Shown here piece by piece: positions 1 to 64,000 of a DNA stretch of 64,000 bases (position 1 is its first letter; each line of letters starts with the position of its first letter). Source of the stretch: Salipaludibacillus agaradhaerens (GTDB lineage: Bacteria > Bacillota > Bacilli > Bacillales > Salisediminibacteriaceae); NCBI RefSeq assembly GCF_002019735.1, contig NZ_KV917378.1, forward strand, positions 2,320,869 to 2,384,868, in the 5' to 3' direction. The translations under genes and the position numbers were made by a program. Below the pieces are notes generated by a model. It saw only the letters and a list, made by a program, of their open reading frames with translations. It had not been told where the DNA came from and made no database searches.

Positions 1-397
1 CAGAATATGACAGATGCTTAGCTTTCGTTTGCAATCGATGTTCAAGCTGGAGTTTACGAGCGACAATATCAACCTTTTCCTTTGATTGAAAGAGTCTTTT
101 TAAAAAAACAAGGTGATCTTTCACACTTAAACGTGGATATACGCCCTCCTCAAGAAATATCACACCCAATTCTGGCATATACGTCCAATCACCACTTGTT
201 AGTTCACTGTTTCCAATACGTATTTCCCCACCTGTAATCGGGTCATTTCCAGTCAGCCAATTTAACAGTTGCTGGCGACCATCAGTCGTTGTATGAACTG
301 ATACTATTTCTCCTTCATTTATTGAAAGATGAAAAGGTGAAAAAACAATTGTATTTTCCCGCCGTTTTTCCACGTCTTTCATTTCAAATAAAACCAT
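1..397 (-). CDS. ABC-ATPase-like/LytTR-type hybrid regulator, N-terminal part
   Basis: The gene begins at an ATG preceded by GAGGAGG and runs off the left edge of the window; 132 codons are visible without a stop. The reading resembles the N-terminal half of an ABC ATPase (FSPFHLSINEGEIVSV, LLNWLTGNDPITGGEIRIGN, then YPRLSVKDHLVFLKRLF). The Walker A position reads TTTDGRQQ instead of GxxGxGKS/T, so ATP binding is probably lost. From memory, Bacillaceae have regulators in which such a degenerate cassette is fused to a C-terminal LytTR DNA-binding domain, and the visible part fits that family. The LytTR part is outside the window, so a plain ABC subunit remains possible. Confidence 0.55.
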   Translation of the reverse strand, partial: MVLFEMKDVEKRRENTIVFSPFHLSINEGEIVSVHTTTDGRQQLLNWLTGNDPITGGEIRIGNSELTSGDWTYMPELGVIFLEEGVYPRLSVKDHLVFLKRLFQSKEKVDIVARKLQLEHRLQTKAKHLSYS

Positions 398-458
398 GAC
401 CCTTAACCTCCTCGTACGTGATACTATGCTTATCATACACTAATTTTTAAGATACAGG

Positions 459-483
459 GCTATTTGATCAATGATCAAATAGC
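459..483. promoter_or_regulatory. 25-bp near-perfect palindrome
   Basis: Arms GCTATTTGATCA and TGATCAAATAGC are separated by one base. The palindrome lies between the end of the acetyltransferase gene and the promoter region of the leftmost gene. No T-run follows at once on either strand, so it may be an operator for the leftmost gene or a weak terminator for the acetyltransferase operon. Confidence 0.4.
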
Positions 484-543
484 ATTTAAACACCTTGTCC
501 CAGTGTCTACTTCTATCGCTTCACTAACATTAAACGTATGATT

Positions 544-1347
544 TTATCCTTTTCTTTTCTCAGTAAACCATTGAGTTGAAAAATCAACGGCCTGTCGGAG
601 TGAAAATAATCGTGTTTCAGCTTGACCCACTTGTCCTTTTACAACTTCATACTTCTGTTCAAAGGCATTACCCATTTTAGAAAACTCTTCTTCGGCAAGT
701 ATAATATCACGATACGTCATCCATTGGCTTTGACCGTTACATGTGACCGGGGCTCCCTGCCATTGTAAGTCATACGAGGGAGCACGATATTCTCCTAGAT
801 GAAAGCACGTATTAGTATCATATTGGGTGCCTAAAAATAAGACATAAGCATCCGCATCATATAATTTGGCTAGAGGTGACGCTTCACCTAATCCAAATGC
901 TATTGGGTGATCCGCCATTATTTCAGCATTACTCTTTCCCCAAGCCGCAAAAGACAATGAAGGATGACCACTCCTTATAACACCAGGCCATGTCCGGAAT
1001 AATTCAGCGATTTGTCCCATCCCGCATGTGGGGGTCTTATCAGGGTCATACGTTGGCATCGTCGACCTAATCTCTTCCCACCACTCTTTCGGTACAGCAG
1101 GTGACTGCCAATTTTTCGGATCACTTAAATCACCGCTTTGCGTAGGCATAACAAGTGTCCCTTCCTCGGTTACTACCTCTATTAACGCCTGTATCACAGC
1201 TACTGAACCACCGTTTGTCCACCCAAGGGCTGATAATGAGGAGTGGACGAGAAGAGGCTTCCCGCCTTGAACCCCCATCTGCTTTAAGCTGTCTGATAGT
1301 GACTCAACGGTATTCATCTTATCTGTCGTTTCAATTAACTGCTTCAT
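544..1347 (-). CDS. Aminoglycoside N(3)-acetyltransferase family protein
   Basis: This 267-residue protein has the hallmarks of the AAC(3)/YokD family: an early LLVHSSLSALGW segment, LVMPTQSGDLSDP, and the core TPTCGMGQIAELFRTWPGV followed by RSGHPSLSFAAWG and FLGTQYDTNTCFHLGEYRA. Family members use acetyl-CoA to acetylate the 3-amino group of 2-deoxystreptamine aminoglycosides; chromosomal Bacillus homologues often have uncertain substrates. The ATG is preceded by GAGGAGG; an upstream in-frame TTG lacks a usable ribosome site. The gene overlaps the end of the ABC-F gene by 17 bp, so the two are probably translationally coupled in one resistance-type operon. Confidence 0.85.
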   Translation of the reverse strand: MKQLIETTDKMNTVESLSDSLKQMGVQGGKPLLVHSSLSALGWTNGGSVAVIQALIEVVTEEGTLVMPTQSGDLSDPKNWQSPAVPKEWWEEIRSTMPTYDPDKTPTCGMGQIAELFRTWPGVIRSGHPSLSFAAWGKSNAEIMADHPIAFGLGEASPLAKLYDADAYVLFLGTQYDTNTCFHLGEYRAPSYDLQWQGAPVTCNGQSQWMTYRDIILAEEEFSKMGNAFEQKYEVVKGQVGQAETRLFSLRQAVDFSTQWFTEKRKG

Positions 1348-3199
1348 TTTCGTCCTCCTCAAGGGACGCTAATTCAATGTAAAGCGCCTCCCTTTTCTTC
1401 TCTAATGCTTGATATTCATCGGCTGATCCCATCTCTTCTTCTAGTGCGTACAACTGGCTTTCCACTTGTTCAAGCGCCACTTCCACTTCGCCTACTGTTC
1501 GTCTCGTTTTTTGACTAACTAGCGCTGGCGTACTAGATGAGAGTATTTCCTTTTTCTTCACGTCCTCCATTTCTTTCATTTTCCGTTTAGCCCACTCATA
1601 ATCCCCCTCAAACACGTGCAGCTTTCCCTTATTTAACCAACAAACACGGTCAAACAATTTATTAATGAAGTACCTATCATGTGACACCGCTAATACCGTA
1701 CCATCGAACGATTCAAGGACTTCTTCTAAGACATCCCGTGACTCAATGTCAAGGTGATTGGTCGGCTCATCAAGTACAAGAAGATTAATATCTTGATACA
1801 TTAACTGTGCTAGCCGTAGTCGCATTTTCTCTCCGCCACTAAGCTGAGAAATATTTTTATAAACGGCATAGCCAAAAAACAAAAACCGTGCTAAATGGTG
1901 ACGAGCCTCCTCCTCTGACACAGCCACCACCTCACGATACACTTCCATCACAGATTTACCTTGCAGGACGTTATCATGAAATACGTGTTGAGCAAGGTAG
2001 CCAATCTTCACTCCGCTGCCTATTTTGACACTCCCCCTATCTGGCGTCAGCAAACCTAGAATAATGTGAAGAAGGGTTGATTTACCTGCACCATTGTTTC
2101 CAATAATGACGATGCGCTCTTTATACCGAAGATGCAGTGCAATATTTTGTAGCACGTTTTTTGTGTTAAAGACTTTCGAGAGATTATCCATTACAAGCAC
2201 ATCTGTACCACTTCGGTGAGTAGCCTCTAGGTGTAAAGCCATTTTCTTTTTGTCGATGGGAGGACGAGCTATTTTCGTCATTCGTTGTAAGGCTCTCTCC
2301 ATATTCCTCGCTCGTTTGTGTAGCCCTTCATTAGGGGGATTCGCTCTATTTGCCCAGTCTCTTAAACGTTTAATGGCTTCTTTCATTTTTTTAATCTTTT
2401 TTTGTTGCTGTTCATATTTTTGAAACTCATCTAACAGCCGTTTTTCTTTTTCTTTCACATAGCGTGAATAATTCGTATGATAAATTGTTAGTTCGCCCTC
2501 TTCTAAATCCATTATTTTTGTCACCGTATCATCGAGAAAATAGCGATCATGCGAGACAATAACAACCGTTCCATCCACTCCTTTTAAGAAGCCAGTCAAC
2601 CATTCGACAGCCTCTAAATCCAGATGGTTAGTCGGTTCATCTAAGAGTAATAGATCGGGTTTTTTAAGTAAGAGGACAGCTAAACAAACTTTTGTTTTCT
2701 CACCACCACTAATGCTGTTAAATGCGGTATCAAGGAGAGCCATTAGGTGAAGACCACAAGCAACTTTATTTAATTGACTCTCTATTTCATAACCTCCAAC
2801 AGCACTAAAATGCTCTTGTTTTTCTCCGTAAAGACTGGCTAGCTTCATTAAAGCTTGTTCATCTCGTTCATCAGCCATTTGCTTTTCTAGCTCAATTAAT
2901 TCTTTTTCCATCGCTCGCAAATTTTCGAAGGCTGTTAAAAGGACCTCCCTTACTGTCATTTCTTTAGGATAATGAGGTATTTGTGCTAAATATCCTATCG
3001 CCGTTCCTTTTTTCCAATGTATATGGCCACTAGTTGGTGTCTCTTCACTTGCTAATAGACGTAATAACGTTGTTTTCCCACTTCCATTCCGTCCTACAAT
3101 GCCGATACGTTCTCCAGCTTTTATCTCAAAAGTAATATTAGTTAATATAGATTCACCAGTAAATGACTGGGTAATATTTTTCCCGCTGCATCTAATCAT
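1331..3199 (-). CDS. ABC-F family ATPase (ribosome-protection or translation-factor type)
   Basis: The 622-residue protein has two ATP-binding cassettes and no membrane segment. Cassette 1 has Walker A GRNGSGKT (residues 36-43), signature SGGEK and Walker B LLLLDEPTNHLD. After a charged linker rich in Lys/Arg, cassette 2 has GNNGAGKST, LSGGEK and LLVLDEPTNHLD. A predicted coiled coil (EQVESQLYALEEEM region) ends the protein. ABC-F proteins bind the ribosomal E site; some displace antibiotics, others are housekeeping factors. The leader with an intrinsic terminator just before the gene, and the downstream AAC(3)-like gene, point toward an antibiotic-inducible resistance factor. ATG follows AAAGGAGGACTAATCG. 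Confidence 0.88.
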   Translation of the reverse strand: MIRCSGKNITQSFTGESILTNITFEIKAGERIGIVGRNGSGKTTLLRLLASEETPTSGHIHWKKGTAIGYLAQIPHYPKEMTVREVLLTAFENLRAMEKELIELEKQMADERDEQALMKLASLYGEKQEHFSAVGGYEIESQLNKVACGLHLMALLDTAFNSISGGEKTKVCLAVLLLKKPDLLLLDEPTNHLDLEAVEWLTGFLKGVDGTVVIVSHDRYFLDDTVTKIMDLEEGELTIYHTNYSRYVKEKEKRLLDEFQKYEQQQKKIKKMKEAIKRLRDWANRANPPNEGLHKRARNMERALQRMTKIARPPIDKKKMALHLEATHRSGTDVLVMDNLSKVFNTKNVLQNIALHLRYKERIVIIGNNGAGKSTLLHIILGLLTPDRGSVKIGSGVKIGYLAQHVFHDNVLQGKSVMEVYREVVAVSEEEARHHLARFLFFGYAVYKNISQLSGGEKMRLRLAQLMYQDINLLVLDEPTNHLDIESRDVLEEVLESFDGTVLAVSHDRYFINKLFDRVCWLNKGKLHVFEGDYEWAKRKMKEMEDVKKKEILSSSTPALVSQKTRRTVGEVEVALEQVESQLYALEEEMGSADEYQALEKKREALYIELASLEEDENEAVN

Positions 3200-3230
3200 C
3201 GATTAGTCCTCCTTTTTATTTTACCAACAC

Positions 3231-3260
3231 AAAAAACCGTGAGGAAGAAAATCCCCACGG
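3231..3260 (-). terminator. Intrinsic terminator (attenuator) in the leader of the ABC-F gene
   Basis: On the minus strand an imperfect stem (CCGTGGGGA paired with TCCTCACGG) is followed directly by TTTTTTG, and the ribosome site of the ABC-F gene lies only about 20 bases further on. A terminator placed between promoter and gene is the layout of transcription attenuation. Confidence 0.7.
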
Positions 3261-3268
3261 CCCTAAAT

Positions 3269-3298
3269 TTACATAAATTGTCTACAAAAAACACACAT
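3269..3298 (-). CDS. Candidate 9-codon leader peptide upstream of the ABC-F gene
   Basis: A short reading frame, MCVFCRQFM then TAA, lies between the putative promoter and the attenuator hairpin. Drug-inducible ABC-F and erm genes often carry such peptides, where ribosome stalling changes leader folding. The ribosome site is weak here. A second frame of about 47 codons also crosses the leader and ends in a TGA overlapping the ABC-F start codon, so which frame is translated is unclear. Confidence 0.35.
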   Translation of the reverse strand: MCVFCRQFM

Positions 3299-3361
3299 TT
3301 TACGTGTCTTCTGAAGACATGCGACGACATGTGTGACATAGGTGCAAACCTACATAACACC

Positions 3362-3390
3362 ACTATAGCTTAAGTTTTTGCCTATAGAAA
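3362..3390 (-). promoter_or_regulatory. Candidate promoter of the ABC-F leader
   Basis: The minus strand has TATAGT as a -10 element (3362-3367) with a weak -35 (TTTCTA) 17 bp upstream. A transcript would start near 3355 and carry a leader of about 155 nt, which contains an imperfect hairpin (GTGTTATGTAGGT pairing with ACCTATGTCACAC) and further small stems before the attenuator. Confidence 0.4.
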
Positions 3391-3414
3391 AAGAGAGCTT
3401 TAAGTAAGCTCTCC
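3386..3414 (-). terminator. Terminator of the small 65-codon gene
   Basis: The minus strand reads GAGAGCTT, a 5-base loop, AAGCTCTC and then TTTTTC. The stop codon of the small gene lies inside the hairpin. Confidence 0.7.
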
Positions 3415-3597
3415 CACGTCGCTCGTTCTTATTATATCTTGGGATAGAGATGCTCTTACTGTTTTATTACTTTTTATGAAGTTGCTAAAAAAGGGCAGAC
3501 TTCCCCCTTTGACGGCAACAGCATAAAAAACAGCACGAACAATATATAAAAATGTGACATAACGTTGTCGTGCTATGTTAAAAACAGCTTGATTCAT
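3400..3597 (-). CDS. Small protein of unknown function (65 aa)
   Basis: The gene is short but well framed. It has a consensus-like promoter 37 bp upstream, a CGGAGGTGG ribosome site 6 bases before the ATG, and a terminator at its end. The product has a hydrophobic middle (VTFLYIVRAVFYAVAV, about residues 14-29) followed by a Lys/Ser-rich tail, so it may be a small membrane-associated peptide. I do not recognise the family. It sits between the YtrA-type exporter operon and the ABC-F leader and could be the real first gene of the resistance transcript. Confidence 0.5.
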   Translation of the reverse strand: MNQAVFNIARQRYVTFLYIVRAVFYAVAVKGGSLPFFSNFIKSNKTVRASLSQDIIRTSDVGELT

Positions 3598-3633
3598 CTC
3601 TATCCACCTCCGTTCTAAATTAACTCTACTCTT

Positions 3634-3662
3634 AGAATAGCTAACGTTTTGTTAATCGTCAA
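3634..3662 (-). promoter_or_regulatory. Sigma-A promoter of the small 65-codon gene
   Basis: TTGACG (3657-3662), a 17-bp spacer and TATTCT (3634-3639) on the minus strand. Upstream, TTAACTA occurs twice in direct orientation four bases apart (about 3702-3720), which may be a regulator site. Confidence 0.7.
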
Positions 3663-3726
3663 GTCCACTATGTCACATTATCCAACTAACTTCCAACGAC
3701 TTAGTTAATCGATAGTTAACATAGAG

Positions 3727-4959
3727 CTATTGTCTCATCCATTTCCAAATCTCTTTAGGAGTAGCATTTTTTCCGTACATCAAAATACCTGTTTTGAAGA
3801 TCTTCCCAGCTAATTTCATTAACAACCAAATACTTATGACAAGCACGACTAGTGCTAATATAAGTTCAATCCAAGGCCATTCTTCCAATATGGCTAATCG
3901 AATGAGCAAAACACCTGGAGCTGTTACAGGAATGAAGGAACCTACTTGAGCAATCAATCCTTCTGGGTCGTGTAAAATTGGCCCAATTAGAATAAATGGC
4001 AGCCATGGGAGCATGAAAATAAGCCCTTGAAAATTACTTGATGCTGTCATATCCTCCACGGTAGCCCCGATACCTACAAAGATAGCTGCAAACAGTAAGT
4101 AACCTGCTAAAGCGATGAATATTAAGACGGCTAGTTCAGGCACAAACAAATAAGTCATAACAGGGAGGTCAAATCGCCAAACGATTATTGGAGAAGCGAC
4201 ACCAATCCATACGATACTTTGAATAAGCCCTAATGCAAAATAGCCAATAATTTTTCCTTGCATAAGCTCTGTCGGTGTTAGTGACGACAACACCATCTCT
4301 GCTACCTTTTCTTTCTTCTCTTGAGACGCGCTTTGAAATATCATCATCCCTGTAATGACGACTGAAAATAAAATGAGTCCAGCGAATCCTGCCGGGATAA
4401 TGCGTTCAAATGACGGCCCCATGTCTATGTCATTTTCATTCATTTCTGATGAAGTATCGGCGCTTTGTCGCTCTAAGGCGATCGGATTAACGGCAACGGC
4501 TACTTCATCATCTGTAAAGCCGTACTCTTCCAGCTGAGCTGCTTTTATAATCGGTTCAATCGCCATAAGCTGACTAAACTCAACCTCACCCAATTCTGTT
4601 GAAGCAAACACGTCAATCGTACCGGACGTTATGTTCTCTTCTGTTAAAGGAAGATACACCGCTCGTTCAGCCTCTTTTACTTCTTCTAACGCTTGCTCAG
4701 AATCAGCTGCTCTATGGACGACCCAATAATTCGCCATGTCTTGTACCAATCTTTCAATATCTTCTGTCACGCCTAACTCATCTGTAACATACACATCAAC
4801 AATGAGCTCTTCTTGGTCATCGTCAGATCCTTGAAATAACGTGGGAACCGTAAAAAAGAAAATAAAAATTAGCGGCGTTAAGAATAATGAAATAAGAAAT
4901 GACTTATGTTTTAAATTTCGTTTCACTTCCCACTTAGCTACCTTTAAACTGTTACGCAT
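3727..4959 (-). CDS. ABC-2 type permease, YhaP/NatB-like
   Basis: The 410-residue membrane protein has one N-terminal transmembrane segment (SLFLTPLIFIFFFTVPTLF), a large extracytoplasmic domain of about 180 residues rich in acidic residues, and five to six C-terminal segments. This is the NatB/YhaP layout; B. subtilis YhaP is about this size. Such permeases pair with an ATPase to export ions, drugs or peptides. ATG follows AAGGAGGTGCCGT, and the gene overlaps the upstream ATPase by 8 bp. An in-frame extension upstream of this ATG lies in the ATPase gene and is not considered real. Confidence 0.85.
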   Translation of the reverse strand: MRNSLKVAKWEVKRNLKHKSFLISLFLTPLIFIFFFTVPTLFQGSDDDQEELIVDVYVTDELGVTEDIERLVQDMANYWVVHRAADSEQALEEVKEAERAVYLPLTEENITSGTIDVFASTELGEVEFSQLMAIEPIIKAAQLEEYGFTDDEVAVAVNPIALERQSADTSSEMNENDIDMGPSFERIIPAGFAGLILFSVVITGMMIFQSASQEKKEKVAEMVLSSLTPTELMQGKIIGYFALGLIQSIVWIGVASPIIVWRFDLPVMTYLFVPELAVLIFIALAGYLLFAAIFVGIGATVEDMTASSNFQGLIFMLPWLPFILIGPILHDPEGLIAQVGSFIPVTAPGVLLIRLAILEEWPWIELILALVVLVISIWLLMKLAGKIFKTGILMYGKNATPKEIWKWMRQ

Positions 4960-5878
4960 ACGGCACCTCCTTATGACTGTCCTTTCCTGTGGCAATATCA
5001 ATAAAGATTTCATGTAACGATATACGGTCAATTGCCATTTCTTGAATGGAGAGTGTTTTAGGAAGCTGTGGAATCCATTGGGAGGCATCCACGTCTCCAT
5101 CTAAATAAAGCACTGATTTCCCTTCCGTATACTCAATACGCTGAACATTCGGAATTTTCTCTAAGAGAGTGCGATCATTAGCCCCTTTTATCGTACACTT
5201 AAAGTTAGCATACTGTTCCTTAACGTCATCCATTGTGCCGTAGATAACTTTTCGTCCTTGGTTAATCATGTAGAGACGATCACACAGCTCTTCCACTAGA
5301 TTCATTTGATGAGAAGATAATAGAATCGCCGTTCCTTTGGCAGCGAGCGCGATGATTTCCTCTTTAAATAATTCTTGGCTGACGGGGTCCAGACCAGAAA
5401 ACGGTTCGTCTAAAATGAGAAGTTCCGGTTCGTGGATAATGGATGCGATTAATTGCACTTTTTGTGCCATCCCTTTGGATAGCTCTTCCACAGAGCTTTT
5501 TTCTTTCCCTTCAAGCCCTAATTTTTTTAAATAGGTTAATGCTCGCTCCTTCGCTTTTTTTACAGGGTAATCTTTCAGTTCAGCAAAGTAGAGAAGCACA
5601 TCCATCACATTGACATTTTTATAAAGTCCACGTTCTTCAGGTAAATAGCCGATGGAATGTCTCGGTAAATCTCCTTCTTGGTGGTTATGGAACGTAATCG
5701 TCCCCTCATCTGGATACATAATGCCCATGATGTTGCGGATTGTCGTGGATTTACCTGCGCCATTCGGGCCTAAAATAGCCATGATTTCTCCTCTGTTGAC
5801 GTGAAAGGAAATATCTTTTATAGCTTGCGTGTTTTTAAATTTCTTACCCAATCCTTCCACACTCAATACCTTTTCCAC
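4952..5878 (-). CDS. ABC transporter ATPase, YhaQ/NatA-like
   Basis: A single-cassette ATPase of about 308 residues with Walker A LGPNGAGKST, signature ELSKGMAQKVQL, Walker B LLILDEPFSGLDP and switch His in SSHQMN. A C-terminal domain of about 90 residues after the cassette is typical of NatA/YhaQ ATPases. A GTG start (codon 4 of the open frame) is chosen because AAGGAG lies 8 bases upstream; an earlier GTG sits on the ribosome site itself. It is the fourth cistron after ytrA and ytrB and probably works with the overlapping permease. Confidence 0.85.
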   Translation of the reverse strand: MEKVLSVEGLGKKFKNTQAIKDISFHVNRGEIMAILGPNGAGKSTTIRNIMGIMYPDEGTITFHNHQEGDLPRHSIGYLPEERGLYKNVNVMDVLLYFAELKDYPVKKAKERALTYLKKLGLEGKEKSSVEELSKGMAQKVQLIASIIHEPELLILDEPFSGLDPVSQELFKEEIIALAAKGTAILLSSHQMNLVEELCDRLYMINQGRKVIYGTMDDVKEQYANFKCTIKGANDRTLLEKIPNVQRIEYTEGKSVLYLDGDVDASQWIPQLPKTLSIQEMAIDRISLHEIFIDIATGKDSHKEVPYA

Positions 5879-5905
5879 ATTTATCACTCCTTCATTTTAA
5901 TGACC

Positions 5906-6784
5906 TCACACCTTCTCCTTTTGCCTATTCTCTTTTAAAAGCGCGTGTAAAATATCTGTGAAGCTAAGAGACTGGCGCATAACAACCTCATAATCTTTAT
6001 TAGCCAGTATTTGCTCTGTTTCTGGTAATGCTTTTGTCATAACCTCGCATGCCGTACCACTAAGCTTTACGTCTATGACACCGGGGAGGTTTCGTAATTC
6101 TTCTTCTCTAGCAGTAACCCATATTCGACCGTATTGTTGCTGAAGCTCATCCTTTTCGTATGTCCCAGTTATCCCTCCCCCGTACATACATACAATATAA
6201 TCTGCAAATTCTTTTACTTCTTCTGGGATATGGGTGGCAAATAATATAGCTCTTTCCGGATCTTCATCAAGGTAATTGACCCACAACTCTCTCATTTTAA
6301 CTTGACTTTCTATATCTACCCCAGCTAACGGCTCATCCATAATAAGTAGCTTTGTTCTCCGTGCTAAGGCGAGTACAAAAAGTCCTTGTTTTTGCATACC
6401 AGTAGACATCGCATCGAGCCGTTTTGAAAGTGGCAGATCAAATATGTCTATTAATCTTTGAAAAGCCTCCTCATCCCACTCTTTAAACCCAATTCTGTAA
6501 AGGTCAGCTAACTGAGATAATGTAAAGTAGTCATAGCCAATCATTGTTTGGGGAACGTAACCGATGTGCTCTTTCCACTCCACATCCTTTATGTGAGAAC
6601 TAAACCGCATAATTGTTCCGCCATCATTAAAGACCATCCCTGTCAATATGCGCAGTAATGTGCTTTTCCCTGCGCCATTGTTACCGATTAAAGCTGTCAC
6701 TGTTCCCGGCTCAATCTTAAAATCAACTGGTCCGAATGTAAAGGTCTTATCAATTGTTTTCGTCACGCCTGTCATTTCAATCAT
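5906..6784 (-). CDS. ytrB: ABC transporter ATPase YtrB
   Basis: At 292 residues it has the same length as B. subtilis YtrB. Visible motifs are Walker A GNNGAGKST, a degenerate signature region (AMSTGMQKQG), Walker B LLIMDEPLAGVD and the switch His in FATHIPEE. The start overlaps the end of ytrA by 8 bp. YtrB-type ATPases work with small multi-spanning permeases; in B. subtilis the ytr operon responds to cell-wall-active antibiotics. Here the likely partner is the permease encoded upstream at 7333-8064. Confidence 0.85.
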   Translation of the reverse strand: MIEMTGVTKTIDKTFTFGPVDFKIEPGTVTALIGNNGAGKSTLLRILTGMVFNDGGTIMRFSSHIKDVEWKEHIGYVPQTMIGYDYFTLSQLADLYRIGFKEWDEEAFQRLIDIFDLPLSKRLDAMSTGMQKQGLFVLALARRTKLLIMDEPLAGVDIESQVKMRELWVNYLDEDPERAILFATHIPEEVKEFADYIVCMYGGGITGTYEKDELQQQYGRIWVTAREEELRNLPGVIDVKLSGTACEVMTKALPETEQILANKDYEVVMRQSLSFTDILHALLKENRQKEKV

Positions 6785-7175
6785 ACTGGTCAGCCTCCTT
6801 TAATAGTTCTTGAAATAAGCGAGATAATTCGTCATGTGAATATTGATAGCTTTTTCCAATACGGATAGCTTCGCTTAGCACCTCTTTAACCGCTTCCTGT
6901 TTTTGAATATCCTGATCCTCAATGTCTATTTCTTCCACAAACGTCCCTTTACCTTGAATGGTTTTAATATAACCATGTTGCTCCAAGTTTTGATAAGACC
7001 GTCGGGTTGTAATGACACTACATGATAAGGTAGAGGCTAACTTTCTAATTGAAGGAAGTGCCGTGCCAGCTGGTAATTTCCCACTGACGATTAACGCTTT
7101 TAATTGAGTTTCAATTTGGTCGTAAATCGGTGTTCTGCTATTTTCATTAATCGTAATCGGTAATAGTTCAGACAT
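6777..7175 (-). CDS. ytrA: GntR-family repressor YtrA
   Basis: A 132-residue YtrA-subfamily GntR regulator: a winged helix (TPIYDQIETQLKALIVSGKL, then LPSIRKLASTLSCSVITTRR and GYIKTIQGKGTFVEE) followed by only a short helical tail, as in YtrA (about 130 aa). Such proteins normally repress their own ABC operon. It lies inside the operon, after the first permease gene and the 48-codon remnant, so its operator is most likely upstream of 8064. A GGTGG sequence precedes the ATG. Confidence 0.9.
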   Translation of the reverse strand: MSELLPITINENSRTPIYDQIETQLKALIVSGKLPAGTALPSIRKLASTLSCSVITTRRSYQNLEQHGYIKTIQGKGTFVEEIDIEDQDIQKQEAVKEVLSEAIRIGKSYQYSHDELSRLFQELLKEADQYD

Positions 7176-7314
7176 GGTAATCCACCTGCCTCATACTGAC
7201 AGCGATTCGCCGATTCCAAAGGCTATAACTTGCAAGCAAGCTTCCCACACATAAGAATACATACTGTCTTATAGGTGTATGTTTTAGCTCAAAGCTCATT
7301 AACTGTCTTATCAT
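7168..7314 (-). pseudogene. 48-codon remnant or miniature form of a YtrC/D-like permease
   Basis: This frame, not usually called, starts at an ATG 10 bases after GAGGAG and 18 bp after the upstream permease gene; its TGA overlaps the ytrA start region. Its N-terminus (QLMSFELKHTPIRQYVFLC) matches in spacing and character the start of the upstream permease (QLIVYEWTNTPFYFYLL), including the TP dipeptide before the first membrane segment (FLCVGSLLASYSLW). I infer that it is a permease paralogue cut after its first membrane segment. It may now serve as a coupling peptide for ytrA translation. Confidence 0.5.
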
Positions 7315-7332
7315 GCTAAGACATCTCCTCTG

Positions 7333-8064
7333 CTAAACATCATAATTAGTCCTTTTCATATAGCGTTTCATATAATAGCACCATGCCCATGTAGCAATCA
7401 TCGGCAATGGGAGCACGAGAAAAGGAAAGAGAGTTGGCATCGTTTTTATCCCTAATAACACCCATTCAAACAAGAAGGACCCAGTCATAAACCGCACTCC
7501 CAATACAAGTATGCCACCAAAAAGGACAATGACAATAAGCCAGAAGAATATTTCTACTGGTTTCATCACGTCACCTGGCTCGGCCGCAGGGATCATGCCG
7601 GCTAACACGAGAACGAGTAACACCCATACAGATGAAAAGGATATAAAATGAGGAAACATTTCCGTCAGTGTCTGTTGCGGTAAAAGACGATGAAAAGTTA
7701 TAAGAAAGATGATACTCCACCCTAGTATCATGATACTATTCGCAATCATTCTGCTAGTCATGATCGTTTCAGGCTTAATCGCCATCTGCCGTAACATCAA
7801 TTGAATAGGCGCCACATGCAAATTGTTTTTTACTTCCTTTAACGTGAATGCCTTAGGTCTATACAAGTATGCGTTTATGATGAGACCAAAGATAAACACG
7901 ATGTCCAGCCCCATCACTTTATTCTCTGCTTGGAGCATTTCTGGCATCACCTGCGCACCAAAATACCCTGCCAAAATGGCTAGTGCACCATTTAATAAAT
8001 AAAAGTAGAATGGGGTATTCGTCCATTCATATACTATTAATTGTCGACACTGCTTCCAATTCAC
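7333..8064 (-). CDS. ABC exporter membrane subunit of the ytr-type operon
   Basis: This 243-residue protein has about six predicted membrane segments and starts with a short cytoplasmic stretch, EWTNTPFYFYLLNG. There is no ATPase motif. Size and position suggest the permease that works with YtrB. It is the first gene of the operon; downstream are the 48-codon remnant, ytrA, ytrB and the YhaQP-like pair. I cannot assign a substrate. Confidence 0.75.
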   Translation of the reverse strand: MNWKQCRQLIVYEWTNTPFYFYLLNGALAILAGYFGAQVMPEMLQAENKVMGLDIVFIFGLIINAYLYRPKAFTLKEVKNNLHVAPIQLMLRQMAIKPETIMTSRMIANSIMILGWSIIFLITFHRLLPQQTLTEMFPHFISFSSVWVLLVLVLAGMIPAAEPGDVMKPVEIFFWLIVIVLFGGILVLGVRFMTGSFLFEWVLLGIKTMPTLFPFLVLPLPMIATWAWCYYMKRYMKRTNYDV

Positions 8065-8101
8065 AACTGTGACCTCCCTACCATATTCTTTAAAAGGCTA
8101 A

Positions 8102-8125
8102 ACTGTTATTATCTATATATACAGT
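8102..8125. promoter_or_regulatory. Candidate YtrA operator upstream of the ABC operon
   Basis: An interrupted palindrome with outer arms ACTGT/ACAGT separated by 14 bp lies about 40 bp upstream of the first gene. TATAGA and TTGAAC elements on the minus strand are near it. YtrA-family repressors bind widely spaced half-sites of this kind; the assignment is by position only. Confidence 0.4.
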
Positions 8126-8245
8126 AACACACCTAAAGAACACAGTTCAAGATTTTTTTCCTAGGACAAGTCATCGTTGTATGTTTCGTATTTGGCATCT
8201 ATAAGCAGAACTTAGCATCTAAGTCATTTACGTAAAAATCATGAG

Positions 8246-8403
8246 TTATAGAACGAACTTTCAATCAGTGGGGATTTGCGCTCTTCCACACTGATTAGTA
8301 GTTGTGGCAATCAAGACATTAGCGACCGTTAACTCTCGTCTAAATAGATTTAGCTTTTCACTTTATGTTAGCAGGGTTTTACGAACGCTTATCTGTGATA
8401 AAG
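8246..8403 (+). repeat. 157-bp dispersed two-hairpin repeat, copy 1
   Basis: Full-length copy. It starts near GAACGAACTTTCAATCAG, has a first stem with CAGTGGGG and CACTGATT, a conserved middle (CAAGACATTAGCG), a second stem, and ends GCTTATCTGTGATAAA. The rest of the 8.07-8.56 kb gap shows no gene. Confidence 0.75.
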
Positions 8404-8558
8404 TTCGTGCTCTCTCTCTATTGACTCTTTTTCTGTCCCAGTCGTATCGACATCCAATTCAATCTTATACACCCTCTTGAATGCTAACAAAATTAGTGTG
8501 TGTCCCTCCCTTATGTAATACGTATTAACACGGTTAAATTGGGCGCCATTCATATTTT

Positions 8559-9671
8559 TTAATAGTTTTCATTATGTATCGTTTCCTGATTGATCCCTCT
8601 CAGTTTAGCAACTACAAGGTACAACACTGGAATTAATACGACAATCCATGCATAGCCAACCCAGCTTTCGAGCAAAAAGTGGTACACCTCTGACGCATTC
8701 TCACTCATATGCATACTGAATCCAAAAAGAAAAAAGCCTATTGCAGGAACAAGCACGCGGTAATCTCTTAATCCACATACTTTTGCAGCAACGAGGGTAG
8801 CACTATAAAAACATATACACACTTTAATAACAACAGCATAAAACCATAGCGATATAAAAAACGGATCAACATTCTCTAAAAAATCAGCCACACTAATAGA
8901 TCTCAGAAGTTCGTGTCCTGAATAAGTCATTTCCGCTGAAAGATACGGTCCAAATCGCATAATAATGTTTATTGTAAAAGGTAGAAAGACGAAAGTCGTC
9001 AAAAGCGAACCGACAAAAACACTTTTAATCGTTTTTTGCTGGCGGGCTAACGCATGATAAAAGAATACAATAACGACCATGTCTGCATACCACGGCGTTG
9101 TATACATGGCAGATTGTAATAAAACAGGTTTTATGACATGCGTTACAAATGCGATAGACATATCAAAATTTAGATCTTTCCCTAGTAAAAAGGGGATGAT
9201 TAATGAACTGAAAATGGTAAACAGAAAGAATACTTGTGCAAAACGGAAAATCGGTTCTATTCCAGCTCGAACCGCCACTACAATTATGAACGTTATTAAA
9301 AATGCTATCATGGCATTTGGCGTACCCGGCAAGAAGGTTTGCACAATAAAATCGTTAAACTGTCTGACATAAAAGGCTGCTAAATGGAAGAAAAAAAAGC
9401 CTAAATACGCCATAAAAAGATAGTGCAAACACTTCCCGAGAACGAGATGCCCATCATCAATAAATGACGTGCTAGGCAATGAACGACATAAAATCACAGC
9501 TGCCCACACGATCACTCCCCCTATAACATTAGCCAACAACATCCCCGCCCCAGCGGCATAACTTCCCTTTTCTATTAATGGACTCATGAGAAAACCGTGG
9601 CTTCCAAACACAAAAAAGAACATCCCCATCATCAACTGTGTCTGTGAAATTCTCTCCAAATGACGCGTCAT
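8559..9671 (-). CDS. Spore germination receptor B subunit (GerAB family)
   Basis: A 370-residue integral membrane protein with about ten predicted segments, of the GerAB/YndE group within the APC transporter superfamily. It starts in the usual way for the family (RISQTQLMMGMFFFVFGSHG). B subunits sit in the spore inner membrane and take part in germinant recognition. I chose the ATG whose first bases overlap the stop of the D gene (ATGA), since an ATG four codons earlier has no ribosome site. It is the last gene of the A-C-D-B operon. Confidence 0.9.
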   Translation of the reverse strand: MTRHLERISQTQLMMGMFFFVFGSHGFLMSPLIEKGSYAAGAGMLLANVIGGVIVWAAVILCRSLPSTSFIDDGHLVLGKCLHYLFMAYLGFFFFHLAAFYVRQFNDFIVQTFLPGTPNAMIAFLITFIIVVAVRAGIEPIFRFAQVFFLFTIFSSLIIPFLLGKDLNFDMSIAFVTHVIKPVLLQSAMYTTPWYADMVVIVFFYHALARQQKTIKSVFVGSLLTTFVFLPFTINIIMRFGPYLSAEMTYSGHELLRSISVADFLENVDPFFISLWFYAVVIKVCICFYSATLVAAKVCGLRDYRVLVPAIGFFLFGFSMHMSENASEVYHFLLESWVGYAWIVVLIPVLYLVVAKLRGINQETIHNENY

Positions 9672-9907
9672 ATCGTGAGCCATTCCAATGCGATGATATA
9701 TTGAATGGGACGGAATATATCATGAATCACGAGGTTAGGTGTCGTAACAGCGGAAATGTCATACAACATAACCCATGCTGCATAGCCAACTGACATGACA
9801 TAAATGCCAAGTGACAAAATGTATGTCCGTCTATCCATCCGACGCTTTTTCAGATAACGCCATTCGTAAATCATCACGAAGGCACTCACTAGCAGCAATA
9901 CGATCAC
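9668..9907 (-). CDS. Small germination receptor D subunit (two membrane segments)
   Basis: About 79 residues with two predicted membrane helices (IVLLLVSAFVMIYEW and YILSLGIYVMSVGYAAWVML) joined by a basic loop (RYLKKRRMDRR). Small two-helix D proteins of 70-80 residues are known companions of GerA-type receptors. The GTG start is chosen for its spacing from GAGAGG. It lies between the C and B genes and overlaps the B gene, which strengthens the call. Confidence 0.75.
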   Translation of the reverse strand: MIVLLLVSAFVMIYEWRYLKKRRMDRRTYILSLGIYVMSVGYAAWVMLYDISAVTTPNLVIHDIFRPIQYIIALEWLTI

Positions 9908-9923
9908 TTCGCTCACCTCTCAT

Positions 9924-11102
9924 TTAAATCTCAATTTCCTCTTTTGCCCACGGTGGATTTTTCACTGAACCTGGTCTGTTAATTTTGATCGTGACGTCAC
10001 AATCTAACATAACGTCACTATATTTCTCATGCCATTGTGGCCTAACCTCTTCCCAATAGTCAGGATAATACCATTCTATATATTGTCCGATATTAAAAAC
10101 ATCTGCTTGATGGACTTGGGTTTCTTTGAATGCGCCTTCAATTCTTTCTTTTATTGCAGCTGCAAATTGTTTTTCAAGTTTATGAAGAAGAGACGGCACT
10201 GTAACATCAATATCAGAATCGACTGCTAATAGATCATCATCTACTTCAATGGTCAGTTCAAATAGAACATTTCCATCTTTTATCTGGGGTTTCTTTTTTA
10301 TGTCCGCATATAGGACAATGATACTCACCGGTTTTCCATCCGTGAACGAGTCTATTGTTATCACTGCATCCTCTGTTCGGCGTTCAAACCACATAGCACC
10401 ACGCATAAGTGGCACTGATAGCTCACCTACCATTCTACCTTCATGAAAAAGAGCAGCCCCTCCAGTTCCTACCCATGTACTTTTCTCTCCCCCTTCACTT
10501 ATCATCGGTTTTTCCCCTATCGTTAGAAGAGGAGCTAGCGTATTACCGCCATAATGATACGCCCTCATAAAATCTTTTACCTTCACATCAAGGGTCACTT
10601 CATGATTCACAAATTCATGGATCACCTCGGATGGCAGTCTCTCAAAGACCGGTGTTAAACTTGCAATGTCAGCTGCTTTATCTGACGTAATAAACACGGA
10701 TGCCGTTAAGTGGAAATCTGGTTGGCGCGTGAAAAACTCAAGCGATTCATACACCCCATTTTCAGCAAATTCGCTACTAAAGACAATGACTCGTGTATGC
10801 CCCCAAGTAATTATTCGAGGTAAATCTGCTTGGATTTTTCGATAGGCTGTAGGAATATTTTCTGCTGTTTTTGTCACAGTAGCATATAAATCCCCACCAT
10901 CAGCGGTTCCTCCGATGTCTCCAGGAATCATCCGTGTCGTTAACGGAAATCCAAGGGTAAGCTCTACAAGACCCTCTTCTGTTATATCCAAGTAGACAGC
11001 TGTCACTAAAGCATTATCATTAATTTCTATTAGTGACCAGCACCCTGGCATGATCAGAATTAAAACTATTAAAACTGTCCCTCGCCATTGTTTTTTCATC
11101 AT
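9924..11102 (-). CDS. Spore germination lipoprotein C subunit (GerAC family)
   Basis: A 392-residue protein with a lipoprotein signal (basic MMKKQWRG, hydrophobic core, lipobox MPGC) followed by the GerAC fold, recognisable by LVTAVYLDI near the start and TKTAENIPTAYRKIQADLPR. The modified Cys would anchor it to the outer face of the spore inner membrane. Its ATG overlaps the stop of the A subunit gene. Confidence 0.9.
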   Translation of the reverse strand: MMKKQWRGTVLIVLILIMPGCWSLIEINDNALVTAVYLDITEEGLVELTLGFPLTTRMIPGDIGGTADGGDLYATVTKTAENIPTAYRKIQADLPRIITWGHTRVIVFSSEFAENGVYESLEFFTRQPDFHLTASVFITSDKAADIASLTPVFERLPSEVIHEFVNHEVTLDVKVKDFMRAYHYGGNTLAPLLTIGEKPMISEGGEKSTWVGTGGAALFHEGRMVGELSVPLMRGAMWFERRTEDAVITIDSFTDGKPVSIIVLYADIKKKPQIKDGNVLFELTIEVDDDLLAVDSDIDVTVPSLLHKLEKQFAAAIKERIEGAFKETQVHQADVFNIGQYIEWYYPDYWEEVRPQWHEKYSDVMLDCDVTIKINRPGSVKNPPWAKEEIEI

Positions 11103-12592
11103 GGTTTTTCTTCCTTGAGTTTGTGAGTGCCTGTTAAATCTTCTGTTCTGGCTTTGTTATGAGCAGTACCAAACAGGCTTGGTCGATTTTTCATCATTGT
11201 CCAAGGGACACGCACAAAAACATCCTTCCATTCAGACCAATTTAACGGCGTGAGATAAGGGGTACCGAGCGAACGTAACGTACATAAGTGAAGAATAATA
11301 AGAACGAAACAGATCATGATCCCGAAAACACCAAATACACTGGCCATAACAAGAACAGGAAAGCGAAGGAGACGAATTGAAGTACCTAAATTATTATGTG
11401 GGACCACATAAGAAGTGATTCCCGTCAATGACACAACGATGACCATAGGCGCTGAGACAATCCCTGCTTGAACAGCAGCCGTCCCGATTACGAGGGCACC
11501 AAGAATAGAAATGGCTTGTCCTAACGGTTTCGGAATACGAACACTCGCTTCCCGCAACACTTCAAAGGTCAGTTCCATCATCAACGCTTCCAATAATGCT
11601 GGAAATGGGACGATGTCTCTTGCTGCTGCAATGGTTAACATCAAGTTTGTGGGAAGCACCTCTGCATGAAACGTTGTAATCGCTACATATAATGAGGGAA
11701 GTGTTAGAGATAGTAGAATGGAAAAGAAACGAATCCACCTTACCCATGTGCCAACCATTGCTCGTTGATAATAATCTTCAGCTGCTTGCATTAACATAAA
11801 AAATGTGACGGGCGCTATCAAACAAACGGGTGACCCATCTAACAAAATGGCGATTCGACCTTCCAATAACGATGCCGCTGCGACATCCGGTCGCTCAGTA
11901 TTCTCTAGCTGTGGAAACGGTGACATTGGTTCATCTTCCAGAAAAGCTTCTAAGTAACCTGAATCTAGTACACCGTCCAACTCAATCTTTCCTAGTCTTT
12001 CTTTCACTTCATGAACCAATTGTGCCTCACATACTCCGTTAATATATAGAACAGAAGCTTTTGTGTGAGTTAATTCTCCAAAACGCAACATTTCAACTGT
12101 TAACTTTTCACTTTTAATCTTCCGACGAAGTAAGCTTATATTTGTTTTTAAATCTTCTACAAAAGCTTCCTTAGGCCCACGTATGACGTTTTCATTGGTC
12201 GATTCATTCACTTGGCGCATCTCATATTTGCCTAATGGAAATGACGCCATCGTCACTTCTTGATCCATCAGTAACAAAACGGAGCCGTCCAATAATTCTT
12301 GCAAAGCGTTTCCGATGTCATGACAAATACGATAGCCAGCAACTGCAAGGTGCTTTTTCAAAAATACATTTTCAAGTAAGTCATGAAAGGATTGCTTTCG
12401 CTCATGACTTCTTATCAATGGTTCCAACACATACCGTTGAACACCTTCACGACTTACGATCCCTTCAATGTATACTAATGCACACGGTTGGCCGCTCCAG
12501 GTTGTAAAACAGTGATATACCACATCTGTCGACTTACCAAGCTGCTCTTGAATAAGCGCTAATTTCTCATGCAATATAACCTTGTGGGTCAT
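11099..12592 (-). CDS. Spore germination receptor A subunit (GerAA family)
   Basis: A 497-residue protein with a soluble N-terminal half of about 240 residues and a C-terminal membrane domain, the normal GerAA arrangement. Recognisable family segments include LLEGRIAILLDGSPVCLIAP, FPALLEALMMELTFEVLREA and IPKPLGQAISILGALVIG. It is the first gene of the operon; AGGTGAG lies before the ATG. The germinant cannot be deduced from sequence. Confidence 0.93.
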   Translation of the reverse strand: MTHKVILHEKLALIQEQLGKSTDVVYHCFTTWSGQPCALVYIEGIVSREGVQRYVLEPLIRSHERKQSFHDLLENVFLKKHLAVAGYRICHDIGNALQELLDGSVLLLMDQEVTMASFPLGKYEMRQVNESTNENVIRGPKEAFVEDLKTNISLLRRKIKSEKLTVEMLRFGELTHTKASVLYINGVCEAQLVHEVKERLGKIELDGVLDSGYLEAFLEDEPMSPFPQLENTERPDVAAASLLEGRIAILLDGSPVCLIAPVTFFMLMQAAEDYYQRAMVGTWVRWIRFFSILLSLTLPSLYVAITTFHAEVLPTNLMLTIAAARDIVPFPALLEALMMELTFEVLREASVRIPKPLGQAISILGALVIGTAAVQAGIVSAPMVIVVSLTGITSYVVPHNNLGTSIRLLRFPVLVMASVFGVFGIMICFVLIILHLCTLRSLGTPYLTPLNWSEWKDVFVRVPWTMMKNRPSLFGTAHNKARTEDLTGTHKLKEEKP

Positions 12593-12626
12593 TTAGTTCT
12601 CACCTACCAGCCTCCTAGTTGTTTTT

Positions 12627-12656
12627 CAGTATTTGTCCTTACAGGAAAATTATGCA
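12627..12656 (-). promoter_or_regulatory. Candidate sigma-G promoter of the ger operon
   Basis: On the minus strand, TGCATA (12651-12656), a 17-bp spacer and AATACTG (12627-12633). The sigma-G consensus is roughly TGAATA and CATACTA; ger operons are transcribed in the forespore by sigma-G. Position, just upstream of the A gene, fits. Confidence 0.55.
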
Positions 12657-12984
12657 TACCATTCTTTTAGAGCAGACCTATCGTTCACTTTAAGTGTGGC
12701 TAAACGATGTTTGAAATTTCAAAACCGAACTTCTTAGTATTTAAAGCCATAAAGATCCATATTCAATTAAAGGTGGCTTCGTGAGGGGATGAATGGGGCC
12801 GGATAAGTCTATCCTTAGTTGAAAAGACTGGCACTTCGCAAAGGAGAAGTCTCCTTATAGTATTTAAAGCTACGTGACAAGACGGTGAAAAAAGTACTGG
12901 TTCACGCCTTAGGGATCGTGAGGATCGGTTTTTATCATGTGGAGGATCAGGTTTAGAACCCACTCTGAGAAATAGACGGAATAA

Positions 12985-13190
12985 ATTCTCTTAAATAGTC
13001 ATTAATCATGGCAATAGCTTAAATAGACGGAGGGATTCCGCTAATGAGCCGTAAAATATGAGAAATGGGGCATTTTGCTTTAGATAATCGGAAAATTTCC
13101 TCTTATATTCTCCATAATGAGCTCATCCCTCCATATAACCGAAAAATCTCCGCTTATTTTACTTCCCCAATGACGCGATTATTGCCAAAA
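12985..13190. repeat. Degenerate intergenic dyad element
   Basis: The stretch contains repeated ATAGACGGA and matching segments in opposite orientation (GAGGGATTCCGCTAATGAG against CTCATCCCTCC; TAAGCGGAGA-type ends). It is not coding. It looks like a decayed hairpin-forming intergenic repeat unrelated to the 157-bp family. The rest of the gap between 12.66 and 12.98 kb shows nothing I can name. Confidence 0.4.
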
Positions 13191-13222
13191 CTTCTTATCT
13201 AAAGATAAAGAGGGGCAGGTTC

Positions 13223-13344
13223 TAAAACGAACTTCATTCTTCTCCCACTGATCGGGAGTTGGGTAGCGTCCGTTATCTCCAGCCTATATAGCCTAACTTA
13301 TCCTTCTGTCTTGATCCGGGAGATTTACGAACACGTTGATAAAA
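13223..13344 (+). repeat. 157-bp family repeat, partial copy 2
   Basis: Begins TAAAACGAACTTCATTC and ends GGAGATTTACGAACACGTTGATAAA. It lacks part of the first hairpin and is diverged in the middle. Confidence 0.6.
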
Positions 13345-13346
13345 TA

Positions 13347-13374
13347 CAAAAAGGCGAGATATACTCTCACCTTT
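13347..13374 (-). terminator. Terminator of the DsbA-like gene
   Basis: Minus strand AAAGGTGAGA, a short loop, TCTCGCCTT and then TTTTG. It is 30 bp after the stop codon of the gene at 13404. Confidence 0.7.
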
Positions 13375-13403
13375 AACCGTCACTGCTCATAATCATCATT
13401 TAG

Positions 13404-14138
13404 TTAGCAATCATCATCATTTTCGCCACAACTTTCACCGCTGCTAGGCCATTTTGCTCGTTCCGTTGTTTCGAGTAGGTGTTTGATTTCTTCGTAGTCC
13501 ATCATATCTTCAATTTTATAGCCATTCACGTAAATTGAAGGCACGACCTCAACGTCTAATCCACGCGTCACTTGCCTTGTTCGTCTGATAACATCATAAT
13601 CAAGCTCAATCTCTTCCCACTCATTCAAGTCAAATTCTGAAGCTAAGCTTTCAATATACGCTTCTGACCCCCAATGGGCGTCTTCAAATGTTTCATATAT
13701 TTTATGAGTGACATCAAAATATTGTTCAGGATAACGCTGTGCCACCTTCTCTGTAAATTCTGTCAGCGCCAGCGATTCTTTACTTAAAAATACTTGGGGC
13801 AAAATATAAAACTTTACATCTCCTGAATCAATATAATCGTCCTTCAACTGTCCATAAATCTCTTCTACCCATTCTTTACAATAAGGACAAGCATAATCTA
13901 ACACGAAAATGACCTCATTTTCTGCCTCTTCTTCCCCCAAAAAGAGTCGATCCTCTATTAAATCAGCCGTTTGATAAGCCGTTGGTTCAATATATTCTCC
14001 CTCTTCCTCCCCTAAAACTGGCTCATCCTGATCAGTTGCCGGCCAAAAGACGACGATAACAAAGCTTAGCACGATGAGTAGAACAGCAATCATACCTACA
14101 ATACTCGCAAACAGATGACTAACAAATGTATGTTTCAT
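13404..14138 (-). CDS. DsbA-family thiol-disulfide oxidoreductase (BdbD-like)
   Basis: A 244-residue protein with an N-terminal membrane anchor (IVGMIAVLLIVLSFVIVVFW), then an acidic linker and a thioredoxin-fold domain. The active site is CPYC in DYACPYCKEW, and the cis-proline loop is EVVPSIYVNG. These proteins oxidise or isomerise disulfides of exported proteins. The C-terminus carries an unusual acidic, Cys-containing tail (SCGENDDDC) with two further Cys residues. The ATG after GAGGTGATAATAGA is preferred to an upstream in-frame start. Monocistronic. Confidence 0.85.
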   Translation of the reverse strand: MKHTFVSHLFASIVGMIAVLLIVLSFVIVVFWPATDQDEPVLGEEEGEYIEPTAYQTADLIEDRLFLGEEEAENEVIFVLDYACPYCKEWVEEIYGQLKDDYIDSGDVKFYILPQVFLSKESLALTEFTEKVAQRYPEQYFDVTHKIYETFEDAHWGSEAYIESLASEFDLNEWEEIELDYDVIRRTRQVTRGLDVEVVPSIYVNGYKIEDMMDYEEIKHLLETTERAKWPSSGESCGENDDDC

Positions 14139-14256
14139 TCTATTATCACCTCGTTTTATTATCACAACTATCGATAGCATAGCTTATTAGCCTATTGTAT
14201 AGCCGCTACCTTTCTTACAATCTCATGACTGTTTAGAACAAATTTAAAGAATAATC

Positions 14257-14280
14257 TTTTTCCATAGTGATACGGAAAAA
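14257..14280. promoter_or_regulatory. Candidate LicR binding site
   Basis: Inverted repeat TTTTTCC, 10 bp, GGAAAAA just upstream of the licB promoter region. In B. subtilis the lic operon activator LicR acts on an inverted repeat immediately upstream of the -35 region, so position supports the call. Confidence 0.5.
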
Positions 14281-14293
14281 ACCTAGATTCAAA

Positions 14294-14307
14294 TGTAAGC
14301 GCTTTTA
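14294..14307 (+). promoter_or_regulatory. Catabolite-responsive element (cre) at licB
   Basis: TGTAAGCGCTTTTA matches the CcpA site consensus TGWNANCGNTNWCA at all but one position. It lies where the core promoter is expected, so CcpA would repress the PTS genes in glucose. Confidence 0.65.
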
Positions 14308-14363
14308 AAATAAAATAAAATGTATAAACATCTAAAACATTTTACTAGAGAGGGGTTTACTAA

Positions 14364-14669
14364 ATGAATATTTTGTTATGTTGTGCAGCCGGTATGTCAA
14401 CAAGTCTTCTAGTGAGCAGAATGGAAAAAGCCGCAAAAGAGCAAGGGAAAGACTACACCATATGGGCGGTGCCTGGCGAACAGGCACGAAAACAAATTGA
14501 CAAGGCTGATGTGTTGTTACTGGGACCCCAAGTGAGGTTTATGCTTAACGATATGGCTGAATTAGGAAAATCCAAAGGAGTACCCGTGGATGTTATTAAC
14601 ACCCTTCATTATGGTACAGCAGATGGTGCAGAAGTGTTAAAGCACGCAGAGTCAATGGCAGAAAAATAG
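14364..14669 (+). CDS. licB: PTS lactose/cellobiose-type EIIB component
   Basis: A 101-residue EIIB with the phosphocysteine loop [10 protein letters not shown] at its N-terminus (Cys7 accepts phosphate from EIIA). It belongs to the Lac family of PTS, whose Bacillus members take up cellobiose or lichenan oligosaccharides. It is the first gene of licB-licC-licA, 13 bp before licC. An inverted repeat and a cre lie upstream. Confidence 0.92.
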
Positions 14670-14682
14670 GAGGGGATCACCG

Positions 14683-16023
14683 ATGAGTAACTTCACTACA
14701 CTATTAGAACGTAAGGTCATGCCGTTTGCAGGAAAGCTCGCTGCTCAAAGGCACCTCCAAGCTCTTAGAGACGGTATTATCCTTACAATGCCACTTATTA
14801 TTGTTGGCTCAGTATTTTTGATTTTAGCCAATTTACCTGTTCCTGGATATACAGACTTTATGGCAAACATATTTGGTGACGAATGGGCCACCAAACTTCA
14901 ATACCCCGTCGGTGTGACATTTGATATTATGGCGCTTATCGCAGGTTTCGGCGTCGCCTACCGGCTGGCAGAAAAGTATGAACTAGATGCCTTAACTTCT
15001 GGCGCCATTTCTTTAGCAGCTTTTTTATTGGCTACCCCTTATCAAGTGTCATTCATACCGAGCGGAGAATCGGAAGCCATCCTAGTGGATGGAGGGATTC
15101 CCCTAGCTTTAACTGGAAGTCAAGGACTGTTCATTGCTCTCATTATTGCAATGGTATCAACTGAAATTTACCGTTTTATTGTTAGTAAAAATTTAGTTAT
15201 TAGAATGCCCGACGGCGTACCGCCTGCTGTAACTAAATCATTTATAGCTCTCATCCCAGGGTTTGCCGTCATTACAACGATTTGGATCGCCAGAATTGTG
15301 ATTGAGATGACACCATTCGGTGATTTACACAATCTCGTTTTTCAGGTTGTTGGTGCCCCCCTCTCTCTCGTAGGAGGATCTCTTTTAGGCAGTCTGGTCG
15401 CTGTATTTATTATGATGTTTCTCTGGTCAGCAGGCATTCACGGCGCCAATATTGTAGGCGGTATTATGGCTCCAATTTGGTATGGCGCAATGGATGAAAA
15501 TAGACTCGCTTTTCAGGCTGGGGAAGAACTACCGAATATATTTACACAGCAATTTTTTGAAGTATTTATTAATCTCGGGGGAAGCGGCGCAACCTTGGGC
15601 CTTGTCTTAATGATGTTGTTTTGGGCTAAGAGTAAACAAATGAAGCAACTAGGTAAACTAGCAGCAGGACCAGCGGCCTTTAACATCAATGAACCGGTGA
15701 TTTTCGGAACGCCAGTAGTGCTAAACCCGATGCTCATCGTTCCCTTTATTTTGACCCCCTTAACATTAGTCGTCACAACGTATATAGGGATGTCCACTGG
15801 TTTAGTTGCTAAGCCAGCCGGGATTGCTGTTCCGTGGACGATGCCACCCATTATTTCTGGTTATCTCGCTACAGGGGGGAGTATTTCAGGTTCTATTATG
15901 CAGATTATTAATATTAGCATCGGTTTAATTATTTACTTTGGTTTTTTCAGACTATGGGATAGACAAAAATTTGCGGAAGAAACAACATCCAGCAGTAAAA
16001 CTTCGAATAAAAGCCATGGATAA
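14683..16023 (+). CDS. licC: PTS lactose/cellobiose-type EIIC permease
   Basis: A 446-residue membrane protein with about ten segments. Family landmarks are RDGIILTMPLIIVGSVFLIL near the start and the substrate-site region FNINEPVIFGTPVVLNP. EIIC forms the sugar channel and phosphorylation site for transport. The ribosome site AGGAGGGGAT precedes the ATG. There is no 6-phospho-beta-glucosidase (LicH) gene next to it in this window. Confidence 0.92.
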   Translation: MSNFTTLLERKVMPFAGKLAAQRHLQALRDGIILTMPLIIVGSVFLILANLPVPGYTDFMANIFGDEWATKLQYPVGVTFDIMALIAGFGVAYRLAEKYELDALTSGAISLAAFLLATPYQVSFIPSGESEAILVDGGIPLALTGSQGLFIALIIAMVSTEIYRFIVSKNLVIRMPDGVPPAVTKSFIALIPGFAVITTIWIARIVIEMTPFGDLHNLVFQVVGAPLSLVGGSLLGSLVAVFIMMFLWSAGIHGANIVGGIMAPIWYGAMDENRLAFQAGEELPNIFTQQFFEVFINLGGSGATLGLVLMMLFWAKSKQMKQLGKLAAGPAAFNINEPVIFGTPVVLNPMLIVPFILTPLTLVVTTYIGMSTGLVAKPAGIAVPWTMPPIISGYLATGGSISGSIMQIINISIGLIIYFGFFRLWDRQKFAEETTSSSKTSNKSHG

Positions 16024-16061
16024 CATAATTAAAGTCACGCGAATAGAAAAGGAGTAACCAT

Positions 16062-16400
16062 ATGGAAAATTTAGAGTCTACTATTTTTCAACTTATCCTT
16101 CACGGCGGTGACGGAAAAAGTCTTGCCATGGAGGCTCTGGCTGAAGCTAGAAAAGGGGACATCCCCTCTGCCAAAGAAAAAATTGATGCATGTGTTGACG
16201 CCTTGAATGAAGCCCACCATATTCAGACGTCACTCATCCAAAAAGAAACTAGCGGCAACCTAACAGTGATCTCACTTCTTATGGTTCACGCACAAGATCA
16301 CTTGATGAATGCCATAACAGTCAAAGATATGGCAATAGAAATGATAGAGATTTATGATAAAATGAATCAAATCTCTCATTACCAACACGATAATCAATAG
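16062..16400 (+). CDS. licA: PTS lactose/cellobiose-type EIIA component
   Basis: A 112-residue helical EIIA of the Lac family. His76 in VHAQDHLMNA is the expected phosphoacceptor; the helix motif GGDGKSLAMEALAEA is typical. It passes phosphate from HPr to EIIB. It closes the licBCA group. Confidence 0.92.
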   Translation: MENLESTIFQLILHGGDGKSLAMEALAEARKGDIPSAKEKIDACVDALNEAHHIQTSLIQKETSGNLTVISLLMVHAQDHLMNAITVKDMAIEMIEIYDKMNQISHYQHDNQ

Positions 16401-16457
16401 CCTGTTTAGTATTGATATTTTTTGAGGAAGGTAACTCTTTCACATGACTAACCCTCT

Positions 16458-16482
16458 CCCACTTAAACTACTAATAAGTGGG
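16458..16482 (+). other. Stem-loop between licA and licR
   Basis: CCCACTTA, 9 bases, TAAGTGGG. There is no T-run after it, so it may be an mRNA processing or stabilising hairpin rather than a terminator. Confidence 0.45.
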
Positions 16483-16537
16483 ATGATTACCTTTCCGCCA
16501 TCACACGTAATTTCGCACACCAAAGAGGGGAGGAGAC

Positions 16538-18475
16538 ATGTTAACTCAGCGTAAACAAGCTATTTTTAATGAACTATTGAAAGCAGACAACCCTGTCAGT
16601 AGTGATGACATTGCCTCTATTATTCACGTCACATCAAGAACTGTGCGAAACGACATTAAAGAGATGGAGCCTACACTTGTGGAAAATGGCATGAGACTTC
16701 AATCCATTCGAGGGCAAGGCTATCACCTTAAGGTTATTCACGAAACTACGTTTAAAAATTTTGTCACTCTCCTTTCAAGGAATACCAAAATTTCGCCCGA
16801 AACTCCCGCTGAACGGGTACGTTTTATGATTATAAGACTGCTATTAGCCAACAACTATATTAAATCAGACGATCTGGCTGCCGCTCTGCATATCAGTGAA
16901 TCGACAATAAAAAATGATATAAAGGCGCTGAAAAAAGAATTAGAACGCTTTCATATCTCCTTAGCCCATAAACCAGGCCACGGCCTCCGTCTTCAAGGAG
17001 AAGAACGCCAACTTCGGTTTTGCATGTCTGAATATATCATGAACAGACGAGAGGTTGAACCAGATATCATCTCTTGTCCTGACACTCTTTTAGACCAAAA
17101 AATTCTCAAAATTATCCATCAGACAGTCTATAGTCAGTTGCAAGCTTCCAACATTCACCTGTCAGATGTGGCGATTAAAAATCTCATTATTCATATTGCG
17201 ATTGCCTGCAAACGAATTAAAGAGAAAAATTATGTGGATATGGACAGTCCCGGATTAACTGATATTTGTACAAAACAAGAATTCCATATTGCTGAACTTA
17301 TTCTTCATAAACTTGAAATACAGCTTAATGTCACTTTTCCAACATCAGAAATTGCTTATATTGCCCTTCATTTACTCGGAACTAATTTACGTAGTTTTTC
17401 AGATATAAATTCTTGTGAGTTAAAAGATATAATGGCTGAAGATATCTATCGTTTAACGATGTGTATGCTAAATAAAATAGACGAGAAACTTCATTTACGT
17501 TTATTCGACCAGGAGTTGATAGTTGCCCTTTGTACCCACTTACGTCCTGCTATTACGAGGCATAAATACGGTATGAATTTGCGCAATCCCTTACTACACG
17601 AAATCAAAAATCACTATCCAGTGGCGATGGAAGCTGCCATCATGGCTAGTCTTGTACTTAAAGAAGAACTGGACATCGATATCCACGAGAACGAAATTGG
17701 CTTTATTGCCCTTCATATCGGGGCAGCTATCGAACGAAAGAAGCTAACTAGTCACCGCAAAAAATGTATGATCGTCTGTGCCACAGGGATAGGTACCGCG
17801 AAACTTCTCTACTATAAATTACAAGCGAGCTTCGATGGGAAACTGGAGATCATAGGCACAACTGGCTATCATCACCTTCATAATTTAGAAAAGCATTCCC
17901 TCGATTTTATTGTTAGTACCGTACCTATTCGAAAAAATATTGGTATACCTGTCGTTGTCATTTCAGCTATTCCAACAAAGCATGATGTTGATCGTATTAG
18001 TCATGTTTTGAAAAATACCGACAGCACTGTCTCATTTAAATCCTATATTAATGAGGACTTTATTTTTCTTAATCACTCTTCTGAAACAAAAGAGGAGACT
18101 TTAACGTTTTTAGCTAAACAATTAATGACCAAAGGTATGGTTAATGACGGCTATTATGACGACTTAATGAGCCGGGAGAAGGTGTCCCCTACTTCGTTCG
18201 GCAATCTTATAGCTATTCCGCACCCACTTCACCCTCAAACGGAGCGGACTTTTTTAACATTTTGCACATTAAAAAAACCGATAAAATGGGGAGCGCAATC
18301 TGTCCAACTTATCTGCTTATTAAATATTGAAAAAAACAGTGACGAAGACTTTCAGCAAATGTACAAATGGTTAGCCAACCTCTTAGATAACTTTCAAAAG
18401 ATTAAAGATTTAATAAAATGTACGAATAAGCAAGATTTTTTACACGCGCTTTATAAAGATAATACCTCATGTTAA
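16538..18475 (+). CDS. licR: PRD-containing transcriptional activator LicR
   Basis: The 645-residue protein has an N-terminal HTH (SSDDIASIIHVTSRTVRND), a second HTH (SDDLAAALHISESTIKND), two PTS regulation domains with His in contexts such as IHIAIACKRI and FIALHIGAAIERKK, an EIIB-like domain (VCATGIGTAKLL) and an EIIA-like domain near the end (IAIPHPLHPQ). Such activators are phosphorylated by HPr and by their cognate EII, so they switch on the operon when substrate is present. The order licBCA-licR puts the regulator last here; in B. subtilis licR lies before licB. Confidence 0.9.
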   Translation: MLTQRKQAIFNELLKADNPVSSDDIASIIHVTSRTVRNDIKEMEPTLVENGMRLQSIRGQGYHLKVIHETTFKNFVTLLSRNTKISPETPAERVRFMIIRLLLANNYIKSDDLAAALHISESTIKNDIKALKKELERFHISLAHKPGHGLRLQGEERQLRFCMSEYIMNRREVEPDIISCPDTLLDQKILKIIHQTVYSQLQASNIHLSDVAIKNLIIHIAIACKRIKEKNYVDMDSPGLTDICTKQEFHIAELILHKLEIQLNVTFPTSEIAYIALHLLGTNLRSFSDINSCELKDIMAEDIYRLTMCMLNKIDEKLHLRLFDQELIVALCTHLRPAITRHKYGMNLRNPLLHEIKNHYPVAMEAAIMASLVLKEELDIDIHENEIGFIALHIGAAIERKKLTSHRKKCMIVCATGIGTAKLLYYKLQASFDGKLEIIGTTGYHHLHNLEKHSLDFIVSTVPIRKNIGIPVVVISAIPTKHDVDRISHVLKNTDSTVSFKSYINEDFIFLNHSSETKEETLTFLAKQLMTKGMVNDGYYDDLMSREKVSPTSFGNLIAIPHPLHPQTERTFLTFCTLKKPIKWGAQSVQLICLLNIEKNSDEDFQQMYKWLANLLDNFQKIKDLIKCTNKQDFLHALYKDNTSC

Positions 18476-18501
18476 TAATCGTCATGACACTTTATAATTA
18501 A

Positions 18502-18537
18502 AAAGCTGTGGGCCAACTCTTATCGACCCACAGCTTT
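18502..18537. terminator. Bidirectional terminator between licR and lemA
   Basis: AAAGCTGTGGG, 14 bases, CCCACAGCTTT, with A/T-rich flanks. It serves convergent genes on both sides. Confidence 0.8.
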
Positions 18538-18546
18538 ATTATCTGT

Positions 18547-19101
18547 TTAGCGATTAAATAACGCTTTTACATCCACATTTTCCCGTTTTTCTGGTGGTGC
18601 TTCAAACATTTCTCTTGAGGTAAAGCGGAAGAAACCAGCAATGATGTTTCCAGGAAAAACAGCGATAGATTTATTGAATTTACCGACATGCCCGTTATAG
18701 TTACGACGAGCTGCTTGAATTTGCTCTTCGATTTCATTAATAGACCGTTGAATGTGCAAATAGTTCTCGTTAAATTTGAGTTCTGGATAGCGCTCGATTG
18801 TGACAGTAATAGCTTGCATTTCTTTCGTCAACTGGTTATGCGCTTTGATTTTTTCATCTGGATTGCTTGCTTTTAAAATACCTTGACGTAGCCCAACAAC
18901 ATTTTCTAATGCTTCAATTTCTTTATCCGTCGCTTGACGCGCTGTTTGTATTAAGTTATCAAGCTGATCCACCCGTTTCATTAGAAAAGCATCGAGATCC
19001 GCAAATGCATTATCAACATTTACATTAAGCTTTTGAAAACTGTTGTAATTCATAATAAGGAAAAGTGCCACTACAACTAGTACGATGATTAAAATAACCA
19101 T
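18547..19101 (-). CDS. lemA: LemA family protein
   Basis: A 184-residue protein with one N-terminal membrane segment (LIIVLVVVALFLIM), then the LemA motif NSFQKLNVNVDNAFADLDAF and MKRVDQLDNLIQTA, followed by long helices ending in FPGNIIAGFFRF. Its biochemical role is unknown; it forms a helical membrane-anchored domain. It follows the DUF3137 gene by 12 bp, a pairing seen in other bacteria. Confidence 0.92.
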   Translation of the reverse strand: MVILIIVLVVVALFLIMNYNSFQKLNVNVDNAFADLDAFLMKRVDQLDNLIQTARQATDKEIEALENVVGLRQGILKASNPDEKIKAHNQLTKEMQAITVTIERYPELKFNENYLHIQRSINEIEEQIQAARRNYNGHVGKFNKSIAVFPGNIIAGFFRFTSREMFEAPPEKRENVDVKALFNR

Positions 19102-19113
19102 TATTATCCCCCT

Positions 19114-20265
19114 CTATTCTTTAGACCAAATACGTAAATTTAAGTTCAATTCGTCAACTAACTCTAATGATTTATTAATGTCTTCATAATACTCCTGCAC
19201 TAGGCTCTTATTAATTGGGGTTAGAAGACCTGATTCGAAATGTTCTTTACCTGTGGAAAGTAAGAAATACATTTTTCCATCTCTAAATGAAAAATAGGCC
19301 ACATTCCGAGCATCTTGACTCGCTCGTCTCTGATCGCCACCTACATTAAGCCCCACTTTAACTGCCTCTTTTAAAGTTTCTGGCTTTGGTGTGTCCTGTG
19401 GCTGAACCTCTCTTTTCTTCGTAGCAAACTCGTAGAGACGTCTCATAAATCCTGGTGTTAGAATATATCGCGCTTTAATTTGATCTGTTGTGCGAACTGT
19501 GAACTTATCCATAAATTCCATATCCTCTAACTCTACTTCTTCTAGACGTCGCCCTTTTTCACCCGATAAGAAACGAGGTAACGATATCTTCAACCCTTTT
19601 TGTTTCGGTACAACCGTTGTTAAACCTTCAAAATCCTTATTAAAATCTACAACAAAGATCATGCCTTGGAAAATGGTCGTAACCCGTTCCTGTGTTTTCC
19701 CATTTTTGTCTTTGTATTTCTCTACCTTCTCGGCTTTAATCTCTGAGAACGACAGCTCCGTTTTCGTTCCTTTAATACCATTAGCATCAACATCGTCATT
19801 TCCTACAAAACCTTTTATTAAATCATCCCCTGAATAACGATTCGGGTCATCTTTAAAAATATTTGATTTTATAAATTGATTGCGATGTACATAGCTCTTC
19901 GGTTTGTACGTAAAATTAGGATTAAGGAATTGAATAAGTGCGGTAAGAAGTTGTTCTTTTATCTTGACTCGCATTTTCTTTCTTTGCTCATAAACATCCT
20001 TAAACAAATACGCGCCATATGCAGCCAATGCCGCTATCACATAGATTCTAAAACCATCAAAGAAAATGATCATGGCAAGTGCTACCAGGGCAGGTATGAT
20101 GAGTTTTTTCGCCTGTTCTTTTGCTAAAGACATCGTTTTTTGTCGCTCTTCCTCCAACTTTTCTGCTATTGGTTGAAGATCTTTTTCATAGTGTTCGTCA
20201 AATTCTGCTTGTGTTTTTGAAAATCTCTCAAGTTGGTAAGTAGCATCTTGTTTCCCTATTTTCAT
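19114..20265 (-). CDS. DUF3137 domain protein
   Basis: A 383-residue protein with a helical N-terminus (about residues 15-55), two adjacent membrane segments (LIIPALVALAMIIFF and IYVIAALAAYGAYLF) and a C-terminal cytosolic domain with a central FQGMIFVVDFNKDF stretch and the late motif KMYFLLSTGKEHFESGLL. This is the DUF3137 pattern. Function is not known; it is linked with LemA downstream. GGAG lies unusually close to the ATG. Confidence 0.8.
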   Translation of the reverse strand: MKIGKQDATYQLERFSKTQAEFDEHYEKDLQPIAEKLEEERQKTMSLAKEQAKKLIIPALVALAMIIFFDGFRIYVIAALAAYGAYLFKDVYEQRKKMRVKIKEQLLTALIQFLNPNFTYKPKSYVHRNQFIKSNIFKDDPNRYSGDDLIKGFVGNDDVDANGIKGTKTELSFSEIKAEKVEKYKDKNGKTQERVTTIFQGMIFVVDFNKDFEGLTTVVPKQKGLKISLPRFLSGEKGRRLEEVELEDMEFMDKFTVRTTDQIKARYILTPGFMRRLYEFATKKREVQPQDTPKPETLKEAVKVGLNVGGDQRRASQDARNVAYFSFRDGKMYFLLSTGKEHFESGLLTPINKSLVQEYYEDINKSLELVDELNLNLRIWSKE

Positions 20266-20572
20266 CCACTCCTTTTTTGTAGTTAATTATAAGTACGATG
20301 TCGAACTAGGAAAAGATTCACAGGATCATCATAATATATCCCATTAAAGGTTGTCATTAGTACATATATCACATGCTCCTCCAGGTACTTTCCGACTTAT
20401 TTTAATAAATTATTACCAAATACCCCCACTTCCACTGACTCTAAAAGTAAAAAAGAGATATTTAATCCTATTTAAAATCCTTTTATTTCCTTTTATTTCT
20501 TTTAATTAGGGCTCTTTTTTTCTTGAAAAATGTTGGGTTTTATATATTTCTGTCATATAAATGACTTATCTT

Positions 20573-20698
20573 ATAAAACGAACCTTCAATCAGGGGCGCT
20601 TTCGTTCTTCTTCCACTGATTGGTCATTGCGTGAATCAGGACACGAGCTCCCGATTAAATAGCTGAGCCGGAGTTTTACGGACGCTTATTGTGATAAA
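20573..20698 (+). repeat. 157-bp family repeat, partial copy 3
   Basis: Starts ATAAAACGAACCTTCAATCA, keeps TCCACTGATTGG and GTGAATCAGGACACGAGC, and ends TTTTACGGACGCTTATTGTGATAAA. It is shortened in the second stem. The remaining 20.27-20.98 kb gap has no supported gene. Confidence 0.75.
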
Positions 20699-20843
20699 CA
20701 GATCTTAGAAAACAATTTGATCGGATTTTTCTACTTGCTAAAACTTTAAAATGTAGTTTCTTACATAAGCACAACGTAAACATTGCCTTTTCTATAATGT
20801 ATCGTTGATTGAAGAGCACAAATGGATCATCATTGAGATACCT

Positions 20844-20879
20844 AAAAAGACCATGACCCATAAAATCGGGTCATGGTCA
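20844..20879 (-). terminator. Strong terminator downstream of the VOC gene
   Basis: An 11-bp perfect stem (GACCATGACCC / GGGTCATGGTC) with an 8-base loop, followed on the minus strand by TTTTT. It lies about 100 bp after the gene at 20979. Confidence 0.8.
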
Positions 20880-20978
20880 TATTACATTGTTTGAATAACA
20901 ATAGGTCTTCGAAGACACTGTTTTGAGGGACATAATTATTCAATTAACTGAAAGGTGCCTAAGGCGGGCGTCGTCACA

Positions 20979-21410
20979 TTATCTATCTTCTGGTACCTGT
21001 GTTGAAATATGCCAAGTAACACCATATTTATCTATTAATTGGCCGTAGGCAGGGCTAAATTGTGTCGCTTGCAGCGTCATAATGTCTTTTCCTCCCTCTT
21101 TCAAATTTGAATAAATCTCTTCTGCTTTTCCAGGGGCGTCTACATTTATCGCCACTGTCACATTCGTTCCTACTGTATGGGGTTGACCAGGGAAATTATC
21201 AGATAGCATTAAATCTGACTCTCCAATCTTAAGATGCGCATGCATAACACGCTCCTTTGCGTCAGAGGGTACAGGCATACCAGCATCATCTGGTAAATCT
21301 CCAAATGTCATAACACCAAGTACTTCAGCTGCCAATGCTTTTTCGTAAAATGACACAACTTCTTTTGCATTGCCGTTACATATCAAATACGGGTTTATAC
21401 CTAAAATCAT
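20979..21410 (-). CDS. VOC superfamily protein, PhnB/YjdN-like
   Basis: A 143-residue PhnB-type glyoxalase-fold protein: start INPYLICNGNAKEVVSFYEK, then MHAHLKIGESDLMLSDNFPG and the end segment YGQLIDKYGVTWHIS. These proteins have two beta-alpha-beta-beta-beta modules; many lack a defined reaction. The second of two adjacent start codons is chosen for spacing from GGAGGGTG. It has its own terminator. Confidence 0.85.
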   Translation of the reverse strand: MILGINPYLICNGNAKEVVSFYEKALAAEVLGVMTFGDLPDDAGMPVPSDAKERVMHAHLKIGESDLMLSDNFPGQPHTVGTNVTVAINVDAPGKAEEIYSNLKEGGKDIMTLQATQFSPAYGQLIDKYGVTWHISTQVPEDR

Positions 21411-21520
21411 CACGATTCACCCTCCACCTTTATTTTGGTTAGTTTATTATGAACGTACAAGTGACTGTTTATGTTTTTTTCAACCTTGTTAGCCTATCAC
21501 CTTAAAGATTGTCAACTTTC

Positions 21521-21678
21521 ATAAAATGAACCTTCAACCAGTGGGGGGGGTTCGCTCTTCTCCCACTGATTGGTAGTTGAGTGAATTAGGACATTAGCCT
21601 CGTTATCTCCCGCCTAAATATTTTAGCTCCGCTCTCTACTTTGAGCCGGGAGTTTTACGGACGGTTTTCTGTATAAAA
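21521..21678 (+). repeat. 157-bp family repeat, copy 4
   Basis: Full-length copy starting ATAAAATGAACCTTCAACCA, with a G-run in the first stem, TCCCACTGATTGGTAGTTGA, and a second stem from CGTTATCTCCCGCC to GCCGGGAGTTTTACGG. Its right end overlaps the 3' end of the hydrolase gene and provides that gene's last codons and stop. Confidence 0.85.
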
Positions 21679-22470
21679 TTTTTTGAGCAAAGGGGCGAGA
21701 GCTGTTGGTGCCACATCATGATCTTGCCCTTGTAAAATGTGATATTCTCCATCGTTAAGATGTTCTACCAGTTTTTTTGCACCATCATGAAAAAATGCTT
21801 CACTATGTTCGCCCGCTATCACACATGTAGCACACAATACGTTAGACCATTTTCCTTTAGGTAATGGCATTCCTTTCGCCACATCTTTTACAATCATGCC
21901 ATCATAAGGTAATGTATGAGCAACATCCTCAAACTCTTGCCACATAGGGTCACGCTGCATCGGTTCAAGATACTGATTCGGTATTAATAACGCCTGTGAC
22001 ATAAAGATAGTAACAGCTTTTGTCCGATCCCCTTGTTGAATCGCGTCATTCAGTTGTTCAACGTAATGACTCGGAAGAGGTGGGCGACTTTCATCAAGAA
22101 TGAGTGGCGGTTCAAACACTGCCAGTTTTGTTAGCTTGCCTGATAATTTATTCGCTGCCTCAAGAGCCAGCACCGCTCCAGAAGACATACCAAACAACGA
22201 GGCACTTCCCCCTTCATTATTAATCAATGCCTCAATATCTTCTATTTCTTTCATCACGGTATAAGGAACCGTATCACTACTTTCTCCCCGCCCACGACGA
22301 TCGTAGTTAATGACGGTAAACTGATCAGCTAACAGTGATACCAGTTCCACCTGTTTTGGATGGGAACGATAGCCGAGAGCCCCATTCACAAGAATGACGA
22401 CTGGGCCAGCTCCTACTTGATCATAAACAATGGCCGTGCCATCTTTTGATAAGACAGTTTTTTTAGTCAT
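21655..22470 (-). CDS. Alpha/beta hydrolase
   Basis: A 271-residue hydrolase-fold protein. The nucleophile elbow is LFGMSSGAVLAL (GMSSG, Ser nucleophile), the oxyanion segment is VILVNGALGYRS, and the catalytic His is in LQGQDHDVAPTAL. Ester or lactone substrates are possible; none can be named. ATG follows AAGGAGGCGGAGTG; an upstream in-frame start lies in the preceding gene. It is 17 bp after the VOC gene. The last codons (FYTENRP and stop) come from the dispersed repeat. Confidence 0.85.
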   Translation of the reverse strand: MTKKTVLSKDGTAIVYDQVGAGPVVILVNGALGYRSHPKQVELVSLLADQFTVINYDRRGRGESSDTVPYTVMKEIEDIEALINNEGGSASLFGMSSGAVLALEAANKLSGKLTKLAVFEPPLILDESRPPLPSHYVEQLNDAIQQGDRTKAVTIFMSQALLIPNQYLEPMQRDPMWQEFEDVAHTLPYDGMIVKDVAKGMPLPKGKWSNVLCATCVIAGEHSEAFFHDGAKKLVEHLNDGEYHILQGQDHDVAPTALAPLLKKFYTENRP

Positions 22471-22487
22471 CACTCCGCCTCCTTCAG

Positions 22488-22895
22488 TTATGATTCCAAA
22501 TTCAATTGCCACGAAACACCAAAACGATCATCCACCCACGCAAATTTGTCACTAAAACCGTAATTGGCTAGTGGCATGTGAACCTGTCCACCATCGGAAA
22601 GTGCCTTGAACACGTTAGTGATTTCTTCGCCACTACGACACTTTATATAAAAAGAGACGGCAGGTGTAAAGGTCCATTCATGTTTCACATTACTATCTAT
22701 ACACATCATATCTTGACCGTTTATTGAAAAAACGGCATGCATCACACTTCCTTCTTTACCTGCTTCCCCTGCCTTATAACGCGTTACATTTACGATTTTT
22801 GAATTTTCAAAAATTGAAGTGTAGAAATTCATTGCTTCTTCTGCTTGACCGAAAAAAGTCAGAAACGGCGTAACTTTCTGTGTGAACCCTTTCAT
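22488..22895 (-). CDS. VOC superfamily protein, PhnB-like
   Basis: A 135-residue PhnB-type protein with TPFLTFFGQAEEAMNFYTSI at the start, MHAVFSINGQDMMCIDS in the middle and FAWVDDRFGVSWQLNL at the end, all standard for the family. It is probably cotranscribed with the hydrolase downstream. AAGGAGG precedes the ATG. Confidence 0.88.
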   Translation of the reverse strand: MKGFTQKVTPFLTFFGQAEEAMNFYTSIFENSKIVNVTRYKAGEAGKEGSVMHAVFSINGQDMMCIDSNVKHEWTFTPAVSFYIKCRSGEEITNVFKALSDGGQVHMPLANYGFSDKFAWVDDRFGVSWQLNLES

Positions 22896-22942
22896 AAATA
22901 TCCTCCTTAATTATCAATACAGCCCACATATTATCCTCGTTT

Positions 22943-23099
22943 ATAAAACGATCCTTCAATTCATAAGGTGTTTTTCGTTCTTCTCCCACTGTTTAATCGT
23001 TGAGTGAATCAGAACATTAGCGTCTGTTAAGTCGCTCCTAAATAGATTTATCTGCTCTATTTTGAGGCAGGAGTTTTAGGAACAGTTATCTGTGATAAA
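22943..23099 (+). repeat. 157-bp family repeat, copy 5
   Basis: Full-length copy starting ATAAAACGATCCTTCAATTC and ending AGTTATCTGTGATAAA. The right end overlaps the 3' end of the reductase gene at 23086 and contributes its final residues (YHR) and stop codon. Confidence 0.8.
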
Positions 23100-23640
23100 T
23101 AAGTAAAACATTACCACAATTGAAACCTTTAGTTTTTACATGCGTTAGCCCTCGTATTTCTGTCTTAAATAGTCGGTTTCCGCTCCCTAAAACAACTGGA
23201 TTGACAATGAGTCTATATTCATCAATAACCCCATTTCTCATAAATGTCTCAGCAATATTTGCTCCACCAAATAAAACCATATCTTTTCCTGGCTCCCTTT
23301 TCAGCCTGAGTAACTCTTCTACTGCCTTCTCCTTTACGAGCCTAGCATTCCAGGTTACCTTATTTAACGTTCTTGAAAATACAATTTTATTTAATTTATT
23401 CATTTTCTGTGCAAAAGCGCGATCTTCTGCTGTATTTCCGCCAGCGTTCTCTGCGGCTGGCCAATGATTTATCATCAATTCATAGACAGTACGTCCATAA
23501 AGGAGTGTATCTACTGTTTCTAAAAAATCAGACATATACTCCTGCATGTCCGCATCCCATACATGCCAGGAGATATCTCGATTCGTACTTTCAATATATC
23601 CGTCTAATGATACGGCCATTGACAAAATCACGTTCCTCAT
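23086..23640 (-). CDS. RibD C-terminal/dihydrofolate-reductase-like protein
   Basis: A 184-residue member of the RibD_C family (YwjB/YyaP type). It begins MRNVILSMAVSLDGYIEST, has TLLYGRTVYELMINHWP, VLFGGANIAETFMRNGVIDE and YRLIVNPVVLGSGNRLF. This is an NADPH-binding DHFR-like fold; the substrate is unknown. Its ATG overlaps the TGA that the upstream VOC gene would use if its frame were intact, so the pair was translationally coupled. Confidence 0.87.
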   Translation of the reverse strand: MRNVILSMAVSLDGYIESTNRDISWHVWDADMQEYMSDFLETVDTLLYGRTVYELMINHWPAAENAGGNTAEDRAFAQKMNKLNKIVFSRTLNKVTWNARLVKEKAVEELLRLKREPGKDMVLFGGANIAETFMRNGVIDEYRLIVNPVVLGSGNRLFKTEIRGLTHVKTKGFNCGNVLLIYHR

Positions 23641-24043
23641 CGATATCCCCTTCTTTTTTCAGGTTCAAAGATATCAAGTTTGTTACCATATAAGTCCTCA
23701 AACCCAACCCCTTTTCCCCCGGTACAGATTGAGGGACCCCATGGAAAATGATACCGCGAGCTTTCATGTTCGCAAAGTCTTCCTCTATATTATCCGTTTC
23801 AAACATGACTATCACTTGGCTATCGGCTTGCTTTCCAACCAAACTCTTTTCTTCCGGGGTCTCAGCTTGAACGAATTCTAATACCGTTTCATTGTCATCT
23901 GCCGGTGAAACCGTCACATAACGCCATCCTGGAGAGAATTCTTCATCAGCACGTATGTTAAACCCTAATTTTTCCGTATAAAACACTTTAGCCTTCTGTT
24001 GATCATGAACAAATAGGGTACATTGCAAGACTGATTTAATCAT
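23591..24043 (-). pseudogene. VOC superfamily gene with a single-base frameshift
   Basis: The N-terminal two thirds is a clear VOC protein (VLQCTLFVHDQQKAKVFYTE, SPGWRYVTVSPADDNETVLE). After VPGEKGLGL the frame becomes unlike the family. In the next frame the DNA gives FEDLYGNKLDIFEPE, the normal VOC ending, then KRRGYR and a TGA at 23637-23639 that overlaps the next gene's ATG. One base is missing, most likely in the G run at 23716-23720 (five where six are needed). It may be a real mutation or a sequencing error. The family uses a divalent metal for glyoxalase- or dioxygenase-type chemistry. Confidence 0.8.
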
Positions 24044-24656
24044 AACCTACACCTACTCTCTCAACTGAATACAGGACATGAGTCACATCCCGATCACTAA
24101 CCGTCTCTTTAACCGTTAAGGGAATGCGTTCAGAAAGGGACGTAAACAATCGGGTGCCTTCCCCCAACAAAACAGGAATATGATGGATATGCAATTCGTC
24201 AACAAGCCCCGCTACCAAACATTGCTGGGCTGTTCTGGCACCGGCCACACCCACATTTTTTCCTTCTGCCTTTTCTTTTGCCTCCCGTACTGCACGTTCA
24301 ACCCCACTCGTGACAAATGATATAGGTGTGTTCCCTTCTGGCGGTGCTATTGATGGACGATGTGTCAAGATGACTACTGGAACTCCCGCCGGATGGTTAC
24401 CTTCCCATCCACCTACCACATTATAGGTTCGTCTCCCCGTTAAAATAGCTCCTGTAGAATCGACTGATTTATCAAACACCTCTCTACTAATTCGATTCAT
24501 TTTGAAAAATGAACTATGTCTACTTTCCAATTGACCATTAAACAGCCACTGTTGCAAAACCGCTCCACCTTCACCTAGTGGCTCTTTTTGGCTATCATTT
24601 ACTCCGGCAATAAATCCATCCAGCGACATAGACATATCAACGACAACCTTGCCCAT
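24036..24656 (-). CDS. RibD C-terminal/dihydrofolate-reductase-like protein
   Basis: A 206-residue RibD_C family protein: VVVDMSMSLDGFIAGVNDSQ at the start, GAILTGRRTYNVVGGWEG and the late LHIHHIPVLLGEGTRLF. It differs from the smaller paralogue at 23086 and is the first gene of a three-gene group (this, VOC, RibD-like), overlapping the VOC gene by 8 bp. TAAAGGAGGTG precedes the ATG. Confidence 0.87.
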   Translation of the reverse strand: MGKVVVDMSMSLDGFIAGVNDSQKEPLGEGGAVLQQWLFNGQLESRHSSFFKMNRISREVFDKSVDSTGAILTGRRTYNVVGGWEGNHPAGVPVVILTHRPSIAPPEGNTPISFVTSGVERAVREAKEKAEGKNVGVAGARTAQQCLVAGLVDELHIHHIPVLLGEGTRLFTSLSERIPLTVKETVSDRDVTHVLYSVERVGVGYD

Positions 24657-24821
24657 TGGAGCACCTCCTTTAATAGCCTTTTCTCTACTAGCGATTCGCT
24701 GCGTTTAACCGTCAAGACAAAACGATATATTGAAGTTATTGCTTTTTTGTAAGGACCGTCAAATATATGATTTAACTTCTCTATTACATGTCAAAGTGAC
24801 ACAGCAGTTACTCACTGTCAC

Positions 24822-25190
24822 TCACACGTCTTTCTTTTCAATCACAAACGAGGTCAGCTCTTTTATTTTTCCACCCTTATGCTTGTTCATCTTGTAAATG
24901 TCACAAAATTCGTAAGCTGTCACATTACCCGAGGGACTTGTTCCTTCTATCACCCCATTAACAGCAGCTGTGGTCCCATGGGTAATCACCGTGTCGATCG
25001 TGAGGCGATACGTTGTGTCACTTTTCATGTTCTCTAAAAATCTAATGACTTCTTCTTTCCCTTTAACTTCTTTCTCACCGACCATCCGCCATACAACATC
25101 CTCAGCTAAACCATTTGCTATCGATGAGATATCATGTGCTGCAAAAGCGTGATTAAATGATTCGAGAAAATTATGAAAGTCTGATTTCAT
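24822..25190 (-). CDS. SnoaL-like/NTF2-fold protein
   Basis: A 122-residue protein of the nuclear transport factor 2-like superfamily, seen in FNHAFAAHDISSIANGLAED, VVWRMVGEKEVKGKEEVIRF and the late CDIYKMNKHKGGKIKELTSF. Members range from isomerases to non-enzymatic binding proteins, so no reaction is proposed. It lies between the RibD-like genes and the AraC regulator, in the same direction. Confidence 0.75.
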   Translation of the reverse strand: MKSDFHNFLESFNHAFAAHDISSIANGLAEDVVWRMVGEKEVKGKEEVIRFLENMKSDTTYRLTIDTVITHGTTAAVNGVIEGTSPSGNVTAYEFCDIYKMNKHKGGKIKELTSFVIEKKDV

Positions 25191-25270
25191 CACATATGCC
25201 CCTTTCGTGTTTTAACGTTATTTCCCTTAATCATATCAGAATCTGTTTTCGTAAATTTCTTATAGATTGC

Positions 25271-25360
25271 TTTATCACGGGCGCTAATGTCCTGACTCAC
25301 GCAACGTCCAATCAGTGGTAGAAGTACGAAAGCGTCCACTCCTTGAAGGTTCGTGTTATA
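25271..25360 (-). repeat. 157-bp family repeat, truncated copy 6, inverted
   Basis: Read on the minus strand it starts TATAACACGAACCTTCAAGG and keeps the first hairpin and GTCAGGACATTAGCGCCCGT, then jumps straight to GATAAA; the whole second hairpin is missing. Its outer end supplies the stop codon of the AraC gene at 25356. Confidence 0.75.
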
Positions 25361-26147
25361 TATGAAGCCGACTCAAAAAGCTCTTCATCAGTAAGGGAAG
25401 GGAAATTAGTATGGGTGGATCGTCCAGTTTAGGTGGGTAAAGCATGACATCTTGATGAGGGATAGAAGAAAACGGCTTGACCGTAATAGGGTATTTGGTT
25501 CTTGTTCGTAAGGTTTGATAAGGAAGCATGTAATCAATGGAAGTCATCCCCCACGAGACAGACGTAGCCATAAGGTAATATCTACCGGGTTTAACCTGTG
25601 TAAACCGGAAGTTTCCTTGGTCTAAGATGAGTGTGCCATAAAGCGGTCTCCCTTCTGGAATAGGCTTCGGAAAAAGACCAATGAGAATGATCCCCTTAAA
25701 AGGTTCTGATGTGCTCATCGTCCCTGTCATATCAGCGTATTCTCCTACATAATTGATCGATGACGTTGACCAGTTAGACAGCTTGCTTAGTGCTTCAAGA
25801 TGGCTTGGCGCTTCGTGCGCTGTCTTACGAAAACGAGAAGGAGATAGACCTATTCGTTGAGTAAAACGTGTAGTGAACGTGCCAAGACTCTGCTGTCCAA
25901 TTTCTAAACCGATATCACGTATAGTTAAGTCTGTTCGCAATAAGAGATCTTTGGCTTTTTGCATGCGTAATGATGCCACATAGTAGATTGGGGATAGACC
26001 TGTTTTTTGCTTAAAGAGCCGTGAAAAATGATAGGGACTGTAGGAAATATGGCGGGCTAAATGAGATAAAGACAAAGGGTCGTCTAAGTGTTGCTTCATA
26101 TACAGAATAGCGTCCTCTATTTCTGAATAGTGATTGACCTTCGACAT
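25356..26147 (-). CDS. AraC family transcriptional regulator
   Basis: A 263-residue regulator with the two AraC helix-turn-helices at the N-terminus (LSLSHLARHISYSPYHFSRL and LTIRDIGLEIGQQSLGTFTT, closing with RIGLSPSRFRK) and a C-terminal domain of about 150 residues that may bind an effector. This inverted order occurs in Rob/MarA-type and Bacillus regulators. It is the first gene upstream of the small-enzyme cluster and could control it. GGAGGAGACGA precedes the ATG. Confidence 0.9.
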   Translation of the reverse strand: MSKVNHYSEIEDAILYMKQHLDDPLSLSHLARHISYSPYHFSRLFKQKTGLSPIYYVASLRMQKAKDLLLRTDLTIRDIGLEIGQQSLGTFTTRFTQRIGLSPSRFRKTAHEAPSHLEALSKLSNWSTSSINYVGEYADMTGTMSTSEPFKGIILIGLFPKPIPEGRPLYGTLILDQGNFRFTQVKPGRYYLMATSVSWGMTSIDYMLPYQTLRTRTKYPITVKPFSSIPHQDVMLYPPKLDDPPILISLPLLMKSFLSRLHI

Positions 26148-26279
26148 TCGTCTCCTCCAAATCTAGTTTAATTTTAAGAACATTCATCATGATTATTAAG
26201 CACTCTAACAACTTAGTAATATAGTTAATATTCTTTCTTAACATTGAAAACCCTTTTTTCAGTCAGTCTTAATTAAGGC

Positions 26280-26603
26280 TCACACATCCATCAGGGGAAT
26301 GACATGATAAACCGGCTCCTCATAAGGGTGGATGTCTTCAATGATTTCTTTAACAGCTAGCACGTTGTTACAGTGGGTTTTAAATGTGACAAGGCATTCT
26401 GTGCCGTGGGATATCTTCCCTTCTTCCCCTTCAAATGGTTCGGCTCCTTCCAACGGTCTCCAATAACAATGAACATGGGAATAAGAGATAACATGATCAT
26501 AATTCCCCTGCCTAATGACAGCTGCTTCATTTAATTTATTTCTCAATAATGCTATGTATCCTTCTGGCATAAGAACCTCAATTTTTACGTGTGTGAACTG
26601 CAT
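26280..26603 (-). CDS. YqfO/NIF3-insert-like (CutA-fold) protein
   Basis: About 107 residues with VKIEVLMPEGYIALLRNKLN, then GNYDHVISYSHVHCYWRPLEGA and the end HPYEEPVYHVIPL. This is the stand-alone form of the domain inserted in YqfO/NIF3 proteins, related in fold to CutA and PII. Function is unknown; metal binding has been proposed for relatives. The ATG after AGGAGG is preferred to an earlier in-frame one. Confidence 0.8.
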   Translation of the reverse strand: MQFTHVKIEVLMPEGYIALLRNKLNEAAVIRQGNYDHVISYSHVHCYWRPLEGAEPFEGEEGKISHGTECLVTFKTHCNNVLAVKEIIEDIHPYEEPVYHVIPLMDV

Positions 26604-26715
26604 GTGTGCTGAGCCTCCTAAATCTTCGTCATTTATGAGCTGATTCGTTATGTATCCACGTATATCGTTGCTCGTCAAAAACAATTATATGATAAGAATA
26701 ACGTCTTTTCCCATC

Positions 26716-26756
26716 AAAAAGAACCCGAAACATTTTTAGATTAACGTCTCGGGTTC
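26716..26756 (-). terminator. Terminator of the acyltransferase gene
   Basis: GAACCCGAGAC and GTTTCGGGTTC pair, with a 14-base loop, then TTTTT on the minus strand. The stem includes the last codons and stop of the gene. Confidence 0.8.
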
Positions 26757-27880
26757 CAGACTGATCGCTTTAAAGCATTTAAATTGTTAAGGGGACCTGA
26801 TACTTGCTCCTGTTTTCTCCACTCTAAAGGTGACCGAGTGTTTAACGGGACAGGGAGCGTCTTTCCGAATAAATAACTCCTAAATGGGAGGATTGATGTT
26901 AATTTAACAACTAAGATAGACAATCCTATACATGTTACCGTCGCAATAATTAAGTACAGAAAAGGATGTATAAGATTTATTTGAGGCATAAAGTGAAGGA
27001 AGACCGTGTGCAACAAATAAATATTAAAAGAGTATCTGCTAATGATGAGTATAAGTGAAGGTGTCTTATTCACTTGGGAAGCGAGAAGTAAAATAAACGC
27101 TATAACTGCTGTCGTAAACAGGACGTAATCAATTCTTTTCGAGGAGACAACAGATAATATGTCGGTGCGAACGAGTCCGAAAATGAGCACAGTAATGAGA
27201 AATGGAAGCACGTATACATACTGTTTATAAGGTTTTAATTTTTCTATGATGGTGTGGTAATGCTTACCACTGTAATAACCGACTGTAAAATAAAACAACC
27301 AACCGAAGACAGGTAGCCAATGACCTCTCTGCCAAAAGTACTCACCTAACCCAGAGGCTGGGGGTGGCGTGAAGTGAAAGAATGACAAATAAGCCACATT
27401 TATAACAAAAGAGCCTACCAATACTAATCGTGGCGACCATACTTTTAACCGCTTCTCCATCAACATATGTAACAGATAAAATTGAAAAATAACGAGTACA
27501 AAATAACCGGTATAGCCTCCCATAAAGAGATTTAGAACCACCTGATTAATAAATGAACCGCCTATCTCCCTCGTAATAGTAGCGAAAATAACGCCCATAA
27601 AAATAAAAGGCACTAACAAAAACTTAATCCGCTTCACAAAAAAACCTTTCGGCACACCGTTGGCATAAGAACAAGAAAGTAAAAACTCCGAAATAAAAAC
27701 AAAAGTAGGGGTGCCAAATAGAAATATAAATCTTAAAGCAATTAAAAAGTATTCTTCTGCTTGACTCATTGTATCGACATAATGAGATAACGTCGTCGTA
27801 ATACTATGCGTTAAAACAACTGCAAGACAGGCTATGGCCCGCAACCAATAAATTTCTTTTATGACATTAGATCTACCCAA
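26741..27880 (-). CDS. Acyltransferase family 3 membrane protein (OafA-like)
   Basis: A 379-residue protein with about ten membrane segments. It begins EIYWLRAIACLAVVLTHSIT, where the His and upstream Arg match the acyltransferase-3 signature. Such enzymes transfer acetyl or succinyl groups to cell-surface polysaccharides or other exported molecules. The start is a TTG with GGGGGG 7 bases upstream. No surface-polymer genes lie nearby, so the substrate is open. Confidence 0.85.
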   Translation of the reverse strand: MGRSNVIKEIYWLRAIACLAVVLTHSITTTLSHYVDTMSQAEEYFLIALRFIFLFGTPTFVFISEFLLSCSYANGVPKGFFVKRIKFLLVPFIFMGVIFATITREIGGSFINQVVLNLFMGGYTGYFVLVIFQFYLLHMLMEKRLKVWSPRLVLVGSFVINVAYLSFFHFTPPPASGLGEYFWQRGHWLPVFGWLFYFTVGYYSGKHYHTIIEKLKPYKQYVYVLPFLITVLIFGLVRTDILSVVSSKRIDYVLFTTAVIAFILLLASQVNKTPSLILIISRYSFNIYLLHTVFLHFMPQINLIHPFLYLIIATVTCIGLSILVVKLTSILPFRSYLFGKTLPVPLNTRSPLEWRKQEQVSGPLNNLNALKRSVWNPRR

Positions 27881-28015
27881 TACAATGCCCCCCTGCCTGT
27901 AAAAGCGTCTCTAATTTACCCTTCGCAAAAAGCAAAGAGTCTTTAGGGGTTTTTGTTCGATTGTCCGCATCTAACAAATAAGTCAGGTCATGAGGGGCTA
28001 AGGCATTATCTCCTA

Positions 28016-28345
28016 TTAACACCTGTAAAGGACCAATCCTTCATGATTATGAAACAAAAAAATGGACAGCACGTCTCCCTCTTTTATACTCATAAATTTT
28101 TTAATTTCTGAGGGGATTCGGATTGTACCATTTTTGTTTACACTCATCTCATTATGATACGATTCAGGCCCAGGGCGAACAATTTTTATTTCATGTTGAT
28201 TATCACCAAAAATAACCGAAACAGACTCCCTTTGTAGGAATGGAAGCTTCTTTCTGAGTTCGTAGGGCAGGCGAACAGTTTGGTGTCGACTAAACGTACA
28301 CGTTAAATGTGTATTTATAAGGGTTAAGTGATGTGCATTCTCCAT
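28016..28345 (-). CDS. AbrB-like protein with two swapped-hairpin domains
   Basis: About 109 residues with two similar units: LTCTFSRHQTVRLPYELRKK followed by ESVSVIF, and MSVNKNGTIRIPSEIKKF followed by EGDVLSIFLF. Each matches the SpoVT/AbrB swapped-hairpin pattern (beta strand, R-x-P helix, G-D-x-L/V-x-I/V). AbrB domains usually dimerise to bind DNA; a tandem pair in one chain could be a single-chain version. GAGGAGG precedes the ATG, and TATAAT lies at 28367-28372 on the minus strand. Confidence 0.65.
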   Translation of the reverse strand: MENAHHLTLINTHLTCTFSRHQTVRLPYELRKKLPFLQRESVSVIFGDNQHEIKIVRPGPESYHNEMSVNKNGTIRIPSEIKKFMSIKEGDVLSIFLFHNHEGLVLYRC

Positions 28346-28366
28346 AATGATCCTCCTCAAAAGCCG

Positions 28367-28372
28367 ATTATA
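28367..28372 (-). promoter_or_regulatory. -10 element of the AbrB-like gene
   Basis: TATAAT on the minus strand, with only a weak -35 region 17 bp upstream, gives a short leader of about 15 nt. The rest of the 28.4-29.1 kb gap holds no supported gene. Confidence 0.45.
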
Positions 28373-29117
28373 ACTGTGAGTTTAGGAGATAAATATGAAA
28401 AAAGTTTAAAGACTGACCACGGATCAATAACATTGTATAAGACCCCTCCCATTACAAGTTGCGAGTTCGACTTAAACAAATGTTTAATACCTCTAGACTT
28501 ATCCTTTTGTAAAGAACCTAATTTCCCCATGATACACAATTACTTCACGGCACTTTCCTGCACAAAAAAACAAGCATTAGCACATCTTTGGCAATGGCTC
28601 TTAATCGTACTTCTTGTATTCAGATCTATATACTTTGTAAATAAGAGGACAAATACAATTGATATCATGAGTAAATGGTATTCACCGTTCTAATACTTGT
28701 TTGGCATACAAACACATGTCAGCACTTCCCAATCAAGAACATATACACTCGGCCATCATGTACCTTGCACTCTTTTAAACAGGCATTAAATAAGTGATGA
28801 CAAGCTTTGAGTCAATCGTTTAATAGTGTCATTTATCTATCATCAGTTTGGGATATCATTTCTTCCCTGCTCATCCTATGTACTTGTTTTATTATCCGAA
28901 AATGATGATCATTAAACAAAAAAATAACTTACAATTAAGAGGGGCGCCCAACAGCAACTCATGAGTGGAAAAATGGTTGGTAACGTGTTCTATTGATTGT
29001 CCGTTTTCTCGTTGACTCGTCTTCACTCTCTCCAATCAGTTTAATGACTTCTCACAAGACACCATTGACCTTCGCGTCTTTTCCCTAGAATGGACGTTTT
29101 ATTTAGCTCACTAATTG

Positions 29118-29146
29118 GTCACTTACTCCTACTAAGACTAAGTGAC
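29118..29146 (-). other. Stem-loop after the sensor kinase gene
   Basis: GTCACTTA / TAAGTGAC, 8 bp, 13-base loop, just after the stop codon. There is no T-run, so termination is uncertain. Confidence 0.4.
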
Positions 29147-29147
29147 A

Positions 29148-30593
29148 CTACTTCGCTTTTATGTACATATAAAAGCTTGAGCCTTTCCCCGGTTCACTTG
29201 TCACATCTACAAAGCCATCATGCGCCTCAGCAATTTGCTTAACGATGGCCAAACCTAAACCAGTCCCTCCATTGTTACGGCTTCGTGATGGGTCACCTTT
29301 ATAAAACCTTTGCCAAATGTAGGTTGTTGTCTTTTTATCCATTCCTTCACCTGTATCAGTGACTTTGAAAACGACGTTATCTTTTTCTAGATGACACGCT
29401 AAGCAGATTTTCCCGCCCACAGGCGTAAAACGAATCGCATTCTCTATTAAATTTATTAATGCTTGAGCCACTCTAAACGAGTCTAGCATCACAGTAGTGT
29501 TTTCCAGATTAGGGTCGATAGCTAAGGACGCTGTAATTTCTTTTTGATCGAACATGATTGCTCGACTTTCAATCAGAGCTTCCAGCCAGCTTCTAACATA
29601 TAGTGGCGCCACTTCTAATTGAATTTTCCCTTCTTCTAATTTAGTTAACAAGAAGAGGTCACTGACTAGATTTTCCATCCGTTTGGCTTCTTCATAGATG
29701 ACACTGAGGTGTCGCCGCCAGTCTTCCTGTTCTGCCTGAGTAGCATCTTTCATTAATGCTGAATAGCCTTTAATATACGTAATTGGCGTTCTTAAATCAT
29801 GAGAAATATGAGAGATAAATTGCCTTCTTGAATCTCTAAACTCTTTTAATTGGATTGTCATTTGCCGAATATTTTCACCAAGCCTACCTACTTCATCTTT
29901 ACCAGTCACATGCAACTCAATATCAAAATCTCCTTTAGCAATATCTTCAGTACGTTGACTCATTTCATTTAGAGGATTTGATATTTTGCGGGTTAAATAT
30001 GAAACTAGAACGTAACCAATCCCCAACGTTATCGCTCCCATCACGACCAAAAGAAGTAGGAGCTTTAATCGCGCACTGTTTAACTCCTCGGTATCTTGAT
30101 CAATAAAAACGTATCCAGTGGCTTCCCCTTCATCATTGCGAATGACAGCCGCCCCCCACACATGAGGAATATGGAATGCCATTTGCATCTTTACCTCGTC
30201 TATCATCACGTCTTCGTCAACAGCCTCAAGCCTCACTTTGGCTGTTTCTATAAACTCTAAATAATCTTCTATAAATGCAGTTAACACATTATCTGTAGAA
30301 AAAAGCACCCGACCTTCACTGTCTGTCATGATCAAATAACTATTTTTTCCTGCTTCTAGCTGATTTAAGTACTGATAGATATCCTCTCCTCGCTGTTCTG
30401 CTAAAAGGATTTCTGCGTGAGCACGTAACCGCTCCTCCACTTCATTCTTCAAATGCTCTTGATAGAAGTTGGTCGTTATCCAATGAGCACCGCCCACTAT
30501 GAGTAGAACGAGCACCATCAATACAGCCATCACCCATGTCGTGATTTTCTTCGCAAGGCTCTGTTTAACCGCCCTAATCAATGTGTTTATCAT
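29148..30593 (-). CDS. Sensor histidine kinase
   Basis: The 481-residue kinase has membrane segments at about 20-40 and 178-200, flanking an extracytoplasmic sensor of about 135 residues that looks like a double-Cache/PAS-like domain. HAMP follows (about 200-250), then HisKA with His265 in SHDLRTP and a HATPase domain with NLIENAIRF and GTGLGLAIVKQ. It overlaps the response regulator gene by 20 bp, so the two form a pair. The signal is not deducible. Confidence 0.92.
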   Translation of the reverse strand: MINTLIRAVKQSLAKKITTWVMAVLMVLVLLIVGGAHWITTNFYQEHLKNEVEERLRAHAEILLAEQRGEDIYQYLNQLEAGKNSYLIMTDSEGRVLFSTDNVLTAFIEDYLEFIETAKVRLEAVDEDVMIDEVKMQMAFHIPHVWGAAVIRNDEGEATGYVFIDQDTEELNSARLKLLLLLVVMGAITLGIGYVLVSYLTRKISNPLNEMSQRTEDIAKGDFDIELHVTGKDEVGRLGENIRQMTIQLKEFRDSRRQFISHISHDLRTPITYIKGYSALMKDATQAEQEDWRRHLSVIYEEAKRMENLVSDLFLLTKLEEGKIQLEVAPLYVRSWLEALIESRAIMFDQKEITASLAIDPNLENTTVMLDSFRVAQALINLIENAIRFTPVGGKICLACHLEKDNVVFKVTDTGEGMDKKTTTYIWQRFYKGDPSRSRNNGGTGLGLAIVKQIAEAHDGFVDVTSEPGKGSSFYMYIKAK

Positions 30594-31281
30594 CTTCTAT
30601 CACCTTATAACCGACTCCCCAAACCGTCTCAATAATTTCTTTATTATATCCTTCACTTTTCAACTTTTCCCGGATATTTTTAATATGGGCATCTACGGTT
30701 CGCAAATCCCCATCGTAACTCATGTCCCATTCAAGATCTAAAATCTGTTCTCGACTATAAACGCGGCCTGGATTAGAAGCAAGCCGATTTAGAATCGAGA
30801 ACTCTTTTTTTGTCATCACCATTGATTTATCATGATATGTTATCTCATATTTATTAGGGAAAAAATGTAGTCCTGCTATTTCAAACGAATAATCCGTGTC
30901 TCTTTGTATAAAGGACCTTCTAATGACAGACGTAATTCTAGCTACCAATTCCTTTGGTTCAAATGGTTTCACAATGTAGTCATCAGCGCCTAAATGTAAG
31001 CCTTTCACCACCCTGTCAGTATCACCTAATGCTGATATAAGAATGACAGGTATACGCTTATCCAGTTCTTCTCTTAGTGCTTTTAATAATTCAAAACCAT
31101 CAATTTCCGGCATCATAATATCTAATAATACAAGGTGGATGTCATTCTCTCTAATAACATTCAGCGCTTCCAAGCCATTGTTAGCTTCTAGTGTCGTGTA
31201 ATTTTCTTGACTTAGACAAAGCTTTATTAATAGACGCATTTCGCCTTCATCATCAACGATTAAAATATTTTTTCCTGTCAT
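30574..31281 (-). CDS. OmpR/PhoB-family response regulator
   Basis: A 235-residue regulator with an N-terminal receiver (acidic pocket DDE at 10-12, phosphoacceptor Asp54 in LLDIMMPE, Lys in VKPFEPKEL) and a C-terminal winged helix (SNPGRVYSREQILDLEWD, VDAHIKNIREKL, VWGVGYKV). It is cotranscribed with the kinase. AAAGGAGG precedes the ATG. The lipoprotein gene upstream ends with its own terminator, so it may be a target gene rather than part of the operon. Confidence 0.95.
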   Translation of the reverse strand: MTGKNILIVDDEGEMRLLIKLCLSQENYTTLEANNGLEALNVIRENDIHLVLLDIMMPEIDGFELLKALREELDKRIPVILISALGDTDRVVKGLHLGADDYIVKPFEPKELVARITSVIRRSFIQRDTDYSFEIAGLHFFPNKYEITYHDKSMVMTKKEFSILNRLASNPGRVYSREQILDLEWDMSYDGDLRTVDAHIKNIREKLKSEGYNKEIIETVWGVGYKVIEDDKHID

Positions 31282-31341
31282 TCATATGTCCTCCTTTTAT
31301 TTTCTATAGCACAAGACCTTATATGCTGTTTCACGCTTAAT

Positions 31342-31371
31342 AAAAAGGCTCTCTCTTGTAGATTGAGCCTT
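31342..31371 (-). terminator. Terminator of the His-rich lipoprotein gene
   Basis: AAGGCTC, 13 bases, GAGCCTT then TTTATT on the minus strand, directly after the gene and before the response regulator. Confidence 0.75.
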
Positions 31372-31382
31372 CATACCTTATT

Positions 31383-32675
31383 TTAATGATCCCCGTGTGC
31401 TCCGGAAATTTCAAGCTTTTCGTCTAAAATTCCTTGAACTTGAAAAGGCACCATCGTCTGGTCAGCTAATAAATACGAATGATTATAAGGGCCAGCCATT
31501 GGATTATCTTCAAATGTGGGCCTCACTTCAGCTAAATAGTCGAAAAGGTCATCACTTATATTGTTATTTTCTAGCCAGATAAGTGGTGCATGTTTCCCTA
31601 AATGACCTAAGGAAGCCCCTGCAATGGCCATCTCCGGTTTGTCAGATGACACAAAACTAAAGCCATGACCTGGGGTTGTTTGTCCCCACCCCACAAGTGT
31701 CTCTTCATCACGATATTTTGCAAATTCAATAGCCATTTGTTCAGGCGTGTTACCTGCTATACGCTCTACTTCCCCAAATTCAGCTAATTCAGTCAATGTT
31801 TCATCACTGATGGTCTCTTCATCTCCTAGTACGTACATGGCCGCTTCGCCACCTCGTTTTTCAAGCGCTTCTCGTGTTTCATCGGGTAAGCCATTAGCGC
31901 CTACATATAGTAACGACTCATTCATATGGGCAATCCAATTACTAGCAATCATTGTATAGAGCTGAGCCTCTTCCTCAGAGGAACCGATCAAAACAGCGTT
32001 CGGTGTCTCTTGAATAATGTCTGAAAAATACTGATCAACCTTAGCAGCAAAAGCGGCATTATTGTCCGCATTAAGCTCTTCAATACGGTAATCCTCCAGC
32101 TGAGAGCGTGCCTCTTCAGACATGTCCCCTATCACCATCAATTCAACCCCTTCATTATTTCCTTTAGGCTGAAGTCTTTCAATTTCTTGAGCTACCTCTT
32201 CTTCAATTTGACCATCTTCCATAAATAAAATGGGCCCATCATTAGGATGATGGATTAATGTTGTGCTTACAAGCGATTTTTGCCAATCATCAAGTGGTGC
32301 GATAATCACTGTATTAGGACGGTTTTCGTCATGAGTAGCCGGCCAAATAAGTTGTGACACATAGATAGACATCGTCAATTCAGCCGCTGTATCAAGCCTC
32401 GTCACATTTTTTGTTTGTGCATGGTGCACACTTTCATCAGCCAAAGGATTCATTTTATCAGGAGGTGAAGCAAAGTCATGATGCTGATCCTCATCATGTC
32501 CATGATCATTTATATCCATCTCATTTTGTTGCTTATTATTCTGTTCCAAATCATGAGTATCATTTTCGTTTTTTTCGTCAGGACTTACCTCCTCGTTAGG
32601 GTTTGCACATGCCGACATGATAAGTAGTAATGTTAAAGTAACAAAGGTTAACCTTATTTTTTTACTAATTGTCAT
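31383..32675 (-). CDS. His-rich lipoprotein with CWB2-like domain
   Basis: A 430-residue protein with a lipoprotein signal (lipobox MSAC, Cys23), then an acidic linker containing HGHDEDQHHD and further His, typical of Zn or Ni binding. The rest resembles cell-wall-binding repeat 2 proteins: VTRLDTAAELTMSIYVSQLI, ILFMEDGQIEEEVAQEIERL, and repeated ALIGSSEEEAQ-like strands. It also ends in HGDH. It is expected on the outer membrane face. I infer metal handling or envelope sensing; the family function is not settled. Confidence 0.65.
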   Translation of the reverse strand: MTISKKIRLTFVTLTLLLIMSACANPNEEVSPDEKNENDTHDLEQNNKQQNEMDINDHGHDEDQHHDFASPPDKMNPLADESVHHAQTKNVTRLDTAAELTMSIYVSQLIWPATHDENRPNTVIIAPLDDWQKSLVSTTLIHHPNDGPILFMEDGQIEEEVAQEIERLQPKGNNEGVELMVIGDMSEEARSQLEDYRIEELNADNNAAFAAKVDQYFSDIIQETPNAVLIGSSEEEAQLYTMIASNWIAHMNESLLYVGANGLPDETREALEKRGGEAAMYVLGDEETISDETLTELAEFGEVERIAGNTPEQMAIEFAKYRDEETLVGWGQTTPGHGFSFVSSDKPEMAIAGASLGHLGKHAPLIWLENNNISDDLFDYLAEVRPTFEDNPMAGPYNHSYLLADQTMVPFQVQGILDEKLEISGAHGDH

Positions 32676-33075
32676 TTGTCATTCCTCCTTCATTTAATCA
32701 CTGCGAGCTTATGTCCTCCACCACTGATAAAAGAGAGAAAACACCCTCCTCTTCCAACGTTCATTTTAGCTTTTCGTTATACTTTCCCGAAAACCTCATA
32801 CGCCTTTTCTACTTTTTCACACGTTTGATTTCAGTCTCATTAGCACCCACACCCTTTTATTTTCTTAAGCGATTATCAAGATGTCACAACTCCTGCAAGA
32901 AGGGAAGAGAAAAATATCGTATAACTACCCTAAATAACCATTTAGTTTTTAATAAGGACAAGTGATGGCAGTCATTCATTAATCTCATTTAGCTGACGAT
33001 AGACCTGCAAAAAAGCGTACACTTAGAGTTTAAAATCAATACATTTTCTATTTAGAATTGGTTCACATACTACAA

Positions 33076-33231
33076 ATAAAACGAACCTTCATCAGTGGGA
33101 GGTTTCGTCCTCCCCCCACTGATTAGTGGTTGAGTCAACCAGGACATTACCGACCGTTAGCTCCCGTCTAAGCAGATTTCTCTGCTCTCTATTTTGAGAC
33201 AGGCGTTTTACGGACGGTTATCTGTGATAAA
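33076..33231 (+). repeat. 157-bp family repeat, copy 7 (first of a tandem pair)
   Basis: Full-length copy: ATAAAACGAACCTTCATCAG, first stem GGGAGG...CCTCCCCCCACTGATTAG, second stem ending CGTTTTACGGACGG, then TTATCTGTGATAAAAC. It shares its last bases with the next copy. Confidence 0.9.
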
Positions 33232-33383
33232 ACGAAACTTCATCAGTGGGAGGTTTCGTCCTCCCCCCACTGATTAGTGGTTGAGTCAATCAGGACATTA
33301 CCGACCGTTAGCTCCACCTAAATAGAATGACTCTTCTTTCTATTTTGAAGCGGGAGATTTACGGACGGTTATCTGTGATAAAA
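33227..33383 (+). repeat. 157-bp family repeat, copy 8 (second of a tandem pair)
   Basis: Nearly identical to the copy before it in the first half, diverged in the second loop. Joined head to tail through a shared GATAAAAC. No other feature is seen in the 32.68-33.07 kb part of this gap. Confidence 0.9.
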
Positions 33384-33519
33384 CTGGCTAATAATGAAAA
33401 TGGGACGGACACTGTTTACTATAATGCTGCTTTTTGAAGAAAATATGAAGATTAACTTCTTCATTAAAAGAAGCAAGGGGCACACCTGTTAATTGATTAA
33501 AAGGAGTGTATAGACAAAT

Positions 33520-34092
33520 ATGATGATGGCGACCTTAGTTTTTATCGTCTTAGTGAGTCAGAGCATCAGCCCACTTATAATAAATAACCATGACGCATAC
33601 GCAAACAACATCCTATACGTTGAGAACCAGCAAATAGCTGAATCTCAAGCTTATACAACACTGAATGAACGTTTAACCGAACTGAGCAGTTCAGAGAGTA
33701 AAACTAGCAAACAAGCCACCCCAACTGTTAATGCGGACAGTTTAATTAACGATGCTAAAGGGTTAATTGGTTCACCATATGTTTGGGGCGGTACAACACC
33801 TGAGGGCTTTGATAGTAGTGGTTTTATTCATTATGTTTTTAAACAAAACGGGATAACCCTCTCTCGTACGCACCGTGAATATTGGGAGGAAGGTGAATCT
33901 GTTTCTGAGCCAGAACCGGGTGATGTTGTCTTTTTTGAAACATATCAGCCTGGCCCCTCACATGCAGGAATCTACATTGGCAATAACGAATTTATTCACA
34001 ACAGTTCTTCAAAAGGCGTGATCATAACGAGCATGGATAACCCTTACTGGAAACCAAGGTATATTGGCGCCAAACGGTATTTTAAACCTTGA
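33520..34092 (+). CDS. NlpC/P60-type cell wall protein lacking the catalytic Cys
   Basis: A 190-residue secreted protein: signal peptide (VFIVLVSQSISPLII, cleavage probably after AYA), a linker of about 45 residues and an NlpC/P60 domain (LINDAKGLIGSPYVWGGTTP). The normal catalytic motif DCSG is DSSG here (GFDSSGFIHYVF), coded GAT AGT AGT GGT, so the nucleophile Cys is Ser. The His positions (SHAGIYIGNN, FIHNSS) remain. Active members cut peptidoglycan stem peptides; this one is probably inactive or altered. AAAGGAG lies 13 bases before the first ATG, a long spacing. Confidence 0.85.
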   Translation: MMMATLVFIVLVSQSISPLIINNHDAYANNILYVENQQIAESQAYTTLNERLTELSSSESKTSKQATPTVNADSLINDAKGLIGSPYVWGGTTPEGFDSSGFIHYVFKQNGITLSRTHREYWEEGESVSEPEPGDVVFFETYQPGPSHAGIYIGNNEFIHNSSSKGVIITSMDNPYWKPRYIGAKRYFKP

Positions 34093-34122
34093 AGCTGTGA
34101 GACTTTACATTAATGGAAAAAG

Positions 34123-34157
34123 GCTTAAGAACAACGCATATTTCCTTAAGCAGTTTT
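34123..34157 (+). terminator. Weak terminator after the NlpC/P60 gene
   Basis: GCTTAAG, 15 bases, CTTAAGC then AGTTTTG. The T-run is short. Confidence 0.4.
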
Positions 34158-34226
34158 GAAGGTTAATGACACCTTCACTTCTTCACCAAAATAACCTTCT
34201 AATGTTCATTCCCATAGCCATGTGGA

Positions 34227-34255
34227 TTGACAAAAGTGGCAACCGTCACTAAGAT
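34227..34255 (+). promoter_or_regulatory. Sigma-A promoter of ywnA
   Basis: TTGACA (34227-34232), 17-bp spacer, TAAGAT (34250-34255), about 20 bp before the start codon. Confidence 0.75.
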
Positions 34256-34275
34256 GATGACATGGTGGTGATAAT

Positions 34276-34695
34276 ATGATAAACACTCGCTTGTCAGTCG
34301 CGATTCATATATTAGCTCTTATTACGACGCAACATGAAAGGCCAATGTCTTCTGATTTTATTGCTGGTAGTGTTAATACTAACCCTGTCGTAGTGAGACG
34401 GCTTAGCAGTTTGCTTAGAAAAGCTGATATTCTGACGTCTAGACCTGGTCAACCTGGAGCCAAATTAACGAGAGCCCCTGAAAACATCACATTGCTTGAT
34501 GTCTACAAAGCGGTGCAAACACAGGATGAGCTCTTTGCCATTCATAATAAGCCAAATCCCAATTGTGACGTAGGTAGCCATATTCAAGCAACTCTCGATA
34601 AAACGTTTGACCGTGTTCAACAAGCGATGGAACAAGAATTAGCCAATCAGACGTTAGCCGATGTCATTAAAGAACTAGCTAATCAAATAAGTTAA
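34276..34695 (+). CDS. ywnA: Rrf2-family regulator YwnA
   Basis: A 139-residue Rrf2-type protein with RLSVAIHILALITTQHERPM, HTH MSSDFIAGSVNTNPVVVRRL and wing TSRPGQPGAKLTRAPENITL. One Cys is visible (NPNCDVGSHIQ), not a 3-Cys Fe-S cluster, so redox sensing by cluster is unlikely. In B. subtilis YwnA is next to YwnB, as here. Palindromic GTAAC/GTTAC sites downstream suggest that it represses ywnB. Confidence 0.85.
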   Translation: MINTRLSVAIHILALITTQHERPMSSDFIAGSVNTNPVVVRRLSSLLRKADILTSRPGQPGAKLTRAPENITLLDVYKAVQTQDELFAIHNKPNPNCDVGSHIQATLDKTFDRVQQAMEQELANQTLADVIKELANQIS

Positions 34696-34700
34696 AGCAA

Positions 34701-34735
34701 TTGACAGAACAACAACTTGTAACTAAAATAGTTAC
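34701..34735 (+). promoter_or_regulatory. Promoter overlapped by a 17-bp palindromic operator
   Basis: TTGACA (34701-34706), 17 bp, TAAAAT (34724-34729). The palindrome GTAACTAAAATAGTTAC at 34719-34735 covers the -10 element. A 5-bp hairpin followed by TATTTTT comes right after (34739-34763), so a short RNA or attenuated transcript is possible. Confidence 0.65.
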
Positions 34736-34774
34736 TAGACCTCCTTTTAGCGAGGTTATTTTTCCAATTCGAAT

Positions 34775-34791
34775 GTAACAATATAAGTTAC
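34775..34791. promoter_or_regulatory. Second GTAAC/GTTAC operator-like palindrome
   Basis: GTAAC, 7 bp, GTTAC, same half-sites and 17-bp length as the palindrome at 34719. A third, less regular GTAAC cluster lies at about 34847-34857. Confidence 0.55.
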
Positions 34792-34860
34792 AGTATGAAT
34801 GTGTATACGAGTTTGGGAGACATTCTAATTCTATAAACACCCATGTGTAACTGTAACATG

Positions 34861-34888
34861 TTGTCACCCCACACTTTTATGCTACGAT
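34861..34888 (+). promoter_or_regulatory. Candidate promoter of ywnB
   Basis: TTGTCA, 16-bp spacer, TACGAT, about 27 bp before the start codon. Confidence 0.5.
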
Positions 34889-34914
34889 CAAAACAAACTC
34901 AAGGAGGTACGTAC

Positions 34915-35556
34915 ATGAAAATTGCAATTATCGGTGCTAGCGGGAAGTCTGGCAGTCTCATTATGAAAGAAGCGTTAGATAGAGGACACACTGTTACAGC
35001 ACTCGTAAGAAACCCATCAAAAGTGACAGAACCTAATGTTAATGTCGTTGAGAAAGATATTTTTGATATCACAACCGAGGACATTAAAAACTTCGATATT
35101 GTCGTTAATGCGTTCAACCCTCCACATGGCAAGGAAGAACAACATATTGAAGCGGGAAGAGTATTAAATAACGCCTTTAAAGGAGCTCCTGACACTCGTT
35201 TAATCATTGTGGGCGGAGCGGGAACACTGTATGTGGATGAAGAAAAGAGCACACAACTAATTGATACGCCAGATTTTCCTGAGGTGGCAAAGCCCACCGC
35301 ATCCAATATGCGTATTGCCTTTAATGAGCTATTGAATGAAACAGGTCTTACGTGGACATTTGTAAGTCCAGCTGGCTTTTTCGATCCTAATGGTAAACGC
35401 ACTGGCTCCTATCAGACAGGAAAAGACCATGTGATTTTAAATTCCCAAGGAGACAGCTATATTAGTTATGCAGATTACGCCATTGCCATTGTCGATGAGA
35501 TTGAGAAGCCCCAGCATATTAATGAGCGCTTTACTGTTGTCGGTGAGGCTCAGTAA
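34915..35556 (+). CDS. ywnB: NAD(P)-binding oxidoreductase-like protein YwnB
   Basis: A 213-residue atypical short-chain dehydrogenase/NmrA-like protein, the same length as B. subtilis YwnB. It begins MKIAIIGASGKSGSLIMKEA (glycine-rich dinucleotide loop GASGKSG) and has VVNAFNPPHGKEEQ and LIIVGGAGTLYVDE. Its substrate is unknown. The ATG follows AAGGAGG; an upstream in-frame start has no ribosome site. Likely regulated by ywnA. Confidence 0.88.
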   Translation: MKIAIIGASGKSGSLIMKEALDRGHTVTALVRNPSKVTEPNVNVVEKDIFDITTEDIKNFDIVVNAFNPPHGKEEQHIEAGRVLNNAFKGAPDTRLIIVGGAGTLYVDEEKSTQLIDTPDFPEVAKPTASNMRIAFNELLNETGLTWTFVSPAGFFDPNGKRTGSYQTGKDHVILNSQGDSYISYADYAIAIVDEIEKPQHINERFTVVGEAQ

Positions 35557-35583
35557 AGCTTTCCACTACCATATCATCACTTC

Positions 35584-35617
35584 AAAGCTGTGAGATTCTC
35601 TATTCTCACAGCTTTTT
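35584..35617 (+). terminator. Terminator of ywnB
   Basis: AAAGCTGTGAGA, 8 bases, TCTCACAGCTTT followed by TT. A 12-bp perfect stem. Confidence 0.85.
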
Positions 35618-35694
35618 GTGTGAATAGAGACAGCCTTTCATTTTTAAAGCTTTCTTGCTTACCTATAATTAGTGAGCATTTTATTTTTAAAGTT

Positions 35695-35719
35695 ACATAA
35701 CAATATGCTAAAGTTATGT
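35695..35719 (+). promoter_or_regulatory. Inverted repeat upstream of the recombinase gene
   Basis: ACATAAC, 11 bp, GTTATGT, 30 bp before the start codon; it may be an operator or a recombinase site. Confidence 0.35.
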
Positions 35720-35749
35720 TATGACACATTAAAACAGACGGAGGACAAG

Positions 35750-36292
35750 ATGGAATACGTTCACCCGATTAAAGATGTCCGAAAAATTCGGTTAATGAAA
35801 AAACTTCTTAAGCTAAGATCAACTCGGGACCACCTTTTATTTGTACTCGGCATAAATACCGGATTACGCATTAGTGAGATGCTCCCCCTCACGTTTGGCG
35901 ACATACTCATTGAGAGAGAGACATTGACATCTTTTATTACCATCCGTGGTAACACTATATTTTTGAATACTCGTGTGAAAGATGCTCTTAAACTACACAT
36001 TTCTCACACTGCTTATACACGAGACGATTATTTATTTAGATCAAAAAAAGGCTCAGCCCCTATTACTAGGCAACAAGCGTACCGTATGATTCAAGAGGTT
36101 GCCAGACAAGCAGGGATAAAAGAAAAGATTGGGACACATACATTACGAAAGACCTTTGGGTATCACGCCTATCGTAAAGGGATCGCCATTTCACTTATTC
36201 AGCAACGCTTCCATCAATCTACACCTGCAGAAACAAGAAGATATATTGATGCCGACCGGTTTGATCCGATTGAACTAGACGTTAACTTATAG
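35750..36292 (+). CDS. Tyrosine recombinase, catalytic-domain-only
   Basis: A 180-residue XerC/D-like integrase without the usual N-terminal SAM-like core-binding domain. All catalytic residues appear: Arg in GINTGLRISEML, Lys in RSKKGSAP, His and Arg in GTHTLRKTF, His in QQRFHQS, and Tyr in TRRYIDAD. Stand-alone small integrases of this type are common in Bacillus chromosomes. No phage genes surround it. CGGAGG precedes the ATG; an earlier frame start is unsupported. Confidence 0.85.
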   Translation: MEYVHPIKDVRKIRLMKKLLKLRSTRDHLLFVLGINTGLRISEMLPLTFGDILIERETLTSFITIRGNTIFLNTRVKDALKLHISHTAYTRDDYLFRSKKGSAPITRQQAYRMIQEVARQAGIKEKIGTHTLRKTFGYHAYRKGIAISLIQQRFHQSTPAETRRYIDADRFDPIELDVNL

Positions 36293-36326
36293 GGAACGTT
36301 ATTTTTGAAGAGGGGAGGAGTGCCAA

Positions 36327-37817
36327 TTGTTTTTAGAAACATTCTCAACTGAAGCGTTCATTTTTCTAAGCGCGTTTATCTTAATTAGTGGTGTCCTCGT
36401 TGCTAAGTTTTCTAATCGTTTGGGAGTACCTGCCCTTGTGTTATTTATCCTTGTCGGTATGCTAATTGGTAGTGATGGGCTCGGTATCGTCTATTTTGAC
36501 AGCCCACAGGTGGCGCAAACAATTGGGATTTTTGCCCTTATTATTATTTTATTCGAAGGCGGCTTGCAAACGAAATGGGAGACTGTTCGTTCAGTCGCCG
36601 TCCCTTCTGCCTCTCTCGCCACGTTCGGCGTGCTGTTCACTTCGGCTATCGTCGGTTTTGCAGCTTACCTTATTTTTGATGTGACTTTTCTTGAAGCCCT
36701 TTTGTTCGGTGCTATCGTTGGCTCTACAGATGCGGCTGCTGTTTTTGCTACTTTAAAGGAACGTAACATTAAAGCTAAAATGGGTGCTACCCTTGAAGCG
36801 GAGTCAGGTGCAAATGATCCGATGGCTGTCTTTTTAACACTATCCTTTATTGAGCTTATACGTTACCCAGATATGAGTATCTGGACGCTAATCCCATCAT
36901 TTTTTTGGCAAATGGGCATCGGACTTGGGATTGGCCTGTTACTAGGAAAAGTGGCTTCTTGGTCGATAAACCGAATAAAATTAGAATCTAGCGGCCTTTA
37001 TCCACTGTTTGCTGTCGCCTTTGCGTTACTCACATTTAGTTTCGCTTCATATATAGAAGCCAGTGGCTTTCTCGCTGTTTACGCGGCAGCATTAGTTGTG
37101 GGTAATTCTGAATTAACGTATCGTTACTCTATTTTCCAAGTTAACGAAGGGTTCGCATGGATGGCACAAATCCTTATGTTTATTATTCTCGGTCTATTCG
37201 TATTCCCAGGTCAACTTTTCACCGCAACTGTGATGTTAAATGGCTTCTTATTATCATTTATCCTGATTATCATTGCCCGTCCAGCTGCTGTCTTTTTATC
37301 AACGCTTGGAATGTCGTACACACTGAAAGAAAAAGTGTTCCTTTCCTGGGCAGGATTGCGCGGAGCTGTACCGATCGTTCTTGCGACATTCCCTATTGTA
37401 GCCGGGCTGGAAAATGCGCAACTCTTCTTTAATGTGGTATTCTTTATCGTTCTAACGTCTACGCTCATTCAAGGCTCTAGCATTACCTATTTAGCAGAAA
37501 AATTAAAGCTCACTGGACCTGTCAAAGACAACCCGCACCATTCTATTGAACTTATTTCGATGGGTAAAGCAAATGCCGAAATGATCCAGTTTAAAACGAC
37601 GAAGCAGTCAGCTATTGTAGGGAAAAAATTACATGAAATATCCTTTCCACAAAAAGCGAATATTAGCGCGATTGTAAGGGATGAGACATTGATTACACCA
37701 TATGGTGAAACAGAAATTAAAGAAGAGGACTTCTTGTATATCCTCGTATCGTCAAAGTATAAAGAACCGTTAAAGAAAGTGTTAGAAGAAAAGAAAAAAC
37801 AACGGCTAAAAAATTGA
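36327..37817 (+). CDS. CPA1-type K+(Na+)/H+ antiporter with RCK_C domain
   Basis: A 496-residue NhaP/NhaP2-like antiporter with about 12 membrane segments. The core motifs are GSTDAAAVFATL and ESGANDPMAVFLTL (the ND pair) and FLSWAGLRGAVPIVLATF. A soluble C-terminal tail of about 90 residues (VGKKLHEISFPQKANISAIV) is a TrkA_C/RCK_C regulator domain. This protein exchanges K+ or Na+ for protons, useful in alkaline or salty conditions. It starts with TTG after GGGAGGAG. Its own terminator follows. Confidence 0.9.
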   Translation: MFLETFSTEAFIFLSAFILISGVLVAKFSNRLGVPALVLFILVGMLIGSDGLGIVYFDSPQVAQTIGIFALIIILFEGGLQTKWETVRSVAVPSASLATFGVLFTSAIVGFAAYLIFDVTFLEALLFGAIVGSTDAAAVFATLKERNIKAKMGATLEAESGANDPMAVFLTLSFIELIRYPDMSIWTLIPSFFWQMGIGLGIGLLLGKVASWSINRIKLESSGLYPLFAVAFALLTFSFASYIEASGFLAVYAAALVVGNSELTYRYSIFQVNEGFAWMAQILMFIILGLFVFPGQLFTATVMLNGFLLSFILIIIARPAAVFLSTLGMSYTLKEKVFLSWAGLRGAVPIVLATFPIVAGLENAQLFFNVVFFIVLTSTLIQGSSITYLAEKLKLTGPVKDNPHHSIELISMGKANAEMIQFKTTKQSAIVGKKLHEISFPQKANISAIVRDETLITPYGETEIKEEDFLYILVSSKYKEPLKKVLEEKKKQRLKN

Positions 37818-37887
37818 ACGTAACGATATATTCAATATAAAACCACGGAGTTTATAATCTCTGTACCCTCCCCGTCTTGTGTACTCC

Positions 37888-37921
37888 AGCTGTTGAAAAG
37901 CATCTTTTCAACAGCCTTTTT
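37888..37921 (+). terminator. Terminator of the antiporter gene
   Basis: GCTGTTGAAAAG, 3 bases, CTTTTCAACAGC followed by CTTTTT. The stem core resembles two terminators near the small peptides at 57.7 and 58.2 kb. Confidence 0.85.
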
Positions 37922-37926
37922 GCTTT

Positions 37927-37965
37927 TTATCACAGATAAAATGCCACCTCAAAATAGAGAGATAA
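37927..37965 (-). repeat. Fragment 9 of the 157-bp repeat, inverted
   Basis: On the minus strand, TCTCTATTTTGAGGTGG then ATTTTATCTGTGATAAAA, the right end of the repeat with an internal deletion. The rest of the gap to 38.19 kb contains nothing else I can name. Confidence 0.5.
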
Positions 37966-38191
37966 ATATCTTCTTAAAAACAACTATTAAAGCACCAATT
38001 TTTACAATATGTCATTGAACAACTAGTACCCTTTCAATCATTCAGACCACATCAGCTATATCTAGCTAGTAAAATTTGAGCTAAACTAACTATACGAGGC
38101 TAATGAAAAAAATTCGTATTAGTTTTTCTATTGAATGCGTTAATATAGGTGTAAGAATTCTGAATCAGTTCAGAAAGGGGAGGATTAACTT

Positions 38192-38962
38192 ATGACGATG
38201 CATATTGGTTTTTGCGGTTATTCCCATCACACAAAGGGTTATTCCCAACCTAAATCCGAATTATCGAGTTATCTTATCCGCTTACAAACAGAAGGATTTT
38301 GCGAAATTGTCGTTAATAATAGAAAGATGCCTCTCAAAAAAGGTGGACTCCTTTTAACAAGACCTGGAGATCTTTATGAAATAACAATTGCAGGCAGCCA
38401 AAATAGCGGTGACTATCATTTAATATGTAAAGGTACTTGGATCGATGACTGGTGGAAACGTTCTGAGAAACCAACCTTCTCTCAAATTAACTTAGATGAA
38501 AAACTACTTGCATTATGGCGGCACCTAATTGTTGAAGAACGTAGACCGTCAGGCGAAGAAGATAAGGAACTCTCTGGATACTTACTAAAAGCACTCTGTT
38601 TATCACTCGAACGTGCTGTTCATGAAACAGGCTCATTGGTCAGCCGCCCTTATCCAGTGACACGAATGCTACGATATATTGAAGAGCATGCAACGAACAC
38701 ATTCAAGGTGGAAGATGTAGCACAATCTGCGGATCTGAGTGTGTCTCGAGCTGCCCACCTGTTTAAAAGCTGTGTTGGTAAAACAATCATCGAATATGCT
38801 GTAGACATACGGTTATCTACAGCGATTAATCAAATGAAATATACGACGATGACACTGGAGCATATAGCTGAAAACTGTGGATTTGGCACTTACCCCTATT
38901 TTCATAGAGTATTTAAAAAGAAGTATGGGATATCACCTGGAGAATATAGACGTCAGGAATAA
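38192..38962 (+). CDS. AraC family transcriptional regulator
   Basis: A 256-residue regulator with an N-terminal cupin-like sensor (about 1-110) and two C-terminal HTHs (FKVEDVAQSADLSVSRAAHL and MTLEHIAENCGFGTYPYFHR, then KKYGISPGEYR). It is paralogous to the regulator at 41683, sharing WIDDWW/WIDQWA, L-KALCL and FKVEDVA. The position before the cyclomaltodextrinase-like gene suggests sugar-responsive activation. GGGGAGG precedes the ATG. Its TAA stop lies in the start of a dispersed repeat. Confidence 0.88.
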   Translation: MTMHIGFCGYSHHTKGYSQPKSELSSYLIRLQTEGFCEIVVNNRKMPLKKGGLLLTRPGDLYEITIAGSQNSGDYHLICKGTWIDDWWKRSEKPTFSQINLDEKLLALWRHLIVEERRPSGEEDKELSGYLLKALCLSLERAVHETGSLVSRPYPVTRMLRYIEEHATNTFKVEDVAQSADLSVSRAAHLFKSCVGKTIIEYAVDIRLSTAINQMKYTTMTLEHIAENCGFGTYPYFHRVFKKKYGISPGEYRRQE

Positions 38963-39045
38963 AACGAACCTTCAATCAGTGAGCCTGACTGTTAATCCAT
39001 TAGCCAGATGTTCAAAAAGCTAATTGTGAGTTTTACGTACTAAAA
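38958..39045 (+). repeat. 157-bp family repeat, decayed copy 10
   Basis: Begins ATAAAACGAACCTTCAATCA exactly at the AraC stop codon, then diverges; AGTTTTACG is still visible near the end. Confidence 0.55.
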
Positions 39046-39065
39046 GGGTTCTATATGGATTTTTA

Positions 39066-39124
39066 GGAGAGTAATCCCCCACCTAAACTTAAGTTTTGAG
39101 GTGGGGGATTACTCTCCTTTTTTT
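39066..39124 (+). terminator. Very strong terminator hairpin after AraC
   Basis: A 19-bp perfect stem (39066-39084 with 39099-39117) with a 14-base loop, followed by TTTTTTT. Confidence 0.9.
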
Positions 39125-39266
39125 CTATTGAGTTAAAGTTGTAGAACTGAGAAATATAACACATCAATAGCCAAATAGTATATGTTTTTATTAAATAATC
39201 TATAGTTATATGTGAATTTTTCCCCTATTATAGAATCATATTTATCATAATGACACTCTTAGAAGA

Positions 39267-41301
<2,035 letters not shown>

Positions 41302-41682
41302 TAGCTATGTAGTATAGATCATTTATCATTGTTTGTGATGAAAATTCAGTTGTGAATGCCATTCAAGCAACTATAATTTTCGAAATATTCATTCAATTAT
41401 GTTGTGCCCTTTGATTGCCCCCCAGCCTTAGAACATCGTTTCACGTCATGTTAAGACCTCTTATGAAAAAATGCGTTTATTAGCTGCTAGTGAAAAATGC
41501 CTGTTTAAATAGGTCAGGATGCATGGGAGAGATTGAATAATTTATATCCGATTCAGTAACATTTAAAACAAGCAATAGTCATACGCTTTATCTTTTAGGA
41601 GACTGAAGAGCTTCATTTCTCGTTACGTGGTGCTGACGATCATAACAAAAAAGTCTTGAAAATGACTGAAAGCGTGAGGTAA

Positions 41683-42522
41683 ATGAAGTCTATGTCTAAT
41701 ACTTCTCATGAGAGAAACAACATATTAGGAGCCGGATATGCTGAACACACACAACCATATGATATGTATATAGAAAAGATGGATAGTTACTTGTTCAGGA
41801 TACAGAATGAAGGAATTGCTAAATACACCTCAATGGATGCAGATAACCTAGAAGTGCTTAAAGCAGGGGATTTTATCATTGTTCCCCCAGGTCGCCCATA
41901 TAGATTAATGATTAATCCCCAGGTGCAACTTGATCAGACAAAAAGAGTGTATAGCTTCGATTATTTTCTGTTTCTTAAGGGGGCATGGATAGACCAATGG
42001 GCACAAAAAATGGAGCGCCCATCCAAGCTAAAAGTACCTTTAAACCAAGGTATTATTACTTATTTCCGTCAGCTAACCCACGAACATTTAAGACGTGGAG
42101 ACGAAAGCAAAGAAATCTGTGATCACTTATCAAAAGCGCTCTGCCTGACAATCGATTGCATCATATCCAACCAACTGTCTTTTAATGGTCATTTCTTTAT
42201 CGCTTGTCAAATGAAACAATTTATTGAGAAAAATATCACTACCCCATTTAAAGTTGAGGATGTTGCCAAACACGTAAATTTAAGCGTTTCTCGTACGACT
42301 ACGTTATTTAAAATGGCATTTGGTAAAAGCATTATTCAATACACGTTAGACCTTCGTTTAGACATAGCTCGCGAACGCATTATGCTTGGACACTACCATC
42401 TCCAACATCTCGCAGAATCTTGTGGCTTTCAAAATTACAATTACTTTTATAAAGTATTCAAAAAGAAGTTTAACCTCTCTCCTAAAGAGTTTCGCACCAA
42501 ATATTATCATTCTTTGGATTAA
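41683..42522 (+). CDS. AraC family transcriptional regulator
   Basis: A 279-residue regulator with a cupin-like N-terminal sensor (KAGDFIIVPPGRPYRL) and two C-terminal HTHs (FKVEDVAKHVNLSVSRTTTL and LQHLAESCGFQNYNYFYKVF, ending KKFNLSPKEFR). It is a paralogue of the regulator at 38192; the two enclose the cyclomaltodextrinase gene. It could control the convergent iminosugar-like operon or the amylases. GTGAGG lies before the ATG. Confidence 0.87.
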   Translation: MKSMSNTSHERNNILGAGYAEHTQPYDMYIEKMDSYLFRIQNEGIAKYTSMDADNLEVLKAGDFIIVPPGRPYRLMINPQVQLDQTKRVYSFDYFLFLKGAWIDQWAQKMERPSKLKVPLNQGIITYFRQLTHEHLRRGDESKEICDHLSKALCLTIDCIISNQLSFNGHFFIACQMKQFIEKNITTPFKVEDVAKHVNLSVSRTTTLFKMAFGKSIIQYTLDLRLDIARERIMLGHYHLQHLAESCGFQNYNYFYKVFKKKFNLSPKEFRTKYYHSLD

Positions 42523-42538
42523 AAGAAGCAAGTGAAGA

Positions 42539-42668
42539 GCGAACTCGTTTCAACTTGCTGAAACATCGAGATGACTTCTCGACGCCACCTTACTAAAAGT
42601 CCCCACTTACACTAACGGTAAGGCAAGGGTATATAACCCTTAAAAACATGTAGGATTAAAACAGCAAC
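42539..42668 (+). other. Structured element A, related to the segment at 52381
   Basis: This non-coding stretch aligns with 52381-52510 through GCGAACT, TTGCTGAAACATC, CTCGACGCCACCT, CCCCAC and CCCTTAAAA, with hairpins in the same places (AGCAAGT/ACTTGCT, TCGAG/CTCGA). It is either the end of a transposon of the IS200/IS605-TnpB type, including its guide-RNA region, or a structured RNA. No transposase is present. Confidence 0.4.
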
Positions 42669-42714
42669 TACCTTATCACCGCCTTCACCTAGTAATCGCT
42701 CAATATATTAAGAC

Positions 42715-42749
42715 AAAAATGCTCAGAGCTTAGTACTCTGAGCATTTTT
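42715..42749. terminator. Bidirectional terminator between AraC and MATE genes
   Basis: AAAAATGCTCAGAG, 7 bases, CTCTGAGCATTTTT, a 14-bp perfect stem. Confidence 0.85.
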
Positions 42750-42831
42750 AAATATACCTAGTTGTTTTTAAAGGGTGGCGCCACAATTTTAAAGGTTAAA
42801 TGAAGATAAGAGCTGAAGCGACCACATCTCT

Positions 42832-42990
42832 TTTAAAACAAATTTACAATCAGTGGACGTTTTCGTTCTTCCCCCACTGATTGGTAGTTGAGTGAATCAG
42901 GACACGAACGCCCGTTATTCCCCATCATAATAGATTCAACACATCTCTCTACTTTGAACAGGGCTTTTACGGACAGTTACCTGTGATAAG
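42832..42990 (+). repeat. 157-bp family repeat, copy 13
   Basis: Full-length but diverged at its start; keeps CAATCAGTGGACG, CCCCCACTGATTGGTAGTTG, GTGAATCAGGACACG and CGGACAGTTACCTGTGATAA. Confidence 0.8.
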
Positions 42991-43077
42991 GGAAGTGGGA
43001 ATCATACCTCTGCCCCTAAGTTCACGCTTAAATCTACACGCCACGACCTTAGATTTCCTTTTGGGTATGTCAATAGT

Positions 43078-44436
43078 TTACCCACTTATATCTTTTTGAG
43101 GCTCTACTAAGTTCCGAATCCACTTCTTCGAGTAGAGTCTCCCCAATCCTAGTCCCAGTCGAATGACTTCTTCTAATGTAAGTAGGAAATACACCCAGTA
43201 GACTGGCAATCCAAACACAAACGCAGATATGAATGCTACAGGTACCCCAAATCCCCAGGTCGTTGTCGTATCAATTACAAACAAATATTTTGTATCGCCT
43301 CCACTGGCTAAAACACCATGAGCCACAATCATATTTGACACTTTGACCCAAAATAATAGTGCAAAAACGATAATAACTGCGATGGAAAGATCGTGTGCTT
43401 CAGGGGAAATTTGATACAATGACACATATACGCTTGCACATAAAATAATCAAACCCGATAAGCTGATCGTTACGATGAGCCCCATTTTAAAAAATCGTTT
43501 GGCATATAAAAATGCCTCGTCATTCTGATTACCACCTAACAAATTTCCTACTAAAACGGTAGCGGCACTTGCAATACCAGATGCTAAACCAATACTTAAT
43601 AATTGAATCGGCTCTGATACAGCCATTGCTGTAATTTCACTAGTTCCCATACGCCCATAGACAACACCGTATGTTGCTTCACCTGTTGCCCAAAAGAATT
43701 CAGTTAACACAATGGGGTAAGTAGTGATAGCAAATTTTTTCATTAAGGTTTTATCAATTTGAAACACGTCAAAAAAGGAATAGGCACCTGGTAGGCGTCG
43801 AGCATATATAATAGCCAGCATCATAGCAAATTCAATTGTTCGTGCAATGAATGTTCCAACTGCAGCGCCTTGAATACCTAATTCAGGCAAACCAAAATTT
43901 CCAAAGATAAGCATATAGTTCAATAATACATTGAGCCCAACAGAAATACCGCTCATGACCATAGGCAATTGGGCATGTCGTGTACTACGTAAAACAGCTG
44001 AATAGATGACCGTTAACATCATTGGTATATAACTTAAACTGACAATTTGCAAGTAGATACTTCCTGCTTCGATAATGGCCATATCCTTCGTAAACAAACT
44101 CATAATATGCTCGTTGAAAAAGAATATCATGATGGCAAAAGGTAAACAAATCGCGCCACCTATGACTAAGCCCAATCCCAACACGTGCCTAACCCTTGAT
44201 CGATCTTTACTCCCCCAGTATTGTGCCACATAAATAGATACACCTGAGGCTATACCTGTTAAAACAAATAGCAAAATTCGAAAGAGTTTATTTGAAATAC
44301 CTACCGCAGAGATCGATGCATCACCTAGTTGACCAATCATGACTTGGTCTGTCATATTAAGCGAGGCCATAATAACACCTTGCAAAGAAACCGGTATAGC
44401 TATCGCTAATACCGTTTTCAAAAACTTCTTATCCAT
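43078..44436 (-). CDS. MATE family efflux transporter
   Basis: A 452-residue membrane protein with 12 predicted segments in two homologous halves. Recognised by LAIAIPVSLQGVIMASLNMTDQ, MIGQLGDASISAVGISNK and LSIGLASGIASAATVLVGNL. MATE proteins export cationic or neutral compounds by Na+ or H+ antiport. As the last gene of the aminotransferase-dehydrogenase-phosphatase-GH13 operon (104 bp after the GH13 gene) it is a natural exporter for the product. AAAGGGG precedes the ATG. Confidence 0.9.
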   Translation of the reverse strand: MDKKFLKTVLAIAIPVSLQGVIMASLNMTDQVMIGQLGDASISAVGISNKLFRILLFVLTGIASGVSIYVAQYWGSKDRSRVRHVLGLGLVIGGAICLPFAIMIFFFNEHIMSLFTKDMAIIEAGSIYLQIVSLSYIPMMLTVIYSAVLRSTRHAQLPMVMSGISVGLNVLLNYMLIFGNFGLPELGIQGAAVGTFIARTIEFAMMLAIIYARRLPGAYSFFDVFQIDKTLMKKFAITTYPIVLTEFFWATGEATYGVVYGRMGTSEITAMAVSEPIQLLSIGLASGIASAATVLVGNLLGGNQNDEAFLYAKRFFKMGLIVTISLSGLIILCASVYVSLYQISPEAHDLSIAVIIVFALLFWVKVSNMIVAHGVLASGGDTKYLFVIDTTTTWGFGVPVAFISAFVFGLPVYWVYFLLTLEEVIRLGLGLGRLYSKKWIRNLVEPQKDISG

Positions 44437-44540
44437 AATGTTGTACCCCTTTATTTCCTTGTTCTATATGTTAATGTACACTATAACGAAATCAGACCTT
44501 TTTTCAGTGTGAACCAGACTCTATGAATTATGAACAACAC

Positions 44541-46505
44541 TCATTCCACACTTTTCATTCCTGAAAAAATGACAGCTTGAAGTGGATTAATCCTAATAAG
44601 CTCGCTATGATTAACACTTCGCTTGGCAATTTGTTCTTCTGTATGAATCATCATGTCATAAGAAAAATATGAAAAAACAATGTGGTTTAGTGTTACATAA
44701 GATCTTTGATCCCCTATATTTAAACATAAGAGTAGTACGTGCTCTTCATTTTCATAGCCATAGATAACCAGTTCCTCAGGCGAGTCTGCCACAAAAAAAT
44801 TTTCGACGAGCAATAAGTCTCGATGCTTTTTTTTACATGTATCTAAACTTTTAAATAGGTGAATCATCGCAGGAGCACCTTGATTGTTCCAATCAATGAT
44901 CATTTTATTGAAAAAAGCCCTTGGGATACTTTCCCCACCAGTATTATCTGAGAGTCCACAATTCAACGGTTGTCGTTCATTTACTTCTTGCCCTGTCGTA
45001 ATAAACGGAACACCATTTGGTAGAAAATGATTAAATACTGCCATAGCCCGTGCCAATTTCACTCCACCAGGTCTACTAACTATTCTCGGTGTATCGGCTG
45101 TTTCGGAACAAGCAAATATAGGCAACTTTAATGATGGTAACTCTTTGATATAGCCAATAAGATCCGGCTTGTTCAGCCTAGTCATCATCTCCCAGCCACT
45201 ACCAAGCATCATGGTGTAACCATATTCAAACGTCCTCTTATGATTTTTGTTAAAAAGCTCTTCACTAATTAAAATTGCATCCGGCTTCTCTTCTCGTACA
45301 ATGTGAAACAAGTGTTGCAACAAGGACACTGGTAGAGCGTGTCCAATATCTATTCTAAATCCATCAACCCCGTACTCTAATAAATTAAATGTGATGACTT
45401 CTTCTAAAAGATTCCAAAGCAATTGGTTAGGCATTTTCCCTGGAAACACATTTGATTTAATCGTATCGAATAGTACATAAGGGGGTTGATATGAGTCCAA
45501 ATAAGGACGTACTTCTGGTGCCTCATCTAAATAAAACCTTAAAAAAGTAATGTCTGTCCATACAGGTTGCTCGTCGTTTATCCAATCTGAATGTGCTGGT
45601 GCTGTCGTAATCTCAAATTCTTTTTCTATTAACTCTAATAAATCTTCTCCCGTTTGTTTCGATTGTTTTTTCAATTTATCCCACAACTCTGGATTTATCA
45701 CATCTGGCGAAGAAGAAAATTTCCTTAAATGTTCCTTTGTCTCAGAAGCTGTATATACCCGTTCGAGATGGTCATGCGTACATTCTTCGAATACACCTAA
45801 CCCCGGTATTTTTGGCGGCTGAAATCCACTTTCATATTTTTTATAGATCCAATAGAACCAATCTGGATGATCATATATTAATGCGCTGTTTCTGGCCGCC
45901 GTTTTTGGGATAAAATCTTGAACAACTTTTATGCCCTGCATGTGACATGCTTCTACTAAAGCTTTGAATTCCTGATGAATCGTAAACCCTTTTAAATCAT
46001 CTAAGAGAGGGTCATGTAAGTTTGCATCCAAATGAAAATAATTTTTAATTGCATAAGGAGATCCTAAGTCACCTTTTGGATGCATGTCACTATATTCATT
46101 AATAGGAAGTAGATATAGGATGTTTACCCCCATTTTTTTCAATAGGGGTAATAAAATAATCATCCGTAAAAAAGTTCCCGATTCAATATGACCATCTCGA
46201 TTATAATCCCATGCCGCCGTGTACCTTACAAGCGATGAATAGATGGTTGCTTCTCGATATTCTAACGCGTGTTTATCGTTTGGATTGTTAGAATAATCCG
46301 ATATATATTGAAATAACTCAAAGAAATAATGAAAAGGATTCACTTTAATCTGCCCAGATTGCTCTACTTCAGTATCCCTATAGCCGATTTCATTCCATAT
46401 TTTCGGAATCCAAAAGTCAACCTTGTTTTTTTCAAGACGTTTCTCTTCTACAAACCGATATATTTGCTCAAAATTCTTTCGTTCACTCGATGTCAATTCA
46501 CTCAT
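44541..46505 (-). CDS. GH13 alpha-amylase-family protein of an uncommon type
   Basis: A 654-residue cytoplasmic protein. About 100 residues of helical N-terminus lead into an EF-hand-like loop DYNRDGHIES, then the barrel with LKKMGVNILYLLPINEYS and KGDLGSPYAIKN. Catalytic Asp lies in DGFRIDIGHALP, Glu in ILISEELFNK and Asp in ETADTPRI, so all three are kept. A long insertion (about 250-330) separates strands. The IDIGHALP and SEELF motifs are unlike amylases and nearer to transferase-type GH13. In this operon it may transfer sugar to the amino-sugar product. That is inference. Confidence 0.75.
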   Translation of the reverse strand: MSELTSSERKNFEQIYRFVEEKRLEKNKVDFWIPKIWNEIGYRDTEVEQSGQIKVNPFHYFFELFQYISDYSNNPNDKHALEYREATIYSSLVRYTAAWDYNRDGHIESGTFLRMIILLPLLKKMGVNILYLLPINEYSDMHPKGDLGSPYAIKNYFHLDANLHDPLLDDLKGFTIHQEFKALVEACHMQGIKVVQDFIPKTAARNSALIYDHPDWFYWIYKKYESGFQPPKIPGLGVFEECTHDHLERVYTASETKEHLRKFSSSPDVINPELWDKLKKQSKQTGEDLLELIEKEFEITTAPAHSDWINDEQPVWTDITFLRFYLDEAPEVRPYLDSYQPPYVLFDTIKSNVFPGKMPNQLLWNLLEEVITFNLLEYGVDGFRIDIGHALPVSLLQHLFHIVREEKPDAILISEELFNKNHKRTFEYGYTMMLGSGWEMMTRLNKPDLIGYIKELPSLKLPIFACSETADTPRIVSRPGGVKLARAMAVFNHFLPNGVPFITTGQEVNERQPLNCGLSDNTGGESIPRAFFNKMIIDWNNQGAPAMIHLFKSLDTCKKKHRDLLLVENFFVADSPEELVIYGYENEEHVLLLCLNIGDQRSYVTLNHIVFSYFSYDMMIHTEEQIAKRSVNHSELIRINPLQAVIFSGMKSVE

Positions 46506-46524
46506 GGCCCTTTCCCCACCTCTT

Positions 46525-47199
46525 TTATATGTTTACAAACTGAGACAGCATTCGATTAAAAAATGAAAAGTCTGTAAATCGATTGATTGTGATGACGGGA
46601 TCGTGCATGTCTTGAACGTTAGACATGGCATGTGGGTAAAATAAAACTGTTCCAACATGTGCAGAAAGAGCTGCTTGTACACCTATTGCACTATCTTCAA
46701 CTACTAATGCATGCTCAGGAGAAACAATTAACTTGTGCAAAGCTTTCGTGTACGGTTCTGGATCAGGCTTGGTGTTTACAACACTTTCCCTAGTAATTAA
46801 ACAAGAGATACTGTCTAGTACTCCTATGATTTTCAAGTTTGCTTCTGCCACTTTTCGATTTGCTGTTGTGACACATGCTATCTTTATACCAGAGATTTTC
46901 AGCGCCTTTATTAATTCAGAAGCATAAGGACGTTCCATTTTACGATCAATGATTTGCACATATCTGTCTTCTACCTGTTGCATCCACTCACTTTTATTAG
47001 TAGTAACACGTCGTAGTTGAAGTTGATCAAACGTCTCTTCTAAGCTTAAACCTATTAACTCTTTACTTTTATCAATTGATATGACGTGACCTATTTCACT
47101 GCATATATCATTGACTGCTTGATGATGATAATGTTCACTGTCAACTAATACACCGTCGATATCGAAAATAACAGCCTCAAAGTGATGTTTATGCCTCAT
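46525..47199 (-). CDS. HAD-superfamily sugar-phosphate phosphatase/phosphomutase-like
   Basis: A 224-residue HAD subfamily I protein with motif I FDIDGVLVDSEHYH (Asp nucleophile and acid/base), motif II Thr in VTTANRK, motif III Lys in TKPDPEPY and motif IV VVEDSAIGV. It resembles beta-phosphoglucomutase and sugar-phosphate phosphatases. It overlaps the dehydrogenase gene by 11 bp. In the proposed pathway it would remove phosphate from the aminated sugar phosphate; a phosphomutase in maltose metabolism is the alternative. GAAGGAGAGG precedes the ATG. Confidence 0.83.
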   Translation of the reverse strand: MRHKHHFEAVIFDIDGVLVDSEHYHHQAVNDICSEIGHVISIDKSKELIGLSLEETFDQLQLRRVTTNKSEWMQQVEDRYVQIIDRKMERPYASELIKALKISGIKIACVTTANRKVAEANLKIIGVLDSISCLITRESVVNTKPDPEPYTKALHKLIVSPEHALVVEDSAIGVQAALSAHVGTVLFYPHAMSNVQDMHDPVITINRFTDFSFFNRMLSQFVNI

Positions 47200-48250
47200 T
47201 TTCCTCTCCTTCAGGTTGAACGAGTATCTTTATCGCTGCGTCACATGCTCGAAATGCTTTATCTTCAAGGGACAGTCCTAAAAGTTTTACTGCTTGATGA
47301 AATTTTCTAACTGGTAACTTATGAGTGATTAATTTAGATCCAGGAATAGCGCCGTTTGCTAATAATGCTAAAGCTTCATTGAAAGAGTTGTTCAGACTAT
47401 CTATTGATCCGTAAAAGCTGATACTTTCATCTGCAATCCAACCAAGGTCAATCCCAACCACTTGTTGTTTTAGTGCAATAGATAATACTTGCCCACCCCT
47501 AGATAGATGATGTAAGTAGTCATGAACAGCGCAACCCGAAGTATCGATGACCACATCTATTTGAGTGCCTGTCCCATCAAACACATCTAACGTTCCTTTT
47601 AAGTTTGTCGCCAATCTCCATTTAGGATCTATCACATCTTTGACTAGATGTTGTCTATTAATCTGATTTTCTACCACGACACCTGAATATCCCTTTGCCG
47701 CTAAAGCCAAACTATATAACAAGCCCATCGGTCCCCCACCGATAACAACGATGTTCATAGCGGTATGAAGCGTTAAGCACTTTATACCTGTTAAGACACA
47801 ACTCAGCGGCTCCGTCAGGGTAGCTACTTCATAACTCAAATTGTCTGGTAGCTTATACAAGAAAGAATATTTTGTTTTGTGATAATTTGTAAAAGCACCA
47901 TCACTGCTTACCCCTGTTTCCAATTGCGTTTTCGATTCACAATGGTTTTTTCGATTAGTTCTACAAAAACGACAATGACCACAATAATATGTGGGATCAA
48001 CGACAACACGCTCTCCCACCTGAAGGTTTGGGACTGATTCACCTATTTGAATAACTTCCCCTACCGTTTCATGGCCCAGAATGGTGCCAGGTAAAGCTGC
48101 TTCATATTTACCTGTTATAATATTAAGGTCCGTTCCACAAATACCTGTCATTTTTACCTTTATCAACACTTCATCCGGCAATATGGTGAGATCAATTTTT
48201 TTATCCTGAACTTTGACGTCCCATGGGCCGTTATAAACAACTCCTAACAT
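47189..48250 (-). CDS. Zinc-dependent polyol-type dehydrogenase (GutB1-like)
   Basis: A 353-residue medium-chain dehydrogenase. Catalytic zinc: Cys in TGICGTDLNI, His/Glu in LGHETVGEV. Structural zinc Cys cluster: CGHCRFCRTNRKNHC. Rossmann loop: VVIGGGPMGLLYSLAL. This is the sorbitol/threonine dehydrogenase class. In Bacillus deoxynojirimycin producers a GutB1 enzyme oxidises the amino-polyol before ring closure; the neighbours make a similar role plausible here. It follows the aminotransferase by 13 bp. GGGAGG precedes the ATG. Confidence 0.85.
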   Translation of the reverse strand: MLGVVYNGPWDVKVQDKKIDLTILPDEVLIKVKMTGICGTDLNIITGKYEAALPGTILGHETVGEVIQIGESVPNLQVGERVVVDPTYYCGHCRFCRTNRKNHCESKTQLETGVSSDGAFTNYHKTKYSFLYKLPDNLSYEVATLTEPLSCVLTGIKCLTLHTAMNIVVIGGGPMGLLYSLALAAKGYSGVVVENQINRQHLVKDVIDPKWRLATNLKGTLDVFDGTGTQIDVVIDTSGCAVHDYLHHLSRGGQVLSIALKQQVVGIDLGWIADESISFYGSIDSLNNSFNEALALLANGAIPGSKLITHKLPVRKFHQAVKLLGLSLEDKAFRACDAAIKILVQPEGEENEA

Positions 48251-48263
48251 AACTAACGCCTCC

Positions 48264-49511
48264 CTATATCACTTCATCTAATGATTTTTTTAACATTTCG
48301 ATGATCTCATATATCTCAGCTTTACTAGTTATAAGCGGAGGGCGTACTTTGACAACATTCCCAAAGCCATAACGAGAGGAACGAAGGATTAACCCATTTT
48401 TAAGACTTGTTTCCACTATTTTTTGTGTCATTTTTGGATCTTCATGCCCCTCACGATCGGAAATTTCCAATCCCCACATGTATCCTAATCCCCTAACATC
48501 AGAGATAAACGGGTACTGATTCATCAATTCAGTTAATTCCTCTCCCAATAAATCTCCATTTCCCCTTACATGTTCAAGAATATTTTCTTTTTCCAGTACA
48601 TCTAAGTAAGTTTGTGCGGCTGATATGGCTAATAAATTTGCTCCTGAAGTAAATGAGTGTTCATAGCTTTCAAACACTTCTAAGCGTGATTCCATGAGAA
48701 CAGCAGCAACTGGTATACCAATTCCCCCTAGTCCTTTCGCTAAAGTGATGATATTAGGTTTCATGTCAAAGTGATTACTAGCAAACATATGACCTGTTCG
48801 ACCAAGTCCTGTCTGAACTTCATCAGATATTAGGATAATATCGTGTTCATCACATATTTTACGAATTAATTGAAAGTATTCTTTTGGAGGAACAATGTTT
48901 CCTCCGTTCCCCATAACAGGCTCAATAATCATACAAGCTACTTGATTTGATGAGGAATATTCAATAAAATCATTAATTCTTTCTGCACATAAAAGGCCAC
49001 AATCTGGGTAAGTTTTTCCGTAAAAACAACGGTGACAGTACGGTGCAGGTACTTTAAGCGACTCCTGATAATTTAGAGATGGAAAAGATTCTCTTCGAAA
49101 TGCGTTACCTGAAATTGATGTAGTTAATGCCGTCTGTCCATGATGTGACAACATCAAGCTTAATACACCCGTTTTCCCACTTGATTTCATCGCCATCTTG
49201 ATAGCTGCTTCGTTTGCACTTGAACCAGTCAGATCTCTCATAAAAATTTTATTAATATTTTCTGGAGCTTCATCGAGTAACTTGCTAAAACCATTTTCAA
49301 CAATAGGTTTTGTATAGGTTGAACTCGCATGACTTGCCTTTTTGATCTGGTCTGTTAAGGCATCTACCATTTCGGTGTGATTATAGCCCAACGGTAAGTT
49401 AAAAGTACCTGATGCTGCATCGATATAACTTTCTCCATCGATCTCAAATCTAATTCCATTGCCCGATAAGTGAGCTAATTTAATTTCGTTTTTAATGGCA
49501 AATGTCCTCAT
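48264..49511 (-). CDS. Class III PLP-dependent aminotransferase (GabT1-like)
   Basis: A 415-residue fold-type I aminotransferase. The PLP Lys is in ITLAKGLGG, the pocket Asp in LISDEVQTGLGRTG, and the N-terminal VDGESYIDAASG-like strand is FEIDGESYIDAASGTFNLPL. A Cys-rich piece, YCHRCFYGKTYPDCGLLC, is unusual but occurs in some class III enzymes. It heads the operon. GabT1 of Bacillus, which aminates a ketose phosphate in deoxynojirimycin synthesis, is of this class; many class III enzymes act on other ketones, so the substrate is inferred from context. Confidence 0.87.
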   Translation of the reverse strand: MRTFAIKNEIKLAHLSGNGIRFEIDGESYIDAASGTFNLPLGYNHTEMVDALTDQIKKASHASSTYTKPIVENGFSKLLDEAPENINKIFMRDLTGSSANEAAIKMAMKSSGKTGVLSLMLSHHGQTALTTSISGNAFRRESFPSLNYQESLKVPAPYCHRCFYGKTYPDCGLLCAERINDFIEYSSSNQVACMIIEPVMGNGGNIVPPKEYFQLIRKICDEHDIILISDEVQTGLGRTGHMFASNHFDMKPNIITLAKGLGGIGIPVAAVLMESRLEVFESYEHSFTSGANLLAISAAQTYLDVLEKENILEHVRGNGDLLGEELTELMNQYPFISDVRGLGYMWGLEISDREGHEDPKMTQKIVETSLKNGLILRSSRYGFGNVVKVRPPLITSKAEIYEIIEMLKKSLDEVI

Positions 49512-49570
49512 TGTGTAGATGTCCCCTTTCTTTTACCTATAAGGTCACTAGTCACGCTTTCTTTTTTTTC

Positions 49571-49588
49571 GAGCGCAAACGTTTGCTC
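49571..49588. promoter_or_regulatory. LacI/CcpA-type operator upstream of the aminotransferase operon
   Basis: The 12-bp perfect palindrome GCAAACGTTTGC (49575-49586) lies about 60 bp before the start codon. LacI-family sites, including MalR boxes and cre, have this CG-centred form. Confidence 0.6.
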
Positions 49589-50250
49589 ATATGGTGCAAA
49601 AAAATACTTCCTTAAGAAAGATAAATAGGTTTCTCCCGTTTTGCTGATTGATACGGCCACCTAATATGTCTGTAACCTCTATTTCCATTTTTCTACTAGT
49701 TCCGTATCTTAAAAAATAAAGGCCCTCTACATGTCTTACGTCAAATTCATCTCAATCATTTGTTCCTTGGTATACTTGTCCTATCCTTCTAACTCTCCTT
49801 TTTTCATCCCTCCACGTTACTTACTTCCACAAACCATCATACATGTTCAATTCAAACATCTCCCCTCCTTTATTTAGTTATTAAATCATACTATTTTTGC
49901 CTTTTACATTAACAAATACTACAAAAAATGAACTATTTAACTATAATTCATCAATTTATACAAATGGGCATACACATAGCAAAGTATGAAGATAGTAACG
50001 AAGAAATTAGTCCATGACTATCAGATAGGGATTTATCTGTCATTTTATTGAAAGCTCAGTACTAGCCGAGTGACATTAGCGGCATTCGCTCGCTACAATC
50101 ACGTTATGCGTGTGTATGTAAGTATTATCAACTGACGAACGCTATATGACGAACAACATAATGGGGCATTATCGTGTAAAAAACGTTACAATCTCATGTA
50201 CTTTTTTCCTTGCAAAAGACATATACATACTAATATCCTCACTCCAAAAA

Positions 50251-50284
50251 TGAAACCGCTTGCATTATTTTGTAATCGCTTTCT
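50251..50284 (+). promoter_or_regulatory. Two tandem cre sites upstream of the amylase gene
   Basis: TGAAACCGCTTGCA (50251-50264) and TGTAATCGCTTTCT (50271-50284) each fit the CcpA consensus with one mismatch and are spaced 20 bp, two helical turns. TATAAT follows at 50289-50294. The rest of the 1-kb gap (49.6-50.5 kb) has AT-rich sequence and a second TATAAT at about 50457, but no gene. Confidence 0.55.
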
Positions 50285-50521
50285 AAATTATAATAGAAAT
50301 TAAGAAATTAGCAATAATTGAGGTCACACTCTGAAAACCATTTTTTACGGTCATGCGTGTTGGACGCCTTCTTAGCTACCTGCCCTTTTTAATAGTACTA
50401 GACTCAACATTACCTAATTTCCCCCTTTACTACTGGGAATTTTCTCGTCTTGTTAAATTATAATCATTCATTTGAAGGGTTAAGGAGCGAACAAAAAAGA
50501 TCATAATAGAGGAGGATAAAA

Positions 50522-52108
50522 ATGATGACTAAGAAAATAGGCCTGTTGCTTACTACTGGACTTACTGTCGCAATTTTGTCTACTGGCTGTCTACAAAAGA
50601 CAAATACACCTTTAATATTTGACGAAGAGGATTTAAAGACGATTGAACCACACGGTGTCTATTATGAAATATTTGTAAGATCCTTTTATGATTCAACAGG
50701 AGATGGCATTGGTGACTTCCAAGGAGCCACATTACAGCTTGATTATTTACAAGAGTTAGGTGTGGAAGGCATCTGGTTAATGCCAATTAACCCGTCACCT
50801 AGCTACCACGGATATGATGTGGTTAATTATATGGATGTAAATCCAGAGTATGGGACACTCGATGATTTTAAAAAATTTGTTGCAGAAGCAAACAAAAAAG
50901 GAATAAAAGTCATCAAAGATTTTGTGGTCAACCATTCCAGTGAGGAACATCCGTGGTTCCAAGCTGCATTAAAACATGATGAAAAGTACCGTGATTACTA
51001 TGTGTGGGCAGATGAAGATGCACATATTGGTCAAGAAGGTGAATGGGGTCAACAAGTCTGGCACGGTACAGGAAACAATGTATATGAAGGGATATTTTGG
51101 GAGGGAATGCCTGATTTGAATATGGATAACCCAAAAGTCCGAGAAGACATTTATGATATTGGTACTTTTTGGCTTGAAGAGGTTGGTGTTGATGGGTTCA
51201 GGTTAGACGCTGCCAAACATATATACAGTTCTTACCACGGAGATGATTATCAAGAGAAAAACCACCAGTTTTGGCGAGAATTTAGAACTGAAATGGAAAA
51301 AGTTAATCCCGATGTAATTCTTGTAGGCGAAATTTGGGATACAGCTGATGTTGTTGCACCCTATTTAGATGGTGGCTTACACTCCGCTTTTAATTTTGAT
51401 TTATCGGGACACATATTAACTTCTGTAAAATCGGAAAGTGATGCAGGACTAGTGACAGAACTTGAAAAAACGAGAAATTACTTCACTACAAAGTCTGAAG
51501 ATTTTATTGATTCAACTTTTATTACCAACCATGATATGAACCGAACGATGAGTGAATTAGCCAATAATATGGATCATGCTAGAATGGCCGCCTCGTTATT
51601 ATTAACATTACCAGGAAACCCTTATCTCTATTATGGGGAAGAAATCGGTATGGAAGGTGAGAAGCCTGATGAAGACATCCGTTTGCCGATGAGGTGGTAC
51701 AAAGATTCAGAAGATACAAAGCAAACGACATGGAGAGCTGATCGTTATCATAGTAATGACACTGATAATGCCATTGATGTAGAAAGCCAACTGCAAGATG
51801 AAAATTCCCTGCTCCATCACTATAAATCCTTAATTTATGCCCGTCGAGCTAGTGAAGCATTAATTATGGGTGAAATAAAAAGCACATCTATTACAGAAGA
51901 TGGGATAGTATCATTTGAACGAATAGCAGAAAATGAAGAAAAACTTGTTATACACAACTTAAGCAATGTAACGAAAGAAATCAACCTTAGTGATGACCTA
52001 ACTGAGTATAAAAACTATTTTTTCTATATCGGAGAATTAGATGATATTAGGTTGAAAGATAACGTAATAGAAATACCTGGCTATACAACTGTTATTTTAA
52101 AGAAGTAA
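50522..52108 (+). CDS. Alpha-amylase (GH13) lipoprotein
   Basis: A 528-residue extracellular lipoprotein: signal peptide with lipobox LSTGC, then a GH13 barrel. Catalytic residues: Asp in DGFRLDAAKHIY, Glu in ILVGEIWDTA, Asp in ITNHDMNRTM; the calcium-binding and early motifs YYEIFVRSFYDSTGDGIGD, VKDFVVNHSS-like (KVIKDFVVNHSS) also fit. It belongs near the maltogenic/oligo-1,4-glucan amylases and would feed maltodextrins to the cell. GAGGAGG lies before two adjacent ATGs. Two cre sites suggest glucose repression. Confidence 0.92.
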   Translation: MMTKKIGLLLTTGLTVAILSTGCLQKTNTPLIFDEEDLKTIEPHGVYYEIFVRSFYDSTGDGIGDFQGATLQLDYLQELGVEGIWLMPINPSPSYHGYDVVNYMDVNPEYGTLDDFKKFVAEANKKGIKVIKDFVVNHSSEEHPWFQAALKHDEKYRDYYVWADEDAHIGQEGEWGQQVWHGTGNNVYEGIFWEGMPDLNMDNPKVREDIYDIGTFWLEEVGVDGFRLDAAKHIYSSYHGDDYQEKNHQFWREFRTEMEKVNPDVILVGEIWDTADVVAPYLDGGLHSAFNFDLSGHILTSVKSESDAGLVTELEKTRNYFTTKSEDFIDSTFITNHDMNRTMSELANNMDHARMAASLLLTLPGNPYLYYGEEIGMEGEKPDEDIRLPMRWYKDSEDTKQTTWRADRYHSNDTDNAIDVESQLQDENSLLHHYKSLIYARRASEALIMGEIKSTSITEDGIVSFERIAENEEKLVIHNLSNVTKEINLSDDLTEYKNYFFYIGELDDIRLKDNVIEIPGYTTVILKK

Positions 52109-52189
52109 CTACTTAATCATTCATCAATATAGTAAAACAGTAAACATAATTGACTAACAAACTGGGACTAATCAGTTCACTAAAGTGAA

Positions 52190-52231
52190 AAAAACTTCCG
52201 CTAGTCAAACATGATAGTCGGAAGTTTTTTA
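52190..52231 (+). terminator. Terminator of the alpha-amylase gene
   Basis: AAAACTTCCGCTA and TAGTCGGAAGTTTT pair with one bulge; TTTT continues after. Confidence 0.75.
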
Positions 52232-52380
52232 GTTTGACTATACGAGGATGGGTGACGTATTCTCGTCTATTTATTTCCTCAAGCTCACCACTATGTGCAC
52301 GTTGAAACGTATTTTCATCTTTTTCTTTGCCAAAAAGCCTTTCGCCATCTTCAAACTGCCTTCACAACGATCGTCATTTT

Positions 52381-52510
52381 CGCGAACTTGTTTAAGCAAG
52401 CTGAAACATCTAATTCAGGAGGCGTCTCGACGCCACCTGATTAAACGTTCCCACCTCCCCGTTAAGGTGGGGACTATCGCCCTTAAAACATTTAAGATTT
52501 AAGCCTCACC
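52381..52510 (+). other. Structured element B, related to the segment at 42539
   Basis: A long hairpin (TAATTCAGG with CCTGATTA; inner GGCG/CGCC, 52411-52443) is followed by a second one (CCCACCT with AGGTGGGG, 52450-52472) and CGCCCTTAAAAC. The order matches element A. It could be the right end of an IS605/TnpB-type element or a structured RNA. The remaining part of the 52.5-52.84 kb gap shows no feature. Confidence 0.45.
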
Positions 52511-52844
52511 TAGTTTCATTCCCAAACGCACTGTATGACTAGCTGCGTCTTAGCTCTTTCACTCATTATCGTTATTTTCCAACTAGCTTTATTAAAATTA
52601 TTTCATGCTTAGGGTGATGACATCATGAAACACCATTATAGCAAAATAGTGCATGTTTTAATTAGATAATCTATTTTTCTTAGAAGTTATATCGCTTATG
52701 ATGAAGTCAAATAGGAAATAAGCAAATTGATAATGACATTGAAAAGGAATGGCACTATCGATTTTAAAATGATGAAGGACACAGAAAGTCATGGCCTGAT
52801 TTTACTTAAATGGTGACTATAACAAAGGTGAGGAGAGAATCAAC

Positions 52845-53561
52845 ATGGTCAAGGTGACCGTATGGAATGAAAATCGTCATGAACAAAAAAAACCGCTTGT
52901 TAGAGACATTTATCCAGAAGGCATTCATGGCGCAATCGTTCACTTTTTAAAGGAAGATTTTGAGGTGATAACAGCTACATTAGATGATGACGAACATGGC
53001 CTTACTGATGACGTATTAAATGAAACGGATGTATTGCTTTGGTGGGGACATATGGCTCATGAGGAAGTAGATGATGCAGTCGTTGCAAAAGTAAAACAAC
53101 GTGTCCTTAGTGGAATGGGTCTAATCGTTCTTCATTCAGGTCACTTTTCGAAAATTTTCAAATCACTAATGGGGACGACATGTGATCTTAAATGGCGGGA
53201 AGCTGGCGAAAAAGAAAGGTTATGGGTAATTGATCCAAGCCATCAGATTGCAGAAGGAATTGGCAACTATATTGAGCTTGAAAAAGAAGAAATGTATGGG
53301 GAACATTTTGATATTCCTCCTCCAGAAGAAGTCCTGTTTTTAAGCTGGTTTGAAGGAGGAGAAGTGTTTAGAAGTGGGTGCACTTACCGAAGAGGAAAAG
53401 GGAAAGTTTTTTATTTCCGACCTGGACATGAAACGTATCCAACTTATTACCACAAAGATATCCAACAGGTTATTAAAAACGCGGTTCAGTGGGCCATACC
53501 TACGAAACGAGTAAAGCCTGTTTATGGGAATGCAAAACCTTTAGAAGGTATTAAAAACTAA
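52845..53561 (+). CDS. ThuA-like glutamine-amidotransferase-fold protein
   Basis: A 238-residue ThuA family protein: [20 protein letters not shown] at the start, [28 protein letters not shown] and the end [20 protein letters not shown]. ThuA acts in the 3-keto route of trehalose and related disaccharides in rhizobia. Here it leads a four-gene cassette with two Gfo/Idh oxidoreductases and a TIM-barrel isomerase. No sugar transporter lies next to it. Confidence 0.88.
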
Positions 53562-53584
53562 TTAAAGAATGGGAGAGAAACCAA

Positions 53585-54610
53585 GTGCGACAACTAAAAA
53601 TCGGAGTAATAGGTTGTGGGAGTATTGCAAAGCATCGGCACTTGATTGAGTATGCGCAAAATGAACAAGTAGAGATTGTTGCGGTATGCGATATTGTAAA
53701 AGAGCGCGCAGCTGAAATTGCAACGTTATATAAAGCAAAAGCATACACAAACTATGAAGAGCTAATTGCCAATAAGGAGATTGATGCAGTCAGTGTTTGT
53801 ACCCCAAACTACTTGCACGCACCGATGACGATCGCGGCGTTAAAAGCTGGAAAGCATGTGCTATGTGAAAAACCAATGGCCACATCAAAGGCAGAAGCAG
53901 AAGACATGATTCAAGCTGCAAAAGCATCTGGTAAGAAACTCATGATCGCTCATAACCAGCGTTTCGTACCAGCGCATCAAAAAGCGAGACAATTCATTGA
54001 ACAAGGTGAACTAGGGAAGATTTATAGTTTCCGTTCTGCTTTTGGTCATGGTGGGCCTGAAGGATGGAGTGCAGACGGTACTGATAGCTGGTTTTTCAAA
54101 AAAGAAGAGGCATTTATTGGCGCCTTGGGTGACCTTGGTGTCCACAAAACCGATTTATTACGATTTCTTTTAGATGAAGAGTTTGTTGAAGTAGGCGCAT
54201 TTGTTGAAACAAGTTCTAAGAAAAAGGCTGATGTGGATGATACAGCTGTTTGTGTACTGAAGTCACAAAGTGGCATTATCGGGACGTTAGCAGCTAGCTG
54301 GTCATATGTGTCACAAGAAGATAATGCAACGGTTATTTATGGAGAAAAAGGCATCATGCGTTTATTAGATGATCCTGTTGATTCTCTCGTTATTCAGTAT
54401 CAAAACGGTGAAGTGGCCAAATATGAGCTTGGTCAAATTCAAACGAATGAAGCCGGGGGCCAAACATCCTCAGGTGTGATTGACCGCTTTATAAGCTCAA
54501 TCATGAATCAACAAGAATCACCGGTATCAGGGGTAGAAGGATTGCGTTCTCTTCAAGTTGTATTAGCGGCACTTGAATCACAAGAAACGAGCAAAATTAT
54601 TAAAATATAG
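53585..54610 (+). CDS. Gfo/Idh/MocA family oxidoreductase
   Basis: A 341-residue NAD(P)-dependent sugar oxidoreductase. It starts with GTG. Rossmann loop GVIGCGSIAKHRHL, the family motif LCEKPMATSKAEAEDM (EKP Lys) and SWFFKKEEAFIGALGDLGVH with the catalytic Asp/His pair. It may oxidise a hydroxyl to a 3-keto sugar or reduce it back. It is 23 bp after thuA and probably cotranscribed. Confidence 0.9.
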   Translation: MRQLKIGVIGCGSIAKHRHLIEYAQNEQVEIVAVCDIVKERAAEIATLYKAKAYTNYEELIANKEIDAVSVCTPNYLHAPMTIAALKAGKHVLCEKPMATSKAEAEDMIQAAKASGKKLMIAHNQRFVPAHQKARQFIEQGELGKIYSFRSAFGHGGPEGWSADGTDSWFFKKEEAFIGALGDLGVHKTDLLRFLLDEEFVEVGAFVETSSKKKADVDDTAVCVLKSQSGIIGTLAASWSYVSQEDNATVIYGEKGIMRLLDDPVDSLVIQYQNGEVAKYELGQIQTNEAGGQTSSGVIDRFISSIMNQQESPVSGVEGLRSLQVVLAALESQETSKIIKI

Positions 54611-54691
54611 CGTAAGTAGCTGCCATCATTAATGAAAGAAGGCAATATGACGAAAGCATGACTTATGAAAGAGTTATATCGAACGATTACG

Positions 54692-54848
54692 ATAAAACGA
54701 ACCTTCAATCATTGGGAGTTTTAATTCTTCCCCCCATGATTGATAGTAAGTGAATTAGGACATTTACGCCCGTTATCTCCCGCCTAAATGATTTAGCTCT
54801 GATATCTATTTTAAGCTAGGAGTTTTACGGACGATTATATGGGATAAA
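54692..54848 (+). repeat. 157-bp family repeat, copy 14
   Basis: Full-length copy inside the sugar operon, between the first oxidoreductase and the isomerase: ATAAAACGAACCTTCAATCA ... GGAGTTTTACGGACG ... GGGATAAA. It may attenuate or stabilise the operon transcript. Confidence 0.85.
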
Positions 54849-54865
54849 TGAGGAGGTTATGCGTT

Positions 54866-55834
54866 ATGAAATTAGGTGTGTTCACCGTTTTATTTTCACA
54901 GAATAATTTTGAAGACATGTTAGATATCGTTCAAAAATCAGGCGTCCAAGCGGTAGAAATCGGTACGGGATGTTATCCAGGAAATGCCCATTGCCATCTC
55001 GATAAGCTATTAGAGAGTGAAGAATTACGTAAAGATTATTTAGAAAAAGTTGATTCTCGCGGCATCCAAATTAGTGCCTTTAGCTGTCATGGTAATCCCA
55101 TTTCTCCAGATAAGTCATTTGCAAAAGAATCACATGAAACATTATTGAAAACGATTAAACTAGCTCATTTAATGAATGTTCCGGTTGTGAATTGTTTTTC
55201 TGGAACAGCAGGTGATTCTGATGAAGCTAAGTATCCAAACTGGCCTGTATCACCATGGCCAAATGAATATGCCGATGTGTTGACGTGGCAGTGGGAAGAA
55301 AAGCTCATTCCTTATTGGAAGGAAGTTGGACAGTTTGCCGAAGACCATAACGTAAAAATTGGTTTAGAACTTCATGGCGGCTTTTTAGTCCATACCCCAT
55401 ACACGCTTTTAAAATTAAGAGAGGCCACATGTGACGCCATCGGTGCTAACCTTGATCCGAGTCACATGTGGTGGCAAGGTATTGATCCAGTAGCAGCAAT
55501 TAAAATTCTAGGTAAGGAAAATGCGCTTCACCACTTTCACGCAAAGGATACGTACATTGATCAAGAGAATGTCAACATGTACGGATTGACAGATATGCAA
55601 CCTTATGGAGATGTTCAGACAAGAGCATGGACATTCCGTTCAGTAGGGTGTGGCCATAGCCTTCAAGAGTGGTCAGATATGATCAGTGCATTACGCACTT
55701 ATGGATATGACTATGTTGTCAGTATTGAACATGAAGATCCACTCATGTCCATTGAAGAAGGGTTCCAACGAGCCGTAACAAACCTCAAATCCGTCATCAT
55801 TGAAGAGAAGCCTACGGAAGCTTGGTGGGTGTAG
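54866..55834 (+). CDS. Sugar phosphate isomerase/epimerase (AP endonuclease 2 family TIM barrel)
   Basis: A 322-residue TIM-barrel protein: KLGVFTVLFSQNNFEDMLDI at the start, VQAVEIGTGCYPGN, KIGLELHGGFLVHTPYTLLK, IGANLDPSHMWWQGIDP and ALHHFHAKDTYID provide the metal ligands (Glu, Asp, His, Glu in VVSIEHEDPLM). It resembles IolE/IolI and the 3-keto-sugar isomerases. The ATG after GAGGAGG is chosen. It is followed by the second oxidoreductase. Confidence 0.88.
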   Translation: MKLGVFTVLFSQNNFEDMLDIVQKSGVQAVEIGTGCYPGNAHCHLDKLLESEELRKDYLEKVDSRGIQISAFSCHGNPISPDKSFAKESHETLLKTIKLAHLMNVPVVNCFSGTAGDSDEAKYPNWPVSPWPNEYADVLTWQWEEKLIPYWKEVGQFAEDHNVKIGLELHGGFLVHTPYTLLKLREATCDAIGANLDPSHMWWQGIDPVAAIKILGKENALHHFHAKDTYIDQENVNMYGLTDMQPYGDVQTRAWTFRSVGCGHSLQEWSDMISALRTYGYDYVVSIEHEDPLMSIEEGFQRAVTNLKSVIIEEKPTEAWWV

Positions 55835-55856
55835 AATTCGTAAGGAGAGTGGAGAC

Positions 55857-56909
55857 ATGGGAATGAAACTTGGCATTATCGGTTACGGGGGCATGGGTTA
55901 TTGGCACGGCGAATATGCCCCTCGCGCCGGAGTAGACGTCGTTGCCGCTTATGACGTTGATCCAAAACGTTTAGAGATGGCGAAAGAAAACGGCATTAAA
56001 GCTTATGTTATTTTAGATGATTTTTTAAAACATGATGGCATGGATTTTGTTGTCATCGCAACACCTAATGACGTTCATAAAGAATTAGCGATCAAAGCGA
56101 TGAATGCAGGAAAGCATGTCATGGTCGAAAAACCAGCCACTATGTCAGTAGCTGATTGGGATGAGATGGTAGCTGAAAGTGAGAAAACAGGTCGTATTTT
56201 AACTGTCCACCAAAACCGCCGCTGGGATAAAGATTACAATGTGATGCGCAAAGTTGTCGAAGAAGGAAAAATCGGTGATGTTTTATCTATCGAAAGTCGC
56301 GTATTTGGTACCGGTGGTGCATTCTTCGGCTGGCGCAGCTTCACAAAATACGGGGGCGGCATGATTTTCGATTGGGGCGTTCACCTCTTTGACCAATTAT
56401 TAGATATGTACCGTGATACGAAAGTAACGAACGTCTATTCCAAACTCATGACTGTCCTTGATCAAAAGGTAGACGACTACTTTAAAGTGATACTGACATT
56501 AGATAATGGGACGTTGTTACATGTAGAAGTTGGGACATACGCATTTCACAAACTACCACGTTGGTATGTGATTGGCAATGAAGGCACCTTACAAATTGAT
56601 GATTTTGATTGTGAAAAAGGGGGTTATACGAAACCGAGCTATACTGATACACCAGTGGCTGAAGTCGTTGTCATGACATCGGCAGGCCCAACACGTATGA
56701 TGGCCCCTCGTCCACCTGAAACAAAAGAAGACTTTCCATTACCAGAGCTAGAAACAGATTGGACTGAATTATATCAAAATTTAGTAGGTGTGATGGCAGG
56801 TAAAGAGGATCTAATTGTTAAGCCTTATCAGGTTAGGAGAGTACTAACTTTGATGGAAGCCATTTTTCAATCAGCTGAGGAAAACCGCTCATTAGAAGTC
56901 AGTATTTAA
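55857..56909 (+). CDS. Gfo/Idh/MocA family oxidoreductase
   Basis: A 350-residue dehydrogenase with Rossmann loop GIIGYGGMGYWHGE, motif VEKPATMSVADWDE and MIFDWGVHLFDQLLDMY in place of the catalytic DLGVH. It differs from the paralogue at 53585, so the two may act at opposite ends of one pathway (oxidise, then reduce). AAGGAG precedes the ATG, which lies 22 bp after the isomerase stop. Confidence 0.9.
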   Translation: MGMKLGIIGYGGMGYWHGEYAPRAGVDVVAAYDVDPKRLEMAKENGIKAYVILDDFLKHDGMDFVVIATPNDVHKELAIKAMNAGKHVMVEKPATMSVADWDEMVAESEKTGRILTVHQNRRWDKDYNVMRKVVEEGKIGDVLSIESRVFGTGGAFFGWRSFTKYGGGMIFDWGVHLFDQLLDMYRDTKVTNVYSKLMTVLDQKVDDYFKVILTLDNGTLLHVEVGTYAFHKLPRWYVIGNEGTLQIDDFDCEKGGYTKPSYTDTPVAEVVVMTSAGPTRMMAPRPPETKEDFPLPELETDWTELYQNLVGVMAGKEDLIVKPYQVRRVLTLMEAIFQSAEENRSLEVSI

Positions 56910-57015
56910 TCATATGATAAGCTTAATTAATATGTTACGCCTAGACGAATGCAAAAGAATATCTATTAGAGATGAATCGCACCAAATCGTATGATTAACA
57001 GTTCGAATAAACGCT

Positions 57016-57040
57016 GGGAAATAGACACTCTTTATTTCCC
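57016..57040 (+). terminator. Hairpin after the sugar cassette
   Basis: GGGAAATA, 9 bases, TATTTCCC. It has no T-run, so termination is weak evidence. Confidence 0.4.
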
Positions 57041-57229
57041 ATGTCGTTTCTCCTCTATTAAATAGGCCTCTCTCCATTCGAGTCCTCTTGATCTCCGTCT
57101 TAAAACAATTAGCATTCCCCCTATGATGTAGGTTCACCCTTTGCGTTTAGTAGTTAATTTGAACTTTCTTCATTCTTCTTATCTTCCGCTAAGGACGGTC
57201 GCTTTCTCAGAAGCTCGTCATCAAACTAT

Positions 57230-57255
57230 TATGATACGGTAAACCTTTCGTATCA
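57230..57255. promoter_or_regulatory. Perfect inverted repeat in the 57.0-57.6 kb gap
   Basis: ATGATACG, 10 bp, CGTATCAT. No gene is seen in the 56.9-57.4 kb region. Confidence 0.35.
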
Positions 57256-57593
57256 TTGGACTTTCAGGCAGCCCTGTTCTTCTGGGAATCACCGTCTTAC
57301 GTTTCAGCCACTTTTCCCCATGGCATAAGAGAAGATCCCCACACTCCTTTTCTATCATTTGTTAATAGTGAGGCAGAAGAAACTACGAAAAAGCGAAAAG
57401 ACACGAGTTACTTATCCTATAGCGTAGTATTAAAACAGTAAATACTAAATATTAGTAATTGGATATAATTTTAAAAAAATTCATAATTATTTATCATATG
57501 GTTTTTTTTTCATTTGTAATATATAATCAAAAAGCACCAGCAGAAACCCCTTCTAACGAGGACGATGGTAATAATAGAAAGGTGGTTTATACA

Positions 57594-57680
57594 ATGAATG
57601 CTCTTCCTGTTTTAATTTTAGCTATAGCTGTTATTGGATTAATTGTGTACATTATAATTAAACTATTAAAAAAGCTTTAA
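57594..57680 (+). CDS. Tiny single-pass membrane peptide 1 (28 aa)
   Basis: The peptide begins MNALPVLILAIAVIGLIVYI and ends IIKLLKKL. It is almost one membrane helix with a basic C-terminus. AAAGGTGG lies 8 bases before the ATG, and a TATAAT (57464-57469) further upstream. A terminator follows. A longer in-frame start upstream at a TTG has no ribosome site. It resembles the next two peptides (VIGL-x-VY-x-x-IKLLKK). The function is unknown; bacteriocin-like, toxin-like or regulatory roles are possible. Confidence 0.65.
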   Translation: MNALPVLILAIAVIGLIVYIIIKLLKKL

Positions 57681-57740
57681 ATACTAAGGGGATCATTATG
57701 ATCTTTGTAGTTTCAAAGAACAAAATCTCTTTTTGTCCCA

Positions 57741-57773
57741 GGCTGTTGAAGTTGTCTTTTCAATAGCCTTTTT
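57741..57773 (+). terminator. Terminator after membrane peptide 1
   Basis: GGCTGTTGAA, 8 bases, TTCAATAGCC then TTTTTATTT. Confidence 0.75.
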
Positions 57774-57883
57774 ATTTCCAGCTTCATTTAACAGGTAGAA
57801 CCAGTTGAAAAACAGAGGTAAGCTTTAAATGAACTATTAAAGTTAAGACTTTCAGGAAAAAAATGGAAGAAGGTACGGATACA

Positions 57884-57976
57884 ATGATGGAGTATTATTT
57901 TCTTTTTGTTTTCTTATTTATTGTTATCATCGGATTGATCTTATACGAGGTTATTAAACTCTTAAAAAAGCCTTAA
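57884..57976 (+). CDS. Tiny single-pass membrane peptide 2 (30 aa)
   Basis: Starts MMEYYFLFVFLFIVIIGLIL and ends YEVIKLLKKP. AAGAAGGT lies 9 bases before the first ATG. It aligns with peptide 1 from IIGLILY to IKLLKK. It is cotranscribed with peptide 3, which lies 57 bp downstream. Confidence 0.65.
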   Translation: MMEYYFLFVFLFIVIIGLILYEVIKLLKKP

Positions 57977-58033
57977 ACAAATAAAAAGAGCCTATCTAAA
58001 TTAAAATAATAGTGAACGGAGGCGTTATATAGC

Positions 58034-58129
58034 ATGGATTATACTCTAATTCTTATCCCAAGTATTATTGTCATTGGGTTACTCGTATACGGGTTAATTA
58101 AACTGTTTCAAAAGCTCTTAAACAAATAA
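58034..58129 (+). CDS. Tiny single-pass membrane peptide 3 (31 aa)
   Basis: Starts MDYTLILIPSIIVIGLLVYG and ends LIKLFQKLLNK. CGGAGGCG lies about 9 bases before the ATG. It shares VIGLLVY and IKL with peptides 1 and 2, and has a helical, basic tail. Terminator follows at 58174. Confidence 0.65.
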   Translation: MDYTLILIPSIIVIGLLVYGLIKLFQKLLNK

Positions 58130-58173
58130 AAGTAATAGTTTTTACAGCTTGTAAAAGCAAACGAATGCCCACC

Positions 58174-58204
58174 CTGTTGAAAACAATTTTTCAACAGTTT
58201 TTTT
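58174..58204 (+). terminator. Terminator after membrane peptide 3
   Basis: CTGTTGAAAA, 4 bases, TTTTCAACAG followed by TTTTTTT. Confidence 0.85.
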
Positions 58205-58379
58205 CATTTCATAAGCTTCCTCTGCTAAAATTGTAAATAAAGTCATTTATGTTCGTTGCCCCACAATTAAGATACATTATCTCTTAACAGTCATTCTTTA
58301 CTAATTCATGAAGGCTCGTTGTCTCTTCATTACAAATGCAAATTTAAATGCCATGTGGCAAAAAAATACCACAATGACT

Positions 58380-58424
58380 TTGACAAAATACCAGCGACAT
58401 TGTAAAATACTCAACATAGAGTAT
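58380..58424 (+). promoter_or_regulatory. Promoter and PadR operator of the padR-ABC operon
   Basis: TTGACA (58380-58385), 17 bp, TAAAAT (58403-58408). An inverted repeat ATACTC, 6 bp, GAGTAT (58407-58424) covers the transcription start. PadR proteins usually repress their own operon through such sites. Confidence 0.75.
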
Positions 58425-58444
58425 ACAAAGGAGAATATACAGAG

Positions 58445-58984
58445 ATGACACGATTACTCGTTCTTGGCATGCTCGATATGCATCCCATGTCAGGCTATGA
58501 TGTTAAACAGATGCTACAATTAAATGATGCAGAGCGTTGGGCTGGCGTATTAATTGGCTCCATTTATCATGCGTTAAAAAAGTTAGAAAAAGAAGGTCAC
58601 ATTGAAATAACGAGTATTGAACATACAGGCCATCGCCAAAAAGCGATCTATCAAATAACTGATCAAGGGCGCAGTCACTTACATGAGTTAGTTGTAGACA
58701 CACTCTCCTCACCAGCAGTTGTTTATCCGTCATCTCTATATTCTGGGTTATCTTTATCACATAAATTAGATAGTGAAGAAGCATTAGATGCGCTTAATAA
58801 ACAGCAGGCTCATCTTGAAGAGGAGCGCCGTGCTCTCCAACACGGCCTTGAACTAAAAAATGCCACGATGCATAATACGATTCCACCAATGACTAAGCTC
58901 ATTTTTGACCATATGTTCACAGTTATTGAGCAGCAACAAGTCTTTATAAATAAAGCGATTAACTTATTAGAAAACGATGACTAG
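58445..58984 (+). CDS. PadR-family transcriptional regulator
   Basis: A 179-residue PadR: winged helix with LVLGMLDMHPMSGYDVKQML, then IGSIYHALKKLEKEGHIE and TGHRQKAIYQITDQGRSHL, and a C-terminal helical dimerisation part (QQAHLEEERRALQ). It likely represses itself and the ABC genes 80 bp downstream. The inducer is not known; small molecules or membrane-active peptides are typical for PadR-ABC pairs. Confidence 0.9.
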   Translation: MTRLLVLGMLDMHPMSGYDVKQMLQLNDAERWAGVLIGSIYHALKKLEKEGHIEITSIEHTGHRQKAIYQITDQGRSHLHELVVDTLSSPAVVYPSSLYSGLSLSHKLDSEEALDALNKQQAHLEEERRALQHGLELKNATMHNTIPPMTKLIFDHMFTVIEQQQVFINKAINLLENDD

Positions 58985-59064
58985 CTCCTTCCTCGCGAGG
59001 GAGCAAAAAAATACTTTAATAGTCAACGTTGAATAAGCAATACTAAATATAGGAGGAGAAGTTT

Positions 59065-59778
59065 ATGAAACAGTTAATTAAAGCGCGCGGGTTAAAAAAG
59101 ACTTTTCGTCACCAATCCGTTGTGAAAGGCATTGATTTAGATGTACATGAAGGGGAGATAGTGGCCCTTATTGGCTCTAATGGTGCCGGAAAAACAACTA
59201 CTATTGCCCTTTTACTAGGGATGATGAAGCCTGACGAAGGTACAATCATTCCTTGGATAAAAGATTACCAGCATCATGTTGGCGTCCAATTGCAAACGAC
59301 GCCTTTTTTTGAAGGATATACGGTGGAGGAGAACTTAAAACTTTTTGCTGCGTTATATAATCGAAGGCTTTCTAAAGAGGACATTGTCCAAAAACTAGAT
59401 GAATGCGGGCTTACAGATTCTATAAAAACGCCAGCAGTCCGCCTGTCGCTAGGACAACAAAAGCGATTATCACTTGCTATTACCACCATTCACAATCCGA
59501 AATTAGTCGTACTTGATGAGCCGTCTGCTGGTCTTGATCCTCTGGCTCGTCATGATATTAAAAAGATGATGTCACAGTTAGCAAAAAATGATGTCACTGT
59601 TTTATTTTCTTCCCATGACATGGATGAAGTCATGGAGGTGGCTCACCGCCTCATTTTCATGCATAACGGTACCGTGATTGCTTACGGAAAAATCGATGAA
59701 TTATTAACGGACCATGATGTTGATAATTTGGACGCTCTTTACATTAAACTAGCGCAGCAAGCTACGGAAGGAGAATAA
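59065..59778 (+). CDS. ABC transporter ATPase
   Basis: A 237-residue ATPase with Walker A GSNGAGKTTT, signature RLSLGQQKRLSL, Walker B LVVLDEPSAGLDP and switch SSHDMDE. It is next to a six-segment ABC-2 permease, so the pair is an exporter. GGAGGAG precedes the ATG. Confidence 0.92.
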   Translation: MKQLIKARGLKKTFRHQSVVKGIDLDVHEGEIVALIGSNGAGKTTTIALLLGMMKPDEGTIIPWIKDYQHHVGVQLQTTPFFEGYTVEENLKLFAALYNRRLSKEDIVQKLDECGLTDSIKTPAVRLSLGQQKRLSLAITTIHNPKLVVLDEPSAGLDPLARHDIKKMMSQLAKNDVTVLFSSHDMDEVMEVAHRLIFMHNGTVIAYGKIDELLTDHDVDNLDALYIKLAQQATEGE

Positions 59779-60495
59779 ATGATGCAAATTGTTTTCGCAC
59801 TTACATTAAAAGCCTCTGCAAGAGATCCTTATTTAGTGTTTTGGTCACTTATACTCCCTATTGGCGGCGTTGTCGGCTTATCCTTAATAAGTGACTCACC
59901 TGCTTATAATTTAGGTTTACTAGCTGGAATGACGAGTATAAGTATCTTATTTTTCACACTTATGACCACATCTTACGCTGTACTCGCTCAACGTCGCAGA
60001 GGTGTTTATCACCTTCTCCATGTCACGCCGATAGCTCTATGGAAGTATGTCCTTAGCCTCTCGTCAGCGTGGACAGTAACAGGCCTTTTTTGTGGCATGA
60101 TCATTTTAACGATTGGGAGTCTAGTCATTGATACACAGCTCACAATGACCGCCTTTTTACTCGCATCATTCATTATGATGATAGCTGGACTTGGTTATGT
60201 GTTTCTTAGCTTTTTCATTGCTAGTCTCAGTCAAAACGAAGGTCATATCAGTATTATTACCAATATCATCACCATCCCGTTAATCCTTACAAGTAATGCG
60301 TTTTATTCTTTGCAAAACGCCCCTGCTTGGGTAACTACCCTTAACAGATTCAATCCATTTCAATGGTTCTTAAACGGGATTCAGAGCTCACTCACACTAG
60401 ACATCAGCCAATATGTCGTGAGCCTAGCTTTGCTTTTATTGGTGGTACTTTGCGCATTGCTTTTAGCTGTGCGAACGTTTCGATATAGTGCCTAA
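59779..60495 (+). CDS. ABC-2 type permease
   Basis: A 238-residue membrane protein with six predicted segments and the ABC-2 look (ARDPYLVFWSLILPIGGVVG; later FNPFQWFLNGIQSS). It starts right after the ATPase stop. Function is probably drug or peptide export under PadR control. Confidence 0.87.
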   Translation: MMQIVFALTLKASARDPYLVFWSLILPIGGVVGLSLISDSPAYNLGLLAGMTSISILFFTLMTTSYAVLAQRRRGVYHLLHVTPIALWKYVLSLSSAWTVTGLFCGMIILTIGSLVIDTQLTMTAFLLASFIMMIAGLGYVFLSFFIASLSQNEGHISIITNIITIPLILTSNAFYSLQNAPAWVTTLNRFNPFQWFLNGIQSSLTLDISQYVVSLALLLLVVLCALLLAVRTFRYSA

Positions 60496-60577
60496 TAAGA
60501 TAAAGATCGATACTAGCACACGCATTCTCTCAGTTCACCGGAAAATCAACTTTCCCCGGGCCCAAAATACGACTAAG

Positions 60578-60602
60578 CGAGCCCTCATCTTAAGAGGGCT
60601 CG
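60578..60602 (+). terminator. Hairpin downstream of the permease gene
   Basis: CGAGCCCT, 9 bases, AGGGCTCG, without a T-run. Confidence 0.45.
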
Positions 60603-60814
60603 TGGGGACCAAAAACAAGAGGCATAGGCAGGTAGTATCTATTGTTCTTGTTAGTTCTACTGTTTGAAACTCCCATTCTCATTTTCTCAATCTACACACG
60701 CTCTACTTCTTCACTCATTGATTCACTTGGTAGTTATCAATTTCACTCTTCATATAGCTCCTATTCACCTAACTTTGCTACTTTCGTAGTTCACACATTC
60801 TTTCTTCCGCCTTC

Positions 60815-61456
60815 TCATTCATCACTTATAACTATACCGAACGCTTTAGAAAACCCAATCGCTTGCTCAGAAGTCACGATACAGCCAGCCAATTTATCGA
60901 ATGAAATCGTGATGTTATCAAATTCACACGTCGTGAAGTCGATCCCATCGAGACTCGTCTCAGCAAAATTTGAACTATCTAGTTGACATTCTTTAAAATC
61001 TACCTTTTTAAAAGCAGACTCGTAAAAATCGGCTTGGCGCAATGAACACATGCTAAATTGAACATGGCGCTGGTTACTAAAACCAAAGGCGGCCATATTG
61101 CCCATGCAATCATCAAATGTCACATGTCTTAGGGCTGCCCCCGAAAAATTGGCCCCTGTCAGCTTCGATTGCTTAAATTCAGCACGATGAATGACCGCAT
61201 CACTAAAATCAGCATTAGAGAAGTTACATTTATCAAAAATCACATCCGTGATCTCAATTTGAGGAAAAGTGACATTCTCAAACGACACTCGGGAAAAAAT
61301 AAGTTGATCAAAATGGAGGCGCTCGGCTGTTTGATACATATAATCTTCATCTGTCACATTATGTCCTTGATAATATTCCGCTTCGGTAAATGTAGATGGT
61401 AAGCTTCCTTCTAACAATGCGGGAGGTAGTTTAGGGCGTTGAATCTTAACAGACAT
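60815..61456 (-). CDS. Pentapeptide-repeat protein (Qnr/McbG-like)
   Basis: A 213-residue protein with A/C-D/N-L/F-x-x repeats through most of its length (ANFSGAALRHVTFDDCMG, FKKVDFKECQLDSSNFAETS). It forms a right-handed quadrilateral beta helix. Relatives mimic DNA and bind gyrase, giving fluoroquinolone or microcin protection; others are unassigned. AAAAGGAG lies about 10 bases before the ATG; an earlier in-frame ATG lacks a ribosome site. Confidence 0.85.
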   Translation of the reverse strand: MSVKIQRPKLPPALLEGSLPSTFTEAEYYQGHNVTDEDYMYQTAERLHFDQLIFSRVSFENVTFPQIEITDVIFDKCNFSNADFSDAVIHRAEFKQSKLTGANFSGAALRHVTFDDCMGNMAAFGFSNQRHVQFSMCSLRQADFYESAFKKVDFKECQLDSSNFAETSLDGIDFTTCEFDNITISFDKLAGCIVTSEQAIGFSKAFGIVISDE

Positions 61457-61699
61457 AGTGTTAAAGCTCCTTTTCATATTGAGTTGTTGTATAAGCGTTA
61501 GACAAAATAGCTATATAATGCGGCAAGCGTGCGTAACATATGACGATCTCAAAATAAGACACACTCTATCATTTCGTTCCTCATGGCGATTATCCTTCTT
61601 CTTTCCCCTGTTTCGGCTCAGTTAAGACAAGCAATGATGAACGGTTCTATTGTTCCTCCGGGTTAAAACAAGTCTCTCAAAAAAGACTATCCTTTCCGC

Positions 61700-61730
61700 T
61701 TGACTATGGTGTAGCTCCATACTTTAGGAT
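61700..61730 (+). promoter_or_regulatory. MerR-type promoter with 19-bp spacer
   Basis: TTGACT (61700-61705) and TAGGAT (61725-61730) are 19 bp apart, not 17. A dyad (TATGG, 7 bp, CCATA) lies in the spacer. This is the form MerR-family activators twist into an active promoter. The MerR gene is the second gene of the operon. Confidence 0.75.
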
Positions 61731-61767
61731 AGGTGTATTGACTATTTACACACTGGAGCTGATCACC

Positions 61768-63150
61768 ATGACTATTTCAAAAGGAATAGGAAGAGAGCAT
61801 ACAATGAAATCATTGCTTTCATACGCTGCACCTACTATAGGTGTTATGATATTTGTTTCTATCTACACAATGATTGATGGTATCTTTGTAGCACGTTACG
61901 TGAATGCCACTGCATTATCTGCAGTGAATATTTTCATGCCTGTATATGCCTTAATCTTTGCTATTGCTTTAATGCTTGGTACAGGAGGAAGTGCCATAAT
62001 CGCAAAAAAAATGGGCGAAAAGAAGTTTCAGGAAGCAAGGAGTAACTTCACGCTTATCGTCTTATTCGGTACTGTCATTGGCCTCTTGATCATGAGTTTA
62101 GGGTTATTATTTATTCAGCCATTGTTAGCGCTGATCGGAGCGACAGCTGATGAACAGCTTTTTAATTACACGTTTACTTACGCAAAAATATTATTAATGG
62201 TCAGTCCATTAATCACCATTCAAATGATGTTTGAAAACTTTTTTGTAACAGCAGGAAAACCCAATTTAAGTTTGGTTATCACACTTATCGGCGGAAGTTT
62301 GAACATTGCTTTAGATTATGTATTTATCGTTGTCATGAATATGGGAATTGAAGGGGCCGCCCTTGCAACTGCTATAGGCATTACCATCCCTGCATTTATC
62401 GGGATTGGCTACTTTTTATTCGCTAGACATAATATGCTTTATTTTTCCAAGCCAAAAGTTGATTGGAAAGTCATTCTAAACAGCTGTATTAACGGTTCTT
62501 CCGAAATGATAACTAACCTCTCCCTTTCATTTATAACTTTTGCTTTTAACCTGTTAATGCTTGATTATATTGGGGTAGAAGGTGTGGCAGCTGTTACAAT
62601 CATGCTTTATTTAATGATGTTTTTAACCCCTGTTTTCATGGGATACTCTGTTGGTATTGCACCCATTATTAGCTATAATTACGGAAGCCAAAATAAGACA
62701 CAGCTTAAACATATTTTTAAGATTAGCACGCTCGTAATTGGTATCAGCTCCATAGCCGTGTTTGCCCTATCCCTTTTGTTTGGGCCTTATCTTATCCAAT
62801 TTATGGTTGAAAAAGGGAGTGACGTTTATCATATCGCCATTGACGGTTTTCGGATATTCTCTATCGGTTTCTTATTTATGGGAATCAATATCTTTACTTC
62901 CATGTTGTTCACTGCTCTTTCAAACGGGAAAGTGTCTGCTTTCATCTCACTGCTAAGAACATTCGTTTTCGTATTAACTGGGCTGTGGGTGTTACCATTA
63001 TTATTAGGCGTTAACGGGATATGGCTGGCGATCCCATTAGCAGAATTTCTGTCGCTTATCGTCTGTACCATTTTTCTATTGAAACATAGAAACGTGTATA
63101 ATGGCTCTAACAATGACTCATTACTTAAGGGGGAAATGAAGGTTTTATGA
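61768..63150 (+). CDS. MATE efflux transporter (MepA-like)
   Basis: A membrane protein of about 460 residues with 12 segments. Landmarks: [40 protein letters not shown] and [15 protein letters not shown]. It is closer to MepA than to NorM and would extrude cationic drugs. GGAG precedes the chosen ATG; a further in-frame ATG lies 36 bp downstream and a TTG start near the transcription start is unlikely. It overlaps the merR gene by 4 bp. Confidence 0.88.
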
Positions 63151-63965
63151 CCATAAACCCACACGCTCATTTAACGACTGGCCAATTTGCAAAGCTAATG
63201 GATGTCAGCAAAGATACTTTGTTTTATTATGATAGAATTGGTGTGTTTTCACCGGAGATTATTGCTTCTAATGGTTATCGCTACTATTCTATCTACCAAG
63301 CAGATGTTTTCAACGTCATTTGGACACTAAAAGAATTAGATATGCCCTTAAAAGAAATTAAAGCATACCTTGATGACAGATCACCCAAAAAGTTGATTCA
63401 TTTACTTGAGAAAGAAGCAAACGTTATTACTGCGAAAATCGCTCATCTGGAGAAAATGCGAAAGTTGATCGTAGACAAGATGACTGTCACAAAAGGAGCA
63501 TTAGAAGTAGATACTTCAAAAATTATTATTGAATATAAAGAAGAGGAAGAATTCATTGTCATTACTGACTCAAAACCTTTAACAAACGCTAAAAACATCT
63601 ATGATTCATTACAGACTCACTACAAATATTTAAATGAACATCATATTGAGACGTCCGCCTCTGAAGGATGGATGATCAGTGTTAAAAATGTTCTAAATGG
63701 AGAATCAGTTAACTATAACTATCTCTATTCAAAAGTAACTGAACCGACATATGCCCATCTCAAAATTAAAAAAGGGTCTTATTTAGTCGGTTATCATGAT
63801 GGTTATCTTAGTATTGATCAGGCCTATGCCAAATTAGTAAAGTATGCAAAAGATAATGATCTCGTATTGCAAGATTATTTCTACGAAGAACTTCTGTTAG
63901 ACGAGTTATCTGTTAAAGGCTTTGATAAGTACTTAATAAAGCTATATGTGCACGTTCTTGATTAA
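63147..63965 (+). CDS. MerR-family regulator of the MATE pump
   Basis: A 272-residue regulator with an N-terminal winged HTH ([21 protein letters not shown] and [20 protein letters not shown]), a coiled coil ([19 protein letters not shown]) and a C-terminal GyrI-like effector domain (ends [13 protein letters not shown]). This is the BmrR-type layout of multidrug sensors. It probably senses the pump substrates and activates the 19-bp-spacer promoter. Its ATG overlaps the pump stop. Confidence 0.9.
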
Positions 63966-64000
63966 AATAGACTTTAAAAATAACTCACAATAGACGTGGC

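Follow-up and report, generated by a model that had tools for sequence, protein, structure and literature searches.

A predicted azasugar operon with a maltosyltransferase-like GH13 enzyme and a MATE-family exporter in Salipaludibacillus agaradhaerens, and its sister operon in other Bacillota

Background

What could be made by an operon which combines an aminotransferase, a dehydrogenase and a phosphatase with a glycoside hydrolase family 13 (GH13) protein and an exporter? The question is raised by a locus in a stretch of 64,000 nucleotides of the Salipaludibacillus agaradhaerens genome, hereafter the window, which an earlier note had interpreted as a variant iminosugar operon. Azasugars are sugar mimics blocking starch-digesting enzymes. 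Their biosynthesis in bacteria has been defined by a three-gene cluster (3GC) and a diagnostic aminotransferase (AT) motif, SGNXFRXXXFPNXXXXXXXLXVPXPYCXRC (Beal & Horenstein 2021, PMC8382821), and microbial azasugar clusters are recognised by these three genes, yielding a bare sugar mimic (PMC8382821). In the present analysis, the phosphatase of a 3GC was defined as an adjacent protein of PF00459 or a HAD protein of PF13419 or PF12710, in either of the two published gene orders, and an azasugar AT by at least about 40% identity to GabT1 together with its grouping with azasugar ATs.

Results and discussion

Organization and distribution of the operon

The five genes are located on the minus strand between positions 43078 and 49511, in the transcription order AT, Zn-dehydrogenase (DH), HAD phosphatase, GH13 and MATE (ORF list, Table 1), and the five genes named in the earlier note were all recovered. 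The AT/DH gap of 13 bp and the DH/HAD overlap that it had reported correspond to 13 nt and 11 nt from the coordinates, HAD and GH13 being separated by 19 nt and GH13 and MATE by 104 nt. Shine-Dalgarno-like purine-rich stretches are present ahead of all five starts. Sigma-70 promoter and terminator patterns gave no more hits than in shuffled sequences and no claim is therefore made on them.

Table 1. Coordinates of the operon genes, their neighbours and the putative operator in the window
Feature	Position	Strand	Characteristics
Class III PLP aminotransferase (AT), predicted azasugar (GabT1-like) type	48264..49511	-	415 aa; PF00202
Zn-dependent aminopolyol dehydrogenase (DH), GutB1-like (predicted)	47189..48250	-	353 aa; PF08240/PF16912
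HAD-IA phosphatase (predicted)	46525..47199	-	224 aa; PF13419, E 6.6e-31
GH13 transglycosylase (predicted), relative of Thermotoga maltosyltransferase (1GJU)	44541..46505	-	654 aa; PF00128
MATE-family exporter (predicted)	43078..44436	-	452 aa; PF01554; TIGR00797 218.7 bits, above cut-off
GH13 alpha-amylase, divergent from the operon	50522..52108	+	PF00128; N-terminal lipoprotein-type signal (LSTGC)
AraC-family regulator, convergent with the operon	41683..42522	+	PF12833
GH13 neopullulanase/maltogenic-amylase type, neighbouring starch-use gene	39373..41202	+	PF02903 + PF00128 + PF16657
MalR/cre-like LacI-family operator (putative), CGCAAACGTTTGCT	49574..49587	.	14 nt; 63 nt upstream of the AT start

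The gene order, whose conservation had been proposed as a check of the iminosugar reading, is kept in two related species with 91-99% protein identity, together with the AraC regulator, which adjoins the operon there too, and both flanking GH13 genes, the neopullulanase-type one being syntenic in both. The operon's GH13 gene and the azasugar AT are both missing in 5/7 other genomes of the genus, and an even sampling of the order (397 genomes) gave no further genome with a GH13 match at E 1e-20. A phage or plasmid origin was discarded, the GH13 relatives being absent from viral contigs (pattern-based scan) and from plasmids, and the G+C content of the operon being close to that of the window.

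Aminotransferase, dehydrogenase and phosphatase

The window AT carries SGNAFRRESFPSLNYQESLKVPAPYCHRC, matching 15/16 fixed residues of the azasugar consensus, the exception being a change from N to S. Between FP and L it is shorter than the consensus by one residue, a spacing identical to that of the P. polymyxa enzyme; because of this one-residue difference the exact pattern of the published motif misses all sequences, and the motif was read off the alignment. The identity of the window AT is 54% to the enzyme of the P. polymyxa plasmid cluster and 49-50% to GabT1-type proteins of Bacillus. It is placed inside the azasugar clade of the AT tree (SH-aLRT 97) and, within it, in the HAD-type subset (98), the ordinary transaminases of its own genus falling apart from it. 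The prediction that it belongs to the azasugar (GabT1-like) type is well supported.

The window DH shares 43% identity with the protein annotated as “GutB1” in the P. polymyxa three-gene cluster and 31-37% with the Bacillus GutB1 types; the DHs of P. polymyxa and C. pinensis are likewise below 40% to Bacillus GutB1, with 32% (PMC8382821). In a careful DH tree, it belongs to a 20-row clade of azasugar DHs (100/99), with sorbitol, ketose and threonine dehydrogenases outside, and to a nested 11-row clade (100/98) comprising the window genus, Paenibacillus-type sequences, Erwinia and a Streptomyces cluster without phosphatase, all from AT-DH clusters. By this placement, the gene adjoining the AT would encode an aminopolyol dehydrogenase of the kind found in a 3GC.

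These trees also bear on an ordinary catabolic or polyol-utilisation operon accompanied by an unrelated exporter, an explanation agreeing with the generic nature of the Pfam families, which are common to catabolic enzymes. The earlier note had asked whether the AT and the DH belong with such enzymes; both group with azasugar enzymes, apart from the sampled ordinary transaminases and polyol or threonine dehydrogenases, so that a catabolic polyol or amino acid operon was rejected. Moreover, neither an importer nor a sugar kinase is found among the ORFs and Pfam families of the operon, which has an exporter-family gene instead, and we regard this explanation as very improbable. An aminocyclitol route of the validamycin/acarbose type was also rejected: the genome has a single gene of the DHQ-synthase family, far from the window, with none in the operon or the analysed neighbours, and thus no extra cyclase for such a route. 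No GT5 or trehalose-synthase-like (pseudo)glycosyltransferase was found among the operon and neighbouring proteins analysed.

The phosphatase, a PF13419 protein in the order AT-DH-HAD, has a weak similarity (24-31% identity) to the HADs of other azasugar clusters. The residues D13, D15, K144 and E168-D169, which we take to be the HAD catalytic positions, are all kept, and the protein is predicted as a canonical HAD-IA member. The earlier note had seen in this HAD-type phosphatase the mark of a variant pathway. This part of its interpretation has to be abandoned, since two azasugar orders have been published and AT-DH-HAD is one of them, already described in Paenibacillus and Chitinophaga (Beal & Horenstein, PMC8382821). 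The same order is present on the P. polymyxa plasmid and in 11 additional regions from a single family, evidently Paenibacillaceae; this publication and the 12 Paenibacillus-type regions rule out the phosphatase as a novelty. The azasugar reading itself stands on the AT motif, both trees and the gene order, and is well supported as a prediction.

The AT-DH-HAD core is accordingly predicted to be of a known kind, the 3GC of P. polymyxa and Chitinophaga pinensis having the same three enzyme families, the same gene order, and the AT motif and spacing of the window. Unlike it, the window also encodes a maltosyltransferase-like GH13 and a MATE protein, whereas in the Paenibacillus clusters examined the exporter is of the MFS type, a DUF1349 protein is sometimes present and GH13 is missing. 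The Bacillus deoxynojirimycin cluster gabT1-yktC1-gutB1 encodes an AT (46-50% identity) and a DH homologous to those of the window, for which the same chemistry is expected, but differs by its IMPase-type phosphatase, the order AT-phosphatase-DH, an MFS transporter and the lack of GH13.

A GH13 clade linked to MATE exporters

The unusual and new element of the operon is its GH13 protein, a predicted relative of the Thermotoga-type maltosyltransferases belonging to a MATE-linked clade. It is homologous to the Thermotoga maritima maltosyltransferase 1GJU over nearly its full length (phmmer E 2.4e-126, residues 14-606; 40% identity), the motifs around the catalytic residues being kept, and aligns with it at the conserved catalytic carboxylates D386/E415/D471. 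Full-length homology with a conserved nucleophile, acid/base and third carboxylate was the definition used for a Thermotoga-type maltosyltransferase, an enzyme moving maltosyl units from one maltodextrin to another, and both are present. The AlphaFold model of the protein is poor, with a mean pLDDT of 67.8.

A scan of 84,980 species for this GH13 gave 80 loci. The six nearest proteins (46-49% identity) are from Paenibacillus tepidiphilus, P. jilunlii and Lachnospiraceae/Eubacteriales genomes, with a Zn-dehydrogenase directly upstream of the GH13 in 6/6 loci and a MATE gene downstream in the 5/5 with continuing contigs. Neither a MATE gene nor a GH13-adjacent dehydrogenase was seen at the other 74 loci, many of which are on short contigs, so that the missing MATE is only partly tested there. 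Wherever a locus of the clade extends far enough, GH13 and MATE are linked, and no such linkage was seen in the remaining relatives scanned. A single clade (support 100) unites the nine GH13s that are MATE-linked or come from sister operons; it is set apart from the remaining GH13s by six fixed differences, two of them beside the catalytic nucleophile, where FRxDIGH in the clade stands against ARxDMGH in the others. The window MATE has 50% identity to the Paenibacillus sister-operon MATE and 36-37% to those of Lachnospiraceae.

Its membership of this clade makes a general maltosyltransferase less likely. The window GH13 belongs, unlike 1GJU, to a separate clade tied to MATE and azasugar-type dehydrogenase genes, and its acceptor may differ. 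We infer that the acceptor glycosylated by the window GH13 could be the azasugar or its precursor; a GH13 limit dextrinase is known to accept 4-O-glucosyl-moranoline (PMC10223164). Alternatively, a plain azasugar would be made (deoxynojirimycin, mannojirimycin or a five-carbon relative) and the GH13 would handle only maltodextrin, for example as an inhibitor-tolerant maltosyltransferase sustaining glycogen or maltodextrin metabolism. Known producers are indeed marked by a 3GC without any GH13 (PMC8382821), and the window enzyme retains the fold and catalytic residues of a maltodextrin-acting enzyme and is surrounded by starch-use genes. However, in 3/3 genomes the GH13 gene is inside the operon, with the phosphatase on one side and the exporter on the other, the protein belongs to the MATE-linked clade, separate from general maltosyltransferases, and no GH13 was found in any other three-gene cluster region examined. 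We consider a plain product rather unlikely, while granting it appreciable weight.

A sister operon in Paenibacillaceae and Lachnospiraceae

The relatives of the window GH13 revealed a sister operon, apparently undescribed, with the order dehydrogenase, GH13, MalE-like solute-binding protein without evident signal peptide, RibD C-terminal-type reductase and MATE. Its carriers are P. tepidiphilus and P. jilunlii, another three genomes that probably belong to the Paenibacillaceae, and three genomes of Lachnospiraceae/Eubacterium, the MAG loci all resting on draft assemblies. No azasugar AT was found in the five of these eight genomes covered by the test, the three found later being left out, nor in a Eubacteriales genome with a truncated locus, the best class III matches having 29-32% identity.

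The sister-operon DHs group with the Bacillus GutB1-type enzymes in the careful DH tree (100/99), and a tree forcing the AT-associated DHs together without them was rejected with an AU p of 0.0025, which is only indicative because the group was named after the first tree was seen. At E 1e-45 or better, a class-wide search with a sister DH retrieved nothing beyond sister operons, Bacillus GutB1, azasugar clusters of the HAD type and an additional Paenibacillus-type cluster, which carries another class III aminotransferase in the three examples examined. From the grouping of these DHs with GutB1-type enzymes, we infer that the product of the sister operon may be an azasugar or an amino-alditol.

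The substrate of RibD-type reductases is an open-chain sugar imine, and the sister reductase could therefore, speculatively, form an amino-alditol from an amino sugar. Since the sister operon has no azasugar AT, there may be a second way into azasugars. We tentatively propose a Bacillota family of maltodextrin-linked azasugars with a common back end (GutB1-like DH, MATE-linked GH13 and MATE) and two front ends. The first would be the AT and HAD of the window; the second would be, in the Paenibacillaceae/Lachnospiraceae sister operon, which lacks both of these, the RibD-type reductase and the MalE-like protein, where the reductase could turn an amino sugar (e.g. glucosamine, possibly already glycosylated) into the amino-alditol, bypassing amination and dephosphorylation.

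Proposed pathway

On balance, we think it likely that the window operon makes and exports an azasugar, probably with a maltosyl or short maltodextrin unit attached. By homology, the AT would aminate fructose 6-phosphate at C2 and the HAD phosphatase would remove the phosphate, giving 2-amino-2-deoxy-mannitol. The Zn-dehydrogenase would then oxidise C6, and the aldehyde so formed would react spontaneously with the amine, closing a nojirimycin-type ring, these steps following the published pathway of the homologues. In the least certain step, suggested by the position, clade and enzyme type of the GH13, this cytoplasmic enzyme would move a maltosyl unit from maltodextrin onto a hydroxyl group of either the azasugar or the open-chain precursor. 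The resulting pseudo-oligosaccharide would resemble a starch fragment and be expected to fit amylase subsites. Judging from its family, the MATE protein would export it. The product may act as an alpha-glucosidase inhibitor, as the earlier note had suggested.

As ring closure is a spontaneous reaction following DH oxidation and is not readable from sequence, the product could also be a non-cyclising amino sugar or aminopolyol, such as a glycosylated amino-alditol acting as an antibiotic, osmolyte or signal. The presence of the GH13-MATE module without AT in the sister operon is in keeping with such a compound. Against it, the window DH groups (100/99) with dehydrogenases of azasugar clusters, whose reported step is the C6 oxidation leading to ring closure (PMC8382821), and we hold a non-cyclised product to be improbable.

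The glycosylated azasugar proposed here recalls, by analogy only, the acarbose cluster of Actinoplanes (acb), where an inhibitor is joined to maltose and amylase genes are near, these being under MalR-type control (AcrC, AcbE; PMC5526262). The acarbose cyclitol comes from a sugar-phosphate cyclase and its transferases AcbI/AcbS are of GT5 type (PMC9200736); unlike this cluster, the window has no such cyclase or GT5-type transferases, and maltodextrin would be joined through GH13 transglycosylation. A 3GC coupled to a maltosyltransferase-type GH13 and a MATE was not found in the literature searched, which excluded subscription papers and preprints, nor was a sister operon sharing GH13-MATE without azasugar AT, although some of its genomes may figure in the supplementary table of PMC8382821.

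Putative regulation and neighbouring genes

The putative operator upstream of the AT differs at one position from the S. pneumoniae MalR consensus CGCAAACGTTTKSG (PMC4451989). The 12-mer GCAAACGTTTGC within it is found a single time across the genome, and both related species carry GCAATCGTTTGC at the same position. Similar sites with one to three mismatches were found 120-170 nt upstream of five sister operons and are absent from three others. MalR and CcpA (cre) are equally possible as readers of the predicted site. In the two related species the divergent alpha-amylase adjoins the operon as well and is 94-98% conserved, with only 55-56% identity in the other two matching genomes of the genus, and this lipoprotein-type enzyme is a possible extracellular partner of the operon. 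The MalR/CcpA-like operator and the adjacent GH13 starch-use genes suggest that azasugar production may follow starch or maltodextrin use.

Conclusions

The combination of an azasugar pathway, a maltodextrin transferase, an exporter and a maltose-type operator would make a role in competition for starch directly testable, the natural role having been left open in PMC8382821. The operon points to glycosylated azasugars, which could suit amylase subsites better than the monosaccharide mimic alone. Judging by the sister operon, present in gut and soil Bacillota, searches relying on the three-gene signature may overlook chemistry of the azasugar type.

Surroundings of the probable azasugar operon

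Related repeats of 54-89 nt form a family in the window, three sites of which are intergenic and lie just downstream of the azasugar operon, and they possibly represent a mobile intergenic element. Two cre-like sites, each with one mismatch, precede the divergent amylase gene; one is kept in both related species and the other in one. Beside the azasugar operon, genes for a ThuA-like protein, a xylose-isomerase-like protein and two Gfo/Idh/MocA oxidoreductases constitute a probable sugar catabolic operon, probably unrelated to it.

A sister operon and other candidate clusters

Among Paenibacillaceae and Lachnospiraceae, a dehydrogenase, a GH13 enzyme, a MalE-like protein lacking an evident signal peptide, a RibD-type reductase and a MATE are encoded in one conserved order as a five-gene unit, and this sister operon is apparently new to the literature. 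No azasugar aminotransferase was found in the tested genomes carrying it (five, plus an Eubacteriales genome with a truncated locus).

Loci L122 and L123 are not three-gene clusters, their azasugar-like aminotransferase (~47% identity) adjoining FAD-type, kinase-like, different HAD and tRNA-synthetase-like proteins. DUF1349 (concanavalin-like) proteins repeatedly adjoin the azasugar clusters of Paenibacillus, Streptomyces and Erwinia.

Positions of the features (L, loci from other genomes, numbered within each locus)
Feature	Locus	Position
Repeat family	window	33076-33384
Repeat family	window	39329-39382
Repeat family	window	41218-41304
Repeat family	window	42834-42989
cre-like sites	window	50251-50284
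Probable sugar catabolic operon	window	52845-56909
Sister operon	L016	8928-15233
Sister operon	L017	8824-15098
Sister operon	L018	2256-8301
Sister operon	L019	8120-14165
Sister operon	L020	8930-14974
Sister operon	L206, L207, L208	
DUF1349 protein	L013	13495-14106
DUF1349 protein	L014	11488-12045
DUF1349 protein	L015	12165-12743
DUF1349 protein	L144, L150-L152, L209-L211	
Plasmid gene row	L014	5304-13438

On a plasmid of Streptomyces sp. NBC_00715 (L014), consecutive genes for a starch-synthase-like protein, an epimerase, an azasugar-type aminotransferase, a dehydrogenase, a GT2, a DUF1349 protein and a MATE, without phosphatase, represent another glycosylated-azasugar candidate. In Paenibacillus-type genomes (L209, L210, L211), a different class III aminotransferase is clustered with MFS, DUF1349 and HAD proteins and a dehydrogenase sharing 50% identity with Bacillus GutB1, possibly a further type of azasugar cluster overlooked by the aminotransferase motif.
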